Source: Bythopirellula goksoeyrii (GTDB taxonomy: Bacteria > Planctomycetota > Planctomycetia > Pirellulales > Lacipirellulaceae). Taken from it: a stretch of 64,000 nucleotides of DNA. The notes below the pieces were generated by a model, which did not search any database, had not been told where the DNA came from, and worked only from the letters and a program-made list of their open reading frames with translations. Made by a program: the position numbers and the translations under genes. The stretch is from positions 4,629,278 to 4,693,277 of the forward strand of contig NZ_CP042913.1 in the NCBI RefSeq assembly GCF_008065115.1, read 5' to 3'. Numbering within the stretch: the stretch's first letter is position 1; every line of letters starts with the position of its first letter. This document shows, in pieces, positions 1-64,000 of this stretch.

Positions 1-876
1 TTCAGACGGAAACTCCATATTCAACCAGGACCACTGCGAATTACCCTGGGCGAACCCAATGACCACTTCTTTCCGTTGAGGCACTAGCGACAATGGGCAA
101 ATCGTTGGGAGTGAGTCAAAGTGTTTATCATAGCGACGCACCACCTCACCACGATCCAATATGAGCCGACTTGGCTGGCCACTTTGTTGAGCATTCAACG
201 GGAAATTACCGTCCGACGGAGCAAGGCAAAGAACGGAGACACCGCGTTGGGCTGCCCGCAAAAGGGTCTCAGATAGACGTCGCTGCTTGCGAAAAGAGAC
301 GCCTTCTCCCACAAGCACGAGCCCTTCGGTCACCAGTTCGATTGCCGAGAGATTGAGCAGTCGCGTATGGGGGATATCATATCTTTCGAACAGCTCGGCA
401 GTCTTACCATCGGAGTCGAAAAGTTTGATGCGTGTATTCTCTAGAGAACTCCGCCGGGAAGAGAATGGATCCCGAGAAAAAATGGTCAGCGGTCGGCTGA
501 GATGATGTTTTGCGTTGTCAGAAATCCAAGTAGTTTGCAATTCGGCAGCCAACACAATTCCAACTCGAAGATGCGGAGTGGGAAACTTAACGACAATTTG
601 CTGAACACACGAATCGGCGAGAACGGCTGCTTCGCTAGTACCTTGTTCAAGTGTTCTTCCATTGGCCATGAGTGACCAAGTGATGCGCAATGCCTCCTCG
701 TCCGCAGCAGAGTAGAGCAACGAGACTTCATCGTCCGCAAAAAAGCAGGAGCGCGTGTCGACTGGCACAAGATCAGTCGCGTGCGAGGCGGGCCGCTCTT
801 GACCCGAAACGAGATGGCAAGGCAAGCAAATGGCTAACATGACAATCAGGAATGGTAGTGGTGATGATTGGGACAT
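1..876 (-). CDS. secreted protein of unknown function, cut by left window edge
   Basis: An open frame of 292 codons starts at ATG 874-876 and runs without a stop to base 1, so the C-terminus lies outside the window. The N-terminus (SQSSPLPFLIVMLAICLPCH, then LVSGQ) is a signal peptide. Residues roughly 155-215 contain alternating hydrophobic strands and helices with a LVLVGEG segment, which loosely recalls the amidotransferase-like Rossmann domains of large planctomycete membrane proteins; that resemblance is weak. It lies 14 bases after the anti-sigma-like gene and is probably the third cistron of that operon. I do not recognise a specific family. Reading frame and direction are well supported; function is unknown. 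Confidence 0.75.
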   Translation of the reverse strand, partial: MSQSSPLPFLIVMLAICLPCHLVSGQERPASHATDLVPVDTRSCFFADDEVSLLYSAADEEALRITWSLMANGRTLEQGTSEAAVLADSCVQQIVVKFPTPHLRVGIVLAAELQTTWISDNAKHHLSRPLTIFSRDPFSSRRSSLENTRIKLFDSDGKTAELFERYDIPHTRLLNLSAIELVTEGLVLVGEGVSFRKQRRLSETLLRAAQRGVSVLCLAPSDGNFPLNAQQSGQPSRLILDRGEVVRRYDKHFDSLPTICPLSLVPQRKEVVIGFAQGNSQWSWLNMEFPSE

Positions 877-890
877 GAGTGTTGCGCGTG

Positions 891-1715
891 CTATCCAAGA
901 TCGGCTGCGTCGACCAAGTCGGCAGTCTGGTAGAGTCGATATTCGACTCCGTCTTTCTCAAAACTGTGGATGTTCATAGAATGCTGCTCGCCGATCGGCT
1001 GGAGGTTGCTGCTGTCAATCGACAAACCCCTAACTACGCCTGAGCGGTATTCAAGGTCAATCGATACTAAGCTGTTATCAAGGGGATAAGCCCAAAGTAG
1101 CAAGGGCGAACCGGTGCCTCGCTGCGGAATTACTTGCACGAGTTGCTCTCGCTCGGCTAAAACGTTGAAGGACTCTAATTGCGACCAATTCTGATCCCCC
1201 TTATCGTTTGAAACGGGACGCGACCAGAGCGTGAGTTGAACGGCAACGTATTCCGTCGCCGGCGACGAACTTGTGGAATCGACGGCACGCAATCCAACCT
1301 CTACCGTTTTCCCTTCTTCAGAAATCCAGGCAAGCTCGGTCCCAAACAAAGTACGAAATTCTTTCAGTAATTCGATTTGATGATCGAGGGAGACAATATC
1401 GTTGGAGAAAGAGGATTCCTGGACCGAGTGAGCAACTTGCTTCGCGTTCTCGCCCTTACGATCAACGACAAGGGTCCAGAATCCTACTGCTACAAGCAGC
1501 ATGGCAGCGATGGCCATTGCCGTCGCCACCGGCCGTCGACTGGGATTCGGTGTGGATTGCAAAGTACCGGGTTCAACTGACGATTGGAGTTCTTCGACGG
1601 CCAGTCGGTCGCAGATCTTCCGCTGAAGATCTGTCAAGTCGGCATTGTCGGCAACATTCACGTTTGCCCAATCAACGAGCAACTGGTCCAATTGTTTATC
1701 TTGAGAGTTGTTCAT
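891..1715 (-). CDS. membrane anti-sigma-factor-like protein
   Basis: A 274-residue protein with one membrane segment near residues 64-83 (ATAMAIAAMLLVAVGFWTLV). The short N-terminal cytoplasmic part carries acidic and helical sequence, and the roughly 190-residue C-terminal part is outside the membrane. Its start codon overlaps the stop of the ECF sigma gene (ATGA at 1712-1715), the usual arrangement of a sigma factor with its cognate anti-sigma. No zinc-binding HxxxCxxC motif is visible, so it is not a classical ZAS-domain anti-sigma. The assignment comes from topology and gene coupling rather than sequence motif. The exported domain is unrecognised. Confidence 0.75.
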   Translation of the reverse strand: MNNSQDKQLDQLLVDWANVNVADNADLTDLQRKICDRLAVEELQSSVEPGTLQSTPNPSRRPVATAMAIAAMLLVAVGFWTLVVDRKGENAKQVAHSVQESSFSNDIVSLDHQIELLKEFRTLFGTELAWISEEGKTVEVGLRAVDSTSSSPATEYVAVQLTLWSRPVSNDKGDQNWSQLESFNVLAEREQLVQVIPQRGTGSPLLLWAYPLDNSLVSIDLEYRSGVVRGLSIDSSNLQPIGEQHSMNIHSFEKDGVEYRLYQTADLVDAADLG

Positions 1716-2332
1716 GGCTTGAAATGTTGGTTAAGGAGTTGTTTCAGTTGTTTGCGGGCTTGGTGAACTCTCCAATGCATAGTGGCCGTCGAACATCCGG
1801 CAATTGCCGCGGCTTCCTTGGGTGGGAGATGCTCCATCGACGTGAGTACTATGGCTGAGCGCAATTTGACGGATAGCTTGGACAGGGCCTGGTGAATCTC
1901 ACCAACCATTTCTTTCTGCATTGCGGAGTAGACGGGTTGATCACTCCCGACTTCGCTCGGAGTCGAATTCCTTTGTAAATGCTTCTCTGCCTGTGTTTTT
2001 TTTCTCAGATACTCTTTAGCCGAATTGAGCGTGATTCGATATATCCAAGTGGCAACACTTGCCTGCCCCCGATAGGTATGGGCACTTCGGATAACCTTTA
2101 TGAATACATCTTGGGTTACATCATCTGCTGTCGCATTGCAAAGAACTACTCGGTACGCCAAGTTACGAACCCGTTCCAAATGCCGCGCGACTAGTTCATC
2201 CAGATCTGCTGGCTGACCCGAAGCTTGAAATTTGGCAATGAGTTGTTCGTCGGTAGCGGCCAAAAGTCTGTATTGCCTTGTCGGTAACTCAGGAGGTGGA
2301 ACAACGTTATGATAATCTAGGGACTTAAGCAT
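1712..2332 (-). CDS. ECF-type RNA polymerase sigma factor
   Basis: A 206-residue sigma-70 family protein. Region 2 spans about residues 45-115, with ARHLERVRNLAYRVV, the DDVTQDVFIKV helix and the TWIYRITLN segment that typify ECF factors. Region 4 spans about 140-200, with LSVKLRSAIVLTSMEHLPPK followed by a helix-turn-helix (EAAAIAGCSTATMHWRVHQA). There is no region 1.1 or 3, as expected for ECF. It is the first gene of an operon with the anti-sigma-like gene (4-base overlap), so it is probably held inactive at the membrane until a signal is received. ECF loci are often autoregulated, but no promoter motif was identified in 2333-2400. Confidence 0.93.
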   Translation of the reverse strand: MLKSLDYHNVVPPPELPTRQYRLLAATDEQLIAKFQASGQPADLDELVARHLERVRNLAYRVVLCNATADDVTQDVFIKVIRSAHTYRGQASVATWIYRITLNSAKEYLRKKTQAEKHLQRNSTPSEVGSDQPVYSAMQKEMVGEIHQALSKLSVKLRSAIVLTSMEHLPPKEAAAIAGCSTATMHWRVHQARKQLKQLLNQHFKP

Positions 2333-2402
2333 TTGATCTCCGCAACCATAAGGTTAGATGCGCGGGACCGAAGATTCTTAGATAGATATCTGAGAAAAGA
2401 AC

Positions 2403-2437
2403 AGAAAAAAACGCCCTTGGATCTAGTCCCTGGGCGC
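2403..2437 (-). terminator. rho-independent terminator of csrA
   Basis: Read on the minus strand, a CGCCC...GGGCG stem with a short internal AGG/CCT-type pairing closes a loop and is followed by seven T residues. It lies about 95 bases beyond the csrA stop codon and before the divergent sigma operon promoter region. The stem is only 5-6 strong pairs, so efficiency may be moderate. Confidence 0.6.
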
Positions 2438-2531
2438 TTGTTCGTGGTTGACGACGAGCTCCGCTCCGCCTCGTGAGGCTAGGCAGGCGGGTCGCGGCTA
2501 TCAAGATGCAGCACGCGAAGCCGTGAATCGA

Positions 2532-2795
2532 CTATGATACGGTCTGCGGTTTATCTATCTCAGGTGATGGATTGGCCTGCATGATCACCGTATCTGTTTC
2601 TGACTGGGCTGTTTCTGGCTCATCGAGTACGTTGAACGACTCTGCGGCATCAAAAAGCTCGCCACGCAGAATGCGAACATTCTGGGGAGCACAAACGGCC
2701 AGAGTAACTCGATTTCCGGCTACTCGACGGACTTCGACAAAGACATCGTCGCCAATGTGAATACGTTCTCCAAGTTTTCTGCTTAATACGAGCAT
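2532..2795 (-). CDS. csrA: carbon storage regulator CsrA
   Basis: An 87-residue protein beginning MLVLSRKLGERIHIGDDVFV, the canonical CsrA N-terminus, followed by the GNRVTLAVCAPQNVRILRGE core. CsrA dimers bind GGA motifs in mRNA leaders and control translation; the conserved ILR-GE end of the RNA-binding strand is present. The longer in-frame upstream reading lacks family similarity, and a GGAGG stands 10-12 bases before ATG 2793-2795, so the short start was chosen. The last ~25 residues form an acidic tail beyond the usual ~60-residue core, common in planctomycete CsrA. It is monocistronic and divergent from the M24 peptidase. Confidence 0.95.
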   Translation of the reverse strand: MLVLSRKLGERIHIGDDVFVEVRRVAGNRVTLAVCAPQNVRILRGELFDAAESFNVLDEPETAQSETDTVIMQANPSPEIDKPQTVS

Positions 2796-3166
2796 CCTTA
2801 CTTCCCTCCAGTATAAGACCTGATGTGATATCGGCGTGACTCTATTGCAAGAGGTGCCATCGCGTGTTGCGACGCCTCTAAATACGAGCAAGGGGCATGC
2901 CATGGATGTGAATGATTCCTGTAGGCTGCCAGGTTTATCCCGTAACCCATTACTGACAAACGAGTTACGACAACATCTGCTGTGCTGGCTTTTTGGATGA
3001 GAAGGGCTAAAAAACATCCAGAAACGGGCAATTTGATCCCGATTTGAGACGTTCGTCCGGAATCGAGATTCTCGATACTCTGGGAAACTAATTTCCGAGG
3101 CAACCCGAATCCGCTAAGCTGCATCGGCGTTGGTATTTGGACTCGGGACCGAAGGTAGAACTAGGC
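2796..3166. promoter_or_regulatory. divergent intergenic region csrA / M24 peptidase
   Basis: 371 bases between two divergent starts (2795 minus, 3167 plus). It must hold both promoters. The longer open frames that extend csrA and the peptidase into it have no family similarity. No specific operator was identified. Confidence 0.4.
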
Positions 3167-4276
3167 ATGAGTGACGATCCGTATGAAGTCGATGTGGAGG
3201 CATGCAGGTCTCGACAGCAGCGATTATTGGCTGAAATGGTTGAGCATGGGCTCGAATGGGTGCTGCTGACGCGAGGTGAATCCGTGCAATGGCTGACCGG
3301 GGCGTATGTGGGGCCCTTGTTTGCACCAGCTGCAGCAATGAATGCCGAGGGACGAGTGACGCTCGTGCTTCCTTCGCGAAAGACTTCGCTGACTGTTGCG
3401 GCGGACGAGGTGCTACCCTATGAGGAAAAATGGCATTCGACGCTCCGTGATGAGCAACGCGCCGCCAGTAGTGCGGTACTTATGAGTGCATTGCCGCTGA
3501 AACTTCGACGAGTTGGCGGGGAGTGGTCACAGATGGGACCTGACCTGCTAGCAGATTGCGAGGGGAAGGTCACGAACATTGAGCCAGTCGTCTTTCGCCT
3601 GCGCCGTCAAAAAGACAACGACGAACTTTGCATGCTGCGACGGGCCAATGATGCCAATCAAGTAATGTACGCGCTGGCACGGGAAATCGTGCGTCCTGGG
3701 GTGAACGAACTTGAGGTCTATAATGCTCTCCACGCCGCAGCCGTGCAGGAGTTGGGCGAGGCGTTGACATACTTCGGACAAGACTTCCGCAGCAATGCAC
3801 GAGGGGGCCTCCCGCGAGATCGAAGGATTGAAGCGGGCGACTTGTATATTCTCGACCTGGGTGTCGGCTTTCGTGGCTACTATAGTGACAACGCGCGCAC
3901 CATTGCCGTGGGTGGCGAACCAAGCGAAAAGCAGGTGCTAGCATGGGAACGGGTGACCGAGGTATTTCCCCTAGTCGAATCGACTGTGCGCCCGGGAGTG
4001 AGTTGCAAGCAACTCTTTCAAGAAGTTCAAGATTTATTGGACCGGAGTTTGCCCTGGGTATTCAATCATCACTTGGGACATGGAGTAGGGCTAGCACCGC
4101 ATGAAGGGCCCCATCTAAATCCGAATTGGGACGACACCTTTCTCGAAGGAGAGTTCTTCACAGCTGAGCCGGGGCTTTATCACGAAGAGTTGTGTGCTGG
4201 CGTTCGGCTGGAGGAGAATTATGTGGTCACTGCTTCCGGGTGTGAAAAACTGACGGACTATCCTCTGGGGTTGTAA
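3167..4276 (+). CDS. M24 family metallopeptidase (Xaa-Pro aminopeptidase-like)
   Basis: A 369-residue cytoplasmic protein with the pita-bread fold. An N-terminal creatinase-like domain covers about residues 10-145 and the M24 catalytic domain 150-365. All five metal ligands are visible: D230 (YILDLGVG), D241 (YYSDNART), H305 (LGHGVGLAPHEGP), E334 (FTAEPGLY) and E349 (VRLEENYVV). The family removes N-terminal residues preceding proline from peptides using two Mn or Co ions. ATG 3167 with an upstream AGGTAGAA was preferred over TTG 3137, which adds ten unconserved residues. It is followed by a 155-base gap with hairpins before the next gene. Exact substrate (dipeptide or oligopeptide) cannot be told. 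Confidence 0.9.
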   Translation: MSDDPYEVDVEACRSRQQRLLAEMVEHGLEWVLLTRGESVQWLTGAYVGPLFAPAAAMNAEGRVTLVLPSRKTSLTVAADEVLPYEEKWHSTLRDEQRAASSAVLMSALPLKLRRVGGEWSQMGPDLLADCEGKVTNIEPVVFRLRRQKDNDELCMLRRANDANQVMYALAREIVRPGVNELEVYNALHAAAVQELGEALTYFGQDFRSNARGGLPRDRRIEAGDLYILDLGVGFRGYYSDNARTIAVGGEPSEKQVLAWERVTEVFPLVESTVRPGVSCKQLFQEVQDLLDRSLPWVFNHHLGHGVGLAPHEGPHLNPNWDDTFLEGEFFTAEPGLYHEELCAGVRLEENYVVTASGCEKLTDYPLGL

Positions 4277-4314
4277 TTTCCGTTCTTCCCGGACAGCGTG
4301 GCGGTCCGGCTAAG

Positions 4315-4336
4315 CCGGAGGCACACTTGCCTCCGG
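4315..4336 (+). terminator. perfect 9-bp hairpin after the M24 gene
   Basis: CCGGAGGCA, loop CACT, TGCCTCCGG, immediately preceded by an overlapping smaller palindrome TCCGGCTAAGCCGGA (about 4305-4319). The two hairpins are mutually exclusive because they share bases 4315-4319. No T-run follows, so it is a weak intrinsic terminator candidate, an mRNA 3' stabiliser or an attenuator-like switch ahead of the cpsB-like gene. Confidence 0.4.
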
Positions 4337-4431
4337 GATGGAGTCATCTTGACCTGCAGGTAGGCGGTTCCTATTCTCCTCGCCACGTTTCCCCCATTCT
4401 ATTAGTACTTTCTGCTAGCTGCGGAGCACCC

Positions 4432-5226
4432 ATGTACGGCTCTTTTGCGGATATTCATTGTCACCTGCTTCCTGGAATCGACGACGGCGCATCCGACTTG
4501 GAATCATCCATTGCGATGGCCCAGATGGCAGTTGCGGATGGTGTTCATACCATCGTAGTGACTCCGCATCAACTGGGTAATTTTTCGCGAAACCAAGGGG
4601 ACGACATTCGGCAGGAAACCATTCTTCTGCAAAGAGTGTTTGCAGAACGCCGCATCCCTCTGGAGATATTGCCTGGCGCCGATGTGCGAATTGAAGATGG
4701 GATGATCGAAAAACTCCTCAGCGGCGAGGTGCTTTCCCTGGGAGATCATCGGAGGCATGTGCTTTTAGAACTGCCCCACGAGTTGTATTTTCCCCTAGAA
4801 AAGGTTCTGCAATCGCTTGAGCGGGAAGGGATGACAGGGATCCTGTCACACCCCGAGCGAAATCAGGGAATTCTGCGCGATCCGAGTTTGCTCGAACCAC
4901 TCGTCGATCAGGGATGTTTGATGCAGGTCACGGCTGGGAGTTTGATGGGGACGTTTGGTTCCCGTAGCCAGGAACTAGCCGAATGGATGCTGGAACATGG
5001 ATTAGTACATTTCGTGGCAACGGATGCCCACGGCGTCAAAGCACGACGGCCCTTGATGAGTCGCGCCTATGACCGCATCGTCGAACTTGTTGGTGAAGCC
5101 GTTGCGGGAGATCTATGCACGATCAATCCCGAACTGGTTGCCTGTGGCAAACCCATTGAAGGTGGCGTGAGGGCAACACCTCGGCGTGGATGGTCAGGAT
5201 TCTTCTCCGCAAAAAAGGTTGGTTGA
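4432..5226 (+). CDS. CpsB/YwqE-type PHP-domain tyrosine-protein phosphatase
   Basis: A 264-residue PHP-fold protein. Metal-binding motifs: DIHCHLLPGIDDG at residues 8-19, TPH at 44-46, SHPERN near 141-146 and the late TDAHG. This pattern matches the Mn-dependent tyrosine phosphatases CpsB/CapC/YwqE that control bacterial tyrosine kinases in exopolysaccharide export. ATG 4432 starts the conserved domain; the 35 upstream in-frame codons cross the hairpin region and look non-coding. It overlaps the following gene by one base (TGATG), so the two are translationally coupled. No tyrosine kinase or capsule genes are in the window, so the substrate is unknown. Confidence 0.85.
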   Translation: MYGSFADIHCHLLPGIDDGASDLESSIAMAQMAVADGVHTIVVTPHQLGNFSRNQGDDIRQETILLQRVFAERRIPLEILPGADVRIEDGMIEKLLSGEVLSLGDHRRHVLLELPHELYFPLEKVLQSLEREGMTGILSHPERNQGILRDPSLLEPLVDQGCLMQVTAGSLMGTFGSRSQELAEWMLEHGLVHFVATDAHGVKARRPLMSRAYDRIVELVGEAVAGDLCTINPELVACGKPIEGGVRATPRRGWSGFFSAKKVG

Positions 5227-6026
5227 TGCCTGATTTTTCGCGGCGGATATTTCTGGCCGGTTGCGGCTCTGCGCTCTTTTTGCGGTGGGCTGTTCAGGCG
5301 GTCCCCTGCTCTGCGGCTCCACGATGGCAAGATTCTCGCAGCCACGGTCCTTTTCAACTGCAGGCAACTTTTCCGATGGGGGACCTTACCCCATTGTTTC
5401 AGGAACTTTCCTCGCTGGAGCTGGAATTGCAGCGGACTCTGGCAGTCCTACCTGAACAGAACCGTATTGACGTCTATTTATTGAGCGACCAAGAATCGCA
5501 CAAAGAGATTCTCTCCGAACTCTACCCCCGGGTGCCCTATCGTCGGGCTCTGTATGTGCAGCGAGGTGGTCAGTCGAGCGTTTACACCTACAAGAATCCC
5601 TCTTTGCCGGTAGATCTGCGACATGAATGTACCCATGCTTTGCTCCATGCAAGCCTACCGATGGTGCCGTTGTGGCTCGACGAAGGGCTGGCCGAGTATT
5701 TCGAGGTGCCGGCCGACGAGCGGGCGTTTGGCAATCCCCACATGGCTAAGCTGCGTTGGAATTTTCGTCTCGGAATGGTGCGGAGCATCGAGTCTCTAGA
5801 GTCATGTGGAGATCTCGAGTCCATGGGTGGCGTTGAGTATCGCTTTGCGTGGGCCTGGGTCCACTTCATGCTTCACGGACCGCTGGCGGCACACCGGGAG
5901 TTGGTCCATTTTCTATCGGACATCCGTCGAGGAAACCCGCCGGGGCAGTTATCAGAACGTCTCAAGGCAAAAATACCTGACCTGGAGAATCAGTTCATCG
6001 GGCATTTCAAGTCGTGGTCGAAGTAG
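5226..6026 (+). CDS. exported gluzincin-type zinc protease (DUF1570-like)
   Basis: A 266-residue protein. The N-terminus is SRRIFLAGCGSALFLRWAV: a twin-arginine-like SRRIFL followed by LAGC, so it could be a Tat-exported protein or a lipoprotein. The catalytic zinc motif HECTH is at residues 133-137 and the downstream glutamate ligand lies in LDEGLAEYFE (151-160), the spacing of gluzincin peptidases and of the DUF1570 family of planctomycetes. ATG 5226 overlaps the stop of the phosphatase gene, which argues for this start and for coupled expression. Substrate is unknown; cell-envelope protein processing is a guess from location. Confidence 0.75.
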   Translation: MPDFSRRIFLAGCGSALFLRWAVQAVPCSAAPRWQDSRSHGPFQLQATFPMGDLTPLFQELSSLELELQRTLAVLPEQNRIDVYLLSDQESHKEILSELYPRVPYRRALYVQRGGQSSVYTYKNPSLPVDLRHECTHALLHASLPMVPLWLDEGLAEYFEVPADERAFGNPHMAKLRWNFRLGMVRSIESLESCGDLESMGGVEYRFAWAWVHFMLHGPLAAHRELVHFLSDIRRGNPPGQLSERLKAKIPDLENQFIGHFKSWSK

Positions 6027-6320
6027 ATAGGAAACTTCATCCAGTTCAACGAAGTAAGAAAACCTCGACCGCTCTAGCGATGGCTTTGACAGCGGAGATA
6101 GCACTTTTGGCCGTTGTGCTATTTTTGTGAATTGTTATTTGAGAGAGTCCTACTCTCGAGCCGATAGGCCTAAGACATTGTGTCGCCAGTCCGCTAATTC
6201 GCCTGTTGAATTTGGTCGGGTGATCCGCGTTCGTGTGTTGTCGTTGGAGAGCCTGCCGCGTGGAGAGGTTCTCGAATCACCACCTAATCTCAACGCGCTT
6301 TTCTAAAACATGAGGGTGAT

Positions 6321-6878
6321 ATGAAAACCGAAACGAAGAGAGTATTGGCGGCTGCGCTGTGGACCTTAAGTGTCGTGGCATCACCTAGTGTACAGGCTGA
6401 TGTGACAGCAGTTCGTACACTCGATATATCGCTGCAAAATGGTGGCGTTCTGTCAGGGCAAGTGGCAGATGCCTCGGGTAATGCTCGATCGGGTGTCCCC
6501 GTTGCCGTCGTTGCAGGCGGCAAGGAGGTCGGTCGCACCATAACTGGCGATCAAGGCGAGTTTCAAATTGAAGGCCTCACTGGTGGCGTGGTAACTGTTG
6601 ACGCTGCAGGCACTCAGGGCAACTGTCGGCTGTGGGCTCCCGGCACGGCGCCTCCAGCAGCCCAGCAGGGATTGTTGGTGGTATCTCAAGATCCGGTTGC
6701 TCTTGGGCAGAACTGTGGCTCGCGAGTGGGTTGTGGAAGCGCAGTCTGTGGAGGAGGTCACGGCGGTGGTTTGCTGGGCTTGATGCTCGACCATCCCTTG
6801 GTGACAGCAGGCGTTATTGGGGCAGCAATCGCCATCCCGCTAGCACTCGACGACGATGATTCCCCTGCTACTCCGTAA
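6321..6878 (+). CDS. secreted CpRegD-fold protein with acidic PLALDDDD tail (copy 1)
   Basis: A 185-residue protein with a clear signal peptide (about 1-26, ending SVQA). Residues 38-95 look like a carboxypeptidase-regulatory-like beta-sandwich (GGVLSGQVADASGNARSGVP, then GEFQIEGLTGG). A conserved WAPGTAPP segment follows, then a Gly/Cys-rich linker (CGSRVGCGSAVCGGGHGGG), a hydrophobic helix GVIGAAIAIPLA and a DDDD-containing end. Shine-Dalgarno GAGGGTGAT stands before the ATG. The next gene is a paralogue with the same order of parts. The helix plus acidic tail may anchor the protein in the membrane with four cytoplasmic aspartates, which is inference. Function unknown. Confidence 0.8.
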   Translation: MKTETKRVLAAALWTLSVVASPSVQADVTAVRTLDISLQNGGVLSGQVADASGNARSGVPVAVVAGGKEVGRTITGDQGEFQIEGLTGGVVTVDAAGTQGNCRLWAPGTAPPAAQQGLLVVSQDPVALGQNCGSRVGCGSAVCGGGHGGGLLGLMLDHPLVTAGVIGAAIAIPLALDDDDSPATP

Positions 6879-7033
6879 GCAACGGTAGCTTTGAGTTGGC
6901 CTTCTCGAAGGTTGGTGAAATCGCTACGATCTGCCGCCTCTGTTGTAAATGGCGAGAGACGAGAATCACTAATTGGAGGACGTTCTCCAGTTTGCTCAAC
7001 GGCTCTTAGAGGGGTGGAAAGGGAAATCGATCG

Positions 7034-7606
7034 ATGCCGAGTTTTTGTTTTAAATCTTTCCAGAGGAAACTGTCCTGGGTGGCGAGCATCGCGCTGGTGG
7101 CTCAACCGCAACTCCTCATTGCCGCCGAATCGGCAACCAACGTACCGAATTCCAATACACATCCAGTGGCCGTGGCTCCTGCCGATGTGGCCTTGGCTGA
7201 CGGTGGTGTCGTGACTGGTCAGGTCGTCGATACTGCCGGTCAACCTCAGGCCAATGTGCCTGTCACACTGCATACCGGGGACAAAGATATTGCCCGGGTC
7301 CGCACCGATAAACAGGGCAACTTCCGCGTTGCCAGTCTTAAAGGTGGTGTCTATCACGTCGCAACCAACGGCAATGAAGGGGTTTATCGCTTCTGGTCGC
7401 CACGTACTGCCCCTCCAGGATCGCAAACGGGATTGAACCTGGTGTCGGGACGAAACGTCTATCGCGGCCAGGTCGGTGGAGGTTTCTTCACCTCGATGGG
7501 CCAGTGGGTCGCGGAGCATCCGATTATCACTGGTGCCGGAATCGCCGCAGCAATCGCGGTTCCTCTCGCACTGGATGACGATGACGATCCGCCAGCGAGC
7601 CCTTGA
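7034..7606 (+). CDS. secreted CpRegD-fold protein with acidic PLALDDDD tail (copy 2)
   Basis: A 190-residue paralogue of the preceding gene. It has a signal peptide (to about residue 31, LLIAAES), a beta-sandwich domain (DGGVVTGQVVDTAGQPQANV, then GNFRVASLKGG), the matching W-P-TAPP segment (FWSPRTAPPGSQTG), a hydrophobic helix GAGIAAAIAVPLA and a DDDDD end. It lacks the cysteine-rich linker of copy 1. The pair arose by tandem duplication. It ends 33 bases before a perfect terminator, so the two genes probably form one transcript. Function unknown. Confidence 0.8.
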   Translation: MPSFCFKSFQRKLSWVASIALVAQPQLLIAAESATNVPNSNTHPVAVAPADVALADGGVVTGQVVDTAGQPQANVPVTLHTGDKDIARVRTDKQGNFRVASLKGGVYHVATNGNEGVYRFWSPRTAPPGSQTGLNLVSGRNVYRGQVGGGFFTSMGQWVAEHPIITGAGIAAAIAVPLALDDDDDPPASP

Positions 7607-7639
7607 GCGTTTGCCGAGCGACTATTAGAAGTCACAATG

Positions 7640-7673
7640 AACCCGCGCGACATAATTGTCGCGCGGGTTTTTT
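7640..7673 (+). terminator. strong rho-independent terminator
   Basis: A perfect 13-bp stem, AACCCGCGCGACA / TGTCGCGCGGGTT, with loop TAAT and a run of T residues. It closes the transcript of the two tandem paralogues. Confidence 0.92.
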
Positions 7674-8000
7674 CGGGTTCTCGAAACGTTGGCGTACAGC
7701 ACACGGTAGCAAGATGCGCAAAGCCAACAATCTTTGCAAGATCCTGCGCACCAAGGCAGGAGTTTTGTCGTGGCCAATTTCTCGAAAACGGAAAAACAAA
7801 ATACAAAACTCGGCGATTGAATCTCGTTTCGCACTTGTTTTTCAGTGCTTTCCTGAAATGCGTGAATTAGTTTTGTAAATAAAATTCGGCTCCTCGCTGA
7901 CAAAACTCGCGCTGCTTCAAGCCGTCGAAGCGGCTGGTAACAATTTACGGATCTCTAGCCGCGACGTACCAACTTCGCAGCCGGGCACACCGACCTGTTA

Positions 8001-8062
8001 TTCAATTGTCAAGGAACTTGCCTACAGGATGGCAGGTTCCATTATCTTGATCCGCAATTGAA
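8001..8062. repeat. nested inverted repeat
   Basis: Three nested complementary arm pairs: TTCAATTG (8001-8008) with CAATTGAA (8055-8062), TCAAG (8009-8013) with CTTGA (8046-8050), and GGAACTTGCC (8013-8022) with GGCAGGTTCC (8031-8040, one G-T). The middle and inner pairs share one base. There is no T-run and no adjacent gene. It could be an insertion-sequence end, a structured RNA or a decayed palindromic element. Confidence 0.55.
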
Positions 8063-8252
8063 TTTCCACCAGAATTTTTGGGCCACACCAAAAACAACCG
8101 CAAAGCGACATTTGGCAAGCCGCGAACGTTAGTGACTGGATAGAGTCCAGAAACCGTGGGCACTATTGGCAACGGGGTCCAATAGTTTCACCAACCCTAT
8201 GCGGGAAAGAGCTTGCCTCAGTTTGCTGTGTTGTAGTAGGACAAGGGAGAAC

Positions 8253-8294
8253 AAGGGGACGCAGCTCATTTGTGGAAATGAGCTGCGTCCCCTT
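8253..8294. repeat. perfect 19-bp REP-like hairpin
   Basis: AAGGGGACGCAGCTCATTT, loop GTGG, and its exact reverse complement. Size and symmetry fit a repetitive extragenic palindrome of the kind mobilised by REP-associated tyrosine transposases. A ten-base piece of the same sequence (AAGGGGACGC) recurs at 9300-9309 exactly where the IS3 remnant changes into the second transposase. No tyrosine transposase gene is in the window. Confidence 0.7.
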
Positions 8295-8380
8295 TCTCTT
8301 CTCAATGCGGCGCCGCTGCAATATTCCTATCAAGACCCTTCGTATGGCGCAGACCGACAATCCCGCGACCATGGCTTTAC

Positions 8381-8587
8381 TCAGTGGGTATATTCCTCAA
8401 GTGCCGACGCACAACTGCTTACGAACATTAAACCCGACCCGGCAATAAATAACCACACGCCAAAGTGTGTCGTGCCAGGCCATAAGAAAAGCACGCTTCC
8501 TAGAAAAAACAGAAAATTGCCGAAGACCCCCTCGGCAACGAAAAACCAACGGTACCGATCAAAAAATCGACGGATGAATCGCTTCAT
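8381..8587 (-). CDS. small YrhK-like membrane protein
   Basis: A 68-residue protein with a basic N-terminus (KRFIRRFFDRYRW) and two hydrophobic segments. The pattern VFGNFLFFLGSVLFLW followed by GVWLFIAGSGLMFV matches the YrhK domain, where two GSxLF-type repeats form a membrane hairpin. The function of the family is not known. It sits alone between the hairpin elements and the transposase remnants, and no Shine-Dalgarno stands out. Called on amino-acid pattern; small size keeps confidence moderate. Confidence 0.6.
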   Translation of the reverse strand: MKRFIRRFFDRYRWFFVAEGVFGNFLFFLGSVLFLWPGTTHFGVWLFIAGSGLMFVSSCASALEEYTH

Positions 8588-8749
8588 GTGTGGGAGGTCC
8601 TTGAACTAGAATCATCTATTACACTTCCTGGGTAGTCTATCAATTCTTGGCACGCTCCACAGCAGATAGACAGGAAAGAATCATGTCTATTGAATTTCTG
8701 CACCAAACTTTGACAGAGGCTGTCCCTTCCATGGAAATCGCTTCTACGA

Positions 8750-9325
8750 TTACAAAAAAGGGTTCTTTCGTAGTTTTAACGGGTGAGTCTTAGAGTTGAG
8801 GGCCTGGTGGATCCTTTTCAAGTTATAGAACGTTTCGATGTACTTGAAGACGCGGTATTTCGCTTCCTCGATGTCTTCGAAGCAATCGAACTTGGTCCAT
8901 TCATGCTTGAGAGACCAGAAGAAACGTTCCATTACGGCATTGTCATAGCAAGTTGCTGTGCGACTCATTGAACAGGTGATACCTAGCGAGTGAAGCGTCG
9001 TTTGGAAGGCGTCACTTGTATATTGGCAGCCACGATCACTGTGGATCATCAATTGCGCACCATATGGTCGACGCGATTCAATTGCATCTTGCAGGGCGCG
9101 GCTTACCAAAGAAGTCTTGAGAGTCCGGTCGAGAGTCCAGCCAACGACCTTTCGGCTAAACAAATCGAGTACCACAGCCAAGTAAACCCAACCACATTCA
9201 GTCGGTTAATACGTGATCTCAGTAACCCATTTACGATTCGGAGCGGCGGCTGAGAATTCGCGATCGAGTAGGTTAGCAGCTGGCTGCTTGAGGGGGATTA
9301 AGGGGACGCCGTCAGCGGGTTCCGT
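8750..9325 (-). pseudogene. IS3-family transposase OrfB remnant, nonsense mutated and 5'-truncated
   Basis: Reading on the minus strand gives NLLDREFSAAAPNRKWVTEI, TY, an in-frame TAA (9206-9208), then PTECGWVYLAVVLDLFSRKV and onward through HSDRGCQYTSDAF and ERFFWSLKHEW to the end of an IS3 OrfB integrase core. The rve-type catalytic residues (first D in VVLDLFS, second in HSDRG, glutamate in MERFF) remain. The stop codon splits the frame, and everything upstream of about 9300 (the rest of OrfB and all of OrfA) is missing and replaced by another transposase in the opposite direction. It cannot make an active transposase. Confidence 0.88.
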
Positions 9326-9948
9326 CGGCGGCGATCGACTCCACCGGCCTGCAGTGCGGTACAGCGAGTGCGTACTTCGTACGACGTCGGAAAAAGATCG
9401 GATCCCCTTGGAAAACCGTGGTCTACCATCACTATCCCAAGCTGGGCGTGGTCTGCGACACAAGCGATCACTTCATTCTTGCCTTTCGTGCTGACCGCGG
9501 TCCCCGGCCCGATGTGGATGAATTCCGTCCCCTCGTCTCTGATGCTCTGACACCTGTGCGGGTGTCACTGATGTCGGCCGACGCGGGGTACGATTCGGAA
9601 CCCAATCACCGCTTTGCTCGTGAAGAGCACTGCATTCGAACGATCATTCCTCCAAAGCATGGTCGCCCGACCGATAAGCCCGCAACGGGACACTACCTGC
9701 GGTTGATGCAAACCCGTTTTGACCGAGAGGCCTACCGCAACCGGGTGCAGGTCGAAACCGTAATGTCGATGATTAAGCGGCGGCAGGGGTCCCACGTAAG
9801 AGGCCGCAGCTACTGGAGCCAGTGCCGAGACCTCCGCTTGATGGCGCTGACCCACAACATCATGATTCTGTTACCAAGGTGGGTTTTCTACAGAGCCGGT
9901 CGCGAGTCATTTCAGATCAAAGGCTCCCGACGCTTATCTTTTCCTTAA
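9322..9948 (+). pseudogene. IS5/IS1182-like DDE transposase fragment 1
   Basis: In-frame sequence begins AAIDSTGLQCGTASAYFVRR, where DSTGL carries the first catalytic aspartate, continues with VVYHHYPKLGVVCDTSDHFI, the second aspartate region SADAGYDSEPN, and the C-terminal block RNRVQVETVMSMIKRRQGS with the catalytic glutamate, ending NIMILLPRWVFYRAGRE. The N-terminal third of the family (helix-turn-helix and leader) is absent, and no start codon suits a full protein. It is the C-terminal two thirds of a planctomycete DDE_Tnp_1 transposase, fused head-to-head with the IS3 remnant. Confidence 0.8.
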
Positions 9949-10085
9949 CACGCGTTCGATTGTCGACGATTGTGGCCGACGCTGGCTACGATTCCGAATC
10001 GAACCACTGTCACGCGCGGGACGATCGCAATGTTCGCACGGTGATTCCTTCCAAGCAGGGCCGGCAACGTACCCACCCGCTGGAA
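9940..10085 (+). pseudogene. IS5/IS1182-like DDE transposase fragment 2
   Basis: A short second copy of the same transposase type. LTRVRLSTIVADAGYDSESN then HARDDRNVRTVIPSKQGR aligns with the second-aspartate block of fragment 1 (SADAGYDSEPN, REEHCIRTIIPPKHGR). Similarity stops after GR at about 10065, where the sequence passes into the 3' end of a PEP-CTERM gene on the other strand. It is divergent from fragment 1, so it derives from a different element rather than from a recent duplication. Confidence 0.72.
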
Positions 10086-10795
10086 AACTGCATCGCTGCG
10101 AGTAGTCCCAACAGCCAGGTGCCGGGCTCCGGCACTGGCACGACACCACTGAGCTCGAACACCAGGTCTTGATAGTCCAGGTCGTCGTTAGGAAATGCTT
10201 CGAAGCCGACAATGTAATTCCCCACGACATTGTCTGGATGGCCGGCAGCGCCGATGATTTCGAACGTGACCATAAAATCTTGCCCACTGGGATGAGCCTG
10301 GCGGTTCGAAGACCGTAGCCCGTTGAGCCGCAACTCGAAGACATTGCCACTTTCGCTGCGTGGTATCAAGCCGCTTCCCGTCGTGGGGGGATCGATTCCC
10401 ACCGGATACAACGGCCGAGGCGAAGTAGCCACCTGCTGAAAGCCGAGAAAAGCCTGTTGAATCATGGTCGCCCGGTTATAAAAATACAGCTGCTCACTCA
10501 GCGTGGGATTGTTGAACCTGGCGACAGCCCGCACCGAAGCCTCGGCGTCCATATGCTGGAAAAAAGAATCCTGCGCATCGTCCACCCGCCGCAGGTTGAT
10601 CTCTCCATACAAAGTTTCCAGCAACGAGGGGTCCGTTCGAGTCGGCGCCAGAGGGTCTGGTCCAATAAGCTGTGGTTCGCTGAGAGTCGGGTGCAGGTTG
10701 CTAATCGGGGTCAATGCCGCCTGCGTCGCGGGAGTGGCGCCTGCCAAAACCAACAATACGACAAATAGAACACCTTGATGCGATTTCATTATCAT
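10010..10795 (-). pseudogene. PEP-CTERM protein with DUF4114-like domain, 3' end replaced by transposase remnant
   Basis: 261 codons. Signal peptide about 1-27 (GVLFVVLLVLAGATPATQAA). The region ending GFEAFPNDDLDYQDLVFEL matches the acidic core of DUF4114-type secreted domains. The sorting tail begins normally with VPVPEPGTWLLGLLAAM, but the hydrophobic helix then breaks off and the expected arginine cluster is replaced by QFSSGWVRCRPCLEG, read antisense through transposase fragment 2. The junction lies about 10066-10095. The protein could still be made and secreted but should not be processed by an exosortase, so it is marked as damaged. Confidence 0.75.
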
Positions 10796-10979
10796 GCCGA
10801 CTCCTGCAGACCTCGCAACTCCGATAGACTGTGTAATAGCTCTATACTAAGCGGAATGCAATTACCTGTCAAAGTAATCGACTACTGTGGCAGGGCTACA
10901 GAAAGAATGAACGTTGGCGGAGTTGGCCGCGAAAACAAGATAAGTGTGTCGGGAGGACTCTATAGAAGGAAATTAAGGG

Positions 10980-11822
10980 CTAACGAATTGTCGACGCCAC
11001 ATCGGGCAATTCCGCGAGAGGCCACCACGACGAATCGATCAACTGGCTGGGGCTTAGTCGCAACGAATCTCGTCGTTTGTCGATCGAGTGATTGAGTTTC
11101 TTCACTAACTTCGGCCCCTGCAGTTCGTCTTCGATCCAGCGTTCCACGGAGTTACTAAGTTCTTTGACCAAGGGGCCATGGGCATTGCTGACACGGTCGA
11201 TGCGGAACTTAGAGAGGTTCAGCGTGGCGTCGGTGACCCGTGGATCGATGACCACAGCGGGGAGCAATTCTTGTGATTCGATCTGGACGCCTATTTCGCA
11301 GTCGAGTGTAAGGTCTAATGTCGTATGGCCGACGACTTCCAATGCAATCAGATGGACGCCGTATTCGTAGACTTTAGCGCGGCCCCACAGCGAGAGATCG
11401 GCGTGGACGGCTAATGTGAATGCGACGCGGCTACCATCTAACGCGCGAAGCTGCTCGATGCGGACTTGTAGGTTGTTTTCTGGATCGGTGAGCTTGACCT
11501 TGTAATGCTTCCAGACACCATGTTTGACCTCTTTGTGACGCCGCTTGATGTCGAAGTCCTCAAACTTGAGCCCCGAGACAATTCGTTTCCGTTTGCCCCA
11601 ATCTTTGTGCTTGTCGTATTCGGTCGGGATCGAGGCGCTGACCAGGTTGGCAAAGGCGCCAGCCAGCGCTCGACTGGAGGTCGATGGGGCGTCGATATGA
11701 ACAGCGAGAGTTGGCTGAGAATCTAGCGACGCCTGCGAGGGATCAGCGATTGCTTGCGAGGCCAAGCAAAAGACCAACAAGCAATGACCAATGACCAATT
11801 TAAGGAAGTACGTAGAACTCAT
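10980..11822 (-). CDS. secreted protein of unknown function
   Basis: A 280-residue protein with a signal peptide (about 1-26, VIGHCLLVFCLASQAIA). The body is mixed charged sequence without cysteines after the signal. The segment LDLTLDCEIGVQIESQELLP and the C-terminal coiled region (LVKELSNSVERWIEDELQGP) suggest a lipid-binding-like elongated beta fold with a helical end, but no family is recognised. ATG 11820-11822 has a GAAGG nearby. The first codons and upstream bases contain repeated ATGACCAATG words (see findings). Upstream on the same strand is the cysteine-rich gene with its own terminator, so it is probably transcribed alone. Confidence 0.72.
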   Translation of the reverse strand: MSSTYFLKLVIGHCLLVFCLASQAIADPSQASLDSQPTLAVHIDAPSTSSRALAGAFANLVSASIPTEYDKHKDWGKRKRIVSGLKFEDFDIKRRHKEVKHGVWKHYKVKLTDPENNLQVRIEQLRALDGSRVAFTLAVHADLSLWGRAKVYEYGVHLIALEVVGHTTLDLTLDCEIGVQIESQELLPAVVIDPRVTDATLNLSKFRIDRVSNAHGPLVKELSNSVERWIEDELQGPKLVKKLNHSIDKRRDSLRLSPSQLIDSSWWPLAELPDVASTIR

Positions 11823-11937
11823 TGGTCATTGGGCCTTCGTCATTGGTCATTGAACATCAAACATCGCCTTGCGGCGACGGCTATAGAGTTGCAGGATGAT
11901 ACAATCTTTACGCAGTCTCTCCCCGCTGTGGTTCACC

Positions 11938-11985
11938 AAAAAAAAGAACCTGCCCCGAGCCAAAAAAGCCCGAGACAGGTCCTCA
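11938..11985 (-). terminator. rho-independent terminator of the cysteine-rich gene
   Basis: On the minus strand a roughly 14-bp stem containing ACCTG/CAGGT and GGGC/GGCTC with several G-T pairs encloses a T6 loop and is followed by eight T residues. It lies about 30 bases after the stop at 12014. Confidence 0.75.
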
Positions 11986-12013
11986 GAGGGGGAATCAAAG
12001 CGTTCACTAGGGA

Positions 12014-13063
12014 CTAGCGAACGAAGCTTGCACTAACAACCTTGCGGGGCTGAGCAATCCGAGCACTCGGATCAGCAGCTGGTGCAGGTGGGATAGGAGC
12101 AGCTTCTTCCTGAGTCTCAACCACGGTGGGCTCAGCGGAAACTGGGGCAGCAGCACGAGCACCGCTGTCGCAGCAACCACTGTCACAGCAGCCACCGTTG
12201 TCGCAGCAACCGTTGCCGCAGCCATTGCCACAGCAAGGGTCGGCACAGCCACAGCCTGGGTCGGCGATGCCACAACCTGGGTCGCAGCAAGGATCTTCAC
12301 AACCGCAACCGGGATCACAGCAGTTGCTGTGCTTCCGCTTGAACAGGCGGCTCAGAAGGCATTCCTTCTTGCAGCAGCCGCTGTTGCAGCAACCGTTGTC
12401 ACAGCATCCGCTGTTGTTGCCACAGCAGTTGTCGCCGCATCCGCCATTGCCACAGCAAGGGTCGGCACAGCCACAGCCTGGGTCGGCGATGCCACAACCT
12501 GGGTCGCAGCAAGGATCTTCGCAGCCGCAACCGGGATCACAGCAGTTGCTGTGCTTCCGCTTGAACAGGCGGCTCAGAAGGCATTCCTTCTTGCAGCAGC
12601 CGCTGTTGCAGCAACCTTTGTCACAGCAACCGCTGTCGCAGCCACCGTCGCCACAACAAGGGTCGGCACAGCCACAACCTGGGTCGCAGCATCCGCAACC
12701 TGGGTCACAGCAGTGCTCATCGCAACCGCAACCTGGGTCACAGCAATTGCTGTGCTTACGCTTGAACAAGCCGCTCAAGCAACCCTTCTTTTTGCCACAG
12801 CAGCCGCTGTTGCAGCAGCCATTGTCACAGCAACCGCTGTCGCAGCCACCGTCGCCACAGCAAGGGTCGGCACAGCCACAACCTGGGTCGCAGCATCCGC
12901 AACCTGGGTCGCAGCAGCCACATGATTTCTCACAACAAGACTGCGATGCGCAATTGTCGCAACCGCAGCCACATCCCAGCATCACGTCGAGCAAGCCGTA
13001 ACCGAAGCCTTGGCTAGCGAGACATACGCTGAAAACGAGCGCTCCCAACATGTTCCATCTCAT
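12014..13063 (-). CDS. secreted, extremely cysteine-rich repeat protein
   Basis: A 349-residue protein. Signal peptide MRWNMLGALVFSVCLASQ then GFG. The mature part is built from CCDPGCG, CADPCCG and CCNSGCC units. These fall into tandem blocks of about 70 residues separated by a basic linker (KKECLLSRLFKRKHSN, three copies with small changes). The last ~50 residues are cysteine-free, proline/alanine-rich and end KVVSASFVR. ATG 13063 was chosen because AGGAGA lies about 10 bases upstream and it begins the signal peptide. Cysteine pairs at this density suggest heavy disulphide cross-linking or metal binding in the envelope; that is inference. No family is recognised. The repeats make spurious long frames on the other strand. 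Confidence 0.82.
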   Translation of the reverse strand: MRWNMLGALVFSVCLASQGFGYGLLDVMLGCGCGCDNCASQSCCEKSCGCCDPGCGCCDPGCGCADPCCGDGGCDSGCCDNGCCNSGCCGKKKGCLSGLFKRKHSNCCDPGCGCDEHCCDPGCGCCDPGCGCADPCCGDGGCDSGCCDKGCCNSGCCKKECLLSRLFKRKHSNCCDPGCGCEDPCCDPGCGIADPGCGCADPCCGNGGCGDNCCGNNSGCCDNGCCNSGCCKKECLLSRLFKRKHSNCCDPGCGCEDPCCDPGCGIADPGCGCADPCCGNGCGNGCCDNGGCCDSGCCDSGARAAAPVSAEPTVVETQEEAAPIPPAPAADPSARIAQPRKVVSASFVR

Positions 13064-13884
13064 TGAATGACATCTCCTATGCGTAGGGGACGTACGTACT
13101 GAACGCGCCTGACGTGGTCGATCCTGCTGAGTTCGCCACACCCTCCCTGGGTTAGTCGTTGCGACTTTGGCGTGGGCGTTTGCCCGTGTGCGGTAGGTAG
13201 GCGGGAGTGTGAGGTGACCTTGCTAGGTCGGGGGGGGTCGAGGTGGGTCGTTACGGTGGGTCCCCACGGTCAGGCATCTACACTAGTCGAGCCAATCCAT
13301 GACTCGAAAAAACAGACCGGTGCAGACGCTTCCAACTATGGTGTGTCGCAAGGCGATGTTCTGGGTATCGCCCCCGACAAGAAGACGTATCGGCGAGCTA
13401 TCATAGAACCCTTGAGTCGACCGAAGTAATTTTCACGAACTGAGTTAGAACAAGTGTTAGGCAAACTTTACCGTCCAAGGGGACCTTCCCTCTGATAACG
13501 ATTTTGCCTTGCCACACAGTGTCCATGGGGCACCTTGGAAGATCGTAGAAATCTGTTATTTTAAGGGGGAATAGGAAGATTGCTTTTGCGACCGTCTACT
13601 GCTGATTCGTTGCTCCAAGGCGAAATGATAAGAATTTGCGTAATCGTTAATGTTCCCTGAGGCGTCAAACTCGGTGGTAGCATGCGATTGCGGGTGACTA
13701 TTTGTCCTTCCTTCGACGCCCTCCGTTGATCCCTACCCTGCACACCCCTCCACTGTTGGACCCCGAGTCAAGGACTATCTGGTTCATTGTCAATGCTGAG
13801 AATTGAGATTGAGCGGATCGAAATTAGATTTGACAAGACACTAGGCGTCCTCGCAATGGAAGCGAATAACCCAAGAGCTAACTC
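13064..13884. other. gene-free stretch
   Basis: About 820 bases between divergent genes. It includes a G-rich patch near 13228-13240. Short frames on both strands have no recognisable similarity or signal peptide. It should contain the promoters of the cysteine-rich gene (minus) and of the PQQ-propeller pair (plus). No operator or RNA was recognised. Confidence 0.4.
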
Positions 13885-16167
13885 ATGAAACACTACTGGC
13901 GGAATTCCGAAATACTTTCTTTCCGGCTGATTTACTGCATAACGGTTATATTGGGGATTCTTACAGAGGGCGGGAAAGTCCTTGCCGAAGATCCGCTCGA
14001 TTGGCCTAACTGGCGGGGACCCCAGCAGAATAACGCTTCGACCGAGAAGGATCTGATCGAATCATGGGATCCCGAGGGAGGGGCGGGCAGCAATTTGCTT
14101 TGGAAGAACGAAGAATTGGGAGGCCGATCGACTCCGATTGTGATGGACGGCCTGCTCTACACTATTGTCCGCGATCAGCCGGGTACCGAAGTCGAAGCGG
14201 AGAAAGTGGTTTGCGTTGATGCCGCCACTGGCGAGAAGCAATGGGAACATCGCATCAACCTCTACCTGTGTGAGGTACCCGACTCGCGGGTGGGTTGGTC
14301 TTGCTGCCTGGGTGACCCCGAGACGGGGCGAATTTATGTCCAGAGCGTCAGCGGCTATTTTTGCTGTTTGGAAGGCAAAACCGGGGAAGTCGTTTGGGAC
14401 CGTAGTCTACTCGAAGAGTTTGGCTTGATTAACACCTACGGAGGACGCACGAATGTCCCCGTTATTTTTGAAGATCAAGTACTCACTAGTGCTGTGGTTG
14501 TTGGCTGGGGAGATGCACCAAAGTATGGATTCCTGGCAAAGCCCGCTCACCGCTTCATGAGCTTCGACAAATCAACCGGCGTTATTCGCTGGATGAATGG
14601 GACAGGCATTTCGCCGTACGACACGACCTATAGTACGCCGACTGTCACCGTTCTAGGTGGTCAGGCAGCCCTGGTCTTCGGATCAGGGGACGGTGAGGTC
14701 TGGGCATTGCAACCTCGCACGGGGCAGCCGATTTGGCATTATCCCCTATCTCGCCGCGGCTTGAATGTCTCGCCGTTGGTTGTGGGGGACACGGTCTATT
14801 ATTCACAGAGTGAAGAGAATGTCATCGGAAATACTATGGGGGCATTGGTGGCGATCGATGGCACCATGTCCGGCAACCTGAGCGGCAAAGAGAAATGGTT
14901 CGTGCCGCAAATCATGTCCGGCAAGAGTTCACCCGTGATGGTGGATGGAAAGCTTTGGACGGTGGACGATCGTGCGAAACTCTATGTCTTTGATCCAGAG
15001 ACCGGCGAACAGATTGACAAGCAGGCCTTGGGCACCGCGATGCGGAGTACGCCGCTGGTTGCCGATGGCAAGGTTTACACCATTACCAATTCGGGAAGGT
15101 GGTACATCCTCAAGCCCACGGCTGATGGGGTGGAAATCGTACACAAGCTTCGGCTCGGAGAAGACAACGACGGGTCGCCAATTGTCTCGCATGGGCGGAT
15201 CTATGTGCCCACTTCGAACGCCATCTATTGTCTTGGTGATGCGAGTGTGACTCCCTCGGCTGATCCGCTTCCTCCACGGCCACAAGAAACGCCAATTGAT
15301 AAAGATCCTCAGCCTGCTCTCGTACAGGTCGAGCCCTATGATGTGCTGCTGACCCCCGGCGAAGAGCAATCCTACCAAGTTCGGCTATATAACTCGCGCG
15401 GTCAACTTTTGAAGGAGGTTCCTGCCGGTGAAGCAACCTATTCAGTAGATGGCCCCGGTACGATTAGCGTCGACGGGACTTATACGGCTCCCTCGGAGAA
15501 TGAACACCAAGTGGCCCTTGTGCAATGTAAGGTGGGTGATCTCACTGGTACAGCCAGAGTACGGGTAGTCCCCCCCCTGCCCTGGAGCTTTGATTTCGAA
15601 ACCGCTGAGGATGTGCCTCTCACTTGGATCGGAGGACGAGTCCGGTATGTGCTTCGTGACAAAGATGGTGAGCGATTTGCCGTGAAGCGAGACGAGTTGC
15701 CGACACCCAATGATCCCAACAATAAGTTGGGCACGCGTAGCCAGCTTACGATGGGTCCTGTGGACATGGCAGACTACACGATCGAGGCAGATTTCTCCCT
15801 CGAAGAGCAAGATGGCAAATTACCCGATTTTGGGCTGACGAATAGCCGTTATTCAATGACCGTGCGACCTATGAACAACGAGCTGCGTATCTATAGCTGG
15901 AGCCCCCACGATCACCGCACAAACGCCTCGGTCGAATTCGATCCTACGGCGCACACGTGGTATACAATGAAAATGCGAGTGGACCCCCAGGGCGACAAGG
16001 CGCTCGTGCGTGGCAAGCTTTGGCCACGTGGCGAAGCCGAGCCTGAGAGTTGGACTATTGAGATGGAAGACGCGGCTCCCCATCTCTTTGGAAGTCCAGG
16101 TTTGTTTGGCAAGGCAGAGGTCGCAGAAATCTTCGTGGACAACATTAAAGTCTATCCCAATAAGTAG
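13885..16167 (+). CDS. exported PQQ-like beta-propeller with C-terminal concanavalin-like domain
   Basis: A 760-residue protein. An N-terminal signal segment (about 14-34) is followed by WPNWRGPQQN, the opening motif of planctomycete PQQ-like propellers. Repeats of the type VVCVDAATGEKQWEHR, FMSFDKSTGVIRWMNG and LYVFDPETGEQ run to about residue 450. A proline-rich linker and an immunoglobulin-like beta domain (about 470-565, SYQVRLYNSRGQ) come next, and residues 565-760 look like a concanavalin/LamG-type sandwich (SFDFETAEDVPL...EIFVDNIKVY). There is no visible dehydrogenase cysteine pair, so it is more likely a binding or scaffold protein than a PQQ enzyme. It is separated by 9 bases from the next propeller gene. 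Confidence 0.85.
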   Translation: MKHYWRNSEILSFRLIYCITVILGILTEGGKVLAEDPLDWPNWRGPQQNNASTEKDLIESWDPEGGAGSNLLWKNEELGGRSTPIVMDGLLYTIVRDQPGTEVEAEKVVCVDAATGEKQWEHRINLYLCEVPDSRVGWSCCLGDPETGRIYVQSVSGYFCCLEGKTGEVVWDRSLLEEFGLINTYGGRTNVPVIFEDQVLTSAVVVGWGDAPKYGFLAKPAHRFMSFDKSTGVIRWMNGTGISPYDTTYSTPTVTVLGGQAALVFGSGDGEVWALQPRTGQPIWHYPLSRRGLNVSPLVVGDTVYYSQSEENVIGNTMGALVAIDGTMSGNLSGKEKWFVPQIMSGKSSPVMVDGKLWTVDDRAKLYVFDPETGEQIDKQALGTAMRSTPLVADGKVYTITNSGRWYILKPTADGVEIVHKLRLGEDNDGSPIVSHGRIYVPTSNAIYCLGDASVTPSADPLPPRPQETPIDKDPQPALVQVEPYDVLLTPGEEQSYQVRLYNSRGQLLKEVPAGEATYSVDGPGTISVDGTYTAPSENEHQVALVQCKVGDLTGTARVRVVPPLPWSFDFETAEDVPLTWIGGRVRYVLRDKDGERFAVKRDELPTPNDPNNKLGTRSQLTMGPVDMADYTIEADFSLEEQDGKLPDFGLTNSRYSMTVRPMNNELRIYSWSPHDHRTNASVEFDPTAHTWYTMKMRVDPQGDKALVRGKLWPRGEAEPESWTIEMEDAAPHLFGSPGLFGKAEVAEIFVDNIKVYPNK

Positions 16168-16176
16168 GCATTCTTT

Positions 16177-17919
16177 ATGAAGACGAAATATAGGAAAATT
16201 ACCTGGCTCGTGGTCGCAGCGTCACTGGGCTGGTGGGCCGGTGCGGGCGTAGATTACTTGGCAACTCATGCTGCCCAAGAACATGCCACGGGCCATCGGA
16301 CGATCGATTGGCCCCAGTGGGGCGGCACACCCCAGCACAACAATACACCGATCGGACACGATATTCCGACTGAGTGGAACGTGGGAAAATTTAATTACAC
16401 CACAGGTGAATGGGATCCTAAGACGGCCAAGAACATCAAATGGGTTGCGCGACTGGGATCGCAAACCTATGGCAATGCCGTGGTGGCCGACGGTCAGGTT
16501 TACGTTGGTACGAACAACAGTGGCGGTTGGATCGAGCGCTACCCTAGTGACGTGGATTTAGGGTGCCTGATTTGTTTTGATACCAAGGATGGCAAGTTCC
16601 TGTGGCAACACAGCAGCGAAAAGCTTCCCACGGGCAGGGTCCACGACTGGCCGTTGCAGGGGATATGTTGTGCGCCGTTTGTCGAAGGAGATCGGCTTTG
16701 GTTTGTAACGAGCCGTGGCGAAGTTCGCTGCCTCGACACCAAGGGATTCTATGATGGCGAGAATGATGGGCCCTACACGGCGGAAGAAGAATTACTCAAA
16801 GAGTCCAAAAAACCATACGACCTGAATAAAGAAGCCGATGTCGTGTGGGTCTTCGACATGATGAAAGAGCTGGGCATCTCGCAGCACAACATGTGTAGCT
16901 GCTCGGTAACCGGGGCGGGCGACATTCTCTTTGTGAATACTTCCAATGGCGTGGACGTGGAGCACAACTACATTCCTGCTCCCGATGCTCCCAGCTTTTT
17001 TGCCATGGATAAGAATACGGGAAAAGTTCTGTGGACGGACAAGTCCCCGGGACTCAACATTCTGCATGGACAATGGTCGTCGCCGACCTACTTTGAGCTG
17101 GACGGTCAAGCACAGGTGATCTTTGCCGGTGGCGATGGCTGGGTCTACAGCTTTGATCCCGCTGGGGATGGCGAGGGAAATTCGAAGTTGCTGTGGAAAT
17201 TCGACGCGAATCCGAAGACCTCCCGGTGGGAGTTAGGTGGACGGGGGACGCGAAATAATATTATTGCAACTCCCGTATTCTGCAATGACAAGCTCTATGT
17301 GGCAGTTGGTCAAGATCCCGAGCATGGTGAGGGGATCGGTCATCTGTGGTGCATCGATCCTACCAAACGAGGTAACGTGAGCCCCGAACTGGCGTTTAAT
17401 TCGGCTGATCCGACCCAAGAAATCCCACCCAAGCGGGTGCAGGCCGTCGTTCCCGAAGAGGGGGACCTTACCCGCCCCAATCCGAATTCCGCCGCTATCT
17501 GGCATTACAGTGAAGTCGACCAAAATGGGAACGACAAAATCGATTTCGAAGAAACCATGCACCGCAGTTGCGGCACGGTAGCTATTCGTGATGGAATTCT
17601 CTACATCGCCGACTTCAGTGGATTGTTTCACTGTTTGGACGCTGAGACCGGCAAGGTGAATTGGACCTACGACATGCTGTCCGCGGCATGGGGCTCCCCG
17701 CTGATTGTCGAAGACAAGGTCTACATCGGCGACGAAGATGGTGAAGTGGCGATCTTCCGACACTCGGCTGACCCCGAAGTAGCTATGGAAGACGGCGAAC
17801 CTTACTACGGGACTCAAGACATGGGTAATAGTGTCTACAGTACTCCCATCGTGGCGGACGACGTGCTGTACATAAGCAATCGCACCCATCTGTTTGCGAT
17901 TACTCCCGAGGGAAAATGA
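16177..17919 (+). CDS. exported PQQ-like beta-propeller with an EF-hand-like loop
   Basis: A 580-residue protein with an N-terminal signal/anchor (about 6-22). DWPQWGGTPQHNN opens the propeller, followed by blades such as LICFDTKDGKFLWQHS, FFAMDKNTGKVLWTD, FHCLDAETGKVNWTYD. A full 12-residue calcium-loop pattern (DQNGNDKIDFEE, residues 448-459) interrupts the last blades. The gene lies 9 bases after the previous propeller and is surely co-transcribed. The pair probably acts in the periplasm or at the cell surface; substrate or partner unknown. Confidence 0.85.
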   Translation: MKTKYRKITWLVVAASLGWWAGAGVDYLATHAAQEHATGHRTIDWPQWGGTPQHNNTPIGHDIPTEWNVGKFNYTTGEWDPKTAKNIKWVARLGSQTYGNAVVADGQVYVGTNNSGGWIERYPSDVDLGCLICFDTKDGKFLWQHSSEKLPTGRVHDWPLQGICCAPFVEGDRLWFVTSRGEVRCLDTKGFYDGENDGPYTAEEELLKESKKPYDLNKEADVVWVFDMMKELGISQHNMCSCSVTGAGDILFVNTSNGVDVEHNYIPAPDAPSFFAMDKNTGKVLWTDKSPGLNILHGQWSSPTYFELDGQAQVIFAGGDGWVYSFDPAGDGEGNSKLLWKFDANPKTSRWELGGRGTRNNIIATPVFCNDKLYVAVGQDPEHGEGIGHLWCIDPTKRGNVSPELAFNSADPTQEIPPKRVQAVVPEEGDLTRPNPNSAAIWHYSEVDQNGNDKIDFEETMHRSCGTVAIRDGILYIADFSGLFHCLDAETGKVNWTYDMLSAAWGSPLIVEDKVYIGDEDGEVAIFRHSADPEVAMEDGEPYYGTQDMGNSVYSTPIVADDVLYISNRTHLFAITPEGK

Positions 17920-17924
17920 AAAGC

Positions 17925-18000
17925 TGTTAGCTGTTAGCGCTCAGTCGTTAGCCAGAGAATGCTTCCTTGCTGTCTACTAATAGCCAATAGCTACATAGGA
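17925..18000. repeat. short degenerate word repeats
   Basis: GCTGTTAGCTGTTAGC, TCGTTAGCC, AATAGCCAATAGCTAC: overlapping variants of a TTAGC/AATAGC word packed between the propeller and receiver genes. There is no stable hairpin. Similar word-like packing with other words occurs at 11780-11860 and 50353-50410. Confidence 0.35.
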
Positions 18001-18008
18001 ACTGAGCC

Positions 18009-18380
18009 ATGAGCAAGCGTGTATTGGATGTGGGAAACTGTGGCCCCGACTTTTCGTCGATTAAGGCATTTCTCACCAAGAATTTTGATTGTACTCTCGA
18101 CCAAGCCCACGGGATGGAGGATAGCTTGGCGGCGCTCCGAGAAGGAAACTTTGATCTCGTTCTGATTAACCGCAAACTCGATCGTGATTACTCCGATGGG
18201 ATCGAAATCTTACGCGAGATCAAGGCGGATGCTGTCTTGAAAGATATCCCCGTGATGCTCATCACGAATCATGCGGAGCATCAGGATGCAGCCATGGAAC
18301 TAGGTGCCAAGCGAGGGTTTGGGAAATTAGAGTTTGGCAACCCGGAGACGCTTGAGAAGCTCCAGCCGATACTTGGATAA
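18009..18380 (+). CDS. stand-alone response-regulator receiver lacking the phospho-aspartate
   Basis: A 123-residue CheY-like protein: RVLDVGNCGPD, FDLVLINRKLD, PVMLITNH and GFGKLEFG mark strands 1, 3, 4 and 5. The position of the phospho-acceptor aspartate holds N54 (LVLINRK), while T86 and K106 of the receiver core are kept. It therefore should not be phosphorylated in the usual way and may act as a pseudo-receiver in protein-protein signalling. No kinase or output domain is adjacent. It follows the propeller genes with a 90-base gap and may be read from them or from its own promoter. Confidence 0.82.
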   Translation: MSKRVLDVGNCGPDFSSIKAFLTKNFDCTLDQAHGMEDSLAALREGNFDLVLINRKLDRDYSDGIEILREIKADAVLKDIPVMLITNHAEHQDAAMELGAKRGFGKLEFGNPETLEKLQPILG

Positions 18381-18414
18381 AGTCGTGCCGCAACGCGGCA
18401 TGCGGCAACTCGTC

Positions 18415-18885
18415 CTACGCCTCGATCGCTTCCTTGACCGGCATGACGAAATGCGGAGACTTGCCGTTCTTGGTCAGGTCGGCGGCCTTAACGTCGGCTT
18501 TTTTGCGTTCGTTGAATTCGAACAAAGCGACCCGGCGGAGCGACTGGTTGAAGACACCCCAGAAGGCCTTCAGGCGAACCACTTTTTTCGTAGAACGGCG
18601 GGGCTTGGCAGCGGCTTTTTTCTTCTTGACCACTGCTTTCTTTGCAGGAGCCGCCTTCTTCGTGGCAGCTTTCTTCTTCACGACCTTCTTTTTCTTGACG
18701 GGTGTTGATTTTGCCGTCTTGCTTTTCGCCGGGGAAGCTTTCTTTTTTTTGGTTGCCACCTTCTTGGTTGCTACTTTCTTTTTCTTGACGGCCGTCTTTT
18801 TTGCGGTCTTTTTCTTGGCTGGGGCAGCTTTTTTCGTTGCTTTTTTCTTAGCAGGAGCCTTCTTCTTGACAGTCTTCTTAGCCAT
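18415..18885 (-). CDS. histone H1-like lysine/alanine-rich protein
   Basis: A 156-residue protein. Residues 1-105 consist of KKA, KKAAPAKK and TKK type repeats like eukaryotic H1 tails and bacterial Hc1/AlgP proteins. The last 50 residues are a different, ordered segment beginning VRLKAFWGVFNQSLRRVALF and ending GKSPHFVMPVKEAIEA. ATG 18885 (MAKKTVKKK) was chosen because the preceding nine in-frame codons are unlike the repeat and the start matches H1-like proteins. Such proteins bind DNA through their basic tails and compact the nucleoid, a known trait of planctomycetes. The C-terminal part has no family I can name. It converges with the receiver gene, leaving 34 bases between them. Confidence 0.85.
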   Translation of the reverse strand: MAKKTVKKKAPAKKKATKKAAPAKKKTAKKTAVKKKKVATKKVATKKKKASPAKSKTAKSTPVKKKKVVKKKAATKKAAPAKKAVVKKKKAAAKPRRSTKKVVRLKAFWGVFNQSLRRVALFEFNERKKADVKAADLTKNGKSPHFVMPVKEAIEA

Positions 18886-19056
18886 AGTGCCGACTCGACC
18901 TGAGATACCCATTTTGGGGAGAAAGACAATTGAAAGACGGGATTTTATCTGATTAAGGGCGGTTTGACTACTGCTCTTAACTAAAATGGGGAACCGGTGT
19001 AGGCAGACATTATGCCCCTACAAGTCTCCAAAAGTGCCTGATTTCCATAGAACCGA

Positions 19057-19464
19057 TCACAGTTCGATGTGAAGTTTCTTTGTGCGGGCAATTAGTCCAG
19101 GCTTGAAATACACCATTGGCCGTAGGGATCGTGAGTAGCTCTTGGCATCGGCGCGCTGGCGAGCCCAGAGGAAGGTGCTGTCGACCAGGCTGCGGGGGAG
19201 TTTGCCCTGTTCGACCCTAAGGACAACCAAATCGATGAATTCCTTGTCACTTGGGGTCACTGCCTTGAGGCCGAGAGTGAGTTGCTGCTTGAGCGAAAGC
19301 TGGCGCCCCTGCTGAGTATCGGGACCGATAGACTGCTGGCCATTGGTGGGAAGGATGCAAAAACATAACAGCGCGACCATCAACGTCAGGCCAAGAGAAC
19401 AGGTGTCATCGCAGAGCCATTTTGTCGAGCAAATTGATTTTAGGCGTCGTTTGAAAGAAGACAC
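19057..19464 (-). CDS. small exported protein of unknown function
   Basis: A 135-residue protein with a hydrophobic segment at about 24-41 (LGLTLMVALLCFCILPTNGQ) acting as signal peptide or anchor. The C-terminal half (KAVTPSDKEFIDLVVLRVEQ then GKLPRSLVDSTFLWARQRA) is helical and rich in conserved-looking charged and aromatic residues. Codon use looks coding throughout. No family is recognised. There is no close neighbour on the same strand. Confidence 0.62.
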   Translation of the reverse strand: MSSFKRRLKSICSTKWLCDDTCSLGLTLMVALLCFCILPTNGQQSIGPDTQQGRQLSLKQQLTLGLKAVTPSDKEFIDLVVLRVEQGKLPRSLVDSTFLWARQRADAKSYSRSLRPMVYFKPGLIARTKKLHIEL

Positions 19465-20654
19465 TTGTGCACCTCGATTGCAGCATTGAGAGGAGAGTTG
19501 CTAGACCCTTTGCAGTCTGGGCCTATTTCGAAGGCAACTTGTAGAACCTTCGCTCGAAGATGGCAAGACCAATCCTGATTTTCTTGCCGGATGCCAGCAG
19601 ACATTTGCGATTATTTTAGGCAGTTATTGGCCCCGGCTCGACACGGCTGAATCAGGGATGCCACTGAGTCGCTCGTCTAGTCCGTGTCTAACCCGTGCAA
19701 GTCAGCGGCTAATCTCTATTCTTTTTATCGTCACTTTTATGAGTACCTAGAAAATAACCCGTAGTACGGATAAGGCATGCTATTTGCACTTCTTCGATTG
19801 CTCGCCTACCTTAGAGCAAGGGGCCGTTGATGCAGCGTTCTGGTATGGCGTTTGCTATTCCACATTGCCGGAGAAATTTTCCCCACACTACTCTTTTTCG
19901 GAGTAGAATTAATCTGTATAAGTCGTCGCTCGCTTGGCATTTCCACTGAAGTGCGGAACTAGCAACTACCGATTTCCCTTTAGCGTTCACACCGCGTAAC
20001 ATAGCAAACAAGCCTCCGCTTCGTGCGGAGATAAGGAGCCAAACTTCTCGGTCATAATTCCGTCGGGAGGACCAATTTTTTGGATAGGCCCGCGTCAAAT
20101 AAAAGGCAGTGCGCAGCACTGTCCGACACGCGCCTTTCTTCCAGCGACTCCACACCGTCGCAATTCGGCCGGAAGTTTGATTTTAGAAAAGGTCGGGGTC
20201 ATGCACTCGTGCAGGCCCCGGCCTTTTTGTGTTTATGCCCGATTGTGTCTAGCCGCAACCCACAGCAACCCACAGTAACGCGTTCAGGGCACGTCGCACC
20301 CAGCAGCGTTATGCGCGACCAGCGGTCGCGGCTTTCTAGTTGGATCCTTTTGGCAGTCGAGAAACCCGCCAGCAGGAGTGCCTAAACTCTTGACATGCCC
20401 ATGAGTATTGTATGAGGCCACACGTTTGATGAAATGTTAGCCATGGATCAACGCGGATCTACTCGAATTTGATCCCAGACCTCCGTTATGTCCGTGTTTC
20501 ATCCGTGAAAACCCTGGCCTTATGAACAGATTATTCGCACCACGGGAAAAATCACAAGAGAGCTGTTCTGCTCTTGGGCACCAGTTTGCTATGCTACTGG
20601 CTCGCGGTTGGGTAATTTGGCTCAGTCGCTGCTGTTTTCTGAGGGAGTGCGTTG
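19465..20654. other. 1.2-kb gene-poor stretch with RNA-like hairpins
   Basis: There is no convincing protein gene. It contains a hairpin CTCCGC/GCGGAG (about 20011-20027), a hairpin CAGTGC/GCACTG (20107-20121), a strong terminator-like structure at 20187-20228, a palindrome GCGACC/GGTCGC (about 20307-20322), and degenerate ATCCGTG/GGATCAACG words near 20440-20515. A minus-strand frame of 114 codons at 19811-20155 lacks any family feature. The strand and existence of an RNA gene upstream of the terminator are open. Confidence 0.4.
20187..20228 (+). terminator. strong intrinsic terminator without an upstream gene
   Basis: Outer stem AAAAGGTCGGGG / CCCCGGCCTTTTT (one G-T pair), inner stem TGCAC/GTGCA around TC, followed by T5. 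A shorter T-run exists on the other strand, so it could work both ways. No protein gene ends before it on the plus strand within 1.8 kb. Confidence 0.6.
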
Positions 20655-23564
20655 ATGCGACATTCATGGATTTATGGTCTTCTCTGGCTGCCTTGGTTTT
20701 GTGGCGCGATTCATGGCGAGACGGGTTTCGATCCTCCCACTTCGTTCGGCAAGCCGAGCCCCCTGCCCTTGCCTGGTTCTTTGAACGTAGCGGACTATGA
20801 ACAGCAGTTGTTCGAGTTTCTCAACAGAAGGCATTACAAGGCACTCGGTTGGTTTTACGACAAACGGGTGCGCGATACGGGGCCGTATCTCAACGGCAAA
20901 TATTATGGCACCCACCCGGCGGTTTCGATCTACTATTCGCCGGAAATTATTGACTGGCTCGTTGCAGGAAAGCAGGATGCGATTCCCGATGGGGCGATGA
21001 TCATCAAGGAGCAATACGAGCCACCGGCTGCTCGTTATGAAGGGCTGGATGATGATGAGTTGTTCGCGCATCTGTCGAGTTGGACTGTGATGGTCAAGGA
21101 CGCCAAGAGTTCCCATGACGGTTGGTTCTGGAGTAACCCAGCCAAGGATCAGCAGGTAGTCGACAACCATCAATATCCGTTTGATCATCCGATCTCGGGG
21201 TTTGGTATCTATTGCGTCCGCTGCCATGCTTCCACACAAACGAAAGGCGCGACGAACGAGTTCACTTTTGCCTCGCTTCGTAACATCAAAGGCTTCCCTG
21301 GGGAGCCGCTATTATTTCGTGTCGATGATTCCTGGCGCAAGGTGACCGATCACGAGGAACCGGTGGGGGCAGAGATCCCGGAGGATGAGAGCAACGCTGG
21401 GCTGCTTGTCGGAGTAGAGCAATTGGCTGCCGATACTTCGCATCCCCGATGTAGCAACTCACCGCATCCGGAACTTTGCCAGCCGGCGCTGAGTCAAGAA
21501 TTCTTAACGCTCTTCCCAAGTATTGCAGCGCGAACACGAGATCAAGTGCTGTACTTCCCGCCGGTGACCCACGACTGGGTGGTTCGTCGCCCGAGTTCTG
21601 AACAGCAAACGCAACCTTTCGTAACTTCCAATCAATGTATGAGTTGTCATGCTGGACTCATGGAACCCTTCGGGCCGACGATGTTTGTTCCCACGGGGGA
21701 GCATGCCGAATACGGTTCGGAGGGGGTGCACCTCTCGCCCTATGGGGAATGGCGCTGGACGCCGATGGGTTTGGCGGGGCGCGATCCGATTTTTCATGCC
21801 CAGCTCGAAAGCGAGATCGAGTTGATGCGCGAAGATTTCGCCGACGATCCGGAGCAAGCAAAAATTCATGTCGACAATCTCGTTGAAACCTGCCTCACCT
21901 GCCATGGTGCGATGGGGAAGCACCAGTTCACGCTCGACCATGGTAATTCCTCGGGGCATTTCGGCATGGAACATGTAATGCTCGCATCGAACGACCCACA
22001 GTCTCAAAGCGACAAGGACTGGCACTACGGCGCGCTAGCCCGCGATGGCATCAGTTGTACGATCTGCCATCAAATGCAGCCGCGCGAGCAGCCGGCAGAC
22101 GACCATCGGCATTACTTAGAGTTTTTCCTGGAAACCTCGATTACCGGCAATATTCATGTGGGCAACGCCAATGAACTGCATGGCCCCTTCAAGGATGAAG
22201 AGATTTCGCCGTATTCCATGGAGCATGCGCTGGGATTCAAGCCAAAATTCAATCCGTACATCAAACAGTCTCAGATGTGTGGAACCTGTCATGTGGTAAA
22301 TCTGCCCATTGTGGACAAGCCGTTGGCTGAGGGTGAAGAGCCTGACGAACTGATCGCTGCCGAACAGAATCCTCTGTTCAAGAAATATAGTCATCATGTG
22401 GAACAGGCAACCTACTTGGAATGGCTCAACAGCGAGTTTGAAAACGAGTTCAATCCAGACAACCCGCAGGCCCAAACGTGTCAAGATTGTCACATGGCAC
22501 GTGACTATCACAATGACGATTTGGATCTGCATCTGGAGAACATCGAAACTCGTATCGCTGCGATTCAGGACGACACGTTTCCCGACGCGGAGAACTTGGT
22601 CGATCAGAAGGAGCTCAAGATTCGCCATCGCAAGGAGGGCTACTCTCGACACAACTTCCGCGGGCTAAATGTATTCCTCCTGGAGATGTTCAATCAATTC
22701 GACGACGTGCTGGGTGTACGCAAGTACGATTTCATGACCGGGTCGACCGAGGACATCCCGCACGCGATTGCCGACTTTGTTCATCAGGCCCGCAATGATG
22801 TGGCGACGCTTACCGTCGAGGCATCTCTCGAAGGCAAGGAGCTTGTGGCAACGGTTGATGTGCAGAATAAGGTGGGACATCGATTCCCTAGCGGCGTTGG
22901 ATTCCGCCGAGCATTTATCGAATTGCTGGTGGTCGAGAAACCAGGCAGCACCAAGGAGCAGATTGTTTGGTCGTCGGGCCGCACGAATGAACTGGGCGTA
23001 TTGGTCGATGCTGAGGGCAAACCGCTCTCTTCAGAGTTCTTTGCGGAACACCCAACCGAGAATACCCAGATATGCCAGCATCATCATGAGGTGATTACCT
23101 CACCTGAACAGGTGCAGATCTATGAGACGCTGCTGCACAGTGGTAAGCATAAATACACGACGAGTTTTATCCACGGCTCCGATGTCATCAAAGACAACCG
23201 GCTGCTCCCCCGCGGCTGGAAAGCAGAGGGACCGGGGCCCGCGCTGCGAGGGGAGTTTCTCAAAGCGACCCACCCCGGCCCCATGGCAAAGAAAGATCCT
23301 CGCTATACCGACGGCAGCGGATCGGACGAGGTGGTTTACCGCATCAAGCTACCCGCCGACATCAACCGCAAGCAACTGGAAGTGCGCGCCAAGTTGTATT
23401 ATCAGGCGATTCCCCCTTATTTCTTACAGAGCTTGTTTGAAACGGCACCCAATGGTCCTGCTACGCAGCGTTTGCACTATATCTGCAGCAATATCGACCT
23501 GAGTGGAACGCCCATCGAAAACTGGAAGTTAGAAGTCACGTCTGCCAAAGCGAAGGTTGAGTAG
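20655..23564 (+). CDS. hexahaem c-type cytochrome with P460-like N-terminal region
   Basis: A 969-residue exported protein. The signal peptide is residues 1-20 (HSWIYGLLWLPWFCGAIHG). Six CxxCH haem sites start at residues 187, 328, 413, 468, 542 and 609. Residues 60-120 (GWFYDKRVRDTG ... YYGTHPAVSIYYSPE ... IPDGAMIIKEQY) resemble cytochrome P460-type domains. The C-terminal 280 residues have no haem site and look like a beta domain. ATG 20655 with GAGGGAG 8-14 bases upstream was taken rather than TTG 20652. It is a periplasmic electron carrier or oxidoreductase; the substrate is not evident. It is a single gene; no quinol oxidase or other cytochrome gene is beside it. Confidence 0.88.
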   Translation: MRHSWIYGLLWLPWFCGAIHGETGFDPPTSFGKPSPLPLPGSLNVADYEQQLFEFLNRRHYKALGWFYDKRVRDTGPYLNGKYYGTHPAVSIYYSPEIIDWLVAGKQDAIPDGAMIIKEQYEPPAARYEGLDDDELFAHLSSWTVMVKDAKSSHDGWFWSNPAKDQQVVDNHQYPFDHPISGFGIYCVRCHASTQTKGATNEFTFASLRNIKGFPGEPLLFRVDDSWRKVTDHEEPVGAEIPEDESNAGLLVGVEQLAADTSHPRCSNSPHPELCQPALSQEFLTLFPSIAARTRDQVLYFPPVTHDWVVRRPSSEQQTQPFVTSNQCMSCHAGLMEPFGPTMFVPTGEHAEYGSEGVHLSPYGEWRWTPMGLAGRDPIFHAQLESEIELMREDFADDPEQAKIHVDNLVETCLTCHGAMGKHQFTLDHGNSSGHFGMEHVMLASNDPQSQSDKDWHYGALARDGISCTICHQMQPREQPADDHRHYLEFFLETSITGNIHVGNANELHGPFKDEEISPYSMEHALGFKPKFNPYIKQSQMCGTCHVVNLPIVDKPLAEGEEPDELIAAEQNPLFKKYSHHVEQATYLEWLNSEFENEFNPDNPQAQTCQDCHMARDYHNDDLDLHLENIETRIAAIQDDTFPDAENLVDQKELKIRHRKEGYSRHNFRGLNVFLLEMFNQFDDVLGVRKYDFMTGSTEDIPHAIADFVHQARNDVATLTVEASLEGKELVATVDVQNKVGHRFPSGVGFRRAFIELLVVEKPGSTKEQIVWSSGRTNELGVLVDAEGKPLSSEFFAEHPTENTQICQHHHEVITSPEQVQIYETLLHSGKHKYTTSFIHGSDVIKDNRLLPRGWKAEGPGPALRGEFLKATHPGPMAKKDPRYTDGSGSDEVVYRIKLPADINRKQLEVRAKLYYQAIPPYFLQSLFETAPNGPATQRLHYICSNIDLSGTPIENWKLEVTSAKAKVE

Positions 23565-23655
23565 CGACAAATTGTCCCTGCACATATCGCATAGTAGCCG
23601 ATAAGATGGTAGCTCGAAGTCAACTACTATTCATACGTCAGCGTTTGGACTCGCC

Positions 23656-24630
23656 ATGCACAACTCTGATTCGGCCACGACGCTAGTCGATCTCGAGCCC
23701 AGTTCCAAGCAGTTTCTCTCCGAGGTGATAGAGGGCCTGAAAGCCACTCCCAAGCGATTGCCCTGCAAATATTTTTATGACGAGCGGGGCTCGCAACTGT
23801 TTGATCAGATCTGTTTACTTGAGGAATACTATCTTACTCGTTGTGAAGATCAGATCATCAAAGAGTTTGCTCAAGAGATGGCCGACCAGATTGGTCCTGG
23901 AGTGATGCTGGTGGAGTATGGAAGCGGTAGCAGCACCAAAACACGTGCTCTACTGGATAGACTTGCCGACCCAGTCGCCTATGTGCCCGTCGACATTTCG
24001 CGCGAGCATCTGGCTGCTACTGCGGCTCAGCTCTCAGAGGCCTATCCTCACATTGAAGTCTTGCCTGTCTGTGCAGATTTTACTGAAGCTTTTACTCTGC
24101 CAGAATCTCGGCGAGAGCCGACTCATAGCGCAGTGTTTTTCCCCGGTTCGACGATAGGCAACTTTGAACCCTCTGCGGCGCGGGCCATGCTTTCCCAAAT
24201 TGCTGAGCTTTGTGGACGTGGAGGTGGCTTGCTGATTGGTATCGACTTGCAGAAAGATATTTCCGTGATTGAAGCGGCCTACAACGACGCTCGTGGTGTA
24301 ACGGCCGACTTCAATAGGAATCTGCTTGAACGGATCAATCGTGAGCTGGCAGGAGAATTTGACATCAACCAATTTCGCCACAGGGCTGTCTATGATGATC
24401 TTGAGGAGCGTGTCGAGATCTCCTTGGTTAGTTGTTCTCGGCAACGAGTTACCATTGGCGATCAATCGTTCCGATTTGACGAAGGAGAGTCGATCATCAC
24501 AGAACATTCGCATAAATACACGATTGTGGGTTTCGCGAAGTTGGCTGCTCAAGTGGGTTTAACCCTTCGGCGCTCGTGGACCGACCCACAAGAGCGTTTT
24601 GCAGTGTTGCACCTTGCCTTATTGGATTAG
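23656..24630 (+). CDS. egtD: L-histidine N-alpha-methyltransferase EgtD
   Basis: A 324-residue cytoplasmic methyltransferase. The family signature KYFYDERGSQLFDQICLLEE followed by YYLTRCE is at residues 38-64, and the SAM-binding glycine loop VEYGSGSSTKTRALLD is at 86-101. VFFPGSTIGNF and the late segment SVIEAAYNDARGVTADFNRN complete the EgtD pattern, and the length equals the family norm (about 320). EgtD trimethylates histidine to hercynine, the first step of ergothioneine synthesis. It is the first gene of a tight cluster: the next gene starts 8 bases later and egtB is fourth. No EgtA, EgtC or EgtE is in the window. Confidence 0.93.
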   Translation: MHNSDSATTLVDLEPSSKQFLSEVIEGLKATPKRLPCKYFYDERGSQLFDQICLLEEYYLTRCEDQIIKEFAQEMADQIGPGVMLVEYGSGSSTKTRALLDRLADPVAYVPVDISREHLAATAAQLSEAYPHIEVLPVCADFTEAFTLPESRREPTHSAVFFPGSTIGNFEPSAARAMLSQIAELCGRGGGLLIGIDLQKDISVIEAAYNDARGVTADFNRNLLERINRELAGEFDINQFRHRAVYDDLEERVEISLVSCSRQRVTIGDQSFRFDEGESIITEHSHKYTIVGFAKLAAQVGLTLRRSWTDPQERFAVLHLALLD

Positions 24631-24638
24631 GACCCAGC

Positions 24639-25370
24639 ATGATCCATTTGCAATGTGTCACGAAGAAATTTGGCTCACATACGGCTGTGGACGGGATTGA
24701 TCTGGATTGTCCGACGGGGAAGACACAGGTCTTGATTGGAACCAGTGGGTGTGGGAAATCCACTTTGTTGCGGATGATGGTTGGGCTGGTGAAACCCGAT
24801 TCTGGTTCGGTTCTTTTTGACAATGAGCCGCTGTTGGAAAAGAACCTCGAGACAATACGACGAAGAATAGGTTACATGATTCAGGAAGGTGGATTGTTTC
24901 CTCATCTCACGGCAAGGGACAATGCAGCGATCATGCCTCGCTATCTAGGCTGGGATTCGACGCGAACGGAAGCTCGACTCCAGGAACTACTCGAACTAAC
25001 GCAACTTCCCGCCACACTGTTGGACCGCTTTCCCCGGCAACTCTCTGGAGGACAACGCCAGCGAGTTAGTTTGATGCGAGCCCTGATGTTGGACCCCGAC
25101 GTCTTGTTGCTGGATGAACCGTTGGGAGATCTCGACCCCATGATCCGCGCCGAATTGCAGCAGGATTTGCGCACGATCTTCCGTGAGCTTGATAAGACCG
25201 TGGTGTTGGTAACCCACGACCTAGGTGAAGCAGGTTTTTTGGGAGATACGATCACGTTGCTGCGAGCAGGTAGAATCGTGCAGCAAGGTTCCTTCGAAGA
25301 GTTATTGGAAAATCCGGTAGACGACTTTGCTTCGAAGTTTGTCCAAGCCCAACGGCAAGTGTTTGCATGA
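24639..25370 (+). CDS. ABC transporter ATPase, quaternary-amine (OpuCA/EgtV) type
   Basis: A 243-residue ATPase. Walker A GTSGCGKST is at 34-42, the Q-loop near YMIQEGG at 79-85, signature LSGGQRQR at 135-142 and Walker B VLLLDEP at 155-161, with the H-loop in VLVTHD. It lacks the C-terminal CBS domains of OpuA/OpuC, as EgtV and OsmV-type short forms do. ATG 24639 begins the conserved domain; the 21 upstream in-frame codons overlap egtD. It overlaps the fused transporter gene by four bases (ATGA). Its place between egtD and egtB suggests that it powers transport of ergothioneine, hercynine or a related betaine. Confidence 0.9.
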   Translation: MIHLQCVTKKFGSHTAVDGIDLDCPTGKTQVLIGTSGCGKSTLLRMMVGLVKPDSGSVLFDNEPLLEKNLETIRRRIGYMIQEGGLFPHLTARDNAAIMPRYLGWDSTRTEARLQELLELTQLPATLLDRFPRQLSGGQRQRVSLMRALMLDPDVLLLDEPLGDLDPMIRAELQQDLRTIFRELDKTVVLVTHDLGEAGFLGDTITLLRAGRIVQQGSFEELLENPVDDFASKFVQAQRQVFA

Positions 25371-26911
25371 AACGTGCCCTGTTAATATGTCTCATGTTGC
25401 TCCTGGTGGCCGTGTTTCCGCGCAGATCGAAGTTGTCTGGCGTGAGGGTAGGTTCCAAGAAGTTTACGGAGTCGGTCATATTGGGGGAGATTCTTACACA
25501 ACTCATCCGCTCAACGGGTCAACGTGCCAGCCATTTGTCTGAATTGGGGGGGACTACACTGGTATTCGACGCGCTGCGCCGAGGGGAGATCGACTTGTAT
25601 CCTGAATACACCGGCACGCTGATCGAAGAAATATTTTCAGGCTCGGACGCTAAAGACTTGGAAGATCTCTCGGTCTTATTGGAACAGCAAGGGGTTCTCA
25701 TCAGCAAACCGTTGGGCTTCAACAATAGCTATGCTCTGGCAGTCAACCGAGAGACCGCAGAAAAATACAATCTGGCCACGATCGCCGATCTGGCAGCCCA
25801 TGATAATTTGCGAATGGGGTTCAGCAATGAGTTTCTTGATCGCAAGGATGGTTGGAAGAATCTTCGCAAGCAATATGGCCTGCCCCAAGAAGAGGTCACG
25901 GGTTTAGACCATGACCTCGCGTATCGACAGCTCGAGTCAGGCGTCATCGACGTGATGGATGTCTACACGACCGATGCGCGCTTGGTGGGAATGGATCTCG
26001 TGCTGTTGGAGGATAACCGCTCCTACTTCCCGCGTTATGATGCGGTGGTGTTGTTTCGCTCTGACCTATCCGAGCGATTTCCTGAAGTCCCTCCACTGAT
26101 TGCAAAATTAGAATCACAGATCACTGCAGAAGAGATTCTCGATCTCAATGCGCAGGTGGAAACGGGTAAGATCCGCGAGCCGCAAGTGGCGGCTGATTTC
26201 TTGCTCGACCAGTTTTCGCTGGATGTGGAAGTTGCTGATCCTTCGGTGGCCAGCCAGATCTGGCAGCGTACTCTGGAACACTGCGATCTAGTACGCCGGT
26301 CGCTGATCCCGGCGATTTTTGCAGCGATTCCATTGGGGATTCTGGCGGCAAAGCGGCCCAAGTTGGGACAAGTGATTCTTGGCATAGTTGGTATCGTACA
26401 AACGATTCCTGCTCTGGCACTTCTGGTGTTGCTGATCGCCCCGGTTGCTTATCTGGGGCTTGGCACGCTGGGGGCGGGTTCAGCAACTGCGATAGTCGCT
26501 TTGTTTCTCTATAGTTTGCTCCCCATCGTGCGAAACACAGCTACAGGCTTGGCCGCAATCTCGCCAGAGTATGCTGAGTCGGCCACAGCCTTGGGGCTCT
26601 CGCCCATTTTTCGCCTGCTGCATATTGAATTGCCACTGGCGTCTCCTTCGATTCTGGCTGGCATCAAGACCGCTGCGATCCTAAACGTAGGCTTTGCTAC
26701 GCTGGGTGCCCTCGTGGGTGCGCGGGGGTATGGTCAGCCGATCCTGACAGGCATACGTTTAAACGACACAGGTCTGATCATGCAGGGGGCGATTCCGGCA
26801 GCCTGTATGGCGATTCTCTTGCAAGTTTTTTTTGAAGTGGGAGAACGGTGGTTTGTCCCCACCGGTCTGCAACCACTGTCTGTGAGCTCCAACGATGTCG
26901 AACCAAACTGA
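25367..26911 (+). CDS. fused substrate-binding protein and permease, OpuC/EgtU type
   Basis: A 514-residue fusion. Residues 1-20 are a signal/anchor helix. About 25-290 form an OpuAC-type binding domain (VGSKKFTESVILGEILTQLI, DLYPEYTGTLIEEIF, LDHDLAYRQLESGVIDVMDV, DAVVLFRSDL). About 305-500 form the permease domain with several membrane helices and the EAA loop SPEYAESATALGLSPIF. Known EgtU proteins of Firmicutes and Helicobacter are also permease/binding fusions specific for ergothioneine; to my recollection they carry the permease first, whereas here the binding domain is first. It overlaps the ATPase gene by 4 bases and egtB by 17. The specificity is inferred from the operon. Confidence 0.88.
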   Translation: MKRALLICLMLLLVAVFPRRSKLSGVRVGSKKFTESVILGEILTQLIRSTGQRASHLSELGGTTLVFDALRRGEIDLYPEYTGTLIEEIFSGSDAKDLEDLSVLLEQQGVLISKPLGFNNSYALAVNRETAEKYNLATIADLAAHDNLRMGFSNEFLDRKDGWKNLRKQYGLPQEEVTGLDHDLAYRQLESGVIDVMDVYTTDARLVGMDLVLLEDNRSYFPRYDAVVLFRSDLSERFPEVPPLIAKLESQITAEEILDLNAQVETGKIREPQVAADFLLDQFSLDVEVADPSVASQIWQRTLEHCDLVRRSLIPAIFAAIPLGILAAKRPKLGQVILGIVGIVQTIPALALLVLLIAPVAYLGLGTLGAGSATAIVALFLYSLLPIVRNTATGLAAISPEYAESATALGLSPIFRLLHIELPLASPSILAGIKTAAILNVGFATLGALVGARGYGQPILTGIRLNDTGLIMQGAIPAACMAILLQVFFEVGERWFVPTGLQPLSVSSNDVEPN

Positions 26912-28178
26912 AACCGTATCTATCCCTACGAATCTTGCTAAGCGTTTCGCGGCAGTGCGGCTCTTTACGGAACAAATATGCGAAACACTTCAGGCTGAAG
27001 ATTGTTGTATCCAGTCGATGCCGGATGCCAGTCCTATTCGGTGGCACCTAGCTCATACGACTTGGTTCTTCGAGACGTTTCTACTGAAGGCAGATCCCAG
27101 CTATCGAGTGTTCGATGACCACTACGAAGTCTTGTTCAACTCGTATTACAATGCGGTCGGAGAACAATTCCCTCGTGCCTTGCGAGGGATGCTGTCGCGA
27201 CCTACGGTTGCTCAGGTTTACGACTATCGGCACAAAGTAGACCAATGCGTTGCAGATTGGTTTACAAATGGACGGATCGAGGCGGATCCTCAGCTCGCGC
27301 GAGTGGTTGAATTGGGACTGAACCACGAGCAGCAACATCAGGAGTTGATTCTCACGGATGTGAAGCATCTCTTTTCCTTGAATCCACTGCTGCCTACTTT
27401 CCGCACCGGCACACAGCCATCTACCACGAATGTGACCTCAGAATGTGACTGGATCGATTTTGAGGAAGGTCAGCACAGAATCGGCAATGCCGGTGAAGGT
27501 TTTTCCTACGACAATGAAAGTCCGCTACATCGTGTGTTTTTGGAATCGTTTGCGATTGCCAGTCGTCCGGTGACCAGCGGCGAGTTTCTGAAGTTTATCA
27601 CAGACGATGGCTATTCTCGCCCAGAGTATTGGCTATCCGAAGGGTGGCGACAGGTGCAAGACCGCGGTTGGCGGCATCCGCAGTATTGGTATCAGGAATG
27701 TGGTGAATGGCAGGAATTTACGTTGGCTGGTCTACGCCTGCTCGATCCTTCTGCACCAGTTGCCCATGTCAGTTACTTCGAGGCAGACGCTTATGCCCGT
27801 TGGGCAGGTGCGCGTCTTCCAACCGAGGCGGAATGGGAAGTGGCTGCCGAGGAGGTTCCCATCGAAGGAAACTTTGCTGACTCGCTCTTGGCCGCAGGAC
27901 AAGCGATCCATCCCAGTAGTCGCATCGACGAGAAAGGACCACTCGATCACCTGTTCGGCGATGTGTGGGAATGGACCGCCAGTCAGTATACGGCCTACCC
28001 GGGTTATCAGCCTCCGCCCGGTGCCTTGGGTGAGTACAACGGCAAGTTCATGTGCAATCAGTTCGTACTGCGCGGCGGATCGTGCGCGACATCATCGGAT
28101 CATATCCGTCGCACCTATCGCAATTTTTTCCCACCAGAGGCACGGTGGCAGTTTTCGGGGTTTCGATTGGCGCGGTAG
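26895..28178 (+). CDS. egtB: ergothioneine synthase EgtB (sulfoxide synthase)
   Basis: A 427-residue non-haem iron enzyme. The N-terminal DinB-like domain supplies iron ligands in RWHLAHTTWFFE (residues 49-60) and NHEQQHQE (143-150). The C-terminal FGE-sulfatase domain (about 185-427) shows RPVTSGEFLKF, RLPTEAEWEVAAE, GDVWEWTASQY and the closing FVLRGGSCATSSDHIRRTYR. EgtB joins hercynine to cysteine or gamma-glutamylcysteine with oxygen. The ATG lies inside the end of the transporter gene, so it is translationally coupled. With egtD four genes upstream only the C-S lyase step (EgtE) is missing locally. Confidence 0.94.
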   Translation: MSNQTETVSIPTNLAKRFAAVRLFTEQICETLQAEDCCIQSMPDASPIRWHLAHTTWFFETFLLKADPSYRVFDDHYEVLFNSYYNAVGEQFPRALRGMLSRPTVAQVYDYRHKVDQCVADWFTNGRIEADPQLARVVELGLNHEQQHQELILTDVKHLFSLNPLLPTFRTGTQPSTTNVTSECDWIDFEEGQHRIGNAGEGFSYDNESPLHRVFLESFAIASRPVTSGEFLKFITDDGYSRPEYWLSEGWRQVQDRGWRHPQYWYQECGEWQEFTLAGLRLLDPSAPVAHVSYFEADAYARWAGARLPTEAEWEVAAEEVPIEGNFADSLLAAGQAIHPSSRIDEKGPLDHLFGDVWEWTASQYTAYPGYQPPPGALGEYNGKFMCNQFVLRGGSCATSSDHIRRTYRNFFPPEARWQFSGFRLAR

Positions 28179-28247
28179 GTGGGGGACGTTTGAAGTGCGC
28201 GCTCTGCTGCGCTGGAGCTCCGCATCGCGGTTAACGGGATTGCGATT

Positions 28248-28955
28248 TCATTGAGTAGTCCCGCCTCGTTTCTGGTAGGTCTCCATGATCTTTGAGGGAT
28301 GGGCTGCGATGATGCCTTCTTTGCGGAGTTTGTCCACTACGTCGGCTCCGAGGATTCCTTGTACTTTCATGTGCAGTTGGGGGGAATTTTCGAACAAGGT
28401 TCGTAGTTTTTCCACGGGCCAAGAGAGATACTCTGTCGGAAGAACGGTGACCACCCTCGCACTGGCGACTTGTTCTGTCAAGAATCCCATCTCACCAACG
28501 AATTGGTGTGAAACAACTTCGGCGACCGATCGACCATCGACTTCGATGCGGCCCCGGCCATTGGCAATCAGTAATAATTCAGAAACGGGTTGGTCTTGCT
28601 GCATCAAGACTTCTCCCTCTCTGGCTTTTTTCCATTCAGCGACGGACAAGAGTTTAGTGAACTCCCGTGGTTGGAGTGAACGGAAAATCGTTCTATAGAG
28701 CCGTAATTCTTCCTCTCCTAGGAAAACAGGACGTCGCTCCAAGATCAACAATCCGATCTGAAATAGGTTTACGGCAATGAAAATCGACTGCCAGGCAATC
28801 GGTTCGTACAAAGGAGTCGCACTACAGCAGAAATAGTAGGGCAAGAGGCAGAACATCGCGGCCACCATCAATATCCGGAGCCAGAGCACATCGCGGACCG
28901 AATAGGCGACGAGATAAAGGATGTTCCCCAGATGGAGCAGATTGGTCATGGTCAT
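28248..28955 (-). CDS. membrane protein with Popeye-like helices and a cyclic-nucleotide-binding domain
   Basis: A 235-residue protein. Three hydrophobic segments lie in residues 4-72 (LHLGNILYLVAYSVRDVLWL, a middle helix RILMVAAMFCLLPYYF, then SIFIAVNLFQIGLLIL). Residues 95-190 form a cNMP-binding beta barrel (LQPREFTKLLSV, MQQDQPVSELLLIANGRGRI, VGEMGFLTEQVASARVVTV). The layout matches the bacterial Popeye-domain proteins, small membrane-bound cAMP-sensor-like proteins. The phosphate-binding cassette reads VGEMGFLTEQVASARV, close to the GExALL...PRxA consensus but with A in place of the arginine-preceding P. It converges with egtB, with a 69-base gap. Ligand and partner are unknown. Confidence 0.82.
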   Translation of the reverse strand: MTMTNLLHLGNILYLVAYSVRDVLWLRILMVAAMFCLLPYYFCCSATPLYEPIAWQSIFIAVNLFQIGLLILERRPVFLGEEELRLYRTIFRSLQPREFTKLLSVAEWKKAREGEVLMQQDQPVSELLLIANGRGRIEVDGRSVAEVVSHQFVGEMGFLTEQVASARVVTVLPTEYLSWPVEKLRTLFENSPQLHMKVQGILGADVVDKLRKEGIIAAHPSKIMETYQKRGGTTQ

Positions 28956-29124
28956 TCCCTTGCGAAGTGACAGATCGAACTTGGTCTATTTTTACCCGCG
29001 CGAGGGAGTATTTCCCAGAGGAGGGCTTGGGGATTCACAAGTTCTTCCCTAATCGCCGCATCTGGAATGCCACGGTTGCGGTAAGTTCAGTCATCGCCTT
29101 CGGTGACGGAGGAGAGAAATCCAG

Positions 29125-30891
29125 TCACACCCCGAAATAGGCGATCGCTGTCCAACCCACGAGCGCCAGGAAGGCGGCTTGCATGGCGACGGGGATTTGG
29201 GTGGTAACATGATCCATCAAATCGGCACCTGTACACATCGAACTCAAAATCGTGGTGTCGGAGATGGGCGAGCATTGGTCGCCAAAGACCCCGCCGTTGA
29301 GGCAGGCAGCAAAACAGATCGACATGAAAAGTTCTGGATGGGCAAGGTTCTGATTGATGGCCACAGCATGGGCCAAGGGAAGTACCAATGGGAGAGTTAC
29401 GGCGAAGGTCGCCCAACTGGTGCCGGTGGAAAAGGCAATCACTACGGCGATCAAAAATGCCGTGCCTGGCAGCAACCAATGCCACTGAAGGGCACCCAAC
29501 AGGGAAACCAGATAGCGCCCGCCGCCGACATCCTGCGAAAGTTGCCCGATAGTAATCGCCAGTAGCAAGATCACGCTGCCAAGAATGACCCCTTTCTGCC
29601 CGTCCAGAATGGCCGTGATGATTTGGCGGAGGTTCATTCCTTTCAGCCAAGCCATGATTGCCGCCAACACGAGCGCGGTGCCAAAGGCCCACAATACTTC
29701 GGGAGAACCGTAGAGATAGTACGTTCCCACCGCGACCGTGAGCAGAGTGATCAGGGGCAATACGAAATCCAGAATATTGGGGGCATATCCTGCCGGAACA
29801 AATTTGTATCCTGGATCGTCGCCGGCGAGAGGCTCGGCAGTCGGGGCATTGAGTTGGCCGGTTTCTCTTGCTCTTTGACGAGCGGCTTTGAGTTTCTTGG
29901 GAAGCAAAGGATGCTTATCCAGTGCGATTAGTAAAGTAAAGAGAACTGAGAAAATCGCGTAGAAGCTCAGAGGAATCGCTCGGAAGAAAAAAGCTACGCG
30001 ATCTGTCTCGGTTGCTAGATACGAAACTCCTATCACTCCCATGAACGCCTGCACGTAGATCGGCCAGGCATTGAAGGCTAACAGGATTGCAATCGGCGAC
30101 GAGGTGGCATCGACGATGAGCGATAGTTCTTCATGCGAAACGTTTTCTTCATCGGCAAGCGGCCGGACGGTCGTGCCAACCAATACGGCGCTGATCGAAC
30201 CTCCCTGAAAGAAGATCACGCCGAGCATCCAAGCCACAAGTTTGGCGGAGCGCGGTCCACGAACAAAGTGGGCTGCCATGTAGTCCGCAAAGGCTTCTGA
30301 AGCACCAGTCTTAGCCCAGACCCCCATCAAACCTCCCAGCAGCCACAGATACAACACAAGAATCGTGGCAGCCGTTTTCGTTCCGATGGATGGAATGAGC
30401 ACACCACCTAAGACATTGAACTCGCCGATCAACATGGCGCCGACGACGATTCCTGCCAACAGCGCAGAGATCGGCTCCTTGGTCATCCAGCAAAGAACGA
30501 TTGCCGTGAGAGCCGGTAAAAAGGACCAGAATCCCCAATGCCGATAGGCAAACTGCTGAAAGTATTGTTTCCCCTGATCTCCCCCAGCTTGAGGTTGTTC
30601 ATAGACGAATTGCTCGACCGACTTCGGCATGCCTCCTTCTCTATGCAAGGCCGACAACTTGTCAACAGTTAGCGGCGAATCAGCCAATGGAATAGCCGTA
30701 TCAACGTCAACCTGTTCACCACCGAGTACGACAAACTGGCTACCGAGGTCGTCAGTCTCGACCGTCAGAGGGGTTTGTTCGACCGTCCAAGTTGGTGGCG
30801 TGCGGACGCCAACGATGATGGCAGCGACAAACGCTGTGAGGAAAACCCATAGCGCTGGGCTCTTGAATTGACTTGCTCCCCAGGACATCAT
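29125..30891 (-). CDS. NhaC-type Na+/H+ antiporter
   Basis: A 588-residue membrane protein with about 12 helices. After an N-terminal helix (13-30) there is a non-membrane insert of roughly 80 residues (30-115), then repeated transport helices. IGEFNVLGGVLIPSIGTKTA, the central FFQGGSISAVLVGTTVRPLA, and FAACLNGGVFGDQCSPISDT are typical of the NhaC family, the last being the conserved GDxxSPxSDT element. It exchanges sodium for protons and keeps cytoplasmic pH and sodium low, fitting a marine or brackish cell. It is divergent from the SLC12-like gene, with 219 bases between them. Confidence 0.9.
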   Translation of the reverse strand: MMSWGASQFKSPALWVFLTAFVAAIIVGVRTPPTWTVEQTPLTVETDDLGSQFVVLGGEQVDVDTAIPLADSPLTVDKLSALHREGGMPKSVEQFVYEQPQAGGDQGKQYFQQFAYRHWGFWSFLPALTAIVLCWMTKEPISALLAGIVVGAMLIGEFNVLGGVLIPSIGTKTAATILVLYLWLLGGLMGVWAKTGASEAFADYMAAHFVRGPRSAKLVAWMLGVIFFQGGSISAVLVGTTVRPLADEENVSHEELSLIVDATSSPIAILLAFNAWPIYVQAFMGVIGVSYLATETDRVAFFFRAIPLSFYAIFSVLFTLLIALDKHPLLPKKLKAARQRARETGQLNAPTAEPLAGDDPGYKFVPAGYAPNILDFVLPLITLLTVAVGTYYLYGSPEVLWAFGTALVLAAIMAWLKGMNLRQIITAILDGQKGVILGSVILLLAITIGQLSQDVGGGRYLVSLLGALQWHWLLPGTAFLIAVVIAFSTGTSWATFAVTLPLVLPLAHAVAINQNLAHPELFMSICFAACLNGGVFGDQCSPISDTTILSSMCTGADLMDHVTTQIPVAMQAAFLALVGWTAIAYFGV

Positions 30892-31110
30892 CGACGGTTC
30901 TCAGGCTTCTTGATTCGATTGAAAACAGACTGCTCACTATCTTAGTGCTTATCCCAAAACTCGGAAGACCACTACCAGCAGACTTCGCTTCTGTGGCCTC
31001 CGGTAAGGACTCTAAAACCTTTTTTCCGAAGTGTATTGTACCGAAATGGTAATAATCGCTACGATCTGCGTAGCTCAAGAGCGGTGTTACTCGTTCTCAA
31101 GGAAGTGATC

Positions 31111-33363
31111 ATGGCGGCAGAGGATTCGGGTATCGATAATAACGAGAAGAAGTTTGGGGCATTTGGAGGCGTTTTTACCCCCTGCACGCTCACGATCCTG
31201 GGCGTCATCATGTTTCTGCGGTTCGGCCAAGTGGTGGGACAAGCGGGATTCTATAGCGCGATCGTCATTGTCTTAGCTTCGAAGGTCATCACGACTCTCA
31301 CGAGTCTCTCACTATCGGCGATCGCGTCGAATACGCGGGTCCGGGGTGGAGGGGCCTACTATATTATCAGTCGTAGCCTAGGAGTCGAATTCGGCGGAGC
31401 CATCGGCATCGTGTTCTTTCTCGCCCAGGCTATCTCTGTGGCCATGTATGTCATCGGGTTTACCGAGGCCCTGGCCAGTACATTTCCATCATTGGCTGAC
31501 GACACACTGGCCATAGCTACGTTTGTCAACATTGTTACATTTGTCTGCGTCTATATTGGTGCGGGATGGACAATCAAAGTGCAGTACGCAATTCTCGCAG
31601 TGCTGGGAGCCGCATTGGCTTCGTTCTACGTGGGGACGGTAGGCAACTTTTCGATGAGCGAGTTTAAGACGAACCTCTTACCTCACTACACCGAGGGGGA
31701 GAATTTCTTTTCTGTCTTTGCCCTCTTCTTCCCAGCTGTGACTGGCATCATGGCAGGGGCCAACATGTCGGGTGATCTCAAGAACCCGGCCCACTCGATC
31801 CCACGAGGCACTTTGGCTGCGGTGGCCGTCACGGCAGTAGTCTATCTTTCCATGGCGTTCTTACTCGCCGGCGTGAGCACGCACGAAGAACTGATTACCA
31901 ATAACTTGATCGTTCGTGAAGTATCGCGATGGCCCGTGCTGATTACTGCGGGTGTTTTTGCTGCAACGCTTTCAAGTGCATTAGGATCGATGATGGGTGC
32001 CCCGCGCATCATGCAAGCCTTCGCACGGGATGAAATATTCTCATGGCTGAATTTTTTCGGGACCGCGAGCGGGAAGTCTCACGAACCACGGCGCGCTACC
32101 GTGCTGACGTTTATCATTGCCCAGTGCTGCGTACTCTTAGGTGATCTTGATGCGATAGCTCCAATCATCACCATGTTCTTCATGATTACATACGGTTTAC
32201 TGAATCTGGCAACTTTTTACGAAGCGGTTACCAAGAATCCCAGCTATCGACCAACGTTTCGGTATTGCCACTGGTCGCTTTCTTTTTTGGGAGCCTTGGG
32301 TTGCCTGGGGGTCATGCTTCTTATCAATTGGCCTGTGGCGTTGGGTTCAATCGTTGCAATGGCCGCCATTTATGGCTCGATTCAATATCGTGAGATCGAG
32401 GCGCGTTGGGGTGATCTCCAAGGGGGTGTTGCCTTCGAGCGAGCTCGTCGGGCACTATTGAGACTCGAAGACACTGCCTACCATCCTAAGAATTGGCGAC
32501 CTGTGGTGTTGGCGCTGTCCAGTAGTGCCTGGCACCGACCCCATTTGGCCATCTACGGACAATGGCTCACATCGGGTCACGGAGTTCTAACCTTGGCTCA
32601 GGTCATTTGTGGTGACGTGGAGAAGCACGCCGAACGGCGAGACAGCTACGAACGCTCTTTGCGCAAATTTATCGAGAAAGAGGAACTCCAAGCGTTCTCG
32701 GCTGTAGTTGTTGACGCCTATCTATCCGACGGCATCGAATCGCTCGTCCAGTGCCATGGCCTTGGAGGATTGAAGCCCAATACTGTTCTAATCGGCTGGC
32801 CGAAGACTGAATCCAAGTCTGAAGCGTTCGGCGCAACATTGCGTTTGGTCGCTAGATTGAACCGCAGCATGATCTGTGCGCGGCTGCTATTGGACGAGGA
32901 AATCTCCGATGGCCAATATGCTACTGAGGACCGCGAAGCGATGCTTGCCGAGGCCTGGGAAATTCCCAATGGAACGATCGATGTCTGGTGGCGGGGAAAA
33001 AAGAATGGTGCATTGATGATGCTGCTTGCGCACATGCTGCATCAGAATCCTGACTGGCGGCACAACTCCATCCGCGTCATCCGGATTGTTCCCAGCGAAG
33101 AAGCCGTCGAAGAAGTTCGTGAGCACATCGTGCAGCTAGCAGCCATATCACGCATCCGCGTGGAACCCATCGTGCTAGTCGCAGAAAATGTTCCTCTGGC
33201 GATTCAAGTGACCTCACAAAATGCGGCCGTCGTACTGCTGGGATTCGAATCCCCCGCAGAAGGTGAGGAGGCCGATTTTTATCAACGCATGGAATCTCTG
33301 ATCGGAGCGCTACCCCGAGTGCTTTTTGTGGATAGCGCCGGAGGGATGGAGTTGGAATCGTAG
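31111..33363 (+). CDS. SLC12-like cation-chloride cotransporter / amino-acid permease
   Basis: A 750-residue protein. Residues about 20-455 hold 12 membrane helices of the APC superfamily, starting GGVFTPCTLTILGVIMFLRF, with the discontinuous-helix signatures RGGGAYYIISRSLGVEFGGA and PAVTGIMAGANMSGDL. The last 290 residues are a cytoplasmic alpha/beta domain, as in eukaryotic and bacterial Na-K-Cl cotransporters. ATG 31111 with GGAAG upstream is preferred to the earlier frame start at 31036. The ions carried are not determinable here; K+/Cl- or Na+/K+/Cl- is the family norm. It is divergent from the antiporter. Confidence 0.88.
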   Translation: MAAEDSGIDNNEKKFGAFGGVFTPCTLTILGVIMFLRFGQVVGQAGFYSAIVIVLASKVITTLTSLSLSAIASNTRVRGGGAYYIISRSLGVEFGGAIGIVFFLAQAISVAMYVIGFTEALASTFPSLADDTLAIATFVNIVTFVCVYIGAGWTIKVQYAILAVLGAALASFYVGTVGNFSMSEFKTNLLPHYTEGENFFSVFALFFPAVTGIMAGANMSGDLKNPAHSIPRGTLAAVAVTAVVYLSMAFLLAGVSTHEELITNNLIVREVSRWPVLITAGVFAATLSSALGSMMGAPRIMQAFARDEIFSWLNFFGTASGKSHEPRRATVLTFIIAQCCVLLGDLDAIAPIITMFFMITYGLLNLATFYEAVTKNPSYRPTFRYCHWSLSFLGALGCLGVMLLINWPVALGSIVAMAAIYGSIQYREIEARWGDLQGGVAFERARRALLRLEDTAYHPKNWRPVVLALSSSAWHRPHLAIYGQWLTSGHGVLTLAQVICGDVEKHAERRDSYERSLRKFIEKEELQAFSAVVVDAYLSDGIESLVQCHGLGGLKPNTVLIGWPKTESKSEAFGATLRLVARLNRSMICARLLLDEEISDGQYATEDREAMLAEAWEIPNGTIDVWWRGKKNGALMMLLAHMLHQNPDWRHNSIRVIRIVPSEEAVEEVREHIVQLAAISRIRVEPIVLVAENVPLAIQVTSQNAAVVLLGFESPAEGEEADFYQRMESLIGALPRVLFVDSAGGMELES

Positions 33364-33395
33364 GAAACGAACCCCCTAAAGTGAAACGGACGCTT

Positions 33396-35423
33396 CTAAT
33401 GTGCTGTCTCAGAACTAGAGCGACCTCCGCCGATGGAATTACTGGAACCAACCGGAGCGATTCGACTGGCTCTAGCTGTTGCCAGTGATGTAGAGTCCTG
33501 GTCTATTATGAGCGTGCAAATCGAATGTTCAGGGCTCATTGCTTCGGTTTGTCGATCGCCCAAATCTAGCGCGAACGGGATTGGGTATTCTTGGAGATTC
33601 AGCACTACGACTGCGAGACTTCCATCAGTGTTCAAGAATGCTGTCGAGAGGAGTTCTTCGCCCGTATTGCCGCATAGAATACGTTTGGCGCCGGGGCGGA
33701 TGAAACGTGCGAAATGCCCGAGATAGTAGTAGGAATTATTGTAGATCAAACGGTCGTGTTCGACGTCGGCCAGTATGGGGGCACTGCAAAAGTTCTCCAC
33801 ATGGTTCGGACCACCGTTGATATCAAGGAGTAAATTCCAGTCGATCCAGCCGACTGCCCCATGATTGAGATCATTCACGATCGAACGGCCATATTTTTCG
33901 CCACCCGACCAATCGCCAATGTGCGGCCCATGTTCGAGACAACCTTCGGTAAAGAGGAGTTTTTTGTCAGGGTAAAAGTCATTGACCATCTGCACATGGT
34001 TGAAGTCATCGGTCACATACCAATGAAATCCCGCTCCCCAAACGTACTTGGCTGCCTCCGGATCATCGAAAACGGTCTTGGATCGGTCGAAGAGGCGATC
34101 GCGGTTGTGATCCCACACAATCAGGCGGACGTCAGCTAAATCGTGATTGTGCAAGGCGGGGCCAAGGTGGTCGCGAACAAAATCGCGTTCTTCTTCGGCT
34201 GTGTAGAGGCAAGACTCCCAACGCTGAGTCGCTTCCGGCTCGTTCTGAACGGTGAGACCCCAAATGTCGATGTTTTCCTTGGCGTACTCCTCAATGTACT
34301 TGCAGTAGTAGCGTGCCCAGGCCTCTCGATATTCTGGTTTGAGCTTACCACCGCCGGTCATCTTGCCATTAGTTTTCATCCAGGCGGGGGGGCTCCAGGG
34401 CGAAGCAAGTACTTTGATGGTATCATCCGCTGCTTCTTGCTGTGCGGCATGAATGAGAGGTATTAAATGCTCTCGATCATGGTCAATACTGAAATGATTC
34501 AACTCGGTGTCGCCCTCCACTTCGTCGTAAGCGTAGCTCCCCAGAGAAAAATCACAACTGTTGATGTGAGTTCGACATAGGCGGAAGCCATGTCCCAAAT
34601 CTGCATCGAAATAAGCTTGAAGGACTTCACGCTGGCAAGCCGGACTAAGAGAGTCAAATACGATGCCAGCAGCCTCGGTAAATGCACCACCAAAACCCTC
34701 GATGGTTTGAAACCGCTTTTCTACATCAACGACGATGGTCGTTGCGTCCTCCGAAGTTTCCGGGATGAAGTTCAAACTGTCTTGTTGGCTGAGACGACTA
34801 CCATCATATCGAGCAGTCGCATACATCTTGATCGGTCCTGAAATGTCAACCGGCTCATCCGTGGAGGGTTGTTCCAGGTGAGCACCCGTGAGACGCACTG
34901 CCCGCACGTTGCCAAAAACACCGTTGGGCAAGTTAGTTGGCTGAAGTCGCACCGTATGTTCGCCTGCGTCGACTTCGAGAGTTCCCAGCGAAAATGTTTG
35001 ATACTCCTCCCAACCACTGGTATCTGACAAGATACCCTCTAGAGATTTGTCACCGATTTCAAGCTTGAAGGAACTTCCCGCACAGGACTCGTCAACCGCT
35101 CCGTCTATTTCGACTTCCACACTGCAGGCCTCGCTCACGTAGATTTTCCAGCAGGCAACGCTATCGACGTTGTGCCAGTGACGCAAGTAGCCCCGGCTTG
35201 ATCTAATTGGTGGCCCCATTATCTCTGCGGTGTAGCCATTGAGTAATCGGGTCGTGAGCGCGGCCTCGTCATTAGACACAGGGGAAACCGAATCACTGGC
35301 AGCCGATATCCCAACACTCAAGAAAGACAAGGCTGCGATGAAAAACACCGAGATCGCCACGTGCTGGGTGGCTGATTGGTTTTTGGCCGGAAGTGGCAAG
35401 ACAACGTAGTAGCTTTTATTCAT
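33396..35423 (-). CDS. secreted GH30 glycosidase with N-terminal carbohydrate-binding-like domain
   Basis: A 675-residue protein. Signal segment about 20-42 (AISVFFIAALSFLSVGISAA). Residues 60-185 form a beta-sandwich resembling CBM6/35-like domains (RHWHNVDSVACWKIYVSEAC, HTVRLQPTNLPNG). Residues about 230-640 are the GH30 catalytic barrel: FQTIEGFGGAFTEAAG, ASPWSPPAWMKTNG, acid/base E395 in TVQNEPEA and nucleophile E493 in LLFTEGCLEHG. GH30 includes glucosylceramidases, beta-1,6-glucanases and xylanases; the exact substrate is uncertain. ATG 35423 overlaps the FecR-like gene's stop, which supports coupled translation and the third place in a sigma/FecR/GH30 operon. There is no VPEP tail. Confidence 0.9.
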   Translation of the reverse strand: MNKSYYVVLPLPAKNQSATQHVAISVFFIAALSFLSVGISAASDSVSPVSNDEAALTTRLLNGYTAEIMGPPIRSSRGYLRHWHNVDSVACWKIYVSEACSVEVEIDGAVDESCAGSSFKLEIGDKSLEGILSDTSGWEEYQTFSLGTLEVDAGEHTVRLQPTNLPNGVFGNVRAVRLTGAHLEQPSTDEPVDISGPIKMYATARYDGSRLSQQDSLNFIPETSEDATTIVVDVEKRFQTIEGFGGAFTEAAGIVFDSLSPACQREVLQAYFDADLGHGFRLCRTHINSCDFSLGSYAYDEVEGDTELNHFSIDHDREHLIPLIHAAQQEAADDTIKVLASPWSPPAWMKTNGKMTGGGKLKPEYREAWARYYCKYIEEYAKENIDIWGLTVQNEPEATQRWESCLYTAEEERDFVRDHLGPALHNHDLADVRLIVWDHNRDRLFDRSKTVFDDPEAAKYVWGAGFHWYVTDDFNHVQMVNDFYPDKKLLFTEGCLEHGPHIGDWSGGEKYGRSIVNDLNHGAVGWIDWNLLLDINGGPNHVENFCSAPILADVEHDRLIYNNSYYYLGHFARFIRPGAKRILCGNTGEELLSTAFLNTDGSLAVVVLNLQEYPIPFALDLGDRQTEAMSPEHSICTLIIDQDSTSLATARASRIAPVGSSNSIGGGRSSSETAH

Positions 35424-37848
35424 CGTCTGTCGTGGACACATTCTGGGCGCTCCGCGGGGATTGATAGACTCGCACGTCATCGAGCATGACGGGTGATCCC
35501 CATGAGCTCTCAAAACCAATGAATCCTTCACGAAGGCTTGAACTAGCTAAGGACGCTATCGTCTCGGAAGTATCTGTTCGACTCGGGTCATAAACTGTCA
35601 TGATGATCGAATCGCCGTCGTCGATGACTCGAAATAAGTAGGAACGCGTCTGAGGATCCACTGGAAATCCTTGGGTGGCTAGGAGCCTGATGGTATTAAC
35701 ATCAGGCTTTTCATGGATTTCCAGACCATGTTCTGTATCCCACGCAGCGGGCCAGAAATTTGCGCGAACACCACGCCGCAAGACAGAGTTCTCCCAACCC
35801 GGGCCACGGCCAAGTTGGTTGTCGGCGCGGGTCATAACAGCAAAAGAAGCCCCATAGCCGGCGAGGAAATTCTCAGAGAAGGTAATCTTGCCAAGGATCG
35901 TTAGCGTGCCCGCTGTCGGATCGAGTGGTTTGCGTGTCAGCAGATAGGGCCGTGGCTTCCATGTGTCAATGTGGGATGCTGCGTTCGGCAACCCAATCTG
36001 AAGGCCACCCGAGCTGACAACAACATCGCCCAGCGAACTCCAGGAGTTCATGTCAAGGTCACGCGAAGCAAAATCATCTCGCAACACCAAAGTGGCATCC
36101 GCAGGAGCCAACTCAGCGAGCAACTGCAGTTCCAATCTGCGTTGCTCACCACCATCGAGAATCAGCGATGAGAAGTCGGCGTAGCTGGTAAGTGGAGAGG
36201 TCGAACGGTCCTGAGAGATCTCCACATGTTCGATCAATGTCGTACCAGTACTTGAACCTTCGAGAGCGATATAATTAGCCATTCCTCTAAACAAGGACCG
36301 GCAAGTTACCGTGCGGGCGGTGGATGAATCATCGCGAAGTGAGACCGTGAACGACACATTGACCCCATCATCACGCATGACAACTCGATAGGGAGTGTCA
36401 GGCATTGGCTTCAAGAAACTGCTCCACGAAACCCCGCTCAATTCGCGATCACTCTCCAGCTTGACGCCAGTTTGCAGCAAGTCATCTCCTGAATCGGCAA
36501 CAAACCCAAAGCTACTACGAACACACGATGCGAGTGTATTTGCCCACGGCTCTGGTGCCGACCCTCGCTGGTCTTCACTGCGAGTCAAGATCGCAAAAGA
36601 AGGTTTGTCCCCGGGATCAAGATCGCTGAAACGAAAATCGCAAGTAATGGTGATCGATCCTTGAGCAGGATCCAACTGATTCGCAGCAATCAAATAAGGT
36701 CGTGAGTTGCCTGCAGCACTGCCTAGCATTTGCAGGCCGGAATCGGAAGGAACGACATCGCCCAGCGATTTCCACCGCTCGGGATCGAGCCTAGACTTGC
36801 GGAATCGGTCAACCAACGCCTCTTGACCAGGTGACTGTGTACCTTGCCTAGAGCGATCCAAAACCGAGGAGGCGAATCGCCTAAGATCCGAATCAAGTGG
36901 TACAAGCTTGTCCTGATCCCACTGCAATCCACGCCCCTTGGTGAGTTCGTACTTCTCCTGCTTGCTGCCGCTCCCCTGCGGGAAGGCTTCGACCTTGCCC
37001 TGGAAGACACTCACCTCGGATACGCCAAAGTCATCCACAACGACGCCAAACTCTGTGCCAAGATCGACGACTTTTCCGTTGGGAGTGTTGACGGTAAATC
37101 CATGGCCACCTTCCGTGATCGCCGCGACTAACCCTCCCCGACAAAGCTTGCCTCCGGTTGCATCCACATGAAAATCGGCTGGGCCGATCAATAGCAGTTT
37201 CGATCCGCTACTATAGGTCAGTTCGATATCCCCTTCCGTCAGGCAGAGTCGGCTCCCACTAGAAACTGCCGAACCCTGCTCGATAGTCATGTCTCCCTGC
37301 CAGTGGATCGCAGGTGAGACGTAGCTCAAACGGGCCACCGGAGTCGTCTGCTCAGCAAGCCCCTCTTTTCTAAGTGACGGAGAATCGTGCTTGTTCTTCG
37401 CAACGGAGTCTATCTGGTGTGAACTGCGGACGGTCCAGACCACAGCCGTAATGGCAACCAGCAAGGAAGCCACGATTGCTAACCAAAGAAACGATGCCGA
37501 CTTTCGGGATTCAAACCTATCCGCCGCAACTCCAGAACCTTGTTTCCTCGCAAGGAAAACAGGGAATTCTGGTTGGTCCGTCTGCGCGGACACTGCAACG
37601 TGGCGGCTGAGTGCTTCCGCTTCGATACGTTCTTGCTTGCCAGCGCTCGTCAATAACATGCTGTGGAGCGACACGTAGCGCAGATAGAAGCTCCGCGCCG
37701 ACCGCCGAGAATCGAGCAAGTCGTTGAAGCGCTTGAGCTCTTTTTCAGAGATCACTTGATCGTACAAGCGCGTACAGAGGTCATGCAGTTCGCGCACCGT
37801 CGATTGGTCAATCTCGATTGAGTTCGTGTTGTCAGGGGAGTCTAGCAC
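35416..37848 (-). CDS. FecR-like transmembrane regulator with two concanavalin-like ectodomains
   Basis: An 810-residue protein. The N-terminal ~115 residues are cytoplasmic, with the planctomycete anti-sigma-like pattern (FNDLLDSRRSARSFYLRYVS). One membrane helix lies at 119-140. Then a FecR domain follows (about 180-290: GGHGFTVNTPNGKVVDLGTE, FGVVVDDFGVSEVSVFQGKV). Two related modules of about 200 residues each follow (SRLDPERWKSLGDVVPSDSG; RDLDMNSWSSLGDVVVSSGG), each with a LDPxxGxxTI segment, like LamG/concanavalin folds. It probably senses a surface glycan and controls the sigma factor encoded 57 bases upstream. The start is GTG and has no strong Shine-Dalgarno. Confidence 0.85.
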   Translation of the reverse strand: MLDSPDNTNSIEIDQSTVRELHDLCTRLYDQVISEKELKRFNDLLDSRRSARSFYLRYVSLHSMLLTSAGKQERIEAEALSRHVAVSAQTDQPEFPVFLARKQGSGVAADRFESRKSASFLWLAIVASLLVAITAVVWTVRSSHQIDSVAKNKHDSPSLRKEGLAEQTTPVARLSYVSPAIHWQGDMTIEQGSAVSSGSRLCLTEGDIELTYSSGSKLLLIGPADFHVDATGGKLCRGGLVAAITEGGHGFTVNTPNGKVVDLGTEFGVVVDDFGVSEVSVFQGKVEAFPQGSGSKQEKYELTKGRGLQWDQDKLVPLDSDLRRFASSVLDRSRQGTQSPGQEALVDRFRKSRLDPERWKSLGDVVPSDSGLQMLGSAAGNSRPYLIAANQLDPAQGSITITCDFRFSDLDPGDKPSFAILTRSEDQRGSAPEPWANTLASCVRSSFGFVADSGDDLLQTGVKLESDRELSGVSWSSFLKPMPDTPYRVVMRDDGVNVSFTVSLRDDSSTARTVTCRSLFRGMANYIALEGSSTGTTLIEHVEISQDRSTSPLTSYADFSSLILDGGEQRRLELQLLAELAPADATLVLRDDFASRDLDMNSWSSLGDVVVSSGGLQIGLPNAASHIDTWKPRPYLLTRKPLDPTAGTLTILGKITFSENFLAGYGASFAVMTRADNQLGRGPGWENSVLRRGVRANFWPAAWDTEHGLEIHEKPDVNTIRLLATQGFPVDPQTRSYLFRVIDDGDSIIMTVYDPSRTDTSETIASLASSSLREGFIGFESSWGSPVMLDDVRVYQSPRSAQNVSTTDDE

Positions 37849-37905
37849 GAAATTTTCTGTTACTGTTGCATTGTTAAATCTCGGATCTCTACAACCGTGC
37901 GCATA

Positions 37906-38463
37906 CTACCACTCTTGTGGGATTGTTCGTTCAATACAAGCGAGCAACGCGCGTCGAATTCTACCTAATGACTTCGACAGCGAGTTCGCAGAACGTCCTA
38001 TCTCCTTAGCAAGCATATTTACGCTGCTATTGGGTTCGTAGCGCCGACGAATCAACGTTTGATCGAAGTACGAAAGTCTATCCATACACTTTTCCAGCAC
38101 TTCCAAAGGTATTGTCGTACTCTCCGCCGAATCCATCGCATCCACCGCTAGTTTTTCCATCACGCTGGTGTCAAACAGCTTGGCGGCCCGGCTTGAGCGT
38201 TCATAGTGTTTTAGTGCCTGCAAGCGGGCGATTTTACATGCCCAAGCCAGGAAATTTGTGCCGGTCTCAAACGAACCAAACTTTTTCCACAGCACGAGGC
38301 TTGTCTCTTGCAGTACGTCGGCTGCGTCGTTCGACGTAGGCAAGAGGGCCATCAGGTAATATTGGAGTCGGGGGTAGTACTGGGAGTACAAATCGACGAA
38401 CTCCGCCATTCGCTCTGAGCTCATGGATTCAGGTAATTCTGGCGAAGTGTCAGAGTTTTCCAT
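37906..38463 (-). CDS. ECF sigma factor, Rhodopirellula/Verrucomicrobium type
   Basis: A 185-residue sigma factor. Region 2 covers about 18-95 (YYPRLQYYLMALLPTSNDAA, DVLQETSLVLWKKF, NFLAWACKIARLQALKHYER). Region 4 covers about 125-180 (LSYFDQTLIRRRYEPNSSVN, then a helix-turn-helix with AKEIGRSANSLSKSLGRIRR). ATG 38463 has AGGAGG three bases upstream and is preferred over the earlier in-frame ATG at 38508. It heads the sigma/FecR/GH30 operon and is divergent from the PEP-CTERM gene at 39051, so a shared 587-base control region lies between. Confidence 0.92.
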   Translation of the reverse strand: MENSDTSPELPESMSSERMAEFVDLYSQYYPRLQYYLMALLPTSNDAADVLQETSLVLWKKFGSFETGTNFLAWACKIARLQALKHYERSSRAAKLFDTSVMEKLAVDAMDSAESTTIPLEVLEKCMDRLSYFDQTLIRRRYEPNSSVNMLAKEIGRSANSLSKSLGRIRRALLACIERTIPQEW

Positions 38464-39050
38464 TTTCCTCCTCACATCCGCATAGCAAGCCCTGTTCGAT
38501 TTCAACACGACGACCGAGCAAGCAGCTTGCGGTCTTCTGCCTTATATATCTAATACGCGAAGCGGCTCAGAAGTGAGTCGAAAAATTGCTCAATCTGTTT
38601 TCGTGGATGAAAATTTATGGCCGAACTGTACCTTTTGGCGTGCCGACACTTCCACCCGGCAGGGGACTTCGGGCCTTCAGCGTCGCTGCCACTTCAATCT
38701 AACCCTAGTCATTGCAACAGTTTAGGCATATCCTAGGTTTTCTAATATATTTCGGTTCAGATTTTGCCGCGCCAACGTATTTGTAATTGAAAAAGGCGTC
38801 CGTCTTATCAAATTCGTAGGTTCTTGATTGCCAGGTTTTCTGCTCAATTGTGCCTGCTGCCAATGATTAGATTCCGAATTATGGGGCAGTGGAATCTTGG
38901 TTAGGAAATCCTCTAGCGGTGAGGTGGAGTTCGAGAGGATGGTGGCCTGGTGTTGGAGGAGTTGACTTATCAGGCGGAGTTGCGCCGCGATAAATTATGA
39001 TAGCTACTTTTGAGTTTTTTACTTGTTACTTGTAAATGTGGGGACGACTA
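38464..39050. promoter_or_regulatory. divergent control region between sigma operon and PEP-CTERM cluster
   Basis: 587 bases without a gene. It holds the promoters of the sigma/FecR/GH30 operon (minus) and of the PEP-CTERM gene (plus). A/T-rich segments lie near 38720-38830 and 38990-39030. No clear -35/-10 pair or palindromic operator could be named by eye. Confidence 0.4.
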
Positions 39051-39728
39051 ATGAGTTCGGTAATCTTTGTCTGCAAACAATTGAAGAAGATGGTGGTAGT
39101 CTTGTCGGCTGTCAGTCTCATGGGTGGCGTTGCGAATGCCAACCTCCTTTCGAATGGAGATTTTAATTCACCCAACAGCACTGCTCCTCCAGACTCTTGG
39201 AATCTCTGGACGTTCGGTGGCGGATGGGCCAATCATGAATTCCCAATGCTGGTGGATAATGGCCAGGATAATACGGGGAACTACGATGGCTCCTATCAGA
39301 TGTCTCTCGGCGGCTTCGAGAACGCTGGCGGGGGAGTCTATCAGATCGTAGCGGCCACGGCGGGAACCGAGTATCAGCTTTCAGTGGATGCCGGGGCGCA
39401 AGCGTGGTGGCTTCCTACTGGAGAAGTCCGATTGTTTTTCTTGGATGCTGCTGACGCTGAACTGGCGTCAACCGTGATCAAGACTACCGACAGCATCCAT
39501 GATCCAGACATTTATGACGTAGGCGTTGTCTATCAGCCCTGGAGCCTTTCGGCCACTGCACCTGCCGGAACAACGCAGGCGAAGGTCGAGTTTGCGAATC
39601 CGAATGGAACCGGTTCGGCTTGGTTTGATAACGCCTCGCTAACGGTCGTTCCCGAGCCAGCTTCGTTAGCGCTTGCCGGTTTGGCTAGTGTTGCCCTGCT
39701 GTGTGGGTCGCGTCGCAGGGATCGGTAA
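39051..39728 (+). CDS. PEP-CTERM secreted protein with galactose-binding-like domain
   Basis: A 225-residue protein: signal peptide about 1-31 (VVVLSAVSLMGGVANA), then NLLSNGDFNSPNSTAPPDSW, the typical opening of a carbohydrate-binding-like jelly roll (CBM4/9 or galactose-binding fold), through AKVEFANPNGTGSAWFDNAS. The C-terminus has the exosortase sorting tail VPEPASLALAGLASVALLCG then SRRRDR. ATG 39051 has GGGGA seven bases upstream; an earlier ATG at 39036 adds five residues. It faces away from the sigma operon. It is probably exported, processed and retained at the surface as a glycan-binding protein; no enzyme motif is seen. Confidence 0.85.
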   Translation: MSSVIFVCKQLKKMVVVLSAVSLMGGVANANLLSNGDFNSPNSTAPPDSWNLWTFGGGWANHEFPMLVDNGQDNTGNYDGSYQMSLGGFENAGGGVYQIVAATAGTEYQLSVDAGAQAWWLPTGEVRLFFLDAADAELASTVIKTTDSIHDPDIYDVGVVYQPWSLSATAPAGTTQAKVEFANPNGTGSAWFDNASLTVVPEPASLALAGLASVALLCGSRRRDR

Positions 39729-39742
39729 GGGATAGCTAGAGA

Positions 39743-39768
39743 CCTTTCGCGGGAATATCCGCGAAAGG
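39743..39768 (+). terminator. hairpin after PEP-CTERM gene
   Basis: CCTTTCGCGG / CCGCGAAAGG, a perfect 10-bp stem with a 6-base loop GAATAT, 14 bases after the stop codon. No T-run; the following hairpin at 39782-39818 has one. The pair forms a double terminator. Confidence 0.6.
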
Positions 39769-39781
39769 CAAAAGAAATGCT

Positions 39782-39818
39782 GGTTGGCGGCTCGCCCAAT
39801 GGGCCGCCAACCGTTTTT
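39782..39818 (+). terminator. rho-independent terminator
   Basis: GGTTGGCGGC / GCCGCCAACC, a perfect 10-bp stem, then GTTTTT. It separates the first PEP-CTERM gene from the following cluster. Confidence 0.88.
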
Positions 39819-39938
39819 GTAGAGTCACCGAAGAGTTTCGGATTCTAAGGCGTTTGTTTGTCAGGCTTGTGTTATGAGAGACCGATTGTGAACCGGGACG
39901 ATCAACAACAAAGTTGAACTATTACTGAGGATCAAATA

Positions 39939-41333
39939 ATGAAATGTATTATTAGCTGTTTAGCGGTTTGCTTCGTTTTCGTCGTCTCTGACACGGCCCA
40001 GGCGGTTACGAATTTACTTACCAATCCCGGGTTCTTCGATCTGGTGCCGGGGGGGGGAGGCGCACCGGGCACGGACTACGGTGACGGTTGGAGTCAATTC
40101 GGAGCAACTAGCTTTAACCAGTTCTTTGGTCCGGGGAATCCCCACGCCAGCATCTTCGCCGATGATGCGTTCAATACCGGTAGTTTTTGGCAGGAAGGTA
40201 TCGCTGCCACGCCAGGAAAAGCGTATCAATTCGATCTGATCAACACTCGCATCGAAGCGAATTGGGATGCTGACCTGACATTTGGGGTTGAATTCTATGC
40301 CGCAGACGGAATCTCCTTTCTGGGAGCGACGAAGGTCCCTGTTGATACCGCAGCTCGACTGGCACTGCCGAACGTCGATACAGGAGGAGGTGTTAACGGG
40401 GCAGTGTTTAGCATGCAGGCCGTAGCACCTGCGAGCGCTGCTTTTGCCCGCCCCATAGCTGAATTCAGCAACGTTAATAGCGCCTATGTTGGTGGCACAA
40501 CTCAACAAGCCAATTCCTTCGTATTCAACTCGTTTTTTTCAGAAGTGCCGGCTGCCGGTGGTGAGTTGCTGAAAAACCCAGGGTTTGAGGATGAAGACGA
40601 TGATGTCGTAGAAAATTTTGGCGACTACTGGGGGAGCTTCGGTGCTGCTGGATTTGATAACTTTTTCGCCGGAGTGGGACCCGCAAATGGCCATGCCAGC
40701 CTGTATGCAGATTTGCCGGGCAATGAAGGTAGCATCTACCAGCAGTCAATTCTGGGTACTGCGGGCAATACCTACCAATTCAGTTTGAACGACGTACGCA
40801 TTGAGAGCAATTTCGATGCCACTCTCAAATTCGGTTTGGAGTTCTATGGCGATGATGATTTCACGAAGATAAGTGAAACCATTGAAACCATTGATACCAA
40901 TACGGGTATGGTCGATAGCAACGTATTCGTGATGAGTGGGACCGCTCCTGCTGGAACCGTTTATGTGCGACCTGTAGTCTCCTATGACAATGTGCTCTCA
41001 ACTGCAACGACCGATGAAGGCGTCTTCATCTTTGATGCATCGCTGGTTGAGGTGACAGCATCAACTGAGGACGCAGATTTCGATGGCGATGGCGACGTCG
41101 ATGGAAAAGATTTCTTGACGTGGCAACGTGGTTTTGGCATCGGGAATTTACCGTCCCAAGGCGACGCCAACAATAGTGGAACCGTTGATGGAGTGGATTT
41201 ATCCATCTGGCAAACTCAATACGGAGGAGGGGGGCCTCCAGTGGTGGGTGCAGTTACTGTGCCTGAACCAACCACGCTGTCAATCGGCTTGATGGCAGGA
41301 ATAATCACGATGGTGTTGAGGCGACGCGGTTAG
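39939..41333 (+). CDS. PEP-CTERM protein with two binding modules and a dockerin-like pair
   Basis: A 464-residue protein. Signal peptide 1-22. Module 1 (about 24-195) starts NLLTNPGFFDLVPGG and has ARPIAEFSN near its end; module 2 (about 206-370) starts ELLKNPGFEDEDD. Both share a GNPHASIFADD/NGHASLYADL strand, a (T/V)RIE(A/S)N(W/F)DA segment and a closing FVFNSFFSEV/FIFDASLVEV strand. A dockerin-type repeat pair follows (DFDGDGDVDGKDFLTWQRGF; GDANNSGTVDGVDLSIWQTQ). The tail is VPEPTTLSIGLMAGIITMVL plus RRRG. GAGGATC precedes the ATG. The same module occurs in the GH30 protein at 43180. No catalytic motif is present; it is probably a surface glycan-binding protein. Confidence 0.88.
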   Translation: MKCIISCLAVCFVFVVSDTAQAVTNLLTNPGFFDLVPGGGGAPGTDYGDGWSQFGATSFNQFFGPGNPHASIFADDAFNTGSFWQEGIAATPGKAYQFDLINTRIEANWDADLTFGVEFYAADGISFLGATKVPVDTAARLALPNVDTGGGVNGAVFSMQAVAPASAAFARPIAEFSNVNSAYVGGTTQQANSFVFNSFFSEVPAAGGELLKNPGFEDEDDDVVENFGDYWGSFGAAGFDNFFAGVGPANGHASLYADLPGNEGSIYQQSILGTAGNTYQFSLNDVRIESNFDATLKFGLEFYGDDDFTKISETIETIDTNTGMVDSNVFVMSGTAPAGTVYVRPVVSYDNVLSTATTDEGVFIFDASLVEVTASTEDADFDGDGDVDGKDFLTWQRGFGIGNLPSQGDANNSGTVDGVDLSIWQTQYGGGGPPVVGAVTVPEPTTLSIGLMAGIITMVLRRRG

Positions 41334-41375
41334 ATCATGGTTAACCATTGGAGAAAGTGAACGAGGGAACAGAAG

Positions 41376-42380
41376 ATGCAATCTGATCGTAAACACGGTT
41401 TTACGCTTGTCGAGCTCTTGGTGGTGATTGCGATTATCGGCGTGTTGGTCGCCTTGTTATTGCCTGCCGTGCAGGCGGCGCGCGAAGCAGCACGACGGAC
41501 CCAGTGTCAGAACAATCTCAAGCAAATTGGCCTGGGTTTCCTGAACTATGAGCAAACCCATAAAGAGCTACCCGCAGGTGGTTGGCATTATCAATGGCTG
41601 GGCGATCCCGATCTCGGTTATGGCAAAAATCAACCAGGTGGTTGGATCTTCAGCCTACTGGAGTACGTTGAAGCCGGAAATGTTCGCCAGATGGCAGCGG
41701 GAATGTCTGGCAGCAACAAGCAAAGTAGATTGACGGAAATGGCGGCCGTGCCTCTGGGCACTTTCGTTTGTCCGTCGCGCCGCTCTGCTTCGGCGTTGCC
41801 AGCTACGCAAGATCCGTGGACTGATCCATTTAATGCCGATCAGTTGCAAAATGCTGCGCGTTCCGACTATGGAGCCTGCGTTAGCGGCGGATACACCGCC
41901 GAACTGGGAATCCGACCCAGAGAATTCCAAGGCTTCCCACAGACTATCGAGGAAGCCAAAGATGAAGACCGCTGGACTGCGGGTCCATTCTTCAACGGCA
42001 AGTGGGAACCAAACGGGGTGGTGATTCCGCGTTATCCAGTCGAATTGCGGCAAGTATCAGATGGTACAAGCCGAACGTATTTCGGAGGTGAACGGTATTT
42101 GGACCCCGATCACTATCAAAGTGGATTGGTTGAAAACGACGACCAATGCATGTATGTCGGCTATGATTCTGATATCATGGTCTCTGCTTTCAAAGAACCC
42201 TTACAAGACACACCCGGCTTTCCTGATGCCCGAAATTTTCGTTTCGGAAGTTCCCATCCCGGGGTATTTCAAGCAGTCTATTGCGACGGTTCTATTCATG
42301 CTCTTCCTTTCGACGTCGACCCTCGTGTCCATCAGGCAATGGGTAGCCGCGCAAGTGGAGAAACTGAAGCTGTCAATTGA
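41376..42380 (+). CDS. DUF1559 prepilin-like protein
   Basis: A 334-residue protein. The N-terminus [20 protein letters not shown] is the type IV prepilin/pseudopilin signal, with cleavage expected after G9 and the conserved glutamate at +5. It is followed by [20 protein letters not shown], invariant in planctomycete DUF1559 proteins. The C-terminal [19 protein letters not shown] is the family's H...DG motif. These proteins are exported and processed by prepilin peptidase, and their role is not known. It lies 42 bases after the PEP-CTERM gene and 12 bases before a lipoprotein gene, so it is probably in one transcript. Confidence 0.93.
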
Positions 42381-42392
42381 AGTGGAGTGATG

Positions 42393-43082
42393 ATGACGAG
42401 CGGAATACAGAGACGAGAGAAGAAACTGGATCGAGCAAACAGTCGTTGCATGCTGGAATCCTCCATGATGCGTTATCGCAGATGTTTGCTTCTAACGGCG
42501 ATTGTCTCCTTCTCTTTGCCACTAGGGTGCCAATGGGGCCCTGCTCGAGTCAAGATGCCTGATTTCGATCCCGAAAGTGTGGCCGCGAAAGCAATGTCAG
42601 ATTTGGATTCCAACGGGGATGGCTTTCTTTCAGAAGACGAGCTGAAAGGCTCACCCGGTTTATTGGCATCGCTAGATGATTTTGATCAAAATGGCGATCA
42701 CCAGCTCTCTTCAGAGGAAATTGTAGATCGCCTCACTAAATGGCGTCGTGAGAAGGCAGGGTTACTTCCGTTCCGTTGCGAAGTTCGCTGGAAGGGAAAA
42801 CCGCTCAAAGATGCCAACATCCAACTAGTGGCCGAACCGTACTTCGATGGTACGATTCCCAACGCATCGGGAGTGAGCGATTTCGCTGGGAGCGCAGAGT
42901 TGAGTTGCAGCCCAGACGATCTTCCGGAAACACTCAAGTCAATTCGTGCCATTAATCCTGGGATTTACCGGATTGAAGTGACACATCCGAGAATCGATCT
43001 ACCGGCCAAGTACAATTCAAACACGATCTTAGGTCAAAGTGTGTCACTCCGGAATTCGAATACCTTAGTCTTAGATCTCTAG
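42393..43082 (+). CDS. EF-hand lipoprotein
   Basis: About 229 residues. A lipobox LPLGC lies at about residues 42-46. Two EF-hand loops follow: DLDSNGDGFLSEDE and DFDQNGDHQLSSEE, then a small beta domain (RCEVRWKGKPLKDANIQLVA) like those of carboxypeptidase-regulatory lipoproteins. GGAG stands five bases before ATG 42393. A start at 42465 or 42468 would give a more normal signal peptide (RYRRCLLLTAIVSFSLPLGC), so the true start is uncertain. It follows the DUF1559 gene closely, repeating the prepilin-lipoprotein order seen again at 50648-52881. It probably sits in the outer membrane or periplasm and may bind calcium. Confidence 0.8.
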   Translation: MTSGIQRREKKLDRANSRCMLESSMMRYRRCLLLTAIVSFSLPLGCQWGPARVKMPDFDPESVAAKAMSDLDSNGDGFLSEDELKGSPGLLASLDDFDQNGDHQLSSEEIVDRLTKWRREKAGLLPFRCEVRWKGKPLKDANIQLVAEPYFDGTIPNASGVSDFAGSAELSCSPDDLPETLKSIRAINPGIYRIEVTHPRIDLPAKYNSNTILGQSVSLRNSNTLVLDL

Positions 43083-43179
43083 CTCTATCCACGATTGCCC
43101 GAAGGAGCTCAATACTTTTTTGTCATCGAAACAGAACGAATCATAAGTATTTAAACGCGTTATCAAGACTGAGACTGGC

Positions 43180-45363
43180 ATGTACCTTAGCAACGAGAGC
43201 ATCATTTTTGCACTTCGCCAGGCAGGACCATTGACCATGGTGTTTGCAGCGTATTTTTGGGCTGCAATCAGTCCGTCTTCTGCCGCAGTTGACGTCTGGC
43301 TCACCAAGGGAGACAAGAGCCAATTGCTCGCCCAGCAACCTGCTCTCAGTTTCCAACCAGGTTCCGGCTCGGGGGGATTCATCGTCAATGTGAATCCGAA
43401 CACCACTTACCAGACTATTGACGGTTTTGGTGCCGCACTAACCGATTCGTCGGCCTGGCTCATCCAGAATAAGATGAATGCGACACAACGCAACAATTTC
43501 ATGAACCAAATCTTCTCGCCTACCAACGGTATCGGCATGAGTTATCTTCGCATTCCCATGGGGGCCTCGGACTTCACCGCCTCGGGTCATTACACCTACA
43601 ACGATCTCCCTATCAACCAGACGGACATTCCTCAAGACAATTTTTCGATCGCCCACGACCAGCAGTACATCATCCCGCAACTCCAGCAGGCTAAGGCTCT
43701 CAATCCCGACCTGAGCATTATGGCCTCCCCTTGGTCAGCTCCGGCGTGGATGAAATCAAACAAATCCTTGATTGGAGGCACTTTAAATCCTCAGTACTAC
43801 AGTTCTTACGCGACGTACTTTGAAAAATTTATCGATGCCTATGCTGCCGAGGGATTGACGATCGACTCCGTTTCAATGCAGAACGAACCCCACCATATTC
43901 CGAATAATTATCCTGGAACCTACATGTCTTGGGCCCAGCAGGCGGATCTGATTAAAAACCATGTTGGCCCAAAGTTTGCCGCCGAGGGGATTAATACAAA
44001 GATATTCCTCTGGGACCACAACTGGGATGAACCCGATTATGCGATCAATGCGCTCAATGACCCTCAGTTGAAGCAATATGTCGCAGGCTCGGCATTCCAC
44101 TCCTACGCCGGCGATGTTAGTGCACAAACGACCGTTCACAATGCCCACCCTGATAAAGAAATCCACTTTACCGAGGCAAGCGGCGGCGGTTGGGCGACTA
44201 ACTTTTCTGACAATTTAATGTGGCACATGGACAACCTCATCGTTGGTAATACGCGTAACTGGGGCCAGTCGTCGATCTACTGGAATCTGGCCCTCGATGA
44301 GAATAGCGGTCCTTATCAAGGGGGCTGCTCCAACTGTCGAGGAGTAGTGACCATCAACAATGGAAATGGCAATGTGACTTTAAATGAAGAGTATTACGCG
44401 ATTGCCCATGCTAGCAAGTTTGTGAAGCCGGGGGCGGTTCGAATCGGATCGCCGACCTACAACAATGCCGTCGAAACGGTCGCCTTTAAGAACCCCGATG
44501 GATCGAGAGCCTTGATTGCATTCAATTCAGGAGGAGGGACGCAGTCGTTTCGCATTGTGGATAACAACCAATATGTCTCCTACAGTCTTCCTGGAAAGTC
44601 CGTGGCCACCTTCATCTGGCCTTCAGATGGTGGAGGCCCCGTCGATCCACCCGATCCAGGAGTCGAACTGCTCGTAAACCCTGGGTTTGAGCAGGGAGGT
44701 TTCGGCTGGACTTCTACAGGCGACACTGGGTTCCATGCTTTTTTCCCCGGCCAAGGGGGCCATGCGAGCTTCTTTGCAGATCAGAATGGTCACAACGGTA
44801 GCATTTTTCAGACGGGGATCGCTGCCCAGCCTGGAGAACAGTTTAAATTCGAACTCTCCGATACGCGTATTGAGGCCAATGCAAATGCCAATGTGCAGTT
44901 CGGCCTCCAGTTCTACGGCGCCGGCGAGTCGAGTATAGTTGGCCAAGAGTTCGTTCAATTGATCCTGCCTGGCTACGAAATTAACGACGGGGTCTACAGC
45001 ATCATGGGAACCTCACCGGCAGGGACGCAGTACGTGCGCCCTGTGATCTGGTTCGACAACGCTATCTCGACCACTGGTCTTCAAGAAAACTTCTTTGTCT
45101 TTGATGCCAGCCTCAAACGGGTCGCTAGTTTAGCCGGCGATTTTGACGAAGATGGTGATGTCGACGGGAACGATTTTCTGGTCTGGCAACGCACTCCCAG
45201 CGTCGGGAACTTGGCAGACTGGCAGATGCACTATGGAGAATCTTTGCCAATCTCGGCAACGGCGAGCGCCGTGCCTGAGCCGACCTCACTGGGGTTATGC
45301 CTCCTAATGGCATTAGGGCTCAGCGGCACTATTGTCGGGCGACTTAGGCACCCTGCTTCCTAA
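43180..45363 (+). CDS. GH30 glycosidase with binding module, dockerin-like repeat and PEP-CTERM tail
   Basis: A 727-residue exported enzyme. Signal region 1-36. The GH30 barrel covers about 70-495: YQTIDGFGAALTDSSAW, MASPWSAPAWMKSN, acid/base E236 (SMQNEPHH) and nucleophile E332 (HFTEASGGG). After a proline linker (GGGPVDPPDPG) residues 500-660 repeat the binding module of the protein at 39939 (ELLVNPGFEQGGFGW, TRIEANANANVQFGLQFYGA, FVFDASLKRV). A dockerin-like half repeat (DFDEDGDVDGNDFLVWQRTP) and the tail VPEPTSLGLCLLMALGLS follow. It is a second, independent GH30 in the locus; its first-strand region differs from the copy at 33396. Substrate class is unknown (beta-glucan, xylan or glucosylceramide). 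Confidence 0.9.
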   Translation: MYLSNESIIFALRQAGPLTMVFAAYFWAAISPSSAAVDVWLTKGDKSQLLAQQPALSFQPGSGSGGFIVNVNPNTTYQTIDGFGAALTDSSAWLIQNKMNATQRNNFMNQIFSPTNGIGMSYLRIPMGASDFTASGHYTYNDLPINQTDIPQDNFSIAHDQQYIIPQLQQAKALNPDLSIMASPWSAPAWMKSNKSLIGGTLNPQYYSSYATYFEKFIDAYAAEGLTIDSVSMQNEPHHIPNNYPGTYMSWAQQADLIKNHVGPKFAAEGINTKIFLWDHNWDEPDYAINALNDPQLKQYVAGSAFHSYAGDVSAQTTVHNAHPDKEIHFTEASGGGWATNFSDNLMWHMDNLIVGNTRNWGQSSIYWNLALDENSGPYQGGCSNCRGVVTINNGNGNVTLNEEYYAIAHASKFVKPGAVRIGSPTYNNAVETVAFKNPDGSRALIAFNSGGGTQSFRIVDNNQYVSYSLPGKSVATFIWPSDGGGPVDPPDPGVELLVNPGFEQGGFGWTSTGDTGFHAFFPGQGGHASFFADQNGHNGSIFQTGIAAQPGEQFKFELSDTRIEANANANVQFGLQFYGAGESSIVGQEFVQLILPGYEINDGVYSIMGTSPAGTQYVRPVIWFDNAISTTGLQENFFVFDASLKRVASLAGDFDEDGDVDGNDFLVWQRTPSVGNLADWQMHYGESLPISATASAVPEPTSLGLCLLMALGLSGTIVGRLRHPAS

Positions 45364-45585
45364 CTCAATGTCGGATAACATTTTAGGCCCCCCGGGTTCC
45401 ACCAGGCCCACTATGAGACCAATTTTCAGGGATTTTTTTTGAATTTTCCCAGATTTTTCCGCTCAGAAACCATCTGTTCGGCGGATAAGATGTTGCCAGG
45501 GGTAGGCTCTGAACGAGTCCGATCCAAGTATGTCACTCTTACAACCCAGGGCTCCACTCTTTTTCACCTTTTGTATGTTCATGCC

Positions 45586-46395
45586 ATGAAAAAAACACTC
45601 CTCTTGATGGCCTTAGCTATGGCTGCCACATTTTTCTCTGCTGACAGATCATTGGCCTCGCTCGCCGTTACATACGAGGCGACGGCCGCGCCTGACGCAG
45701 ATCCTGACGGGTTTGATAGAACTACTTCAGTAAATGTTTGGGAATTCGCTGAGACTCAAGGCGATGCCGGAAACTTTTTTGCCGGGAATCACGACGGAAA
45801 TAACGGTGTTTGGGTGATCTTCGATAACGGCGGTTTTGGTGGAAGCACGGCAACGCATACCTTTGCTGGTGGAGCCCTACTTCCGACCCAGGCTCTGTCG
45901 CTCGATTATGCCCACAATACAAATATCGATCCCGGAACTCGCGTCGGTATACGCCTCTTAGATTCTTCGAATGCAGTGCAAACAGAATTTTCCTTTGTCG
46001 GCGGCGGTGCCTTTGATTACAGCAACGACGGGGGAAGCTATACTGGAACCTATTCGTCAACTGGCAAGACTTATGATCCCAATGATTTTTTCACCGTGAC
46101 TTATAGCATCGGTTCCGGAGGTGCCTACACGGCTACCGCTTCAGCGGGCGATGGCACCGATTGGGGAGGCAGCAGTAACATTGGTAGCTGGAGCGGCAGC
46201 GTAACTAATCCGGCCAATCCGATTGCCAAGATTCAAGTCTTTACCGACGGCGGTGGCAGCAGCGACCAGTATTTCGACAATCTAACCATCTCCGCCGTCC
46301 CCGAACCCTCCGCGTTCCTATTTGGCGGTTTGGTGTGCGGTGTGCTCGGACTCGGACTTGCCAAGAAAAAGCTGAGCAAGCGTTTGGTGTCGTAG
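45586..46395 (+). CDS. PEP-CTERM secreted protein of unknown function
   Basis: A 269-residue protein. Signal peptide 1-24 (KKTLLLMALAMAATFFSADR then SLAS). The mature domain is glycine/serine/aspartate-rich and all-beta (FDNGGFGGSTATHTFAGGAL, RVGIRLLDSSNAVQTEFSFV, IQVFTDGGGSSDQYFDNLTI), probably a concanavalin-like sandwich. The tail is VPEPSAFLFGGLVCGVLGLG plus a lysine/arginine end. ATG 45586 was chosen because the 49 upstream in-frame codons do not fit a signal peptide. There is no strong Shine-Dalgarno. It stands between the GH30 gene and the second sigma operon. Confidence 0.8.
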   Translation: MKKTLLLMALAMAATFFSADRSLASLAVTYEATAAPDADPDGFDRTTSVNVWEFAETQGDAGNFFAGNHDGNNGVWVIFDNGGFGGSTATHTFAGGALLPTQALSLDYAHNTNIDPGTRVGIRLLDSSNAVQTEFSFVGGGAFDYSNDGGSYTGTYSSTGKTYDPNDFFTVTYSIGSGGAYTATASAGDGTDWGGSSNIGSWSGSVTNPANPIAKIQVFTDGGGSSDQYFDNLTISAVPEPSAFLFGGLVCGVLGLGLAKKKLSKRLVS

Positions 46396-46430
46396 AGGCT
46401 CAGGTTTGAGGCCTTTGAGACGCCCGGTAG

Positions 46431-46585
46431 ATTCCTCTCCTATTCTGAGCCCGAGGGAACTGAATGATGCCACGCTCAATCCAATTCGCCTCGCAGCTTC
46501 GACTTCTGTGCCTGAACCGTCTTCGCTGGGGCTGAGCCTGATGCTGTTTGTGCTGGGCGTATTTCGTCCCAAGTTGGTTTTTTAG
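46431..46585 (+). pseudogene. orphan PEP-CTERM tail
   Basis: An in-frame stretch reads LNPIRLAASTSVPEPSSLGL then SLMLFVLGVFRPKLVF and a TAG at 46583-46585. It is a complete sorting tail without any protein in front, 36 bases after the preceding PEP-CTERM gene and in another frame. It is probably the 3' scar of a deleted gene related to the GH30 gene at 43180, whose tail (VPEPTSLGLCLLMALGL) is similar. Confidence 0.6.
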
Positions 46586-46786
46586 AAGCTGGAAATTTCG
46601 ACAAGGGGGTGTTTCTATAACTCCTTGTCTTACATAGGGTTGCGCACCGATCCCTTCCGATTCTCGAACTGGAAACTGGTTTTTTCCAAGTTTCCTATAC
46701 CAGATTTCTTGGTTGCGCGCCTTACTTACAATAGTGAAGGATACTTTTCAGCTTTTTTGCTTGAGTTCACTTGTGAAGGGGCACTT

Positions 46787-47332
46787 GTGGAGGATCATTC
46801 GTTGGAGAAAGACAATCAACGAGACGAATTTGCGAGGCTGTTCGCCAAGCACGACCGGTGGTTGTACGCCTACCTAGTGACCCTGTTGGGAAACTCGGCC
46901 CATGCTGAGGACGTTTTCCAGGAAGTTTGCGTCGTACTGTGGCGGGAGTATGAACAGTTTGAGCTTGGCTCCGACTTCGTAAAATGGGTCGCGGTAGTCG
47001 CTCACAATCAAGTGCGCAAGTTTCGTCGACAGAAGAAACACGCTGGGTTCCAAGTGAATGAAGTTGCGTTTGATTTACTGGCAGCCGAGGGTGTGCGACG
47101 AGCAGACTTGTTCGATTGTCGGCGGGATGCGTTGCGGGGATGTTTATCGAAATTATCTGCAGCAGACCGATCTTTGGTCCAACAGTGTTATGAAGAACGC
47201 AAAGTGAATTTTAAGGCGACAGCTCAACGCTTGGGGAGAAGCGAGAATACCGTTTACAAGGCTCTCAATCGAATTCGTCGGGTGCTGCAAGAGTGCATCA
47301 ACCGAACGCTTGTATCAGAAGGCCTGGGATGA
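46787..47332 (+). CDS. ECF sigma factor, Rhodopirellula/Verrucomicrobium type
   Basis: A 181-residue sigma factor. Region 2 covers about 13-90 (FARLFAKHDRWLYAYLVTLL, AHAEDVFQEVCVVLWREYEQ, FVKWVAVVAHNQVRKFRRQK). Region 4 covers about 120-175 (CLSKLSAADRSLVQQCYEER, then ATAQRLGRSENTVYKALNRI). GTG 46787 has GAAGGGG six bases upstream and starts just before the conserved part; the longer frame from 46625 begins with TTG and unrelated sequence. Its stop overlaps the next gene's start (ATGA), so sigma and FecR-like partner are coupled. It is the second such pair in the glycan region. Confidence 0.92.
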   Translation: MEDHSLEKDNQRDEFARLFAKHDRWLYAYLVTLLGNSAHAEDVFQEVCVVLWREYEQFELGSDFVKWVAVVAHNQVRKFRRQKKHAGFQVNEVAFDLLAAEGVRRADLFDCRRDALRGCLSKLSAADRSLVQQCYEERKVNFKATAQRLGRSENTVYKALNRIRRVLQECINRTLVSEGLG

Positions 47333-49191
47333 TCGCAGATTCTGACAGAAAGAAACTCATGCGAGTACTGGGCGACCTGTGCAACGGCCAGATTACTGCG
47401 CTCGATGAGCAGTGGCTCCAGGAACAACTCGCCGACAGTGCCGCTGCACGGTCGTTGTATCTGGACTATCTTGAAATGGAGGCATCCTTAGATGCCGAAG
47501 GCGGGAGCCTAGCCCGTTATGATTCCCGTCGTGACAGCGCGAGCCATGATGATATGGAGCAACTGGACGATGAGAATGCCGACGATTCTGATTTGTCGGA
47601 GTTACCTGATAGTTCGGTAGCTTCTTTCTGGCGAAAGTCGCCTTCGTGGGCAGTGGCGGCGGCGCTAACAGGGATTGCCCTGTTTTCCAGCGCAGCGACA
47701 TTGGGTCTCCTTTCCTATTTTGGAAATTCTGGCCGCACTGCGGCAGGTAAAACTGCCCCAGTAGTTGCACGGATTACCGGAACACAAAACAGTTTGTGGC
47801 GACATGAGAAAACTCACCCTGTCGGATATGGCTCAGAGTTGGTGGCTGGTCAGGAACTTGAGCTCCAGGAGGGATTGGCCGAAATAACTTTTCTCGATGG
47901 CGCAACCGTACTGCTAGAGAGCCCCGCCCGGTTCTTGGTGAAGGCACCGCACGAAGTCCGACTTGAAGAAGGTCGCATGGCGGCAGTCGTTCCTGCCCAG
48001 TCACATGGATTTCGAGTTCATACGCGGAACCTTGATATTTTCGATACAGGTACCGAGTTTGGCTTGATGGCCCGGCAATCCGGAGCTGCCGAGTTGCATG
48101 TTTTTAATGGTGCGGTAAGGGCCGATGTTTTGGACTCCACGGGCAAGGCTCTTCGGCGGTTGGAACTCAATGCTTCAGAAGCAGCTCGCGTGAATCCAGT
48201 TTCCACAACCGTGGCGGAATTCCCAGCTGACAAGGCGGCCTTTGTGTGCAGCCTGGAACCAACCACCGGTCCACGCGATGGCTTATTAGCCTACGAGGGG
48301 TTTGATTATCCCGCAGGTCCACTCGATGCCCAGAATGGCGGCTATGGTTGGGCGGGACCCTGGTTTGGTATCGCCGCTGATAGCAAGGCCGGGCCAGACT
48401 CCAATGGTGTTGCCGTTGGAAGCCTGACAGCCAAGGGAATCGTCCCGCTGGGCAATAGGGCGGTGCAGACGGCACAGCAGAACCGCATCCGCCGCACGTT
48501 AGCAACTTCCATTGGCAGTGTGTTCGATGCAGCCGGATTGGTCGAAGATCAGGACAGCGTCCGCCTCATCGGGCGTGATGGGACCCATGTTTATATCAGC
48601 TTCCTGCAGCGTGTCTCTGAACTTTCCGCAAGCAACGATGAGTTTTACGGTCTTGAGCTGCATCGTGCCGATGGCAACGTCAACCGCGTACTCTCGATTG
48701 GCAATGGTGCCGAGGATACTCTCTACGGAGCTACCTCGAACTACAACGTATATGGGGCGGGCAATTTCCCAGCATTGGGCGTCGAAGACACCGAGGCGAA
48801 CTTTTACGTAGTTAAGATCACTTTTGGCGTCGAGAACCACGACATCGTGGAGGTGTATCGCAACCCCGAGTCGCTTCGGGACGAACAAGCCTCGATTGTC
48901 GATGCGGAGCTGCATGGCAACTTTGCCTTTGATCGCATCGGAATCGCCAGCTTCCACGGCAGTAAGATTCACGAGATCGACGAAATTCACGTCGGAACCC
49001 ACTACTTGGCTGTCACAGGACGGTGGGGTGGCAAGCGTGGGCTGCAACGCCAGGGCATGGTGCAGTTACAGCAAGAACATCGGCAGCCTGGAGTGCAAAC
49101 GCGGTGGACGGGGCAGAATTGTGGTCGCATGGGTTTGGCGACCCTTTTTTCTAGCTACCTATCAGTTAACTTAATGCAAGACATTCGCTAA
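47329..49191 (+). CDS. FecR-like transmembrane regulator with a concanavalin-like ectodomain
   Basis: A 620-residue protein organised like the one at 35416. The cytoplasmic N-terminus (LCNGQITALDEQWLQEQLAD, AARSLYLDYLEMEASL) is followed by a single membrane helix at about 105-131 and a FecR domain (SHGFRVHTRNLDIFDTGTEF, ELHVFNGAVRADVLDSTGKA). One ectodomain of about 280 residues begins LLAYEGFDYPAGPLDAQNGG and runs to IDEIHVGTHYLAV. The last ~60 residues become arginine/glutamine-rich and unlike the family, so the original C-terminus may have been altered. ATG 47329 overlaps the sigma stop. It probably conveys an envelope or glycan signal to the sigma factor. Confidence 0.85.
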   Translation: MIADSDRKKLMRVLGDLCNGQITALDEQWLQEQLADSAAARSLYLDYLEMEASLDAEGGSLARYDSRRDSASHDDMEQLDDENADDSDLSELPDSSVASFWRKSPSWAVAAALTGIALFSSAATLGLLSYFGNSGRTAAGKTAPVVARITGTQNSLWRHEKTHPVGYGSELVAGQELELQEGLAEITFLDGATVLLESPARFLVKAPHEVRLEEGRMAAVVPAQSHGFRVHTRNLDIFDTGTEFGLMARQSGAAELHVFNGAVRADVLDSTGKALRRLELNASEAARVNPVSTTVAEFPADKAAFVCSLEPTTGPRDGLLAYEGFDYPAGPLDAQNGGYGWAGPWFGIAADSKAGPDSNGVAVGSLTAKGIVPLGNRAVQTAQQNRIRRTLATSIGSVFDAAGLVEDQDSVRLIGRDGTHVYISFLQRVSELSASNDEFYGLELHRADGNVNRVLSIGNGAEDTLYGATSNYNVYGAGNFPALGVEDTEANFYVVKITFGVENHDIVEVYRNPESLRDEQASIVDAELHGNFAFDRIGIASFHGSKIHEIDEIHVGTHYLAVTGRWGGKRGLQRQGMVQLQQEHRQPGVQTRWTGQNCGRMGLATLFSSYLSVNLMQDIR

Positions 49192-49386
49192 CTTTTCAAG
49201 TAGATTCCCTTTTGAGAGTGACAAAATTCGTTGCCATTGGAAGTGATTGTGAGAACAATGGAAGAGTGTATCTATTTCGGTGAAGTGACGTATTCTCGGC
49301 TTGACCAGAAAACTGAGCATGCCGTGCTACCCAGCTTTCTTGTTGTTTGTTTTCTTTTTTTGGGGAGAACCCCCGGAGGTGGAGTA

Positions 49387-50352
49387 ATGAGACGACTTCT
49401 ATGTTTGGCCATTGTTTGTTCGATGGCCGCACCTGTTTCCGCCGTGACGTTGGATGGCAGCACAGCCGGCGACGGTTACACGCTGGCAGCAACACAAACC
49501 CTTCAGACGCAGTTTGGTGATGCCAACCCCAATGGTGGTAGCGAACTTGACGCCGCATGGGCCCAAGTTTCCGGTGGGACCTTGTATCTGACCTTGACCG
49601 GCAATTTGGAAAACAACTTCAACAAGTTGAACATTTTCATCGACTCCATTGCAGGTGGCGAGAACGTCATCACGAACAACACGGGAAATGGTGGAAACAA
49701 TCCGAGCAATGATGGATGGGCGGCCAGTTACGCAGGATTCACGTTTGATCCGGGCTTTGCCGCAGATTTCCTGATGATAAACCGCAATGGAAACTTCAAT
49801 GGCGATCGCTTTGATTTCGACTTCAACAGTGTAGGCAATACCAGTGTGGTGGAATCGAGTCTTGACATTTTCGCTGGTTCTCAACAAGGTTCCAATGCCA
49901 GCGTGGGAGCCTCGGGAATCGGAGTCGCTTTTAATAACACTAATACTGCAGGAGTCACTGGCGGTTCGGCCGCATTAGACGCTGCGGGTATCGCCGCTGC
50001 GCAAGCCGTCCAGACTGGTTTGGAATTAGCAATCCCTTTGTCAGCTATTGGCAATCCAGGTCTTGGTGATTGCATCAAGATTAGTGCGATGATCAACAAC
50101 GGCGACCAGAACTATCTGTCGAACCAGTTCCTCGGAGGACTCATAGGACCTCCCCCGTCAGGCGATCAAGGAAATCTGGGTGGCGATGGTGCTGGTACAT
50201 TCACTGGGACAGTTGGTCAAATCAATTTGACAAGCACCTACGCCGATGGTTTGCAGCACTTTGAAGTTTGCATCGTCCCCGAACCCGCCTCAATTGCCTT
50301 AGTTGGCTTGGCAATGTTCGGTCTCGTCCTCGGACGCGGCCGCAAGAGTTAG
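49387..50352 (+). CDS. PEP-CTERM protein (paralogue of the protein at 56239)
   Basis: A 321-residue protein. Signal peptide 1-19 (RRLLCLAIVCSMAAPVSA). The mature domain includes LDGSTAGDGYTLAATQTLQT, LTGNLENNFNKLNIFIDSIA and GLELAIPLSAIGN, a sequence pattern shared with the protein at 56239. The tail is VPEPASIALVGLAMFGLVLG plus RGRKS. CCGGAGGTGGAG precedes ATG 49387. It lies after the second sigma/FecR pair with a 195-base gap. No enzyme motif; the conserved NFNKLxxxIDS segment marks a planctomycete surface-protein family of unknown role. Confidence 0.84.
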   Translation: MRRLLCLAIVCSMAAPVSAVTLDGSTAGDGYTLAATQTLQTQFGDANPNGGSELDAAWAQVSGGTLYLTLTGNLENNFNKLNIFIDSIAGGENVITNNTGNGGNNPSNDGWAASYAGFTFDPGFAADFLMINRNGNFNGDRFDFDFNSVGNTSVVESSLDIFAGSQQGSNASVGASGIGVAFNNTNTAGVTGGSAALDAAGIAAAQAVQTGLELAIPLSAIGNPGLGDCIKISAMINNGDQNYLSNQFLGGLIGPPPSGDQGNLGGDGAGTFTGTVGQINLTSTYADGLQHFEVCIVPEPASIALVGLAMFGLVLGRGRKS

Positions 50353-50647
50353 GAGTTACGAGCCATGAGTTACGAGCTTCGGGGTTTCAACTCACCACTC
50401 GCCACTCACGACTAGCAACTATTTTTTTCCTTGTTTGTTGGTCAAACGCCGCTACGTACGCCAGTGCTCCCCCGCTTGGCGTACGAGCGGCGGTTGACGA
50501 CCTTTTGCATTTGGACACTATACGAATTCCTCATCAGCCGCATCGTACTAGCGATCATCGCTCTCGGTGACTTGTGAAAACTAGTTGCTAGTGCAATGCG
50601 GCTGTTGATTATTCAGGAAATTAGTGAAATATCAAAGGAATCTTGTC
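50353..50647. other. intergenic region with word repeats and a long hairpin
   Basis: It contains GAGTTACGAG words (AGGAGTTACGAGCCATGAGT) at 50352-50380, related CTCACCACTCGCCACTCACG text, and the 58-base hairpin at 50441-50498. No gene was found. Confidence 0.45.
50441..50498. repeat. 58-base imperfect palindrome
   Basis: Arms GTCAAACGCCGCTACGTACG+CCA and TGGCGTACGAGCGGCGGTTG+AC pair over about 22 positions with one mismatch and one bulged A; the loop is about 13 bases. A T-run precedes it (50422-50427) rather than follows, so on the minus strand it would look like a terminator separated from its T-run by some 14 bases. It is more likely a palindromic mobile or structural element. Confidence 0.6.
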
Positions 50648-51736
50648 ATGAACAAAAATCGTTCGCGCAGGCAACTCGGCTTTACCCTTGTGGAGCTCTT
50701 GGTGGTAATCGCCATCATTGGAGTCCTGGTGGCTCTCTTGCTCCCCGCCGTCCAAGCGGCCCGGGAAGCAGCGCGACGGATGAGCTGTGCGAATAACCTG
50801 AAAAACCTCGGTTTGGCTTGCTTGAATTACGAAAACTCTAATAAGTATCTGCCCTACAGCGTTTCGCAATGGCCGGAAGACAGGACCATGGATTTCGATA
50901 AGCGTGAAGCAGTCTGGGTTGGTCCATCGGGTCAAGATGGCATATTAGATCCTGCAAAGGGTGGTCCAGGCTATACGGGAAAAGGATGGACTGTCGAAAT
51001 ACTGCCTCAGCTTGAACAACAAGCGATGTATGCGGGAATAACATCCGGCTTAGAGAATGCGCCGCGTGGCAGGGATAAACACACTGCCCGGGCAAATCGT
51101 GGGACGGGAATGGGCATCCAAGAAATCCGTTCTTTCATGGAACAACAGTTGCCGATCTTCACCTGCCCATCAGATCCGAGTGCAGTACCGTCACCAGATC
51201 AATGGTATTGGGACAACAATTTGGCCAATCCTGTTGCTACAACTAGTTACAAGGGGGTCGCCGGAGATTTTGTGATTGACCAGGCTTCTTCGAATGCATT
51301 TAGCCCGGTTTCTGAATTTACCGGATTTGGATCGATCCCCGATTTGCATCATGTGACAAATGCAAATGGATTAATCTTTCGTGCATCTTACTACGAGAAG
51401 GTGCCACTTAGGACGGTTTCAGATGGTCTTAGCGGGACTTTCATGATTGGTGAAGGAGTGGTCGAGCAGGATTATCACAGCATGGCCTATTTTGCGGATG
51501 GGACCTGGGGTACTTGTGGTGTTCCTCTTAACTTCTTTCTCATCGGAGTGGATACAACAGAAATCAAGTCAAATCGCTGGAACGATGTGCGAGGTTTCAA
51601 GAGTCTGCATCCTGGCGGAGCGCAATTCGCTCTGGGAGACGGCGCAGTTCGGTTTATTAATGAAAGCATTGATGGTGCTACATATCGTGCCTTGGCCACG
51701 AGGGCAGGTGGTGAGGTTGCAGGCGAAACGAACTAA
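50648..51736 (+). CDS. DUF1559 prepilin-like protein
   Basis: A 362-residue protein with the N-terminal pseudopilin signal [20 protein letters not shown] followed by [20 protein letters not shown], and the C-terminal SLHPGGAQFALGDGAVRFI motif. ATG 50648 has AAAGGA eight bases upstream; a GTG at 50624 is the alternative. Between the ends are Trp/Tyr-rich segments (TCPSDPSAVPSPDQWYWDNN) usual in the family. It heads a DUF1559-lipoprotein-lipoprotein-amylase series. Processing by prepilin peptidase and export are expected from the signal; role unknown. Confidence 0.93.
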   Translation: MNKNRSRRQLGFTLVELLVVIAIIGVLVALLLPAVQAAREAARRMSCANNLKNLGLACLNYENSNKYLPYSVSQWPEDRTMDFDKREAVWVGPSGQDGILDPAKGGPGYTGKGWTVEILPQLEQQAMYAGITSGLENAPRGRDKHTARANRGTGMGIQEIRSFMEQQLPIFTCPSDPSAVPSPDQWYWDNNLANPVATTSYKGVAGDFVIDQASSNAFSPVSEFTGFGSIPDLHHVTNANGLIFRASYYEKVPLRTVSDGLSGTFMIGEGVVEQDYHSMAYFADGTWGTCGVPLNFFLIGVDTTEIKSNRWNDVRGFKSLHPGGAQFALGDGAVRFINESIDGATYRALATRAGGEVAGETN

Positions 51737-51757
51737 CCTTCAAAGGAATTATTTGGA

Positions 51758-52414
51758 ATGCATCAATGTATGAGTATGAATAATTTGGTACGCCTCACAC
51801 CGCTACTCCTTGGATTGATATTTATCGCAAGCTGTGCTGACAACACTCATGTAGGTAATGCAATCGTTCAAGGAACCGTCACAGTGGATGGGACCCTGGC
51901 ACCTCGTGGGCAAGTAACATTTTACCCTGAAAAACAAGGTCCAGTTGCGACCGGTCCAATTCACTCTGATGGGAGCTTTTCACTTCGCATTGGCCAGGGA
52001 AATATGACAAGGCCTGATGAAAGTAAGATCTATTCAGGGAACTATACTGCAGCGGTCATAGTTAGCGAACCAGCCGACAAGAGTACAAGTGTTGCAGAAG
52101 GGGGCCCTCCATTGGCCGGCCCTCGGTTATCAGCTACCAAATACACCAAACCTGAGACAAGCGGCTTAGAGTTTTCGGTCAAGCCAGGCAGGAATGTCTT
52201 CGCGATCGAGCTAGAAGGATCCAAGAATGATCCTCCTCCTGACGAGCTTTATCGCCCTGAGGAGTCAGATCATTCCATCAACGAACCTGGCATCGAAGAA
52301 GATCACGCACGCATGGATGATTACGAAAGCCCAGATTCTGAGGAACTCCAATCGATAACAAAGACAAATCAAAAGGATGATGAGGATACGTCGATGGAGG
52401 ATATAGAGAAATGA
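51758..52414 (+). CDS. carboxypeptidase-regulatory-like lipoprotein
   Basis: A 218-residue protein. The lipobox IASC ends the signal peptide at about residue 26. Residues 35-155 form a transthyretin-like beta domain (VQGTVTVDGTLAPRGQVTFY, GSFSLRIGQGN, IYSGNYTAAVIVSEP) found in many planctomycete lipoproteins. The final 60 residues are strongly acidic and disordered (EESDHSINEPGIEEDHARMD). It overlaps the next lipoprotein gene by 4 bases. Together with the DUF1559 gene 21 bases upstream it forms a recurring trio. Function unknown. Confidence 0.85.
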   Translation: MHQCMSMNNLVRLTPLLLGLIFIASCADNTHVGNAIVQGTVTVDGTLAPRGQVTFYPEKQGPVATGPIHSDGSFSLRIGQGNMTRPDESKIYSGNYTAAVIVSEPADKSTSVAEGGPPLAGPRLSATKYTKPETSGLEFSVKPGRNVFAIELEGSKNDPPPDELYRPEESDHSINEPGIEEDHARMDDYESPDSEELQSITKTNQKDDEDTSMEDIEK

Positions 52415-52881
52415 AGTCGCGTGCGTGTAACAAACATATTCCATTGTGTTTGGTTCCACTCTTGATAGGGCTAAGCGGTTGTGGTGGCGTCTACGAATCA
52501 TCGGTTTCAGGAATTGTGACGCTCGATAGCACACCAATCACTAGAGGCACAGTGACCTTTAAGCCTGCCAACTCTGGACCTTCTGCTTACGGGCAGATTG
52601 GTCAGAATGGTGAGTACGAATTGCGAACGGGTCGAGAGATAGGCATCCCTCCAGGACAATATCTTGTGACAGTCGTTGCTAATGAACCTCCACCCTTGAA
52701 ACAAACTGCCTCTGGTGGACCTCCACCCCCTGGACCACCGATTACGCCGGCTTGGTATCGATCCCCAGATTTGTCTGGTTTGACTTTCAATGTCGAACCT
52801 GGCTCAAACGATATCAACTTGGAACTCACGACCCAACCCCCCGCGGGATGGCAGGATCCGGCGAAGCGACGACGCAGATAG
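52411..52881 (+). CDS. carboxypeptidase-regulatory-like lipoprotein
   Basis: A 156-residue paralogue of the previous gene. Lipobox LSGC at about residues 21-24. A transthyretin-like domain follows (VSGIVTLDSTPITRGTVTFK, GEYELRTGREIGIPPGQYLV), with a GGPPPPGPP proline run and a basic end (KRRRR). It starts inside the previous stop (ATGA), and the amylase gene begins 19 bases after it. It lacks the acidic tail of its neighbour. Confidence 0.85.
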   Translation: MKSRACNKHIPLCLVPLLIGLSGCGGVYESSVSGIVTLDSTPITRGTVTFKPANSGPSAYGQIGQNGEYELRTGREIGIPPGQYLVTVVANEPPPLKQTASGGPPPPGPPITPAWYRSPDLSGLTFNVEPGSNDINLELTTQPPAGWQDPAKRRRR

Positions 52882-52900
52882 TTGTGGAATGCCTACTTAA

Positions 52901-55900
52901 GTGAACAGAGCTCCTTTGATGATCTTCACGAGACTAGTACGACGAATCCTGGTGGCCTGCGCGCTCTGCTTAGCGTCTCAAGAGCAGAATCTTGCATGCG
53001 CCCAAGACGTGTCCGCCCCGGCCATGTTGCAAATGTTCGAAGCGAGATGGCAGACCATCGAGGATCGGCAAGTCGATCTGTTTTATGCCGATTATGGGGC
53101 CATGTGGTTACCCCCCCCTCAACGCGCCGACACGGGGCCGTTTTCGGTCGGCTACGATTTATTCGATCGGTTCGATTTGGGTAAACCCCAGAACGAAACA
53201 CTCTACGGAACCGAGAACGGATTGAAGTCGCTCGTCAATTCGGCTCACCGCGCCGGCATGAATGTCTACACCGATCTCATTTGGAATCACAACGGATTTG
53301 GCAGCCCCAACGAACCTGCTTTTGTGGCTCTGGGGGGGTATCCCGGTTTTGTCATGAACACACCGGGCGATCAGTTCGGTGATTTTCATGATCCTTTCAT
53401 CAACTTCGATAATAATCCCCTAGAAGGTCGACTGGCGGGGCTTACCGATATCGCGCAGGAAAAAAATTACCAGTTTATTCGTCACCCGGTGGCGGAGGGG
53501 GATCCGGACAACATCCCGGCCGGGACGATCTACAACAAACCTGATCCTAACAATACACGTTTCTACACCGATCAAGACCTCGGCGGCACGAGCGTCTTCG
53601 ATCCGGCACTCAACGCGAACGTCACGCTCTACGACTTCAATACGACCACTCCGCTTGCGGGCGATCCTATCATGGAGAATGCCACGGGCCTATTGATGCG
53701 AAACGCCCGGTGGATGGTGCAAGAAATTGGTGTTGACGGTTTCCGCACGGACGCGATCAAGCACATGCCCACCTGGGTGCTCAATTACCTGGATCAAGCC
53801 GTCTTTCGGGCGAATCCGCGACTCAATCACGACGGCACATTCAAGCCGGTTTATTCGTTCGGTGAAGTGCTTGACGGCAACAAGGGTTTTGTCCAGGAAT
53901 TTATTCGTCACGACTTGCCGAACCCGCTGGCCATTTCACCATCGAACACCACGGTGGGTGGCAATCGCGATGCTTTGGATTTCCCACTGTTTTTCGCGTT
54001 GCGGAGCAACCTTACCGGAAATGGCCTTGCCAATAACTGGCACGGCATTCGTGGTGCGAGTCAAGACTTTCAAGACGATGGCCTCCAGAACGGCAGCCAA
54101 GGGGTGTCTTTCGTCGATAGTCATGACCATCTGCCCGGTGGCTTTCCTTTCTTGAAGAATGTGGCCTATGCCTACACGCTCATGCGACCGGGCAATGCCC
54201 TGGTCTATCTCAACGCGAAAGAGTTTGGCGAGAACCGTGATTTTCCCAATGACGGCAAGGACGACGCCCTTGGAGGTTTCTATGGCGAGACCATCACGAA
54301 ACTGGTGGAGGTTCGCAGCTCACATGGTCGAGGCGATTTCCACGAGCGTTGGATCGACGACGCTTTTAATTCCAACGGCTTTTCCAATATCTACATTTAC
54401 GAGCGATCCAACTCCGCGATCGTAGGGCTCAACAGTCGCAACGATGCCTTTGTTGAGACACGCAGTGGCGTACAGACTAATTTCGCACCCGGATCTATTC
54501 TCGTCGAACTCACTGGCAATGCGGCTGACCCCACCGTTGACCCTGGCGAGGTAATTCCCGAGACGGTCAAAGTAAACGGATCTGGGCAGATCAACATGAG
54601 CATTCCTAGCAATGATACGCATGGCCGAGGTTACGTGATTTATGGTTTGGCCACTCCTCAAGGAAGCCTCAATTTAACGAACGTGGCGGGAACCATTGCC
54701 GGGGCAATTCCCACGGCAGGCAACAACGGCACGGCAAGATTGGGCGACATCGACGTGATTCGAGCCGATTCCTTTGCAGTGCAGCTCAACACCACGCCCA
54801 TCAGTCTGGTCGATCCCACAACAGGCTTGATGATCCGTGATTTCGCTGCAGATGGCGACACGGCACTCGTTCGCTTGAACGAAGGAGAAGACCTGAACAA
54901 TCTCGCCGGGATTGACCATCCCACTCCAGGTGACATTTCCTATGGCTTTGAGGAATTCACCGACACTCGCATCCCGGGCCTCGGTAACAATGGCTTCGGA
55001 AGTTATTCACAGACGATCGATACCACGCAACTCTCCGAAGGCCGGCATTTTATCACAGCGAGGGCCTTTCGTCATCGAGATTCTGGAACGGGTGGCGACG
55101 GGGGACCAGCGGTCTTTACCGATTTCAAACGGGCCATTTATGTGGACCGATTTGCTCCTGAATCGACGGTGGTTAGTTTTGATCCATTCGCGTCGAGTCC
55201 CAATACGCTGCAAAATCGCGATCTGATCGTCAAGTCAAACGATGCCACCGCCAGCAGCATGCATTTGTTCCTCGATCTGCCTGCGGGGCTCACCGACGAG
55301 CAAGTGCTGCAGATGGCCCTGGACGGTCAGGGAACTGCAGGTCGCTATGACGCTGATTCCTTTGTATTCGGATTCCAAAACGTCGGCACAGGTAACCATG
55401 TAGCCACCGTTGTTACTTTTGAACCCTCTTTCGATGGCACGAATGGTTTCACGATACGCCGAAATGTGGGCATGTTCACCGAGACGGGCGTGGGTGCCGG
55501 GTTTGGCGACCTCAATTTTAATGGACAGGTGCGAACTGGTGATCTTGCCGGTTTCAACAATGGCTCATTCGAAGATGTGCTTTACAGCCAGAATGCCAAG
55601 TTCAACGCGGCTGCAGATCTGGATGGCAACGGCCTGGTCAATAACCTCGATTTGTATGCACTGGGACCCGAATTGGATGCGATGAGCGGGATCAGCCCCA
55701 CGTCATTGAATTCCTACGAAGGGGTTTTGCGTCGGCGAGGTGATCTCAACGAAGATGGCTCGTCGAACGTTGGTGACGTAGAGAATCTGTATGCCGCGAT
55801 TGGCGGCAATGCCTGGCTCACTGACTTGAACGTCGATGGCATCGTCGACATCCTCGATGTGCAAACACTCGTGACCGAGATATTCCAAACCGTAAACGGT

Positions 55901-56191
55901 GATTTCGATCTCGATGGCGACGTAGACGGGCGTGACTTTCTTGTTTGGCAGAGAAATGCAGGTATGCCTGGGCGGTACGATCAAGGCGATGCGGATCTCA
56001 ATGGTGCAATCGATGCGTCAGACCTCGCCGTATGGCAGCAGGCTTATGGTGCAGCAGGGCTGACCGCACTAACCGCAACTGCACAAGCCGTGCCAGAACC
56101 TTCGGCATTTGTTTTGTACATCGTAACGGGGCTAGTTTTAGTTGTGGGTGCGAGGAATCACTCACATAAGAGTGTGAGGTGTAAGTTTTAG
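52901..56191 (+). CDS. secreted GH13 alpha-amylase-like enzyme with dockerin-like repeats and PEP-CTERM tail
   Basis: A 1096-residue protein. Signal peptide about 10-35. The GH13 barrel shows DLIWNHNGFGS (127-134), nucleophile D284 in VDGFRTDAIKHM, acid E322 in FGEVLDG and D409 in FVDSHDH. A C-terminal region of beta domains (to about 850) is followed by six EF/dockerin-type repeats (for example DLNFNGQVRTGDLAGF, DLDGNGLVNNLDLYALG, DFDLDGDVDGRDFLVWQR, DADLNGAIDASDLAVWQQ) and VPEPSAFVLYIVTGLVLVVG. The substrate is an alpha-glucan. The start may be GTG 52901 or ATG 52919; neither has a strong Shine-Dalgarno. The final tail ends HSHKSVRCKF, less basic than usual. Confidence 0.9.
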   Translation: MNRAPLMIFTRLVRRILVACALCLASQEQNLACAQDVSAPAMLQMFEARWQTIEDRQVDLFYADYGAMWLPPPQRADTGPFSVGYDLFDRFDLGKPQNETLYGTENGLKSLVNSAHRAGMNVYTDLIWNHNGFGSPNEPAFVALGGYPGFVMNTPGDQFGDFHDPFINFDNNPLEGRLAGLTDIAQEKNYQFIRHPVAEGDPDNIPAGTIYNKPDPNNTRFYTDQDLGGTSVFDPALNANVTLYDFNTTTPLAGDPIMENATGLLMRNARWMVQEIGVDGFRTDAIKHMPTWVLNYLDQAVFRANPRLNHDGTFKPVYSFGEVLDGNKGFVQEFIRHDLPNPLAISPSNTTVGGNRDALDFPLFFALRSNLTGNGLANNWHGIRGASQDFQDDGLQNGSQGVSFVDSHDHLPGGFPFLKNVAYAYTLMRPGNALVYLNAKEFGENRDFPNDGKDDALGGFYGETITKLVEVRSSHGRGDFHERWIDDAFNSNGFSNIYIYERSNSAIVGLNSRNDAFVETRSGVQTNFAPGSILVELTGNAADPTVDPGEVIPETVKVNGSGQINMSIPSNDTHGRGYVIYGLATPQGSLNLTNVAGTIAGAIPTAGNNGTARLGDIDVIRADSFAVQLNTTPISLVDPTTGLMIRDFAADGDTALVRLNEGEDLNNLAGIDHPTPGDISYGFEEFTDTRIPGLGNNGFGSYSQTIDTTQLSEGRHFITARAFRHRDSGTGGDGGPAVFTDFKRAIYVDRFAPESTVVSFDPFASSPNTLQNRDLIVKSNDATASSMHLFLDLPAGLTDEQVLQMALDGQGTAGRYDADSFVFGFQNVGTGNHVATVVTFEPSFDGTNGFTIRRNVGMFTETGVGAGFGDLNFNGQVRTGDLAGFNNGSFEDVLYSQNAKFNAAADLDGNGLVNNLDLYALGPELDAMSGISPTSLNSYEGVLRRRGDLNEDGSSNVGDVENLYAAIGGNAWLTDLNVDGIVDILDVQTLVTEIFQTVNGDFDLDGDVDGRDFLVWQRNAGMPGRYDQGDADLNGAIDASDLAVWQQAYGAAGLTALTATAQAVPEPSAFVLYIVTGLVLVVGARNHSHKSVRCKF

Positions 56192-56238
56192 TTCGTTTGA
56201 ATACTCTGAGTCTCATTTTTTCGAAGAGGGAGAATAAC

Positions 56239-57681
56239 ATGAATCTTTACGATTGGTTGAAATCTTTAGCAGCGTCGTTTGTTGCGATCGCTCTCGTAGG
56301 AACTGCCGAAGCGGTGCCGACTCTCGACGGTTCGGCTACCATGGCTGACGGCTACGGAACGGCCCTTTCGGTCCAGAATACCAAGACGCGGTTTGGCGAC
56401 AATTCGTCAGATGATCTTATCGCTACCGCAGATGGTGGCTCGGAGATAGACCAAGTATTTGGAGTCGTAGCTAATGGGCGACTGTACGTGACGATCACTG
56501 GAAATCTCGAAACGAATTTTAATAAATTGGAAGTCTATATCGACTCCGTATCGGGTGGGGTTAATGAGATTATAGGCAGCTCACTTCCTGCTGCGGTTGA
56601 TGCCTTCTGCTGTGGTGGGTTTGGTACGACGGACGGTGCTTTACAGCGCCAAGATGGCTTGATATTCGATACGGGTTTTCTGGCCGACCAATACCTAACT
56701 TTCACCAATGGCGGCGAAAACGTTGGCGGGCGTGGATTCTGGGCGCTCAGCGCTCACTTCGCCGATCTGACTCAAGGTACCAGCGGCCAAGTCGTTCAGG
56801 CTGGCTACCAAATGGCTCCTTTGGGCATGCCCAATACTCTTCGAGGTCCTCTGGGACCAGACTTCGATAGCGATTTCAACGTTGATGGCAAGGATTTCCT
56901 AACGTGGCAACGAGGCTATATGATCGGGACGACAAAGCCGGAAGGCGACGCCGACGAGAATGGTGTCGTAGACGGCCTGGACCTTGCGCAATGGCAAGAT
57001 CGCTACAATACAGATCGTAATCTGACTGACTTTCCTTTCAATCCCTATGCTGGCGGACCTTCGACAACCAGTTTGATTGGACCAGCACTGCCAGGATTGG
57101 CCCCAGGCCAATTGATTGATCAGAATTACGCGCTCGGTGCCGGTGGCTGCACTGCAGATACCACGGATGGGGGGGCCGGCTGTATCGCTCCGGAACTTGA
57201 ACTCGCTCTGCCCGTCGATAGCAATGATCCTACCAACGCCCTTAATCATCGCAACTTCAACAATACGATTGATTTGCAGATGGCCTTTAACAACAGCAAC
57301 GTCGCAGGTGTTGAAGGGACCCCAGCTGATTCGGATCCCATGCAAACAGAAGGAGATCCCGAGAACGTGATCACAGGCTTGGAGTTCTCGCTCCCTCTTT
57401 CTGCATTAGGTAATCCCACCGGTGACATCAAGCTTCTGGCTTTCATCAACAATGGGAATCATGATTTTGTTGCGAATCAGTTTTCTGGCGTTGGTGTCCT
57501 GACGGGTAACTTTGGCTCTCTGCCCCCTGATTTGAGCTTTGAGGCCGATGGGGATCAGTTTGTTACCATTGTGCAGCCGGCTGCCCTGGCCGGCGCAAAT
57601 GCCGTACCAGAACCCAGTTCGCTGGCGTTGTTGACACTCGCCGCAACCGCGATGATGGGTAGCCGTCGTCGCAAGAGTTAG
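56239..57681 (+). CDS. PEP-CTERM protein with a dockerin-like pair inserted inside its domain
   Basis: A 480-residue protein. Signal peptide about 1-26 (ASFVAIALVGTAEA). The start of the mature domain (LDGSATMADGYGTALSVQNT, ITGNLETNFNKLEVYIDSVS) and its end (GLEFSLPLSALGNPTGDIKL, FINNGNHDFVANQFSG) match the protein at 49387. Between them, at about residues 215-255, sits a dockerin-like pair (DFDSDFNVDGKDFLTWQRGY; DADENGVVDGLDLAQWQDRY). Its tail is VPEPSSLALLTLAATAMMG plus SRRRKS. GAGGGAGAAT precedes ATG 56239. It follows the amylase by 47 bases and ends before a terminator. Confidence 0.86.
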   Translation: MNLYDWLKSLAASFVAIALVGTAEAVPTLDGSATMADGYGTALSVQNTKTRFGDNSSDDLIATADGGSEIDQVFGVVANGRLYVTITGNLETNFNKLEVYIDSVSGGVNEIIGSSLPAAVDAFCCGGFGTTDGALQRQDGLIFDTGFLADQYLTFTNGGENVGGRGFWALSAHFADLTQGTSGQVVQAGYQMAPLGMPNTLRGPLGPDFDSDFNVDGKDFLTWQRGYMIGTTKPEGDADENGVVDGLDLAQWQDRYNTDRNLTDFPFNPYAGGPSTTSLIGPALPGLAPGQLIDQNYALGAGGCTADTTDGGAGCIAPELELALPVDSNDPTNALNHRNFNNTIDLQMAFNNSNVAGVEGTPADSDPMQTEGDPENVITGLEFSLPLSALGNPTGDIKLLAFINNGNHDFVANQFSGVGVLTGNFGSLPPDLSFEADGDQFVTIVQPAALAGANAVPEPSSLALLTLAATAMMGSRRRKS

Positions 57682-57697
57682 TGGGTGGACCAATTTC

Positions 57698-57735
57698 AAG
57701 CTGGCCGCCAGGCATGGCACCGGCGGCCAGCTTTT
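57698..57735 (+). terminator. rho-independent terminator
   Basis: AAGCTGGCCGCC / GGCGGCCAGCTT, a perfect 12-bp stem with a 12-base loop, then TT. The T-run is short (four T in all). It lies 17 bases after the PEP-CTERM gene's stop. Confidence 0.75.
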
Positions 57736-57893
57736 CAGGTCCAAAATCGAGGATGTTGCCTAGCCGGATCGCAACGCGGTCCGGGAAGCTGGAGGTGGTG
57801 TCCCTCCGACTAGGTTGCCCACTGAAATTCAACAGGAATCACAGACATTCCATCATGTGCAACGAGGGCTTTCGTTGCACGAAAGCGAAACGA

Positions 57894-59933
57894 ATGAATC
57901 GATCGACTATGAGCAGTAGGATATGTGAGTGCTTCGCCGCGCGGTGCTTATTGTCAGTTGCGGCCTGTCTAATTGCAATCGTAAGCACCGGTTGCCAACG
58001 CCAGCAGCAATCAAGTGTCACACCTACCACGACGGTCGATGCTTCCCCTTCCACCGCCCCAGCCTCAGCCGATCCAGGAGTGGTTGTGGTCAGTGCGAGC
58101 AGCGAGAATAAAAAACCCCCTAAGGTTCAGCCGGACGTTTCGCGCTTTGTCCCCAACTGGGTTGCGGAAGCGGTGTTCTACCAAATCTTTCCTGATCGAT
58201 TTCGCAATGGTGACTCCTCAAATGATCCGACCCGTGAATCGTTGGAAGACTTAGCTTCGATTCCCGAGACTTGGGAAGTTTCTCCTTGGACTGGGGATTG
58301 GTATGCTCGCGCCGATTGGGAAAAGGAACTCAGCGGCAGTTTCTTTGAGAAGGGAATCTTCGATCGCCGATACGGTGGAGACTTGCAAGGAGTGCTCGAT
58401 CGACTCGATTATCTCCAGGATCTGGGCATCAACGCCATCTATTTCAACCCCGTATTCTATGGCAAGTCGCTGCACAAGTACGACGGAGCCTCGATGCATC
58501 ACATCGATCCCTATTTTGGCCCTGATCCGGCGGGCGACTTGGCGATCATTGAGCAAGAAACGAGTGACCCCAAGACCTGGCAATGGACCGCTGCCGACAA
58601 GCAGTTCTTGAAACTCGTTAAGGAGATTCATGCACGGGACATGCGAGTCATCATCGATGGGGTATTCAATCACACGGGCCGCGATTTCTTTGCCTTTGCC
58701 GACCTGCGGGAGAAGCAAGCAGCTTCCCCTTACAAAGATTGGTATATCGTTCAGTACTTTGACGATCCCGCGACTCCGCAGAATGAGTTTCGCTACAAAA
58801 GTTGGTGGGGATTCGAGACATTGCCTGAGTTCGCCGAGGACCAACAGCAGAATGACCTGCATCCGGGGCCCAAGGCATATGTGATGGACATTACCCGCCG
58901 GTGGATGGACCCCGACGGCGACGGTGACCCAAGCGACGGCATCGATGGCTGGCGACTCGACGTAGCCAATGAAGTTCCTTCAGGTTTTTGGCAGGACTGG
59001 AATACACTTGTGCGGGAACTTAATCCCGAGGCATACACCGTCGGCGAGTTTTGGGAAAATGCTCGTGATCACTTGGTCGAAGGACACTTCTCCGGAACGA
59101 TGAACTACCATGGCTTCGCCTATCTAGCCAAAGGATTCTTGATCGATGGTATCCTCACTCCCCACGACTTCGGCCAGGAATTGGTCGCTCGATTGAATGA
59201 GTACCCGCAGAAGATGCAATATGCACTGCAGAACCTAATCGATTCACACGACACTCAGCGAGTCGGCTCGATGATCGTGAATCGAAGTCGCCAGCCCTAC
59301 TTGCAGCCGGAGCGTTTTGACTACGATGTAAGCGAGCGGGTCTCTCCCCGATACGATAACGAGTACAGCATTCGCAAGCCGAACGATCTGGAGCGAAACA
59401 TTCAACGCTTGGTCGCATTGATGCAGATGACATTCGTCGGCCCCCCGATGATTTACTACGGTGATGAGGCAGGCATGTGGGGGGCCGACGATCCCTGCAA
59501 TCGGCTTCCGATGGTATGGGATGATTTGATTTACGATGACCAATCTACAGATCCTCTGGGTCGGGATCGCGAGACCGACACGGTCCAATTCAATCAAGAG
59601 TTGCACGATTTTTACCGGCAGTTGATCCATCTCCGCCGCAAGTATGATGTGCTGGAACATGGCGATTTCGAACCGGTGGTAAGTGACGACGACGCGAAGT
59701 TTTTTGCATTTCGCCGCACTTTGAAAGGAAAAAGCGTGTTGGTGGCGATCAATCGAGGGGAGGCCACCTACAGTTGGGAAGTCCCCTGTGACACCGCTCG
59801 GGAGCTTCAGTCACTTATTGTCACCTGGGACCCAGAAGCCAAGGCCGACATCGTCCGCCGAGATGGGGTTTGTATCGTCACGGTTCCGCCGTTGGGAGGC
59901 GTAGTACTAGCCGAACGAGCCAACCCGGAGTGA
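57894..59933 (+). CDS. GH13 lipoprotein, neopullulanase/cyclomaltodextrinase-like
   Basis: A 679-residue lipoprotein. Lipobox VSTGC gives lipidated C34; a Ser/Thr/Pro linker follows. The catalytic barrel starts AVFYQIFPDRFRNGD (the FPDRF element of the neopullulanase group), with DGVFNHTGRDFFAF, nucleophile D356 (DGWRLDVANEV), acid E385 (VGEFWEN) and D453 (IDSHDTQR). A C-terminal beta domain ends the protein. Two other ATGs (57855, 57909) are possible; none has a clear Shine-Dalgarno. It probably degrades maltodextrins on the cell surface or in the periplasm ahead of the transporter genes, which begin 8 bases after its stop. Confidence 0.9.
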   Translation: MNRSTMSSRICECFAARCLLSVAACLIAIVSTGCQRQQQSSVTPTTTVDASPSTAPASADPGVVVVSASSENKKPPKVQPDVSRFVPNWVAEAVFYQIFPDRFRNGDSSNDPTRESLEDLASIPETWEVSPWTGDWYARADWEKELSGSFFEKGIFDRRYGGDLQGVLDRLDYLQDLGINAIYFNPVFYGKSLHKYDGASMHHIDPYFGPDPAGDLAIIEQETSDPKTWQWTAADKQFLKLVKEIHARDMRVIIDGVFNHTGRDFFAFADLREKQAASPYKDWYIVQYFDDPATPQNEFRYKSWWGFETLPEFAEDQQQNDLHPGPKAYVMDITRRWMDPDGDGDPSDGIDGWRLDVANEVPSGFWQDWNTLVRELNPEAYTVGEFWENARDHLVEGHFSGTMNYHGFAYLAKGFLIDGILTPHDFGQELVARLNEYPQKMQYALQNLIDSHDTQRVGSMIVNRSRQPYLQPERFDYDVSERVSPRYDNEYSIRKPNDLERNIQRLVALMQMTFVGPPMIYYGDEAGMWGADDPCNRLPMVWDDLIYDDQSTDPLGRDRETDTVQFNQELHDFYRQLIHLRRKYDVLEHGDFEPVVSDDDAKFFAFRRTLKGKSVLVAINRGEATYSWEVPCDTARELQSLIVTWDPEAKADIVRRDGVCIVTVPPLGGVVLAERANPE

Positions 59934-59941
59934 CCAACAGT

Positions 59942-62206
59942 ATGGGTTCTCAATCACGTGGCGGGCAATGCATTTTGACTTTATTTGCCCTGGCGTATCT
60001 GTTCCTCCTTGGCGGCTGCTCCCAAAATGACCCTCGGCGGAGCATAACCTTGTGGCACCAAATGGTGCCTCGCGATCGGGTCATGCTCGACAAGCTTGTC
60101 GAGGAATTTGAAGCCGCCCATCCAGAAATCGATGTGCGAACACTCTACAAGGAAACTGAAGAACTGAGGAGCGGTTTCCAGACGGCCGCCTTGGCAGGCA
60201 TCGGGCCTGAACTAGTTTATGGCCCCTCCGACGTGCTGGGCACATTTCACGCAATGGGAATTGTCGGCGACATGAGTCCCTGGGTGAACTCGGAAGAAGC
60301 TGGTGAGTTTGTCGAGGGAGCACTCACTTATCTGCCTGCCCCCAATGACTCTGAGCACCGCATGCTATTGCAGGTTCCTGATCGATTCGGCAATCACTTG
60401 GCCCTGGTATACAACCGTAAGTTCATCGCGGAACCACCTGTAACCACCGCTGAAATGGTTGATCTGGCAGTGGCCAATACGCTCGACTCCGATCGTGATG
60501 GACGCCAAGATCGCTATGGGTTGGTGTGGAACTTCGTCGAACCTTTTTTTGCGATCCCTTTTCTAACTGGTTATGGAGCCTGGGTATTCGACGAATCAGG
60601 CCAACCCGTGCCCGCATTGGATACCCCTGAAAGCGTCTCCGCCTATCAGTTCATTCTTTCCTTGCAGCAAGAGCATGGGGTCGTGCCAAGAAACTGTGAC
60701 TACGAGACCGCCGATTCGCTGTTCAAATCAGGGAAGGCTGCCATGATCATCAATGGCGACTGGAGTTGGACCGACTATTTGGAAACCGAGGAAATTGATG
60801 CGGCCATTGCCCCCCTACCTGTAGTAAGTGCAACTGGCAAACCGATGGCGCCGATGATATCTCCCAAAGGTTATTCACTCAACGCCTTGGTCAGCCCCCA
60901 GGCAACAGAAGATGCAATGCAATTTGTCCAGTTTATGACTAGCTCAGAATCACAGCGCAAATTTATGGAACTGGTGCGAATCTTGCCTTCTCGTAAAAAG
61001 CTGCTCGACGATCCGCTGATCCGCGAAGATCCGACGCTCGCTGCCTCGAAAGAGCAGTTTGACCGGGGCCGAATCATGCCCGTGGATGTCGAAATGCGAG
61101 CCGTCTGGGATGCGATGCGTCCCCCGTACCAGACTCTCCTGGGAGGCAACACGACTCCCGCCGCTGCGGCGCGCCAGATGCAGCAGAATGCACTACATTC
61201 GATCGAGATCATTCAGCAGGAATCAGTAAGCACAGCGTTTCTCTGGCTCTGGCAACTGGCGGGGCTTGCGATATGCGGTGGCTTGGTTTTCTGGCAACGC
61301 AAAAGTTTGATGGGGCTCCTACCTGATATGCGTCGTCAGCCATTCACCTATCTGCTCATTGCCCCAGCGCTGGTTGTCATGTTTGCCACGGTCGTCTTTC
61401 CGTTTTTCTACAATGTGTTGCTTTCACTTTCCAACATGTCGCTCCACAATTTCCAGGAGTGGTCGATTGTCGGCCTCCGCAACTACGTAGATGTATTCAC
61501 CGAAGCGAAGTTTTTCGGGGTGTTGCTGAAAACCTTGGTCTGGACGGTCGTCAATGTTGTATTTCATGTGGGGATCGGCGTGGCCTTGGCGATTGCGCTC
61601 AATGGCCCGATACGCGGCAAGCCCCTCTATCGGGTCCTGCTGATCATTCCTTGGGCGGTGCCGGCCTACATTACCGCGCTCACTTGGCGGAGCATGTTTC
61701 ACTATGACTACGGTGCGGTGAACCTGCTCTTGGGAGAATTCTTAGGAATCCCGCCGCTCAACTGGCTCGGAGAACCTGGCCTCGCATTCACTGCGTGCAT
61801 CGTAGCGAATGTTTGGTTGGGATATCCCTTTATGATGGTGATCGCTTTAGGTGGCTTGCAGGGTATTCCGCAGGAACTCTATGAGGCTGCGCGGATCGAT
61901 GGGGCCAACCGCTGGCAACAATTTCGCAACGTTACGCTCCCGCTGTTAAAACCTGTGCTCGCTCCGGCCGTCGTTCTCGGTGGCATTTGGACTTTCAACA
62001 ATCTGAATGTCATCTGGCTGGTCTCCAACGGTGGTGAGCCGGCTGACCAGACGCATATCCTTGTCTCGTATGTTTACAAAGCCGTTTTCAGTTTCTATCG
62101 CTACGGCTATGGAGCTGCCTTGTCGATGGTAATCTTTGTACTATTGCTCGCTGTTAGCTTGTATTCTCTACATCGTACCCGCGCAACTGAGAGTGTTTAT
62201 ACGTAA
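59942..62206 (+). CDS. fused maltose-type binding lipoprotein and permease (MalE-MalF)
   Basis: A 754-residue fusion. Signal with lipobox LLGGC (C26). Residues about 35-410 are a family-1 extracellular sugar-binding domain (SITLWHQMVPRDRVMLDKLV, EEFEAAHPEI, FKSGKAAMIINGDWSW, ISPKGYSLNALVS). After a helix at about 425-445, six permease helices follow, with EAA loop QELYEAARIDGANRWQQFRN. Its start follows the GH13 stop by 8 bases with a nearby GGAG. Family knowledge: such fusions combine capture and permeation, but an ATPase (MalK/MsmK type) is needed and none is near. Specificity for malto-oligosaccharides is inferred from the neighbouring GH13. Confidence 0.9.
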   Translation: MGSQSRGGQCILTLFALAYLFLLGGCSQNDPRRSITLWHQMVPRDRVMLDKLVEEFEAAHPEIDVRTLYKETEELRSGFQTAALAGIGPELVYGPSDVLGTFHAMGIVGDMSPWVNSEEAGEFVEGALTYLPAPNDSEHRMLLQVPDRFGNHLALVYNRKFIAEPPVTTAEMVDLAVANTLDSDRDGRQDRYGLVWNFVEPFFAIPFLTGYGAWVFDESGQPVPALDTPESVSAYQFILSLQQEHGVVPRNCDYETADSLFKSGKAAMIINGDWSWTDYLETEEIDAAIAPLPVVSATGKPMAPMISPKGYSLNALVSPQATEDAMQFVQFMTSSESQRKFMELVRILPSRKKLLDDPLIREDPTLAASKEQFDRGRIMPVDVEMRAVWDAMRPPYQTLLGGNTTPAAAARQMQQNALHSIEIIQQESVSTAFLWLWQLAGLAICGGLVFWQRKSLMGLLPDMRRQPFTYLLIAPALVVMFATVVFPFFYNVLLSLSNMSLHNFQEWSIVGLRNYVDVFTEAKFFGVLLKTLVWTVVNVVFHVGIGVALAIALNGPIRGKPLYRVLLIIPWAVPAYITALTWRSMFHYDYGAVNLLLGEFLGIPPLNWLGEPGLAFTACIVANVWLGYPFMMVIALGGLQGIPQELYEAARIDGANRWQQFRNVTLPLLKPVLAPAVVLGGIWTFNNLNVIWLVSNGGEPADQTHILVSYVYKAVFSFYRYGYGAALSMVIFVLLLAVSLYSLHRTRATESVYT

Positions 62207-62260
62207 CGGATGAAGACCGGCAGGTTACGCTTCCGGCTCTTCTAAATTAGACAAATTGCC

Positions 62261-63091
62261 ATGAAAGAATCATTACTTATCACCTTGTCTCGCCACTTGC
62301 TGCTCTTGGTCTTCGCGGCCATCAGCATCTATCCCGTGCTGACGGTATTATCGATTTCGCTCAGGCCGGGCGACCAACTGCAATCGACTGATTTGTCGAT
62401 TATTCCTCCCAATTGGACTTTCGCCGCTTATCGAGAACTGTTTACCGAGCAACCTTTCTTACGTTGGCTGGGGAACTCTCTGTTGGTGTCGACTCTCGTT
62501 ACTTTCACAGGAGTAGTGCTTGCCTCGATTGGAGGTTATGCGTTGAGCCGATTCAATTTCATCGGGCGGCAAGCCACGATGCTGGCGATTCTGACCACCC
62601 AGATGTTCCCTGCCACGATGTTGCTACTTCCTCTTTACATCTTGATTGCCAAATTACACTTGGTAGATACCTTCTTGGGACTGTTAGTATTCTACGTTTC
62701 TACTGCACTCCCCTTTTGCATTTGGCAAATGAAAGGCTTCTATGACACGATCCCTCCCTCGCTCGAAGAGGCGGCCCATATTGATGGCTGTAGCCGAGCC
62801 AGCGCTTTCTGGCTTATCATCCTGCCCATTGCAGTCCCGGGCTTGGTGATCACGGCCCTTTTCAGCTTCATGACCGCCTGGAGTGAATACATCGTGGCTG
62901 CTCAGGTATTGCAAGACCGCGATATGTTTACGCTGCCACTTGGAATCAAAAGCTTTCAGGCGAGTATGTCGACGCAGTGGGCACTCTATGCCGCCGCATC
63001 GTTGCTGGTGAGTGTGCCCGTGGTAATCGTGTTCCTGGCCTTGAGCCGTTACCTTGTATCAGGCATGACTCTTGGAGCGGTGAAGGAATGA
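62261..63091 (+). CDS. MalG-type sugar ABC permease
   Basis: A 276-residue membrane protein with six helices and the EAA loop PSLEEAAHIDGCSRASAFWL, typical of MalG. The N-terminus LLITLSRHLLLLVFAAISIY is the first helix. It follows the MalE-MalF fusion by 54 bases and would form a heterodimeric channel with its permease half. The length equals the family norm. The missing ATPase must be encoded elsewhere or shared. Confidence 0.92.
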   Translation: MKESLLITLSRHLLLLVFAAISIYPVLTVLSISLRPGDQLQSTDLSIIPPNWTFAAYRELFTEQPFLRWLGNSLLVSTLVTFTGVVLASIGGYALSRFNFIGRQATMLAILTTQMFPATMLLLPLYILIAKLHLVDTFLGLLVFYVSTALPFCIWQMKGFYDTIPPSLEEAAHIDGCSRASAFWLIILPIAVPGLVITALFSFMTAWSEYIVAAQVLQDRDMFTLPLGIKSFQASMSTQWALYAAASLLVSVPVVIVFLALSRYLVSGMTLGAVKE

Positions 63092-63428
63092 ACGTTGGAG
63101 TATCGACGGGCAAGACGCCTCCCTGGCAAGATGGCGGAACCACAGTTTTGCTCATTCTGCAAGCTGCTTGCCTTCCACGGCACCTGCAAAACGTGTAACT
63201 TCTTTGCTACTGGGGAGTTGCAAAGTGTCAATTGTATGGGTTGGGCAGAATTTTCACCGAACTGATCGAGAAATGTTTCCCAAAAAGGTGACTAAAACTG
63301 GTGTGTTTCACTCTGCGTTTCTAAAATGGAGCCAGGGATCGACTGGGCGGTGAGACGACCATTTGGTAGCCTCGCACCAGAAATTCGATAAGGATTCATT
63401 CCTTCAAAACCATCAGGACACCAGTTTG
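63092..63428. other. intergenic region without recognised features
   Basis: 337 bases between the MalG gene and the ClpP-like gene. Short frames lack signals. Promoter of the ClpP-like gene is expected here; no hairpin with a T-run was seen. Confidence 0.35.
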
Positions 63429-64000
63429 ATGACGCAGGTCCACAACGAAGAAGACAATCGAGTCCCCGAAATCGCCATCACGGGGGATCTTACCGAACAC
63501 GAGTCCGAACTCACTGATCGCCTCTTGGATATAGAACCTGGCGGTCAGTGTACTTTCTATTTCGACTCGCCAGGTGGCAGTCCCTATTGTGCCGTTTCGT
63601 TGATGACGATCATTCGCTTGCGGGGCTTACGGGCGACCGGGGTTGTCACGGGCGAATGTTCTTCGGCAGCTTTATGGCCGTTCGCCGCTTGTGAACGCCG
63701 GTTCGTATCGCCCTACAGTGTCTTACTGTTCCATCCAATGAAATGGCAAAGCGAAGAAAATGTGGGACTTGCTGAAGCCGCAGAGTGGGCACGCCATTTT
63801 GGTCATCTAGAAAAAGACATGGATGCGCTGCTGGCCGATCTGTTTGGTGTGTCTCGCGACATGATGCGCAGTTGGATCAATCCCGGGAAGTATGTTTCGG
63901 GGAGCGAGTTGGCTGGCGCCGGGTTAGCAGAGTTGATCACCGCAGCCGATCTTGTCAGTCCAACGGGAATCTTTCATCTGCTCCATCCAGACGAGGCACA
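63429..64000 (+). CDS. ClpP/SDH-like serine protease, cut by right window edge
   Basis: An open frame of 190 codons from ATG 63429 to the window end. DSPGGSPYCAVSLMTIIR matches the substrate-strand GG of Clp proteases. S79 in GECSSAALW aligns with the catalytic serine and H102 in LLFHPMKW with the catalytic histidine. The position of the catalytic aspartate (RDRF region) reads NPGKY, so that residue seems to be glycine. The N-terminus TQVHNEEDNRVPEIAITGDL lacks a signal peptide. It may be a ClpP paralogue with altered activity or a scaffold. C-terminus unseen. Confidence 0.75.
   Translation, partial: MTQVHNEEDNRVPEIAITGDLTEHESELTDRLLDIEPGGQCTFYFDSPGGSPYCAVSLMTIIRLRGLRATGVVTGECSSAALWPFAACERRFVSPYSVLLFHPMKWQSEENVGLAEAAEWARHFGHLEKDMDALLADLFGVSRDMMRSWINPGKYVSGSELAGAGLAELITAADLVSPTGIFHLLHPDEA

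Follow-up and report, generated by a model that had tools for sequence, protein, structure and literature searches.

A four-gene operon joins ergothioneine synthesis to a putative ergothioneine importer in Bythopirellula goksoeyrii

The ergothioneine importers considered here for comparison belong to bacteria that acquire the compound from outside and do not synthesize it. In Streptococcus pneumoniae and other Firmicutes the EgtU/EgtV system is built, according to the available text of PMC9732360, of an OpuC-type ATPase and one protein in which permease and binding protein are fused, and the same text treats its bacteria as ergothioneine takers and non-makers. The transporter described here has the same components, but its fusion adjoins ergothioneine biosynthesis genes.

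The window, a stretch of 64,000 nucleotides of the B. goksoeyrii genome (contig NZ_CP042913.1, positions 4,629,278 to 4,693,277), holds egtD, an ABC ATPase gene, a binding-domain/permease fusion gene and egtB, which by ORF analysis constitute one tight operon, all on the + strand (Table 1). The junctions are, in gene order, +8, -4 and -17 bases, and the ORF coordinates bear out the first-pass annotation, which had claimed one overlapping operon with these gaps. The four-gene ergothioneine operon with its transporter is real. In two congeners the four genes are all present in the same order, with fusions 88% and 70% identical to the one in the window; hence, the arrangement is not due to chance. 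A promoter and terminator scan of the operon gave no signal clearly above shuffles.

Table 1. Positions in the window of the genes and domains of the operon
Feature	Position	Strand	Length	Basis
egtD, histidine N-alpha-trimethyltransferase (makes hercynine)	23656..24630	+	324 aa	TIGR03438, PF10017, relatives 7scf/4pim
ABC transporter ATPase, OpuC/EgtV type	24639..25370	+	243 aa	Pfam ABC domain; motifs
Fused substrate-binding domain/permease, binding domain first	25367..26911	+	514 aa	Pfam, AlphaFold model, nearest structure 8dp6
Substrate-binding domain, residues 26-279 of the fusion	25442..26203	+		Residues mapped onto the numbering of S. pneumoniae EgtU
Permease domain, residues 298-496 of the fusion	26258..26854	+		Pfam and AlphaFold model
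egtB, iron-dependent sulfoxide synthase	26895..28178	+	427 aa	TIGR03440; nearest Chloracidobacterium (cysteine-using) enzyme

EgtD, the sole PF10017 match in the genome, reaches 407 bits with TIGR03438 (cut-off 290.9) and EgtB 576 bits with TIGR03440 (cut-off 360), so that both are identified as the respective equivalogues. The earlier proposal that the cell both makes and moves the compound is supported. Among solved structures EgtB matches 6o6l (EgtB Cabther) with an E value of about 1e-146 and 4x8b (Sulfoxide synthase EgtB), which we take to be the mycobacterial EgtB, with 2e-39. Judged by this similarity, EgtB appears nearest to the cysteine-using enzyme of Chloracidobacterium (C. thermophilum), and the glutamylcysteine branch would therefore not be needed. 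The absence of that branch from the window, remarked upon in the first reading of the locus, is then no puzzle, since the enzyme type would account for it. The possibility that this EgtB is a selenoneine synthase SenA was rejected, its NF041186 score of 360 bits lying under the cut-off of 420.

The ATPase carries the Walker A motif GTSGCGKST, LSGGQ and LLLDEP. Pfam finds only the ABC domain in it and no CBS domain, which OpuA/OpuC osmotic ATPases carry. In the fusion, Pfam places OpuAC at residues 26-279, followed by BPD_transp_1 at 320-498, and the AlphaFold model (mean pLDDT 91, pTM 0.81) shows a single helix at the N terminus, a binding domain of alpha/beta fold and a helical permease. An OpuAC binding domain fused to the permease, together with a separate ATPase, is a feature of the EgtU type, and the position of the binding domain ahead of the permease is, as had been noted earlier, the reverse of the TMD-SBD order of S. 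pneumoniae EgtU. ABC systems of this kind, which depend on a binding domain, work as importers, and the closest relatives that have been studied serve for uptake. Export, which had been suggested earlier, or secretion of ergothioneine for the benefit of neighbours would fit the proposal of active secretion by a producer, for which no exporter is known according to the available text of PMC12689799; for an SBP-dependent importer it is highly improbable.

The predicted pocket of the binding domain is formed by K31, K32, F33, T63, Y81, T84, F118, N120, Y122, E155, R159, Y200 and Y224. Compared with S. pneumoniae EgtU, to which the binding domain is about 33-34% identical, the cage, the carboxylate anchors and the counterpart of E375 are kept (N339=N120, Y341=Y122, Y419=Y200, Y443=Y224, K242=K31, T296=T84, R379=R159 and E375=E155). 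Three positions are replaced: the invariant glycine G244 is F33 in the fusion, and the pair F293 with Y337 is Y81 and F118. Phe, Tyr and Phe are the ProX/OpuC residues, and they are those of AfProX, a glycine-betaine/proline-betaine binder, at the three positions that separate it from EgtU according to the available text of PMC9732360, on whose published positions the comparison with AfProX rests. In S. pneumoniae EgtU the change G244F lowered the affinity about 100-fold, as that text reports. Since all three discriminating positions are AfProX-like, the earlier EgtUV assignment is not borne out by the published residues, and membership in the S. pneumoniae EgtU family was rejected on these residues and the fusion order.

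This pocket would suit a ProX/OpuC-kind importer of glycine betaine and proline betaine, or of osmolytes broadly, that happens to be co-regulated with the ergothioneine genes, perhaps as part of a shared response to stress. The best-named NCBIfam relatives, far under their cut-offs, are OsmF (94/400 bits) and a choline permease (85/363 bits), and the 6.47 Mb genome has no OpuAC match besides the fusion, hence no other such domain for the osmolyte task; the ATPase without a CBS domain argues against that task. H. pylori EgtU, solved with ergothioneine, also lacks F293 with Y337 and shares Y and F at those positions with the fusion. Hence a glycine-betaine-type pocket, which had been named as evidence against an ergothioneine transporter, is nearly complete on paper, but its weight is blunted by an EgtU that has two of the three residues.

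OpuC-type domains of planctomycetes without EgtD have a pocket nearly identical to that of the fusion, and therefore the ligand cannot be told from the pocket residues. The only difference between the groups is at position 419, with Y/W in 26 of the 28 domains from EgtD-bearing genomes and F in 8 of the 9 from genomes without EgtD (counted by hand, with G058, which has a split EgtD, taken as EgtD-bearing). Position 419 was rejected as a ligand mark because its residue varies with the phylogeny and is F in H. pylori EgtU as well; with only this position differing, and without deciding power, the pocket residues were also discarded as a ligand assay. The tree is a quick one with no bootstrap, in which the branch of H. 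pylori EgtU is long and its place unsure; L070, L156, L068 and L058 (partial or unrelated domains) were left out, and L139, without an alignment row, is absent. Alignment A1 is without L011 and L017 (in-frame TGA in the fusion of G066), and alignment A2 covers 41 of the 80 named loci, L114 being left out because of an in-frame stop.

Among 199 genomes drawn from the phylum, EgtD is present in 23 of the 25 with a full-length fusion and in 23 of the 174 without (Fisher p 2e-15, uncorrected for relatedness); among near relatives the figures are 8/8 and 6/31. Within single families presence and absence go together, EgtD being found with and without the fusion in 4/4 and 0/4 genomes of f45, 3/3 and 0/6 of f4, and 3/3 and 0/1 of f6. 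Joint presence is less clean in other families. The genes are also linked: counting the window's genome, eight near relatives have the fusion, and in five of these egtD stands beside the transporter. Of the best 80 named loci, 29 have egtD in the flanking sequence that was fetched, and by their titles they come from nine phylum-level groups. Relatives thus show the association that the first-pass annotation had proposed to look for, and the egt genes are not separated from the transporter in all of them. Frequently egtD is far away: of the 25 fusion genomes of the phylum draw, only 8 have EgtD over cut-off in the stretch that was fetched. In genomes with an unlinked fusion, EgtD is over cut-off in 38 of the 49 searched (49 of 51 unlinked loci, L171 and L145 being left out); in a draw of Pseudomonadota it is so in 40 of 200 genomes. 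Other OpuC-type homologues of that draw, taken as control, do not track EgtD (9/35 vs 30/164, p 0.35). An osmolyte importer would leave unexplained the co-occurrence, the way in which both are present or both missing in some families, the recurrence beside EgtB, MES or SenA in the nine groups and the indifference of the other OpuC homologues, and we regard it as unlikely. The association is not strict in either direction: 17 of the 46 EgtD-bearing genomes of the phylum draw have no transporter homologue at E <= 1e-20, so ergothioneine producers do not need the transporter, and 11 of the 78 named fusion genomes, as well as G071 of the phylum draw, lack EgtD over cut-off.

The partner enzyme beside EgtD and the transporter varies, being an oxygen-dependent EgtB, an oxygen-independent MES or SenA/SenB, whereas EgtD and the transporter are constant. 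This pattern suggests a substrate of the trimethylhistidine type. Hercynine (trimethylhistidine) is the shared precursor of the EgtB, MES and SenA pathways, and if the importer salvaged this intermediate for them, some fusion genomes should have EgtB or MES while lacking EgtD. None of the ten fusion genomes without any EgtD match has EgtB over cut-off or full-length MES; the nearly full-length EgtB-like match in two EgtD-less fusion genomes is OvoA, and the eleventh fusion genome without EgtD over cut-off, G213, has EgtB with a truncated EgtD. Furthermore, S. pneumoniae EgtU bound hercynine some 2000-fold more weakly than ergothioneine, according to the available text of PMC9732360. Hercynine salvage was rejected as the main role and seems improbable, and the hercynine exchange suggested earlier lacks support.

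We therefore propose, with a probability of roughly 0.6, that the operon encodes its own importer, coupled to synthesis and recapturing ergothioneine, the putative ligand. In the model, EgtD would trimethylate histidine to hercynine, EgtB would join hercynine and cysteine with oxygen, and an unlinked PLP lyase would complete ergothioneine. The ATPase and the fusion would assemble a type I ABC importer. In its periplasmic domain a tyrosine cage, a K31/R159 carboxylate anchor and, for the ring, E155 may hold a trimethylammonium carboxylate. The fusion is likely to work like EgtU. The importer would bring ergothioneine back from the periplasm or the surroundings, and in relatives probably selenoneine, so that the producer would retain and salvage a costly antioxidant (three SAM per molecule). 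A wider proposition, for which we see the chances as evenly balanced, is that binding-domain-first importers form a distinct and widespread group coupled to trimethylhistidine chalcogen synthesis, no matter whether EgtB, MES or SenA inserts the sulfur or selenium, that their AfProX-like pocket, different from that of EgtU, binds ergothioneine or selenoneine, that recognition of ergothioneine therefore has more than one origin among OpuC-type proteins, and that producers run a recapture cycle and do not merely synthesize the compound.

That distantly related bacteria often have importers of this family together with genes for making ergothioneine or selenoneine suggests re-uptake of the compound by its producers; the family's tie to synthesis in nine phylum-level groups, seen in aerobic ergothioneine operons, in selenoneine clusters and in anaerobes of the anammox type, implies that they lose and retrieve it. 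The transporter would offer a genetic handle on the role of ergothioneine in free-living bacteria, anaerobes included, and would change the annotation of OpuC-type 'glycine betaine' transporters. It could also be relevant when ergothioneine is produced by fermentation, since the yield may depend on how much leaks out and is taken up again.

Among the known systems, H. pylori EgtU (8dp6/8dp7) is the nearest solved structure (36% identity, TM-score 0.88 on target), and at positions 244, 375 and 419, where the fusion has F, E and Y, it has S, D and F, respectively. We know of no biosynthesis genes in H. pylori. AfProX is a separate binding protein. The available text of PMC9732360 describes no tie of AfProX to ergothioneine genes. 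The literature on the metallopterin-dependent ergothioneine synthase MES names, in the available text of PMC9516567, no dedicated bacterial transporter, and the same two-module enzyme is found beside egtD in anammox-type genomes with the transporter family, L096 included. Likewise, the selenoneine cluster is described in the available text of PMC10891094 as SenA, SenB and SenC, with no transporter mentioned, and SenA and SenB over their cut-offs lie near egtD and the transporter in L032 and L102.

The four open reading frames of the operon occupy the positions on the + strand given to them in the first-pass annotation, and the junctions of +8, -4 and -17 bases are as it had described. EgtD and EgtB both scored above the NCBI equivalogue cut-offs in profile searches. 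The ATPase contains Walker A, LSGGQ and Walker B motifs; a Pfam scan of it returned the ABC domain and weak AAA matches and nothing else, a CBS domain being absent. In the third gene the OpuAC binding domain precedes the permease (Pfam), and the AlphaFold model built from a 42-sequence input (mean pLDDT 91.2, pTM 0.81) predicts, from N to C terminus, one helix, a two-lobed binding domain and the permease helices. This egtD and this fusion are the single PF10017 and the single OpuAC match of the 6.47 Mb one-contig genome. Nothing suggests that the flanking genes belong to the operon: a 970-residue, many-CxxCH protein with a cytochrome P460-like N-terminus is encoded directly upstream of egtD, and a protein with Popeye (POPDC) and cyclic-nucleotide-binding domains is encoded downstream, convergent to the operon.

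Coordinates of the operon and of genes discussed in the text (L, fetched locus)
Feature	Locus	Positions	Strand
egtD	window	23656-24630	+
ATPase	window	24639-25370	+
Fusion	window	25367-26911	+
egtB	window	26895-28178	+
Many-CxxCH protein	window	20652-23564	+
Popeye/cyclic-nucleotide-binding protein	window	28248-28955	-
Likely MES beside egtD, anammox-type	L072	4430-7837	-
Likely MES beside egtD, anammox-type	L075	3364-6783	+
Likely MES beside egtD, anammox-type	L096	11166-14531	+
Predicted selenoneine array	L032	4461-8917	-
OvoA, genome without EgtD match	L194	1510-2724	-
OvoA, genome without EgtD match	L195	1501-2850	-
SufS-like PLP gene, Xanthomonas	L118	9909-11246	-
SufS-like PLP gene, Xanthomonas	L120	5725-6915	-
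DUF427 and DUF6596/TPR genes	L097	5704-7154	+
DUF427 and DUF6596/TPR genes	L103	1851-3246	+
Divergent EgtD paralogue	L046	6752-7627	+
Divergent EgtD paralogue	L049	11980-12930	-

When 199 Planctomycetota genomes were searched with the fusion, EgtB and EgtD as queries, a full-length single fusion match (at least 300 bits) was found in 25 genomes of 15 families, one of these fusions (G066) carrying an in-frame TGA. EgtD above the cut-off was present in 23 of the 25 versus 23 of the 174 others (Fisher p = 2.5e-15, relatedness ignored), and EgtB above the cut-off in 15 of the 25 versus 16 of the 174. In the two remaining fusion genomes EgtD is either split in two over two contigs (G058) or represented by trivial matches only (G071). 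Fusion and EgtD are both present or both missing in families f45 (4 and 4 genomes), f4 (3 and 6) and f6 (3 and 1). Families f11, f43 and f61 are less clean, EgtD genomes without a full-length fusion occurring there too; f57 holds one fusion without EgtD, and f26 has seven genomes with EgtD and zero fusion homologues. Any fusion homologue at E ≤ 1e-20 was detected in 29 of the 46 EgtD genomes and none in 17. The fetched stretch around the fusion itself contains EgtD above the cut-off in 8 of the 25 (G000, G158, G029, G095, G034, G002, G025, G179). Among 39 near relatives, EgtD occurs in 8/8 with a full-length fusion versus 6/31 without. The same gene order, which the first-pass annotation proposed to seek in other planctomycetes, is kept complete (egtD-ATPase-fusion-egtB) in two other species of the genus, both having fusion and EgtD, and two more genomes of the same taxonomic order present egtB-ATPase-fusion with egtD convergent; counting the window's own, five of the eight near-relative fusion genomes link egtD to the transporter.

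A homologue other than a single full-length fusion match was found in 17 genomes of the phylum draw, six of them with EgtD; in one of the 17 (G118) it is really a binding-domain-first fusion broken up by the search. Permease-first or partial versions of the transporter adjoin egtD at L056 (ATPase-permease-binding domain-egtB-egtD), L057 and L058 (egtD-ATPase-permease-binding domain). Placement in the tree succeeded for L056, L057 and L061 (the last from a genome with EgtD); together with two rows from EgtD-lacking genomes they make up a branch of their own, which suggests that a transporter of different build was also drawn into this pathway.

The fusion was also scanned over 84,980 species genomes and the best 80 loci were analysed. 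At 29 of these 80, tblastn located egtD in the flanking sequence fetched, which extends to at most 8 kb; 25 of the 29 have egtB, the metallopterin-dependent ergothioneine synthase (MES) or a SenA/EgtB-like gene as well, and in 19 a same-strand biosynthetic gene flanks the transporter with at most 350 bp between match ends. By title, these linked loci among the best 80 belong to Planctomycetota, Pseudomonadota, Acidobacteriota, Verrucomicrobiota, Thermodesulfobacteriota, Dadabacteria, Ignavibacteria, Tectomicrobia and Methylomirabilis. Their orders vary (egtB-egtD-ATPase-fusion, ATPase-fusion-egtD-egtB and ATPase-fusion-egtB-egtD, for example), so the linkage is not one inherited block. For the 51 unlinked loci of the best 80, 49 genomes were searched: 38 have EgtD above the cut-off and another (G213) a truncated copy, the baseline in a 200-genome Pseudomonadota draw being 40/200. 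The only fusion match of at least 300 bits in that draw is its chosen centre, and there OpuC-type homologues other than the fusion do not track EgtD (9/35 with such a homologue versus 30/164 without, p = 0.35, centre excluded). In a 117-row binding-domain tree made by a quick method, a single 93-row branch (SH-aLRT 99) unites the 78 named loci of the best 80 that yielded a row with 15 planctomycete fusions, among them the window's; linked and EgtD-bearing rows are scattered throughout this branch, and both EgtU references fall outside it.

Some loci show further peculiarities. L165, a MAG contig titled Bordetella parapertussis, probably wrongly, has fusion, egtD and a SenA-like gene. At L097 and L103, from MAGs whose titles place them in different phyla, genes for a DUF427 and a DUF6596/TPR protein, assigned by scanning one of each, separate egtD from the transporter. 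The genomes of L046 and L049 possess a standard EgtD and, encoded directly upstream of ATPase and fusion, a divergent paralogue of it (30-33% identity, below the cut-off), which may take another amino acid as substrate.

The partner of EgtD is not always EgtB. The four fusion genomes of f45 yielded only partial EgtB matches (FGE domain), yet EgtD is present; full-length MES matches occur in exactly these four among 8 f45 genomes searched, near egtD, with transporter and egtD not adjacent. At L096, a locus of the best 80 from Candidatus Scalindua, an anammox genus, ATPase, fusion, egtD and MES stand in one stretch. Its MES shares 90% and its EgtD 82% identity with the G088 proteins, and on this ground f45 is regarded as anammox-type. 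The likely MES beside egtD suggests that some anammox bacteria make ergothioneine without oxygen. The words anammox, Kuenenia and Planctomyc- are absent from the text of the MES paper (PMC9516567), and among the publications searched we found none combining ergothioneine and anammox.

The cut-off for SenA, of the selenoneine cluster, was passed by the EgtB-like genes of L098, L102, L161 and L032, and that for SenB in L102, L139 and L032. SenA-like genes of L139, L058 and L165 scored 400-414, slightly below the SenA cut-off of 420. At L127, L133, L077, L084, L085 and L090 the SenA-like genes missed the EgtB, SenA and OvoA cut-offs alike. Within the phylum draw, the fusion most similar to the window's is that of L032 (57% identity). 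Facing this transporter is a predicted planctomycete selenoneine cluster, in which egtD is followed by a methionine-synthase-like gene and then by senB and senA. A methionine-synthase-like gene likewise lies between egtD and senA at L161. SenA joins a selenosugar to hercynine, according to the available text of PMC10891094. The EgtB, MES and SenA settings share neither oxygen chemistry nor sulfur source; common to them are the product of EgtD and its thione or selenone.

An importer of hercynine feeding EgtB would be expected to leave genomes with fusion and EgtB or MES that lack EgtD; uptake of the end product carries no such expectation. Eleven named fusion genomes among the best 80 loci lack EgtD above the cut-off and ten lack any EgtD match; EgtB above the cut-off or full-length MES was found in 0 of these ten, absences that are soft because most are draft MAGs. 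The nearly full-length EgtB-like gene of two of the ten is OvoA, of the ovothiol pathway. Three of the ten are Bdellovibrio-type by title (L112, L144, L154), and there, speculatively, uptake from prey would make sense.

The structures nearest to the window EgtB are 6o6l (named EgtB Cabther), 6qki and 8qf6, almost identical to one another in the alignments (E about 1e-146); 4x8b, the mycobacterial EgtB, is much more distant (E 2e-39). The available text of a review (PMC10903977) gives cysteine as the preferred sulfur donor of Chloracidobacterium EgtB and gamma-Glu-Cys as that of the mycobacterial enzyme. Since the window EgtB is nearest in sequence to the cysteine-preferring Chloracidobacterium type, the absence of the glutamylcysteine branch would be expected. 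A C-S lyase gene is indeed not among the four genes, as had been remarked. At two Xanthomonas loci a PLP gene with weak similarity to SufS cysteine desulfurases lies between transporter and egtB, a position that fits an EgtE-type C-S lyase.

ABC systems of this kind, dependent on a substrate-binding protein, import. Beyond the gene content, order, recurrence and predicted fold documented here, ergothioneine made in the cytoplasm would leak or be released, be bound in the periplasm and be pumped back in by the transporter, and the same pump may also capture ergothioneine from neighbours. Secretion by a producer has been proposed, in the available text of PMC12689799. In a partial search of the literature on EgtU, on ergothioneine with planctomycetes and on ergothioneine with Xanthomonas, we found no account of this transporter within a biosynthesis cluster; the Cell 2022 EgtUV paper may add to this.

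The available text of PMC9732360 describes for S. pneumoniae EgtU a cage of N339, Y341, Y419, Y443 and F293, with the carboxylate contacted by K242, T296 and R379 and the ring by E375. It is distinguished from AfProX, a glycine-betaine/proline-betaine binder, by G244 and by the pair F293 and Y337. The comparison with EgtU structures held for the cage and anchors, retained in the window domain as K31, T84, N120, Y122, E155, R159, Y200 and Y224, but not for the three marks that discriminate AfProX, as F33, Y81 and F118 replace G244, F293 and Y337. By these published marks the window domain is AfProX-like in sequence. K31, F33, Y81, F118, Y122, E155, R159, Y200 and Y224 are invariant in a 42-row alignment, 41 rows of which come from the 80 named loci; they are not invariant across all rows of a 23-row one. 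The fusion-family profile scored S. pneumoniae EgtU at 237 bits (variants 238-241), AfProX at 230 and H. pylori EgtU at 224. The sequence thus indicates a betaine-type ligand; genome context indicates ergothioneine, selenoneine or hercynine as candidate. H. pylori EgtU, solved with ergothioneine as 8dp7 and in its unbound form (8dp6) the best structural match, has Y and F as in the window domain and differs from it, among the three marks, only at position 244 (S there, F in the window).
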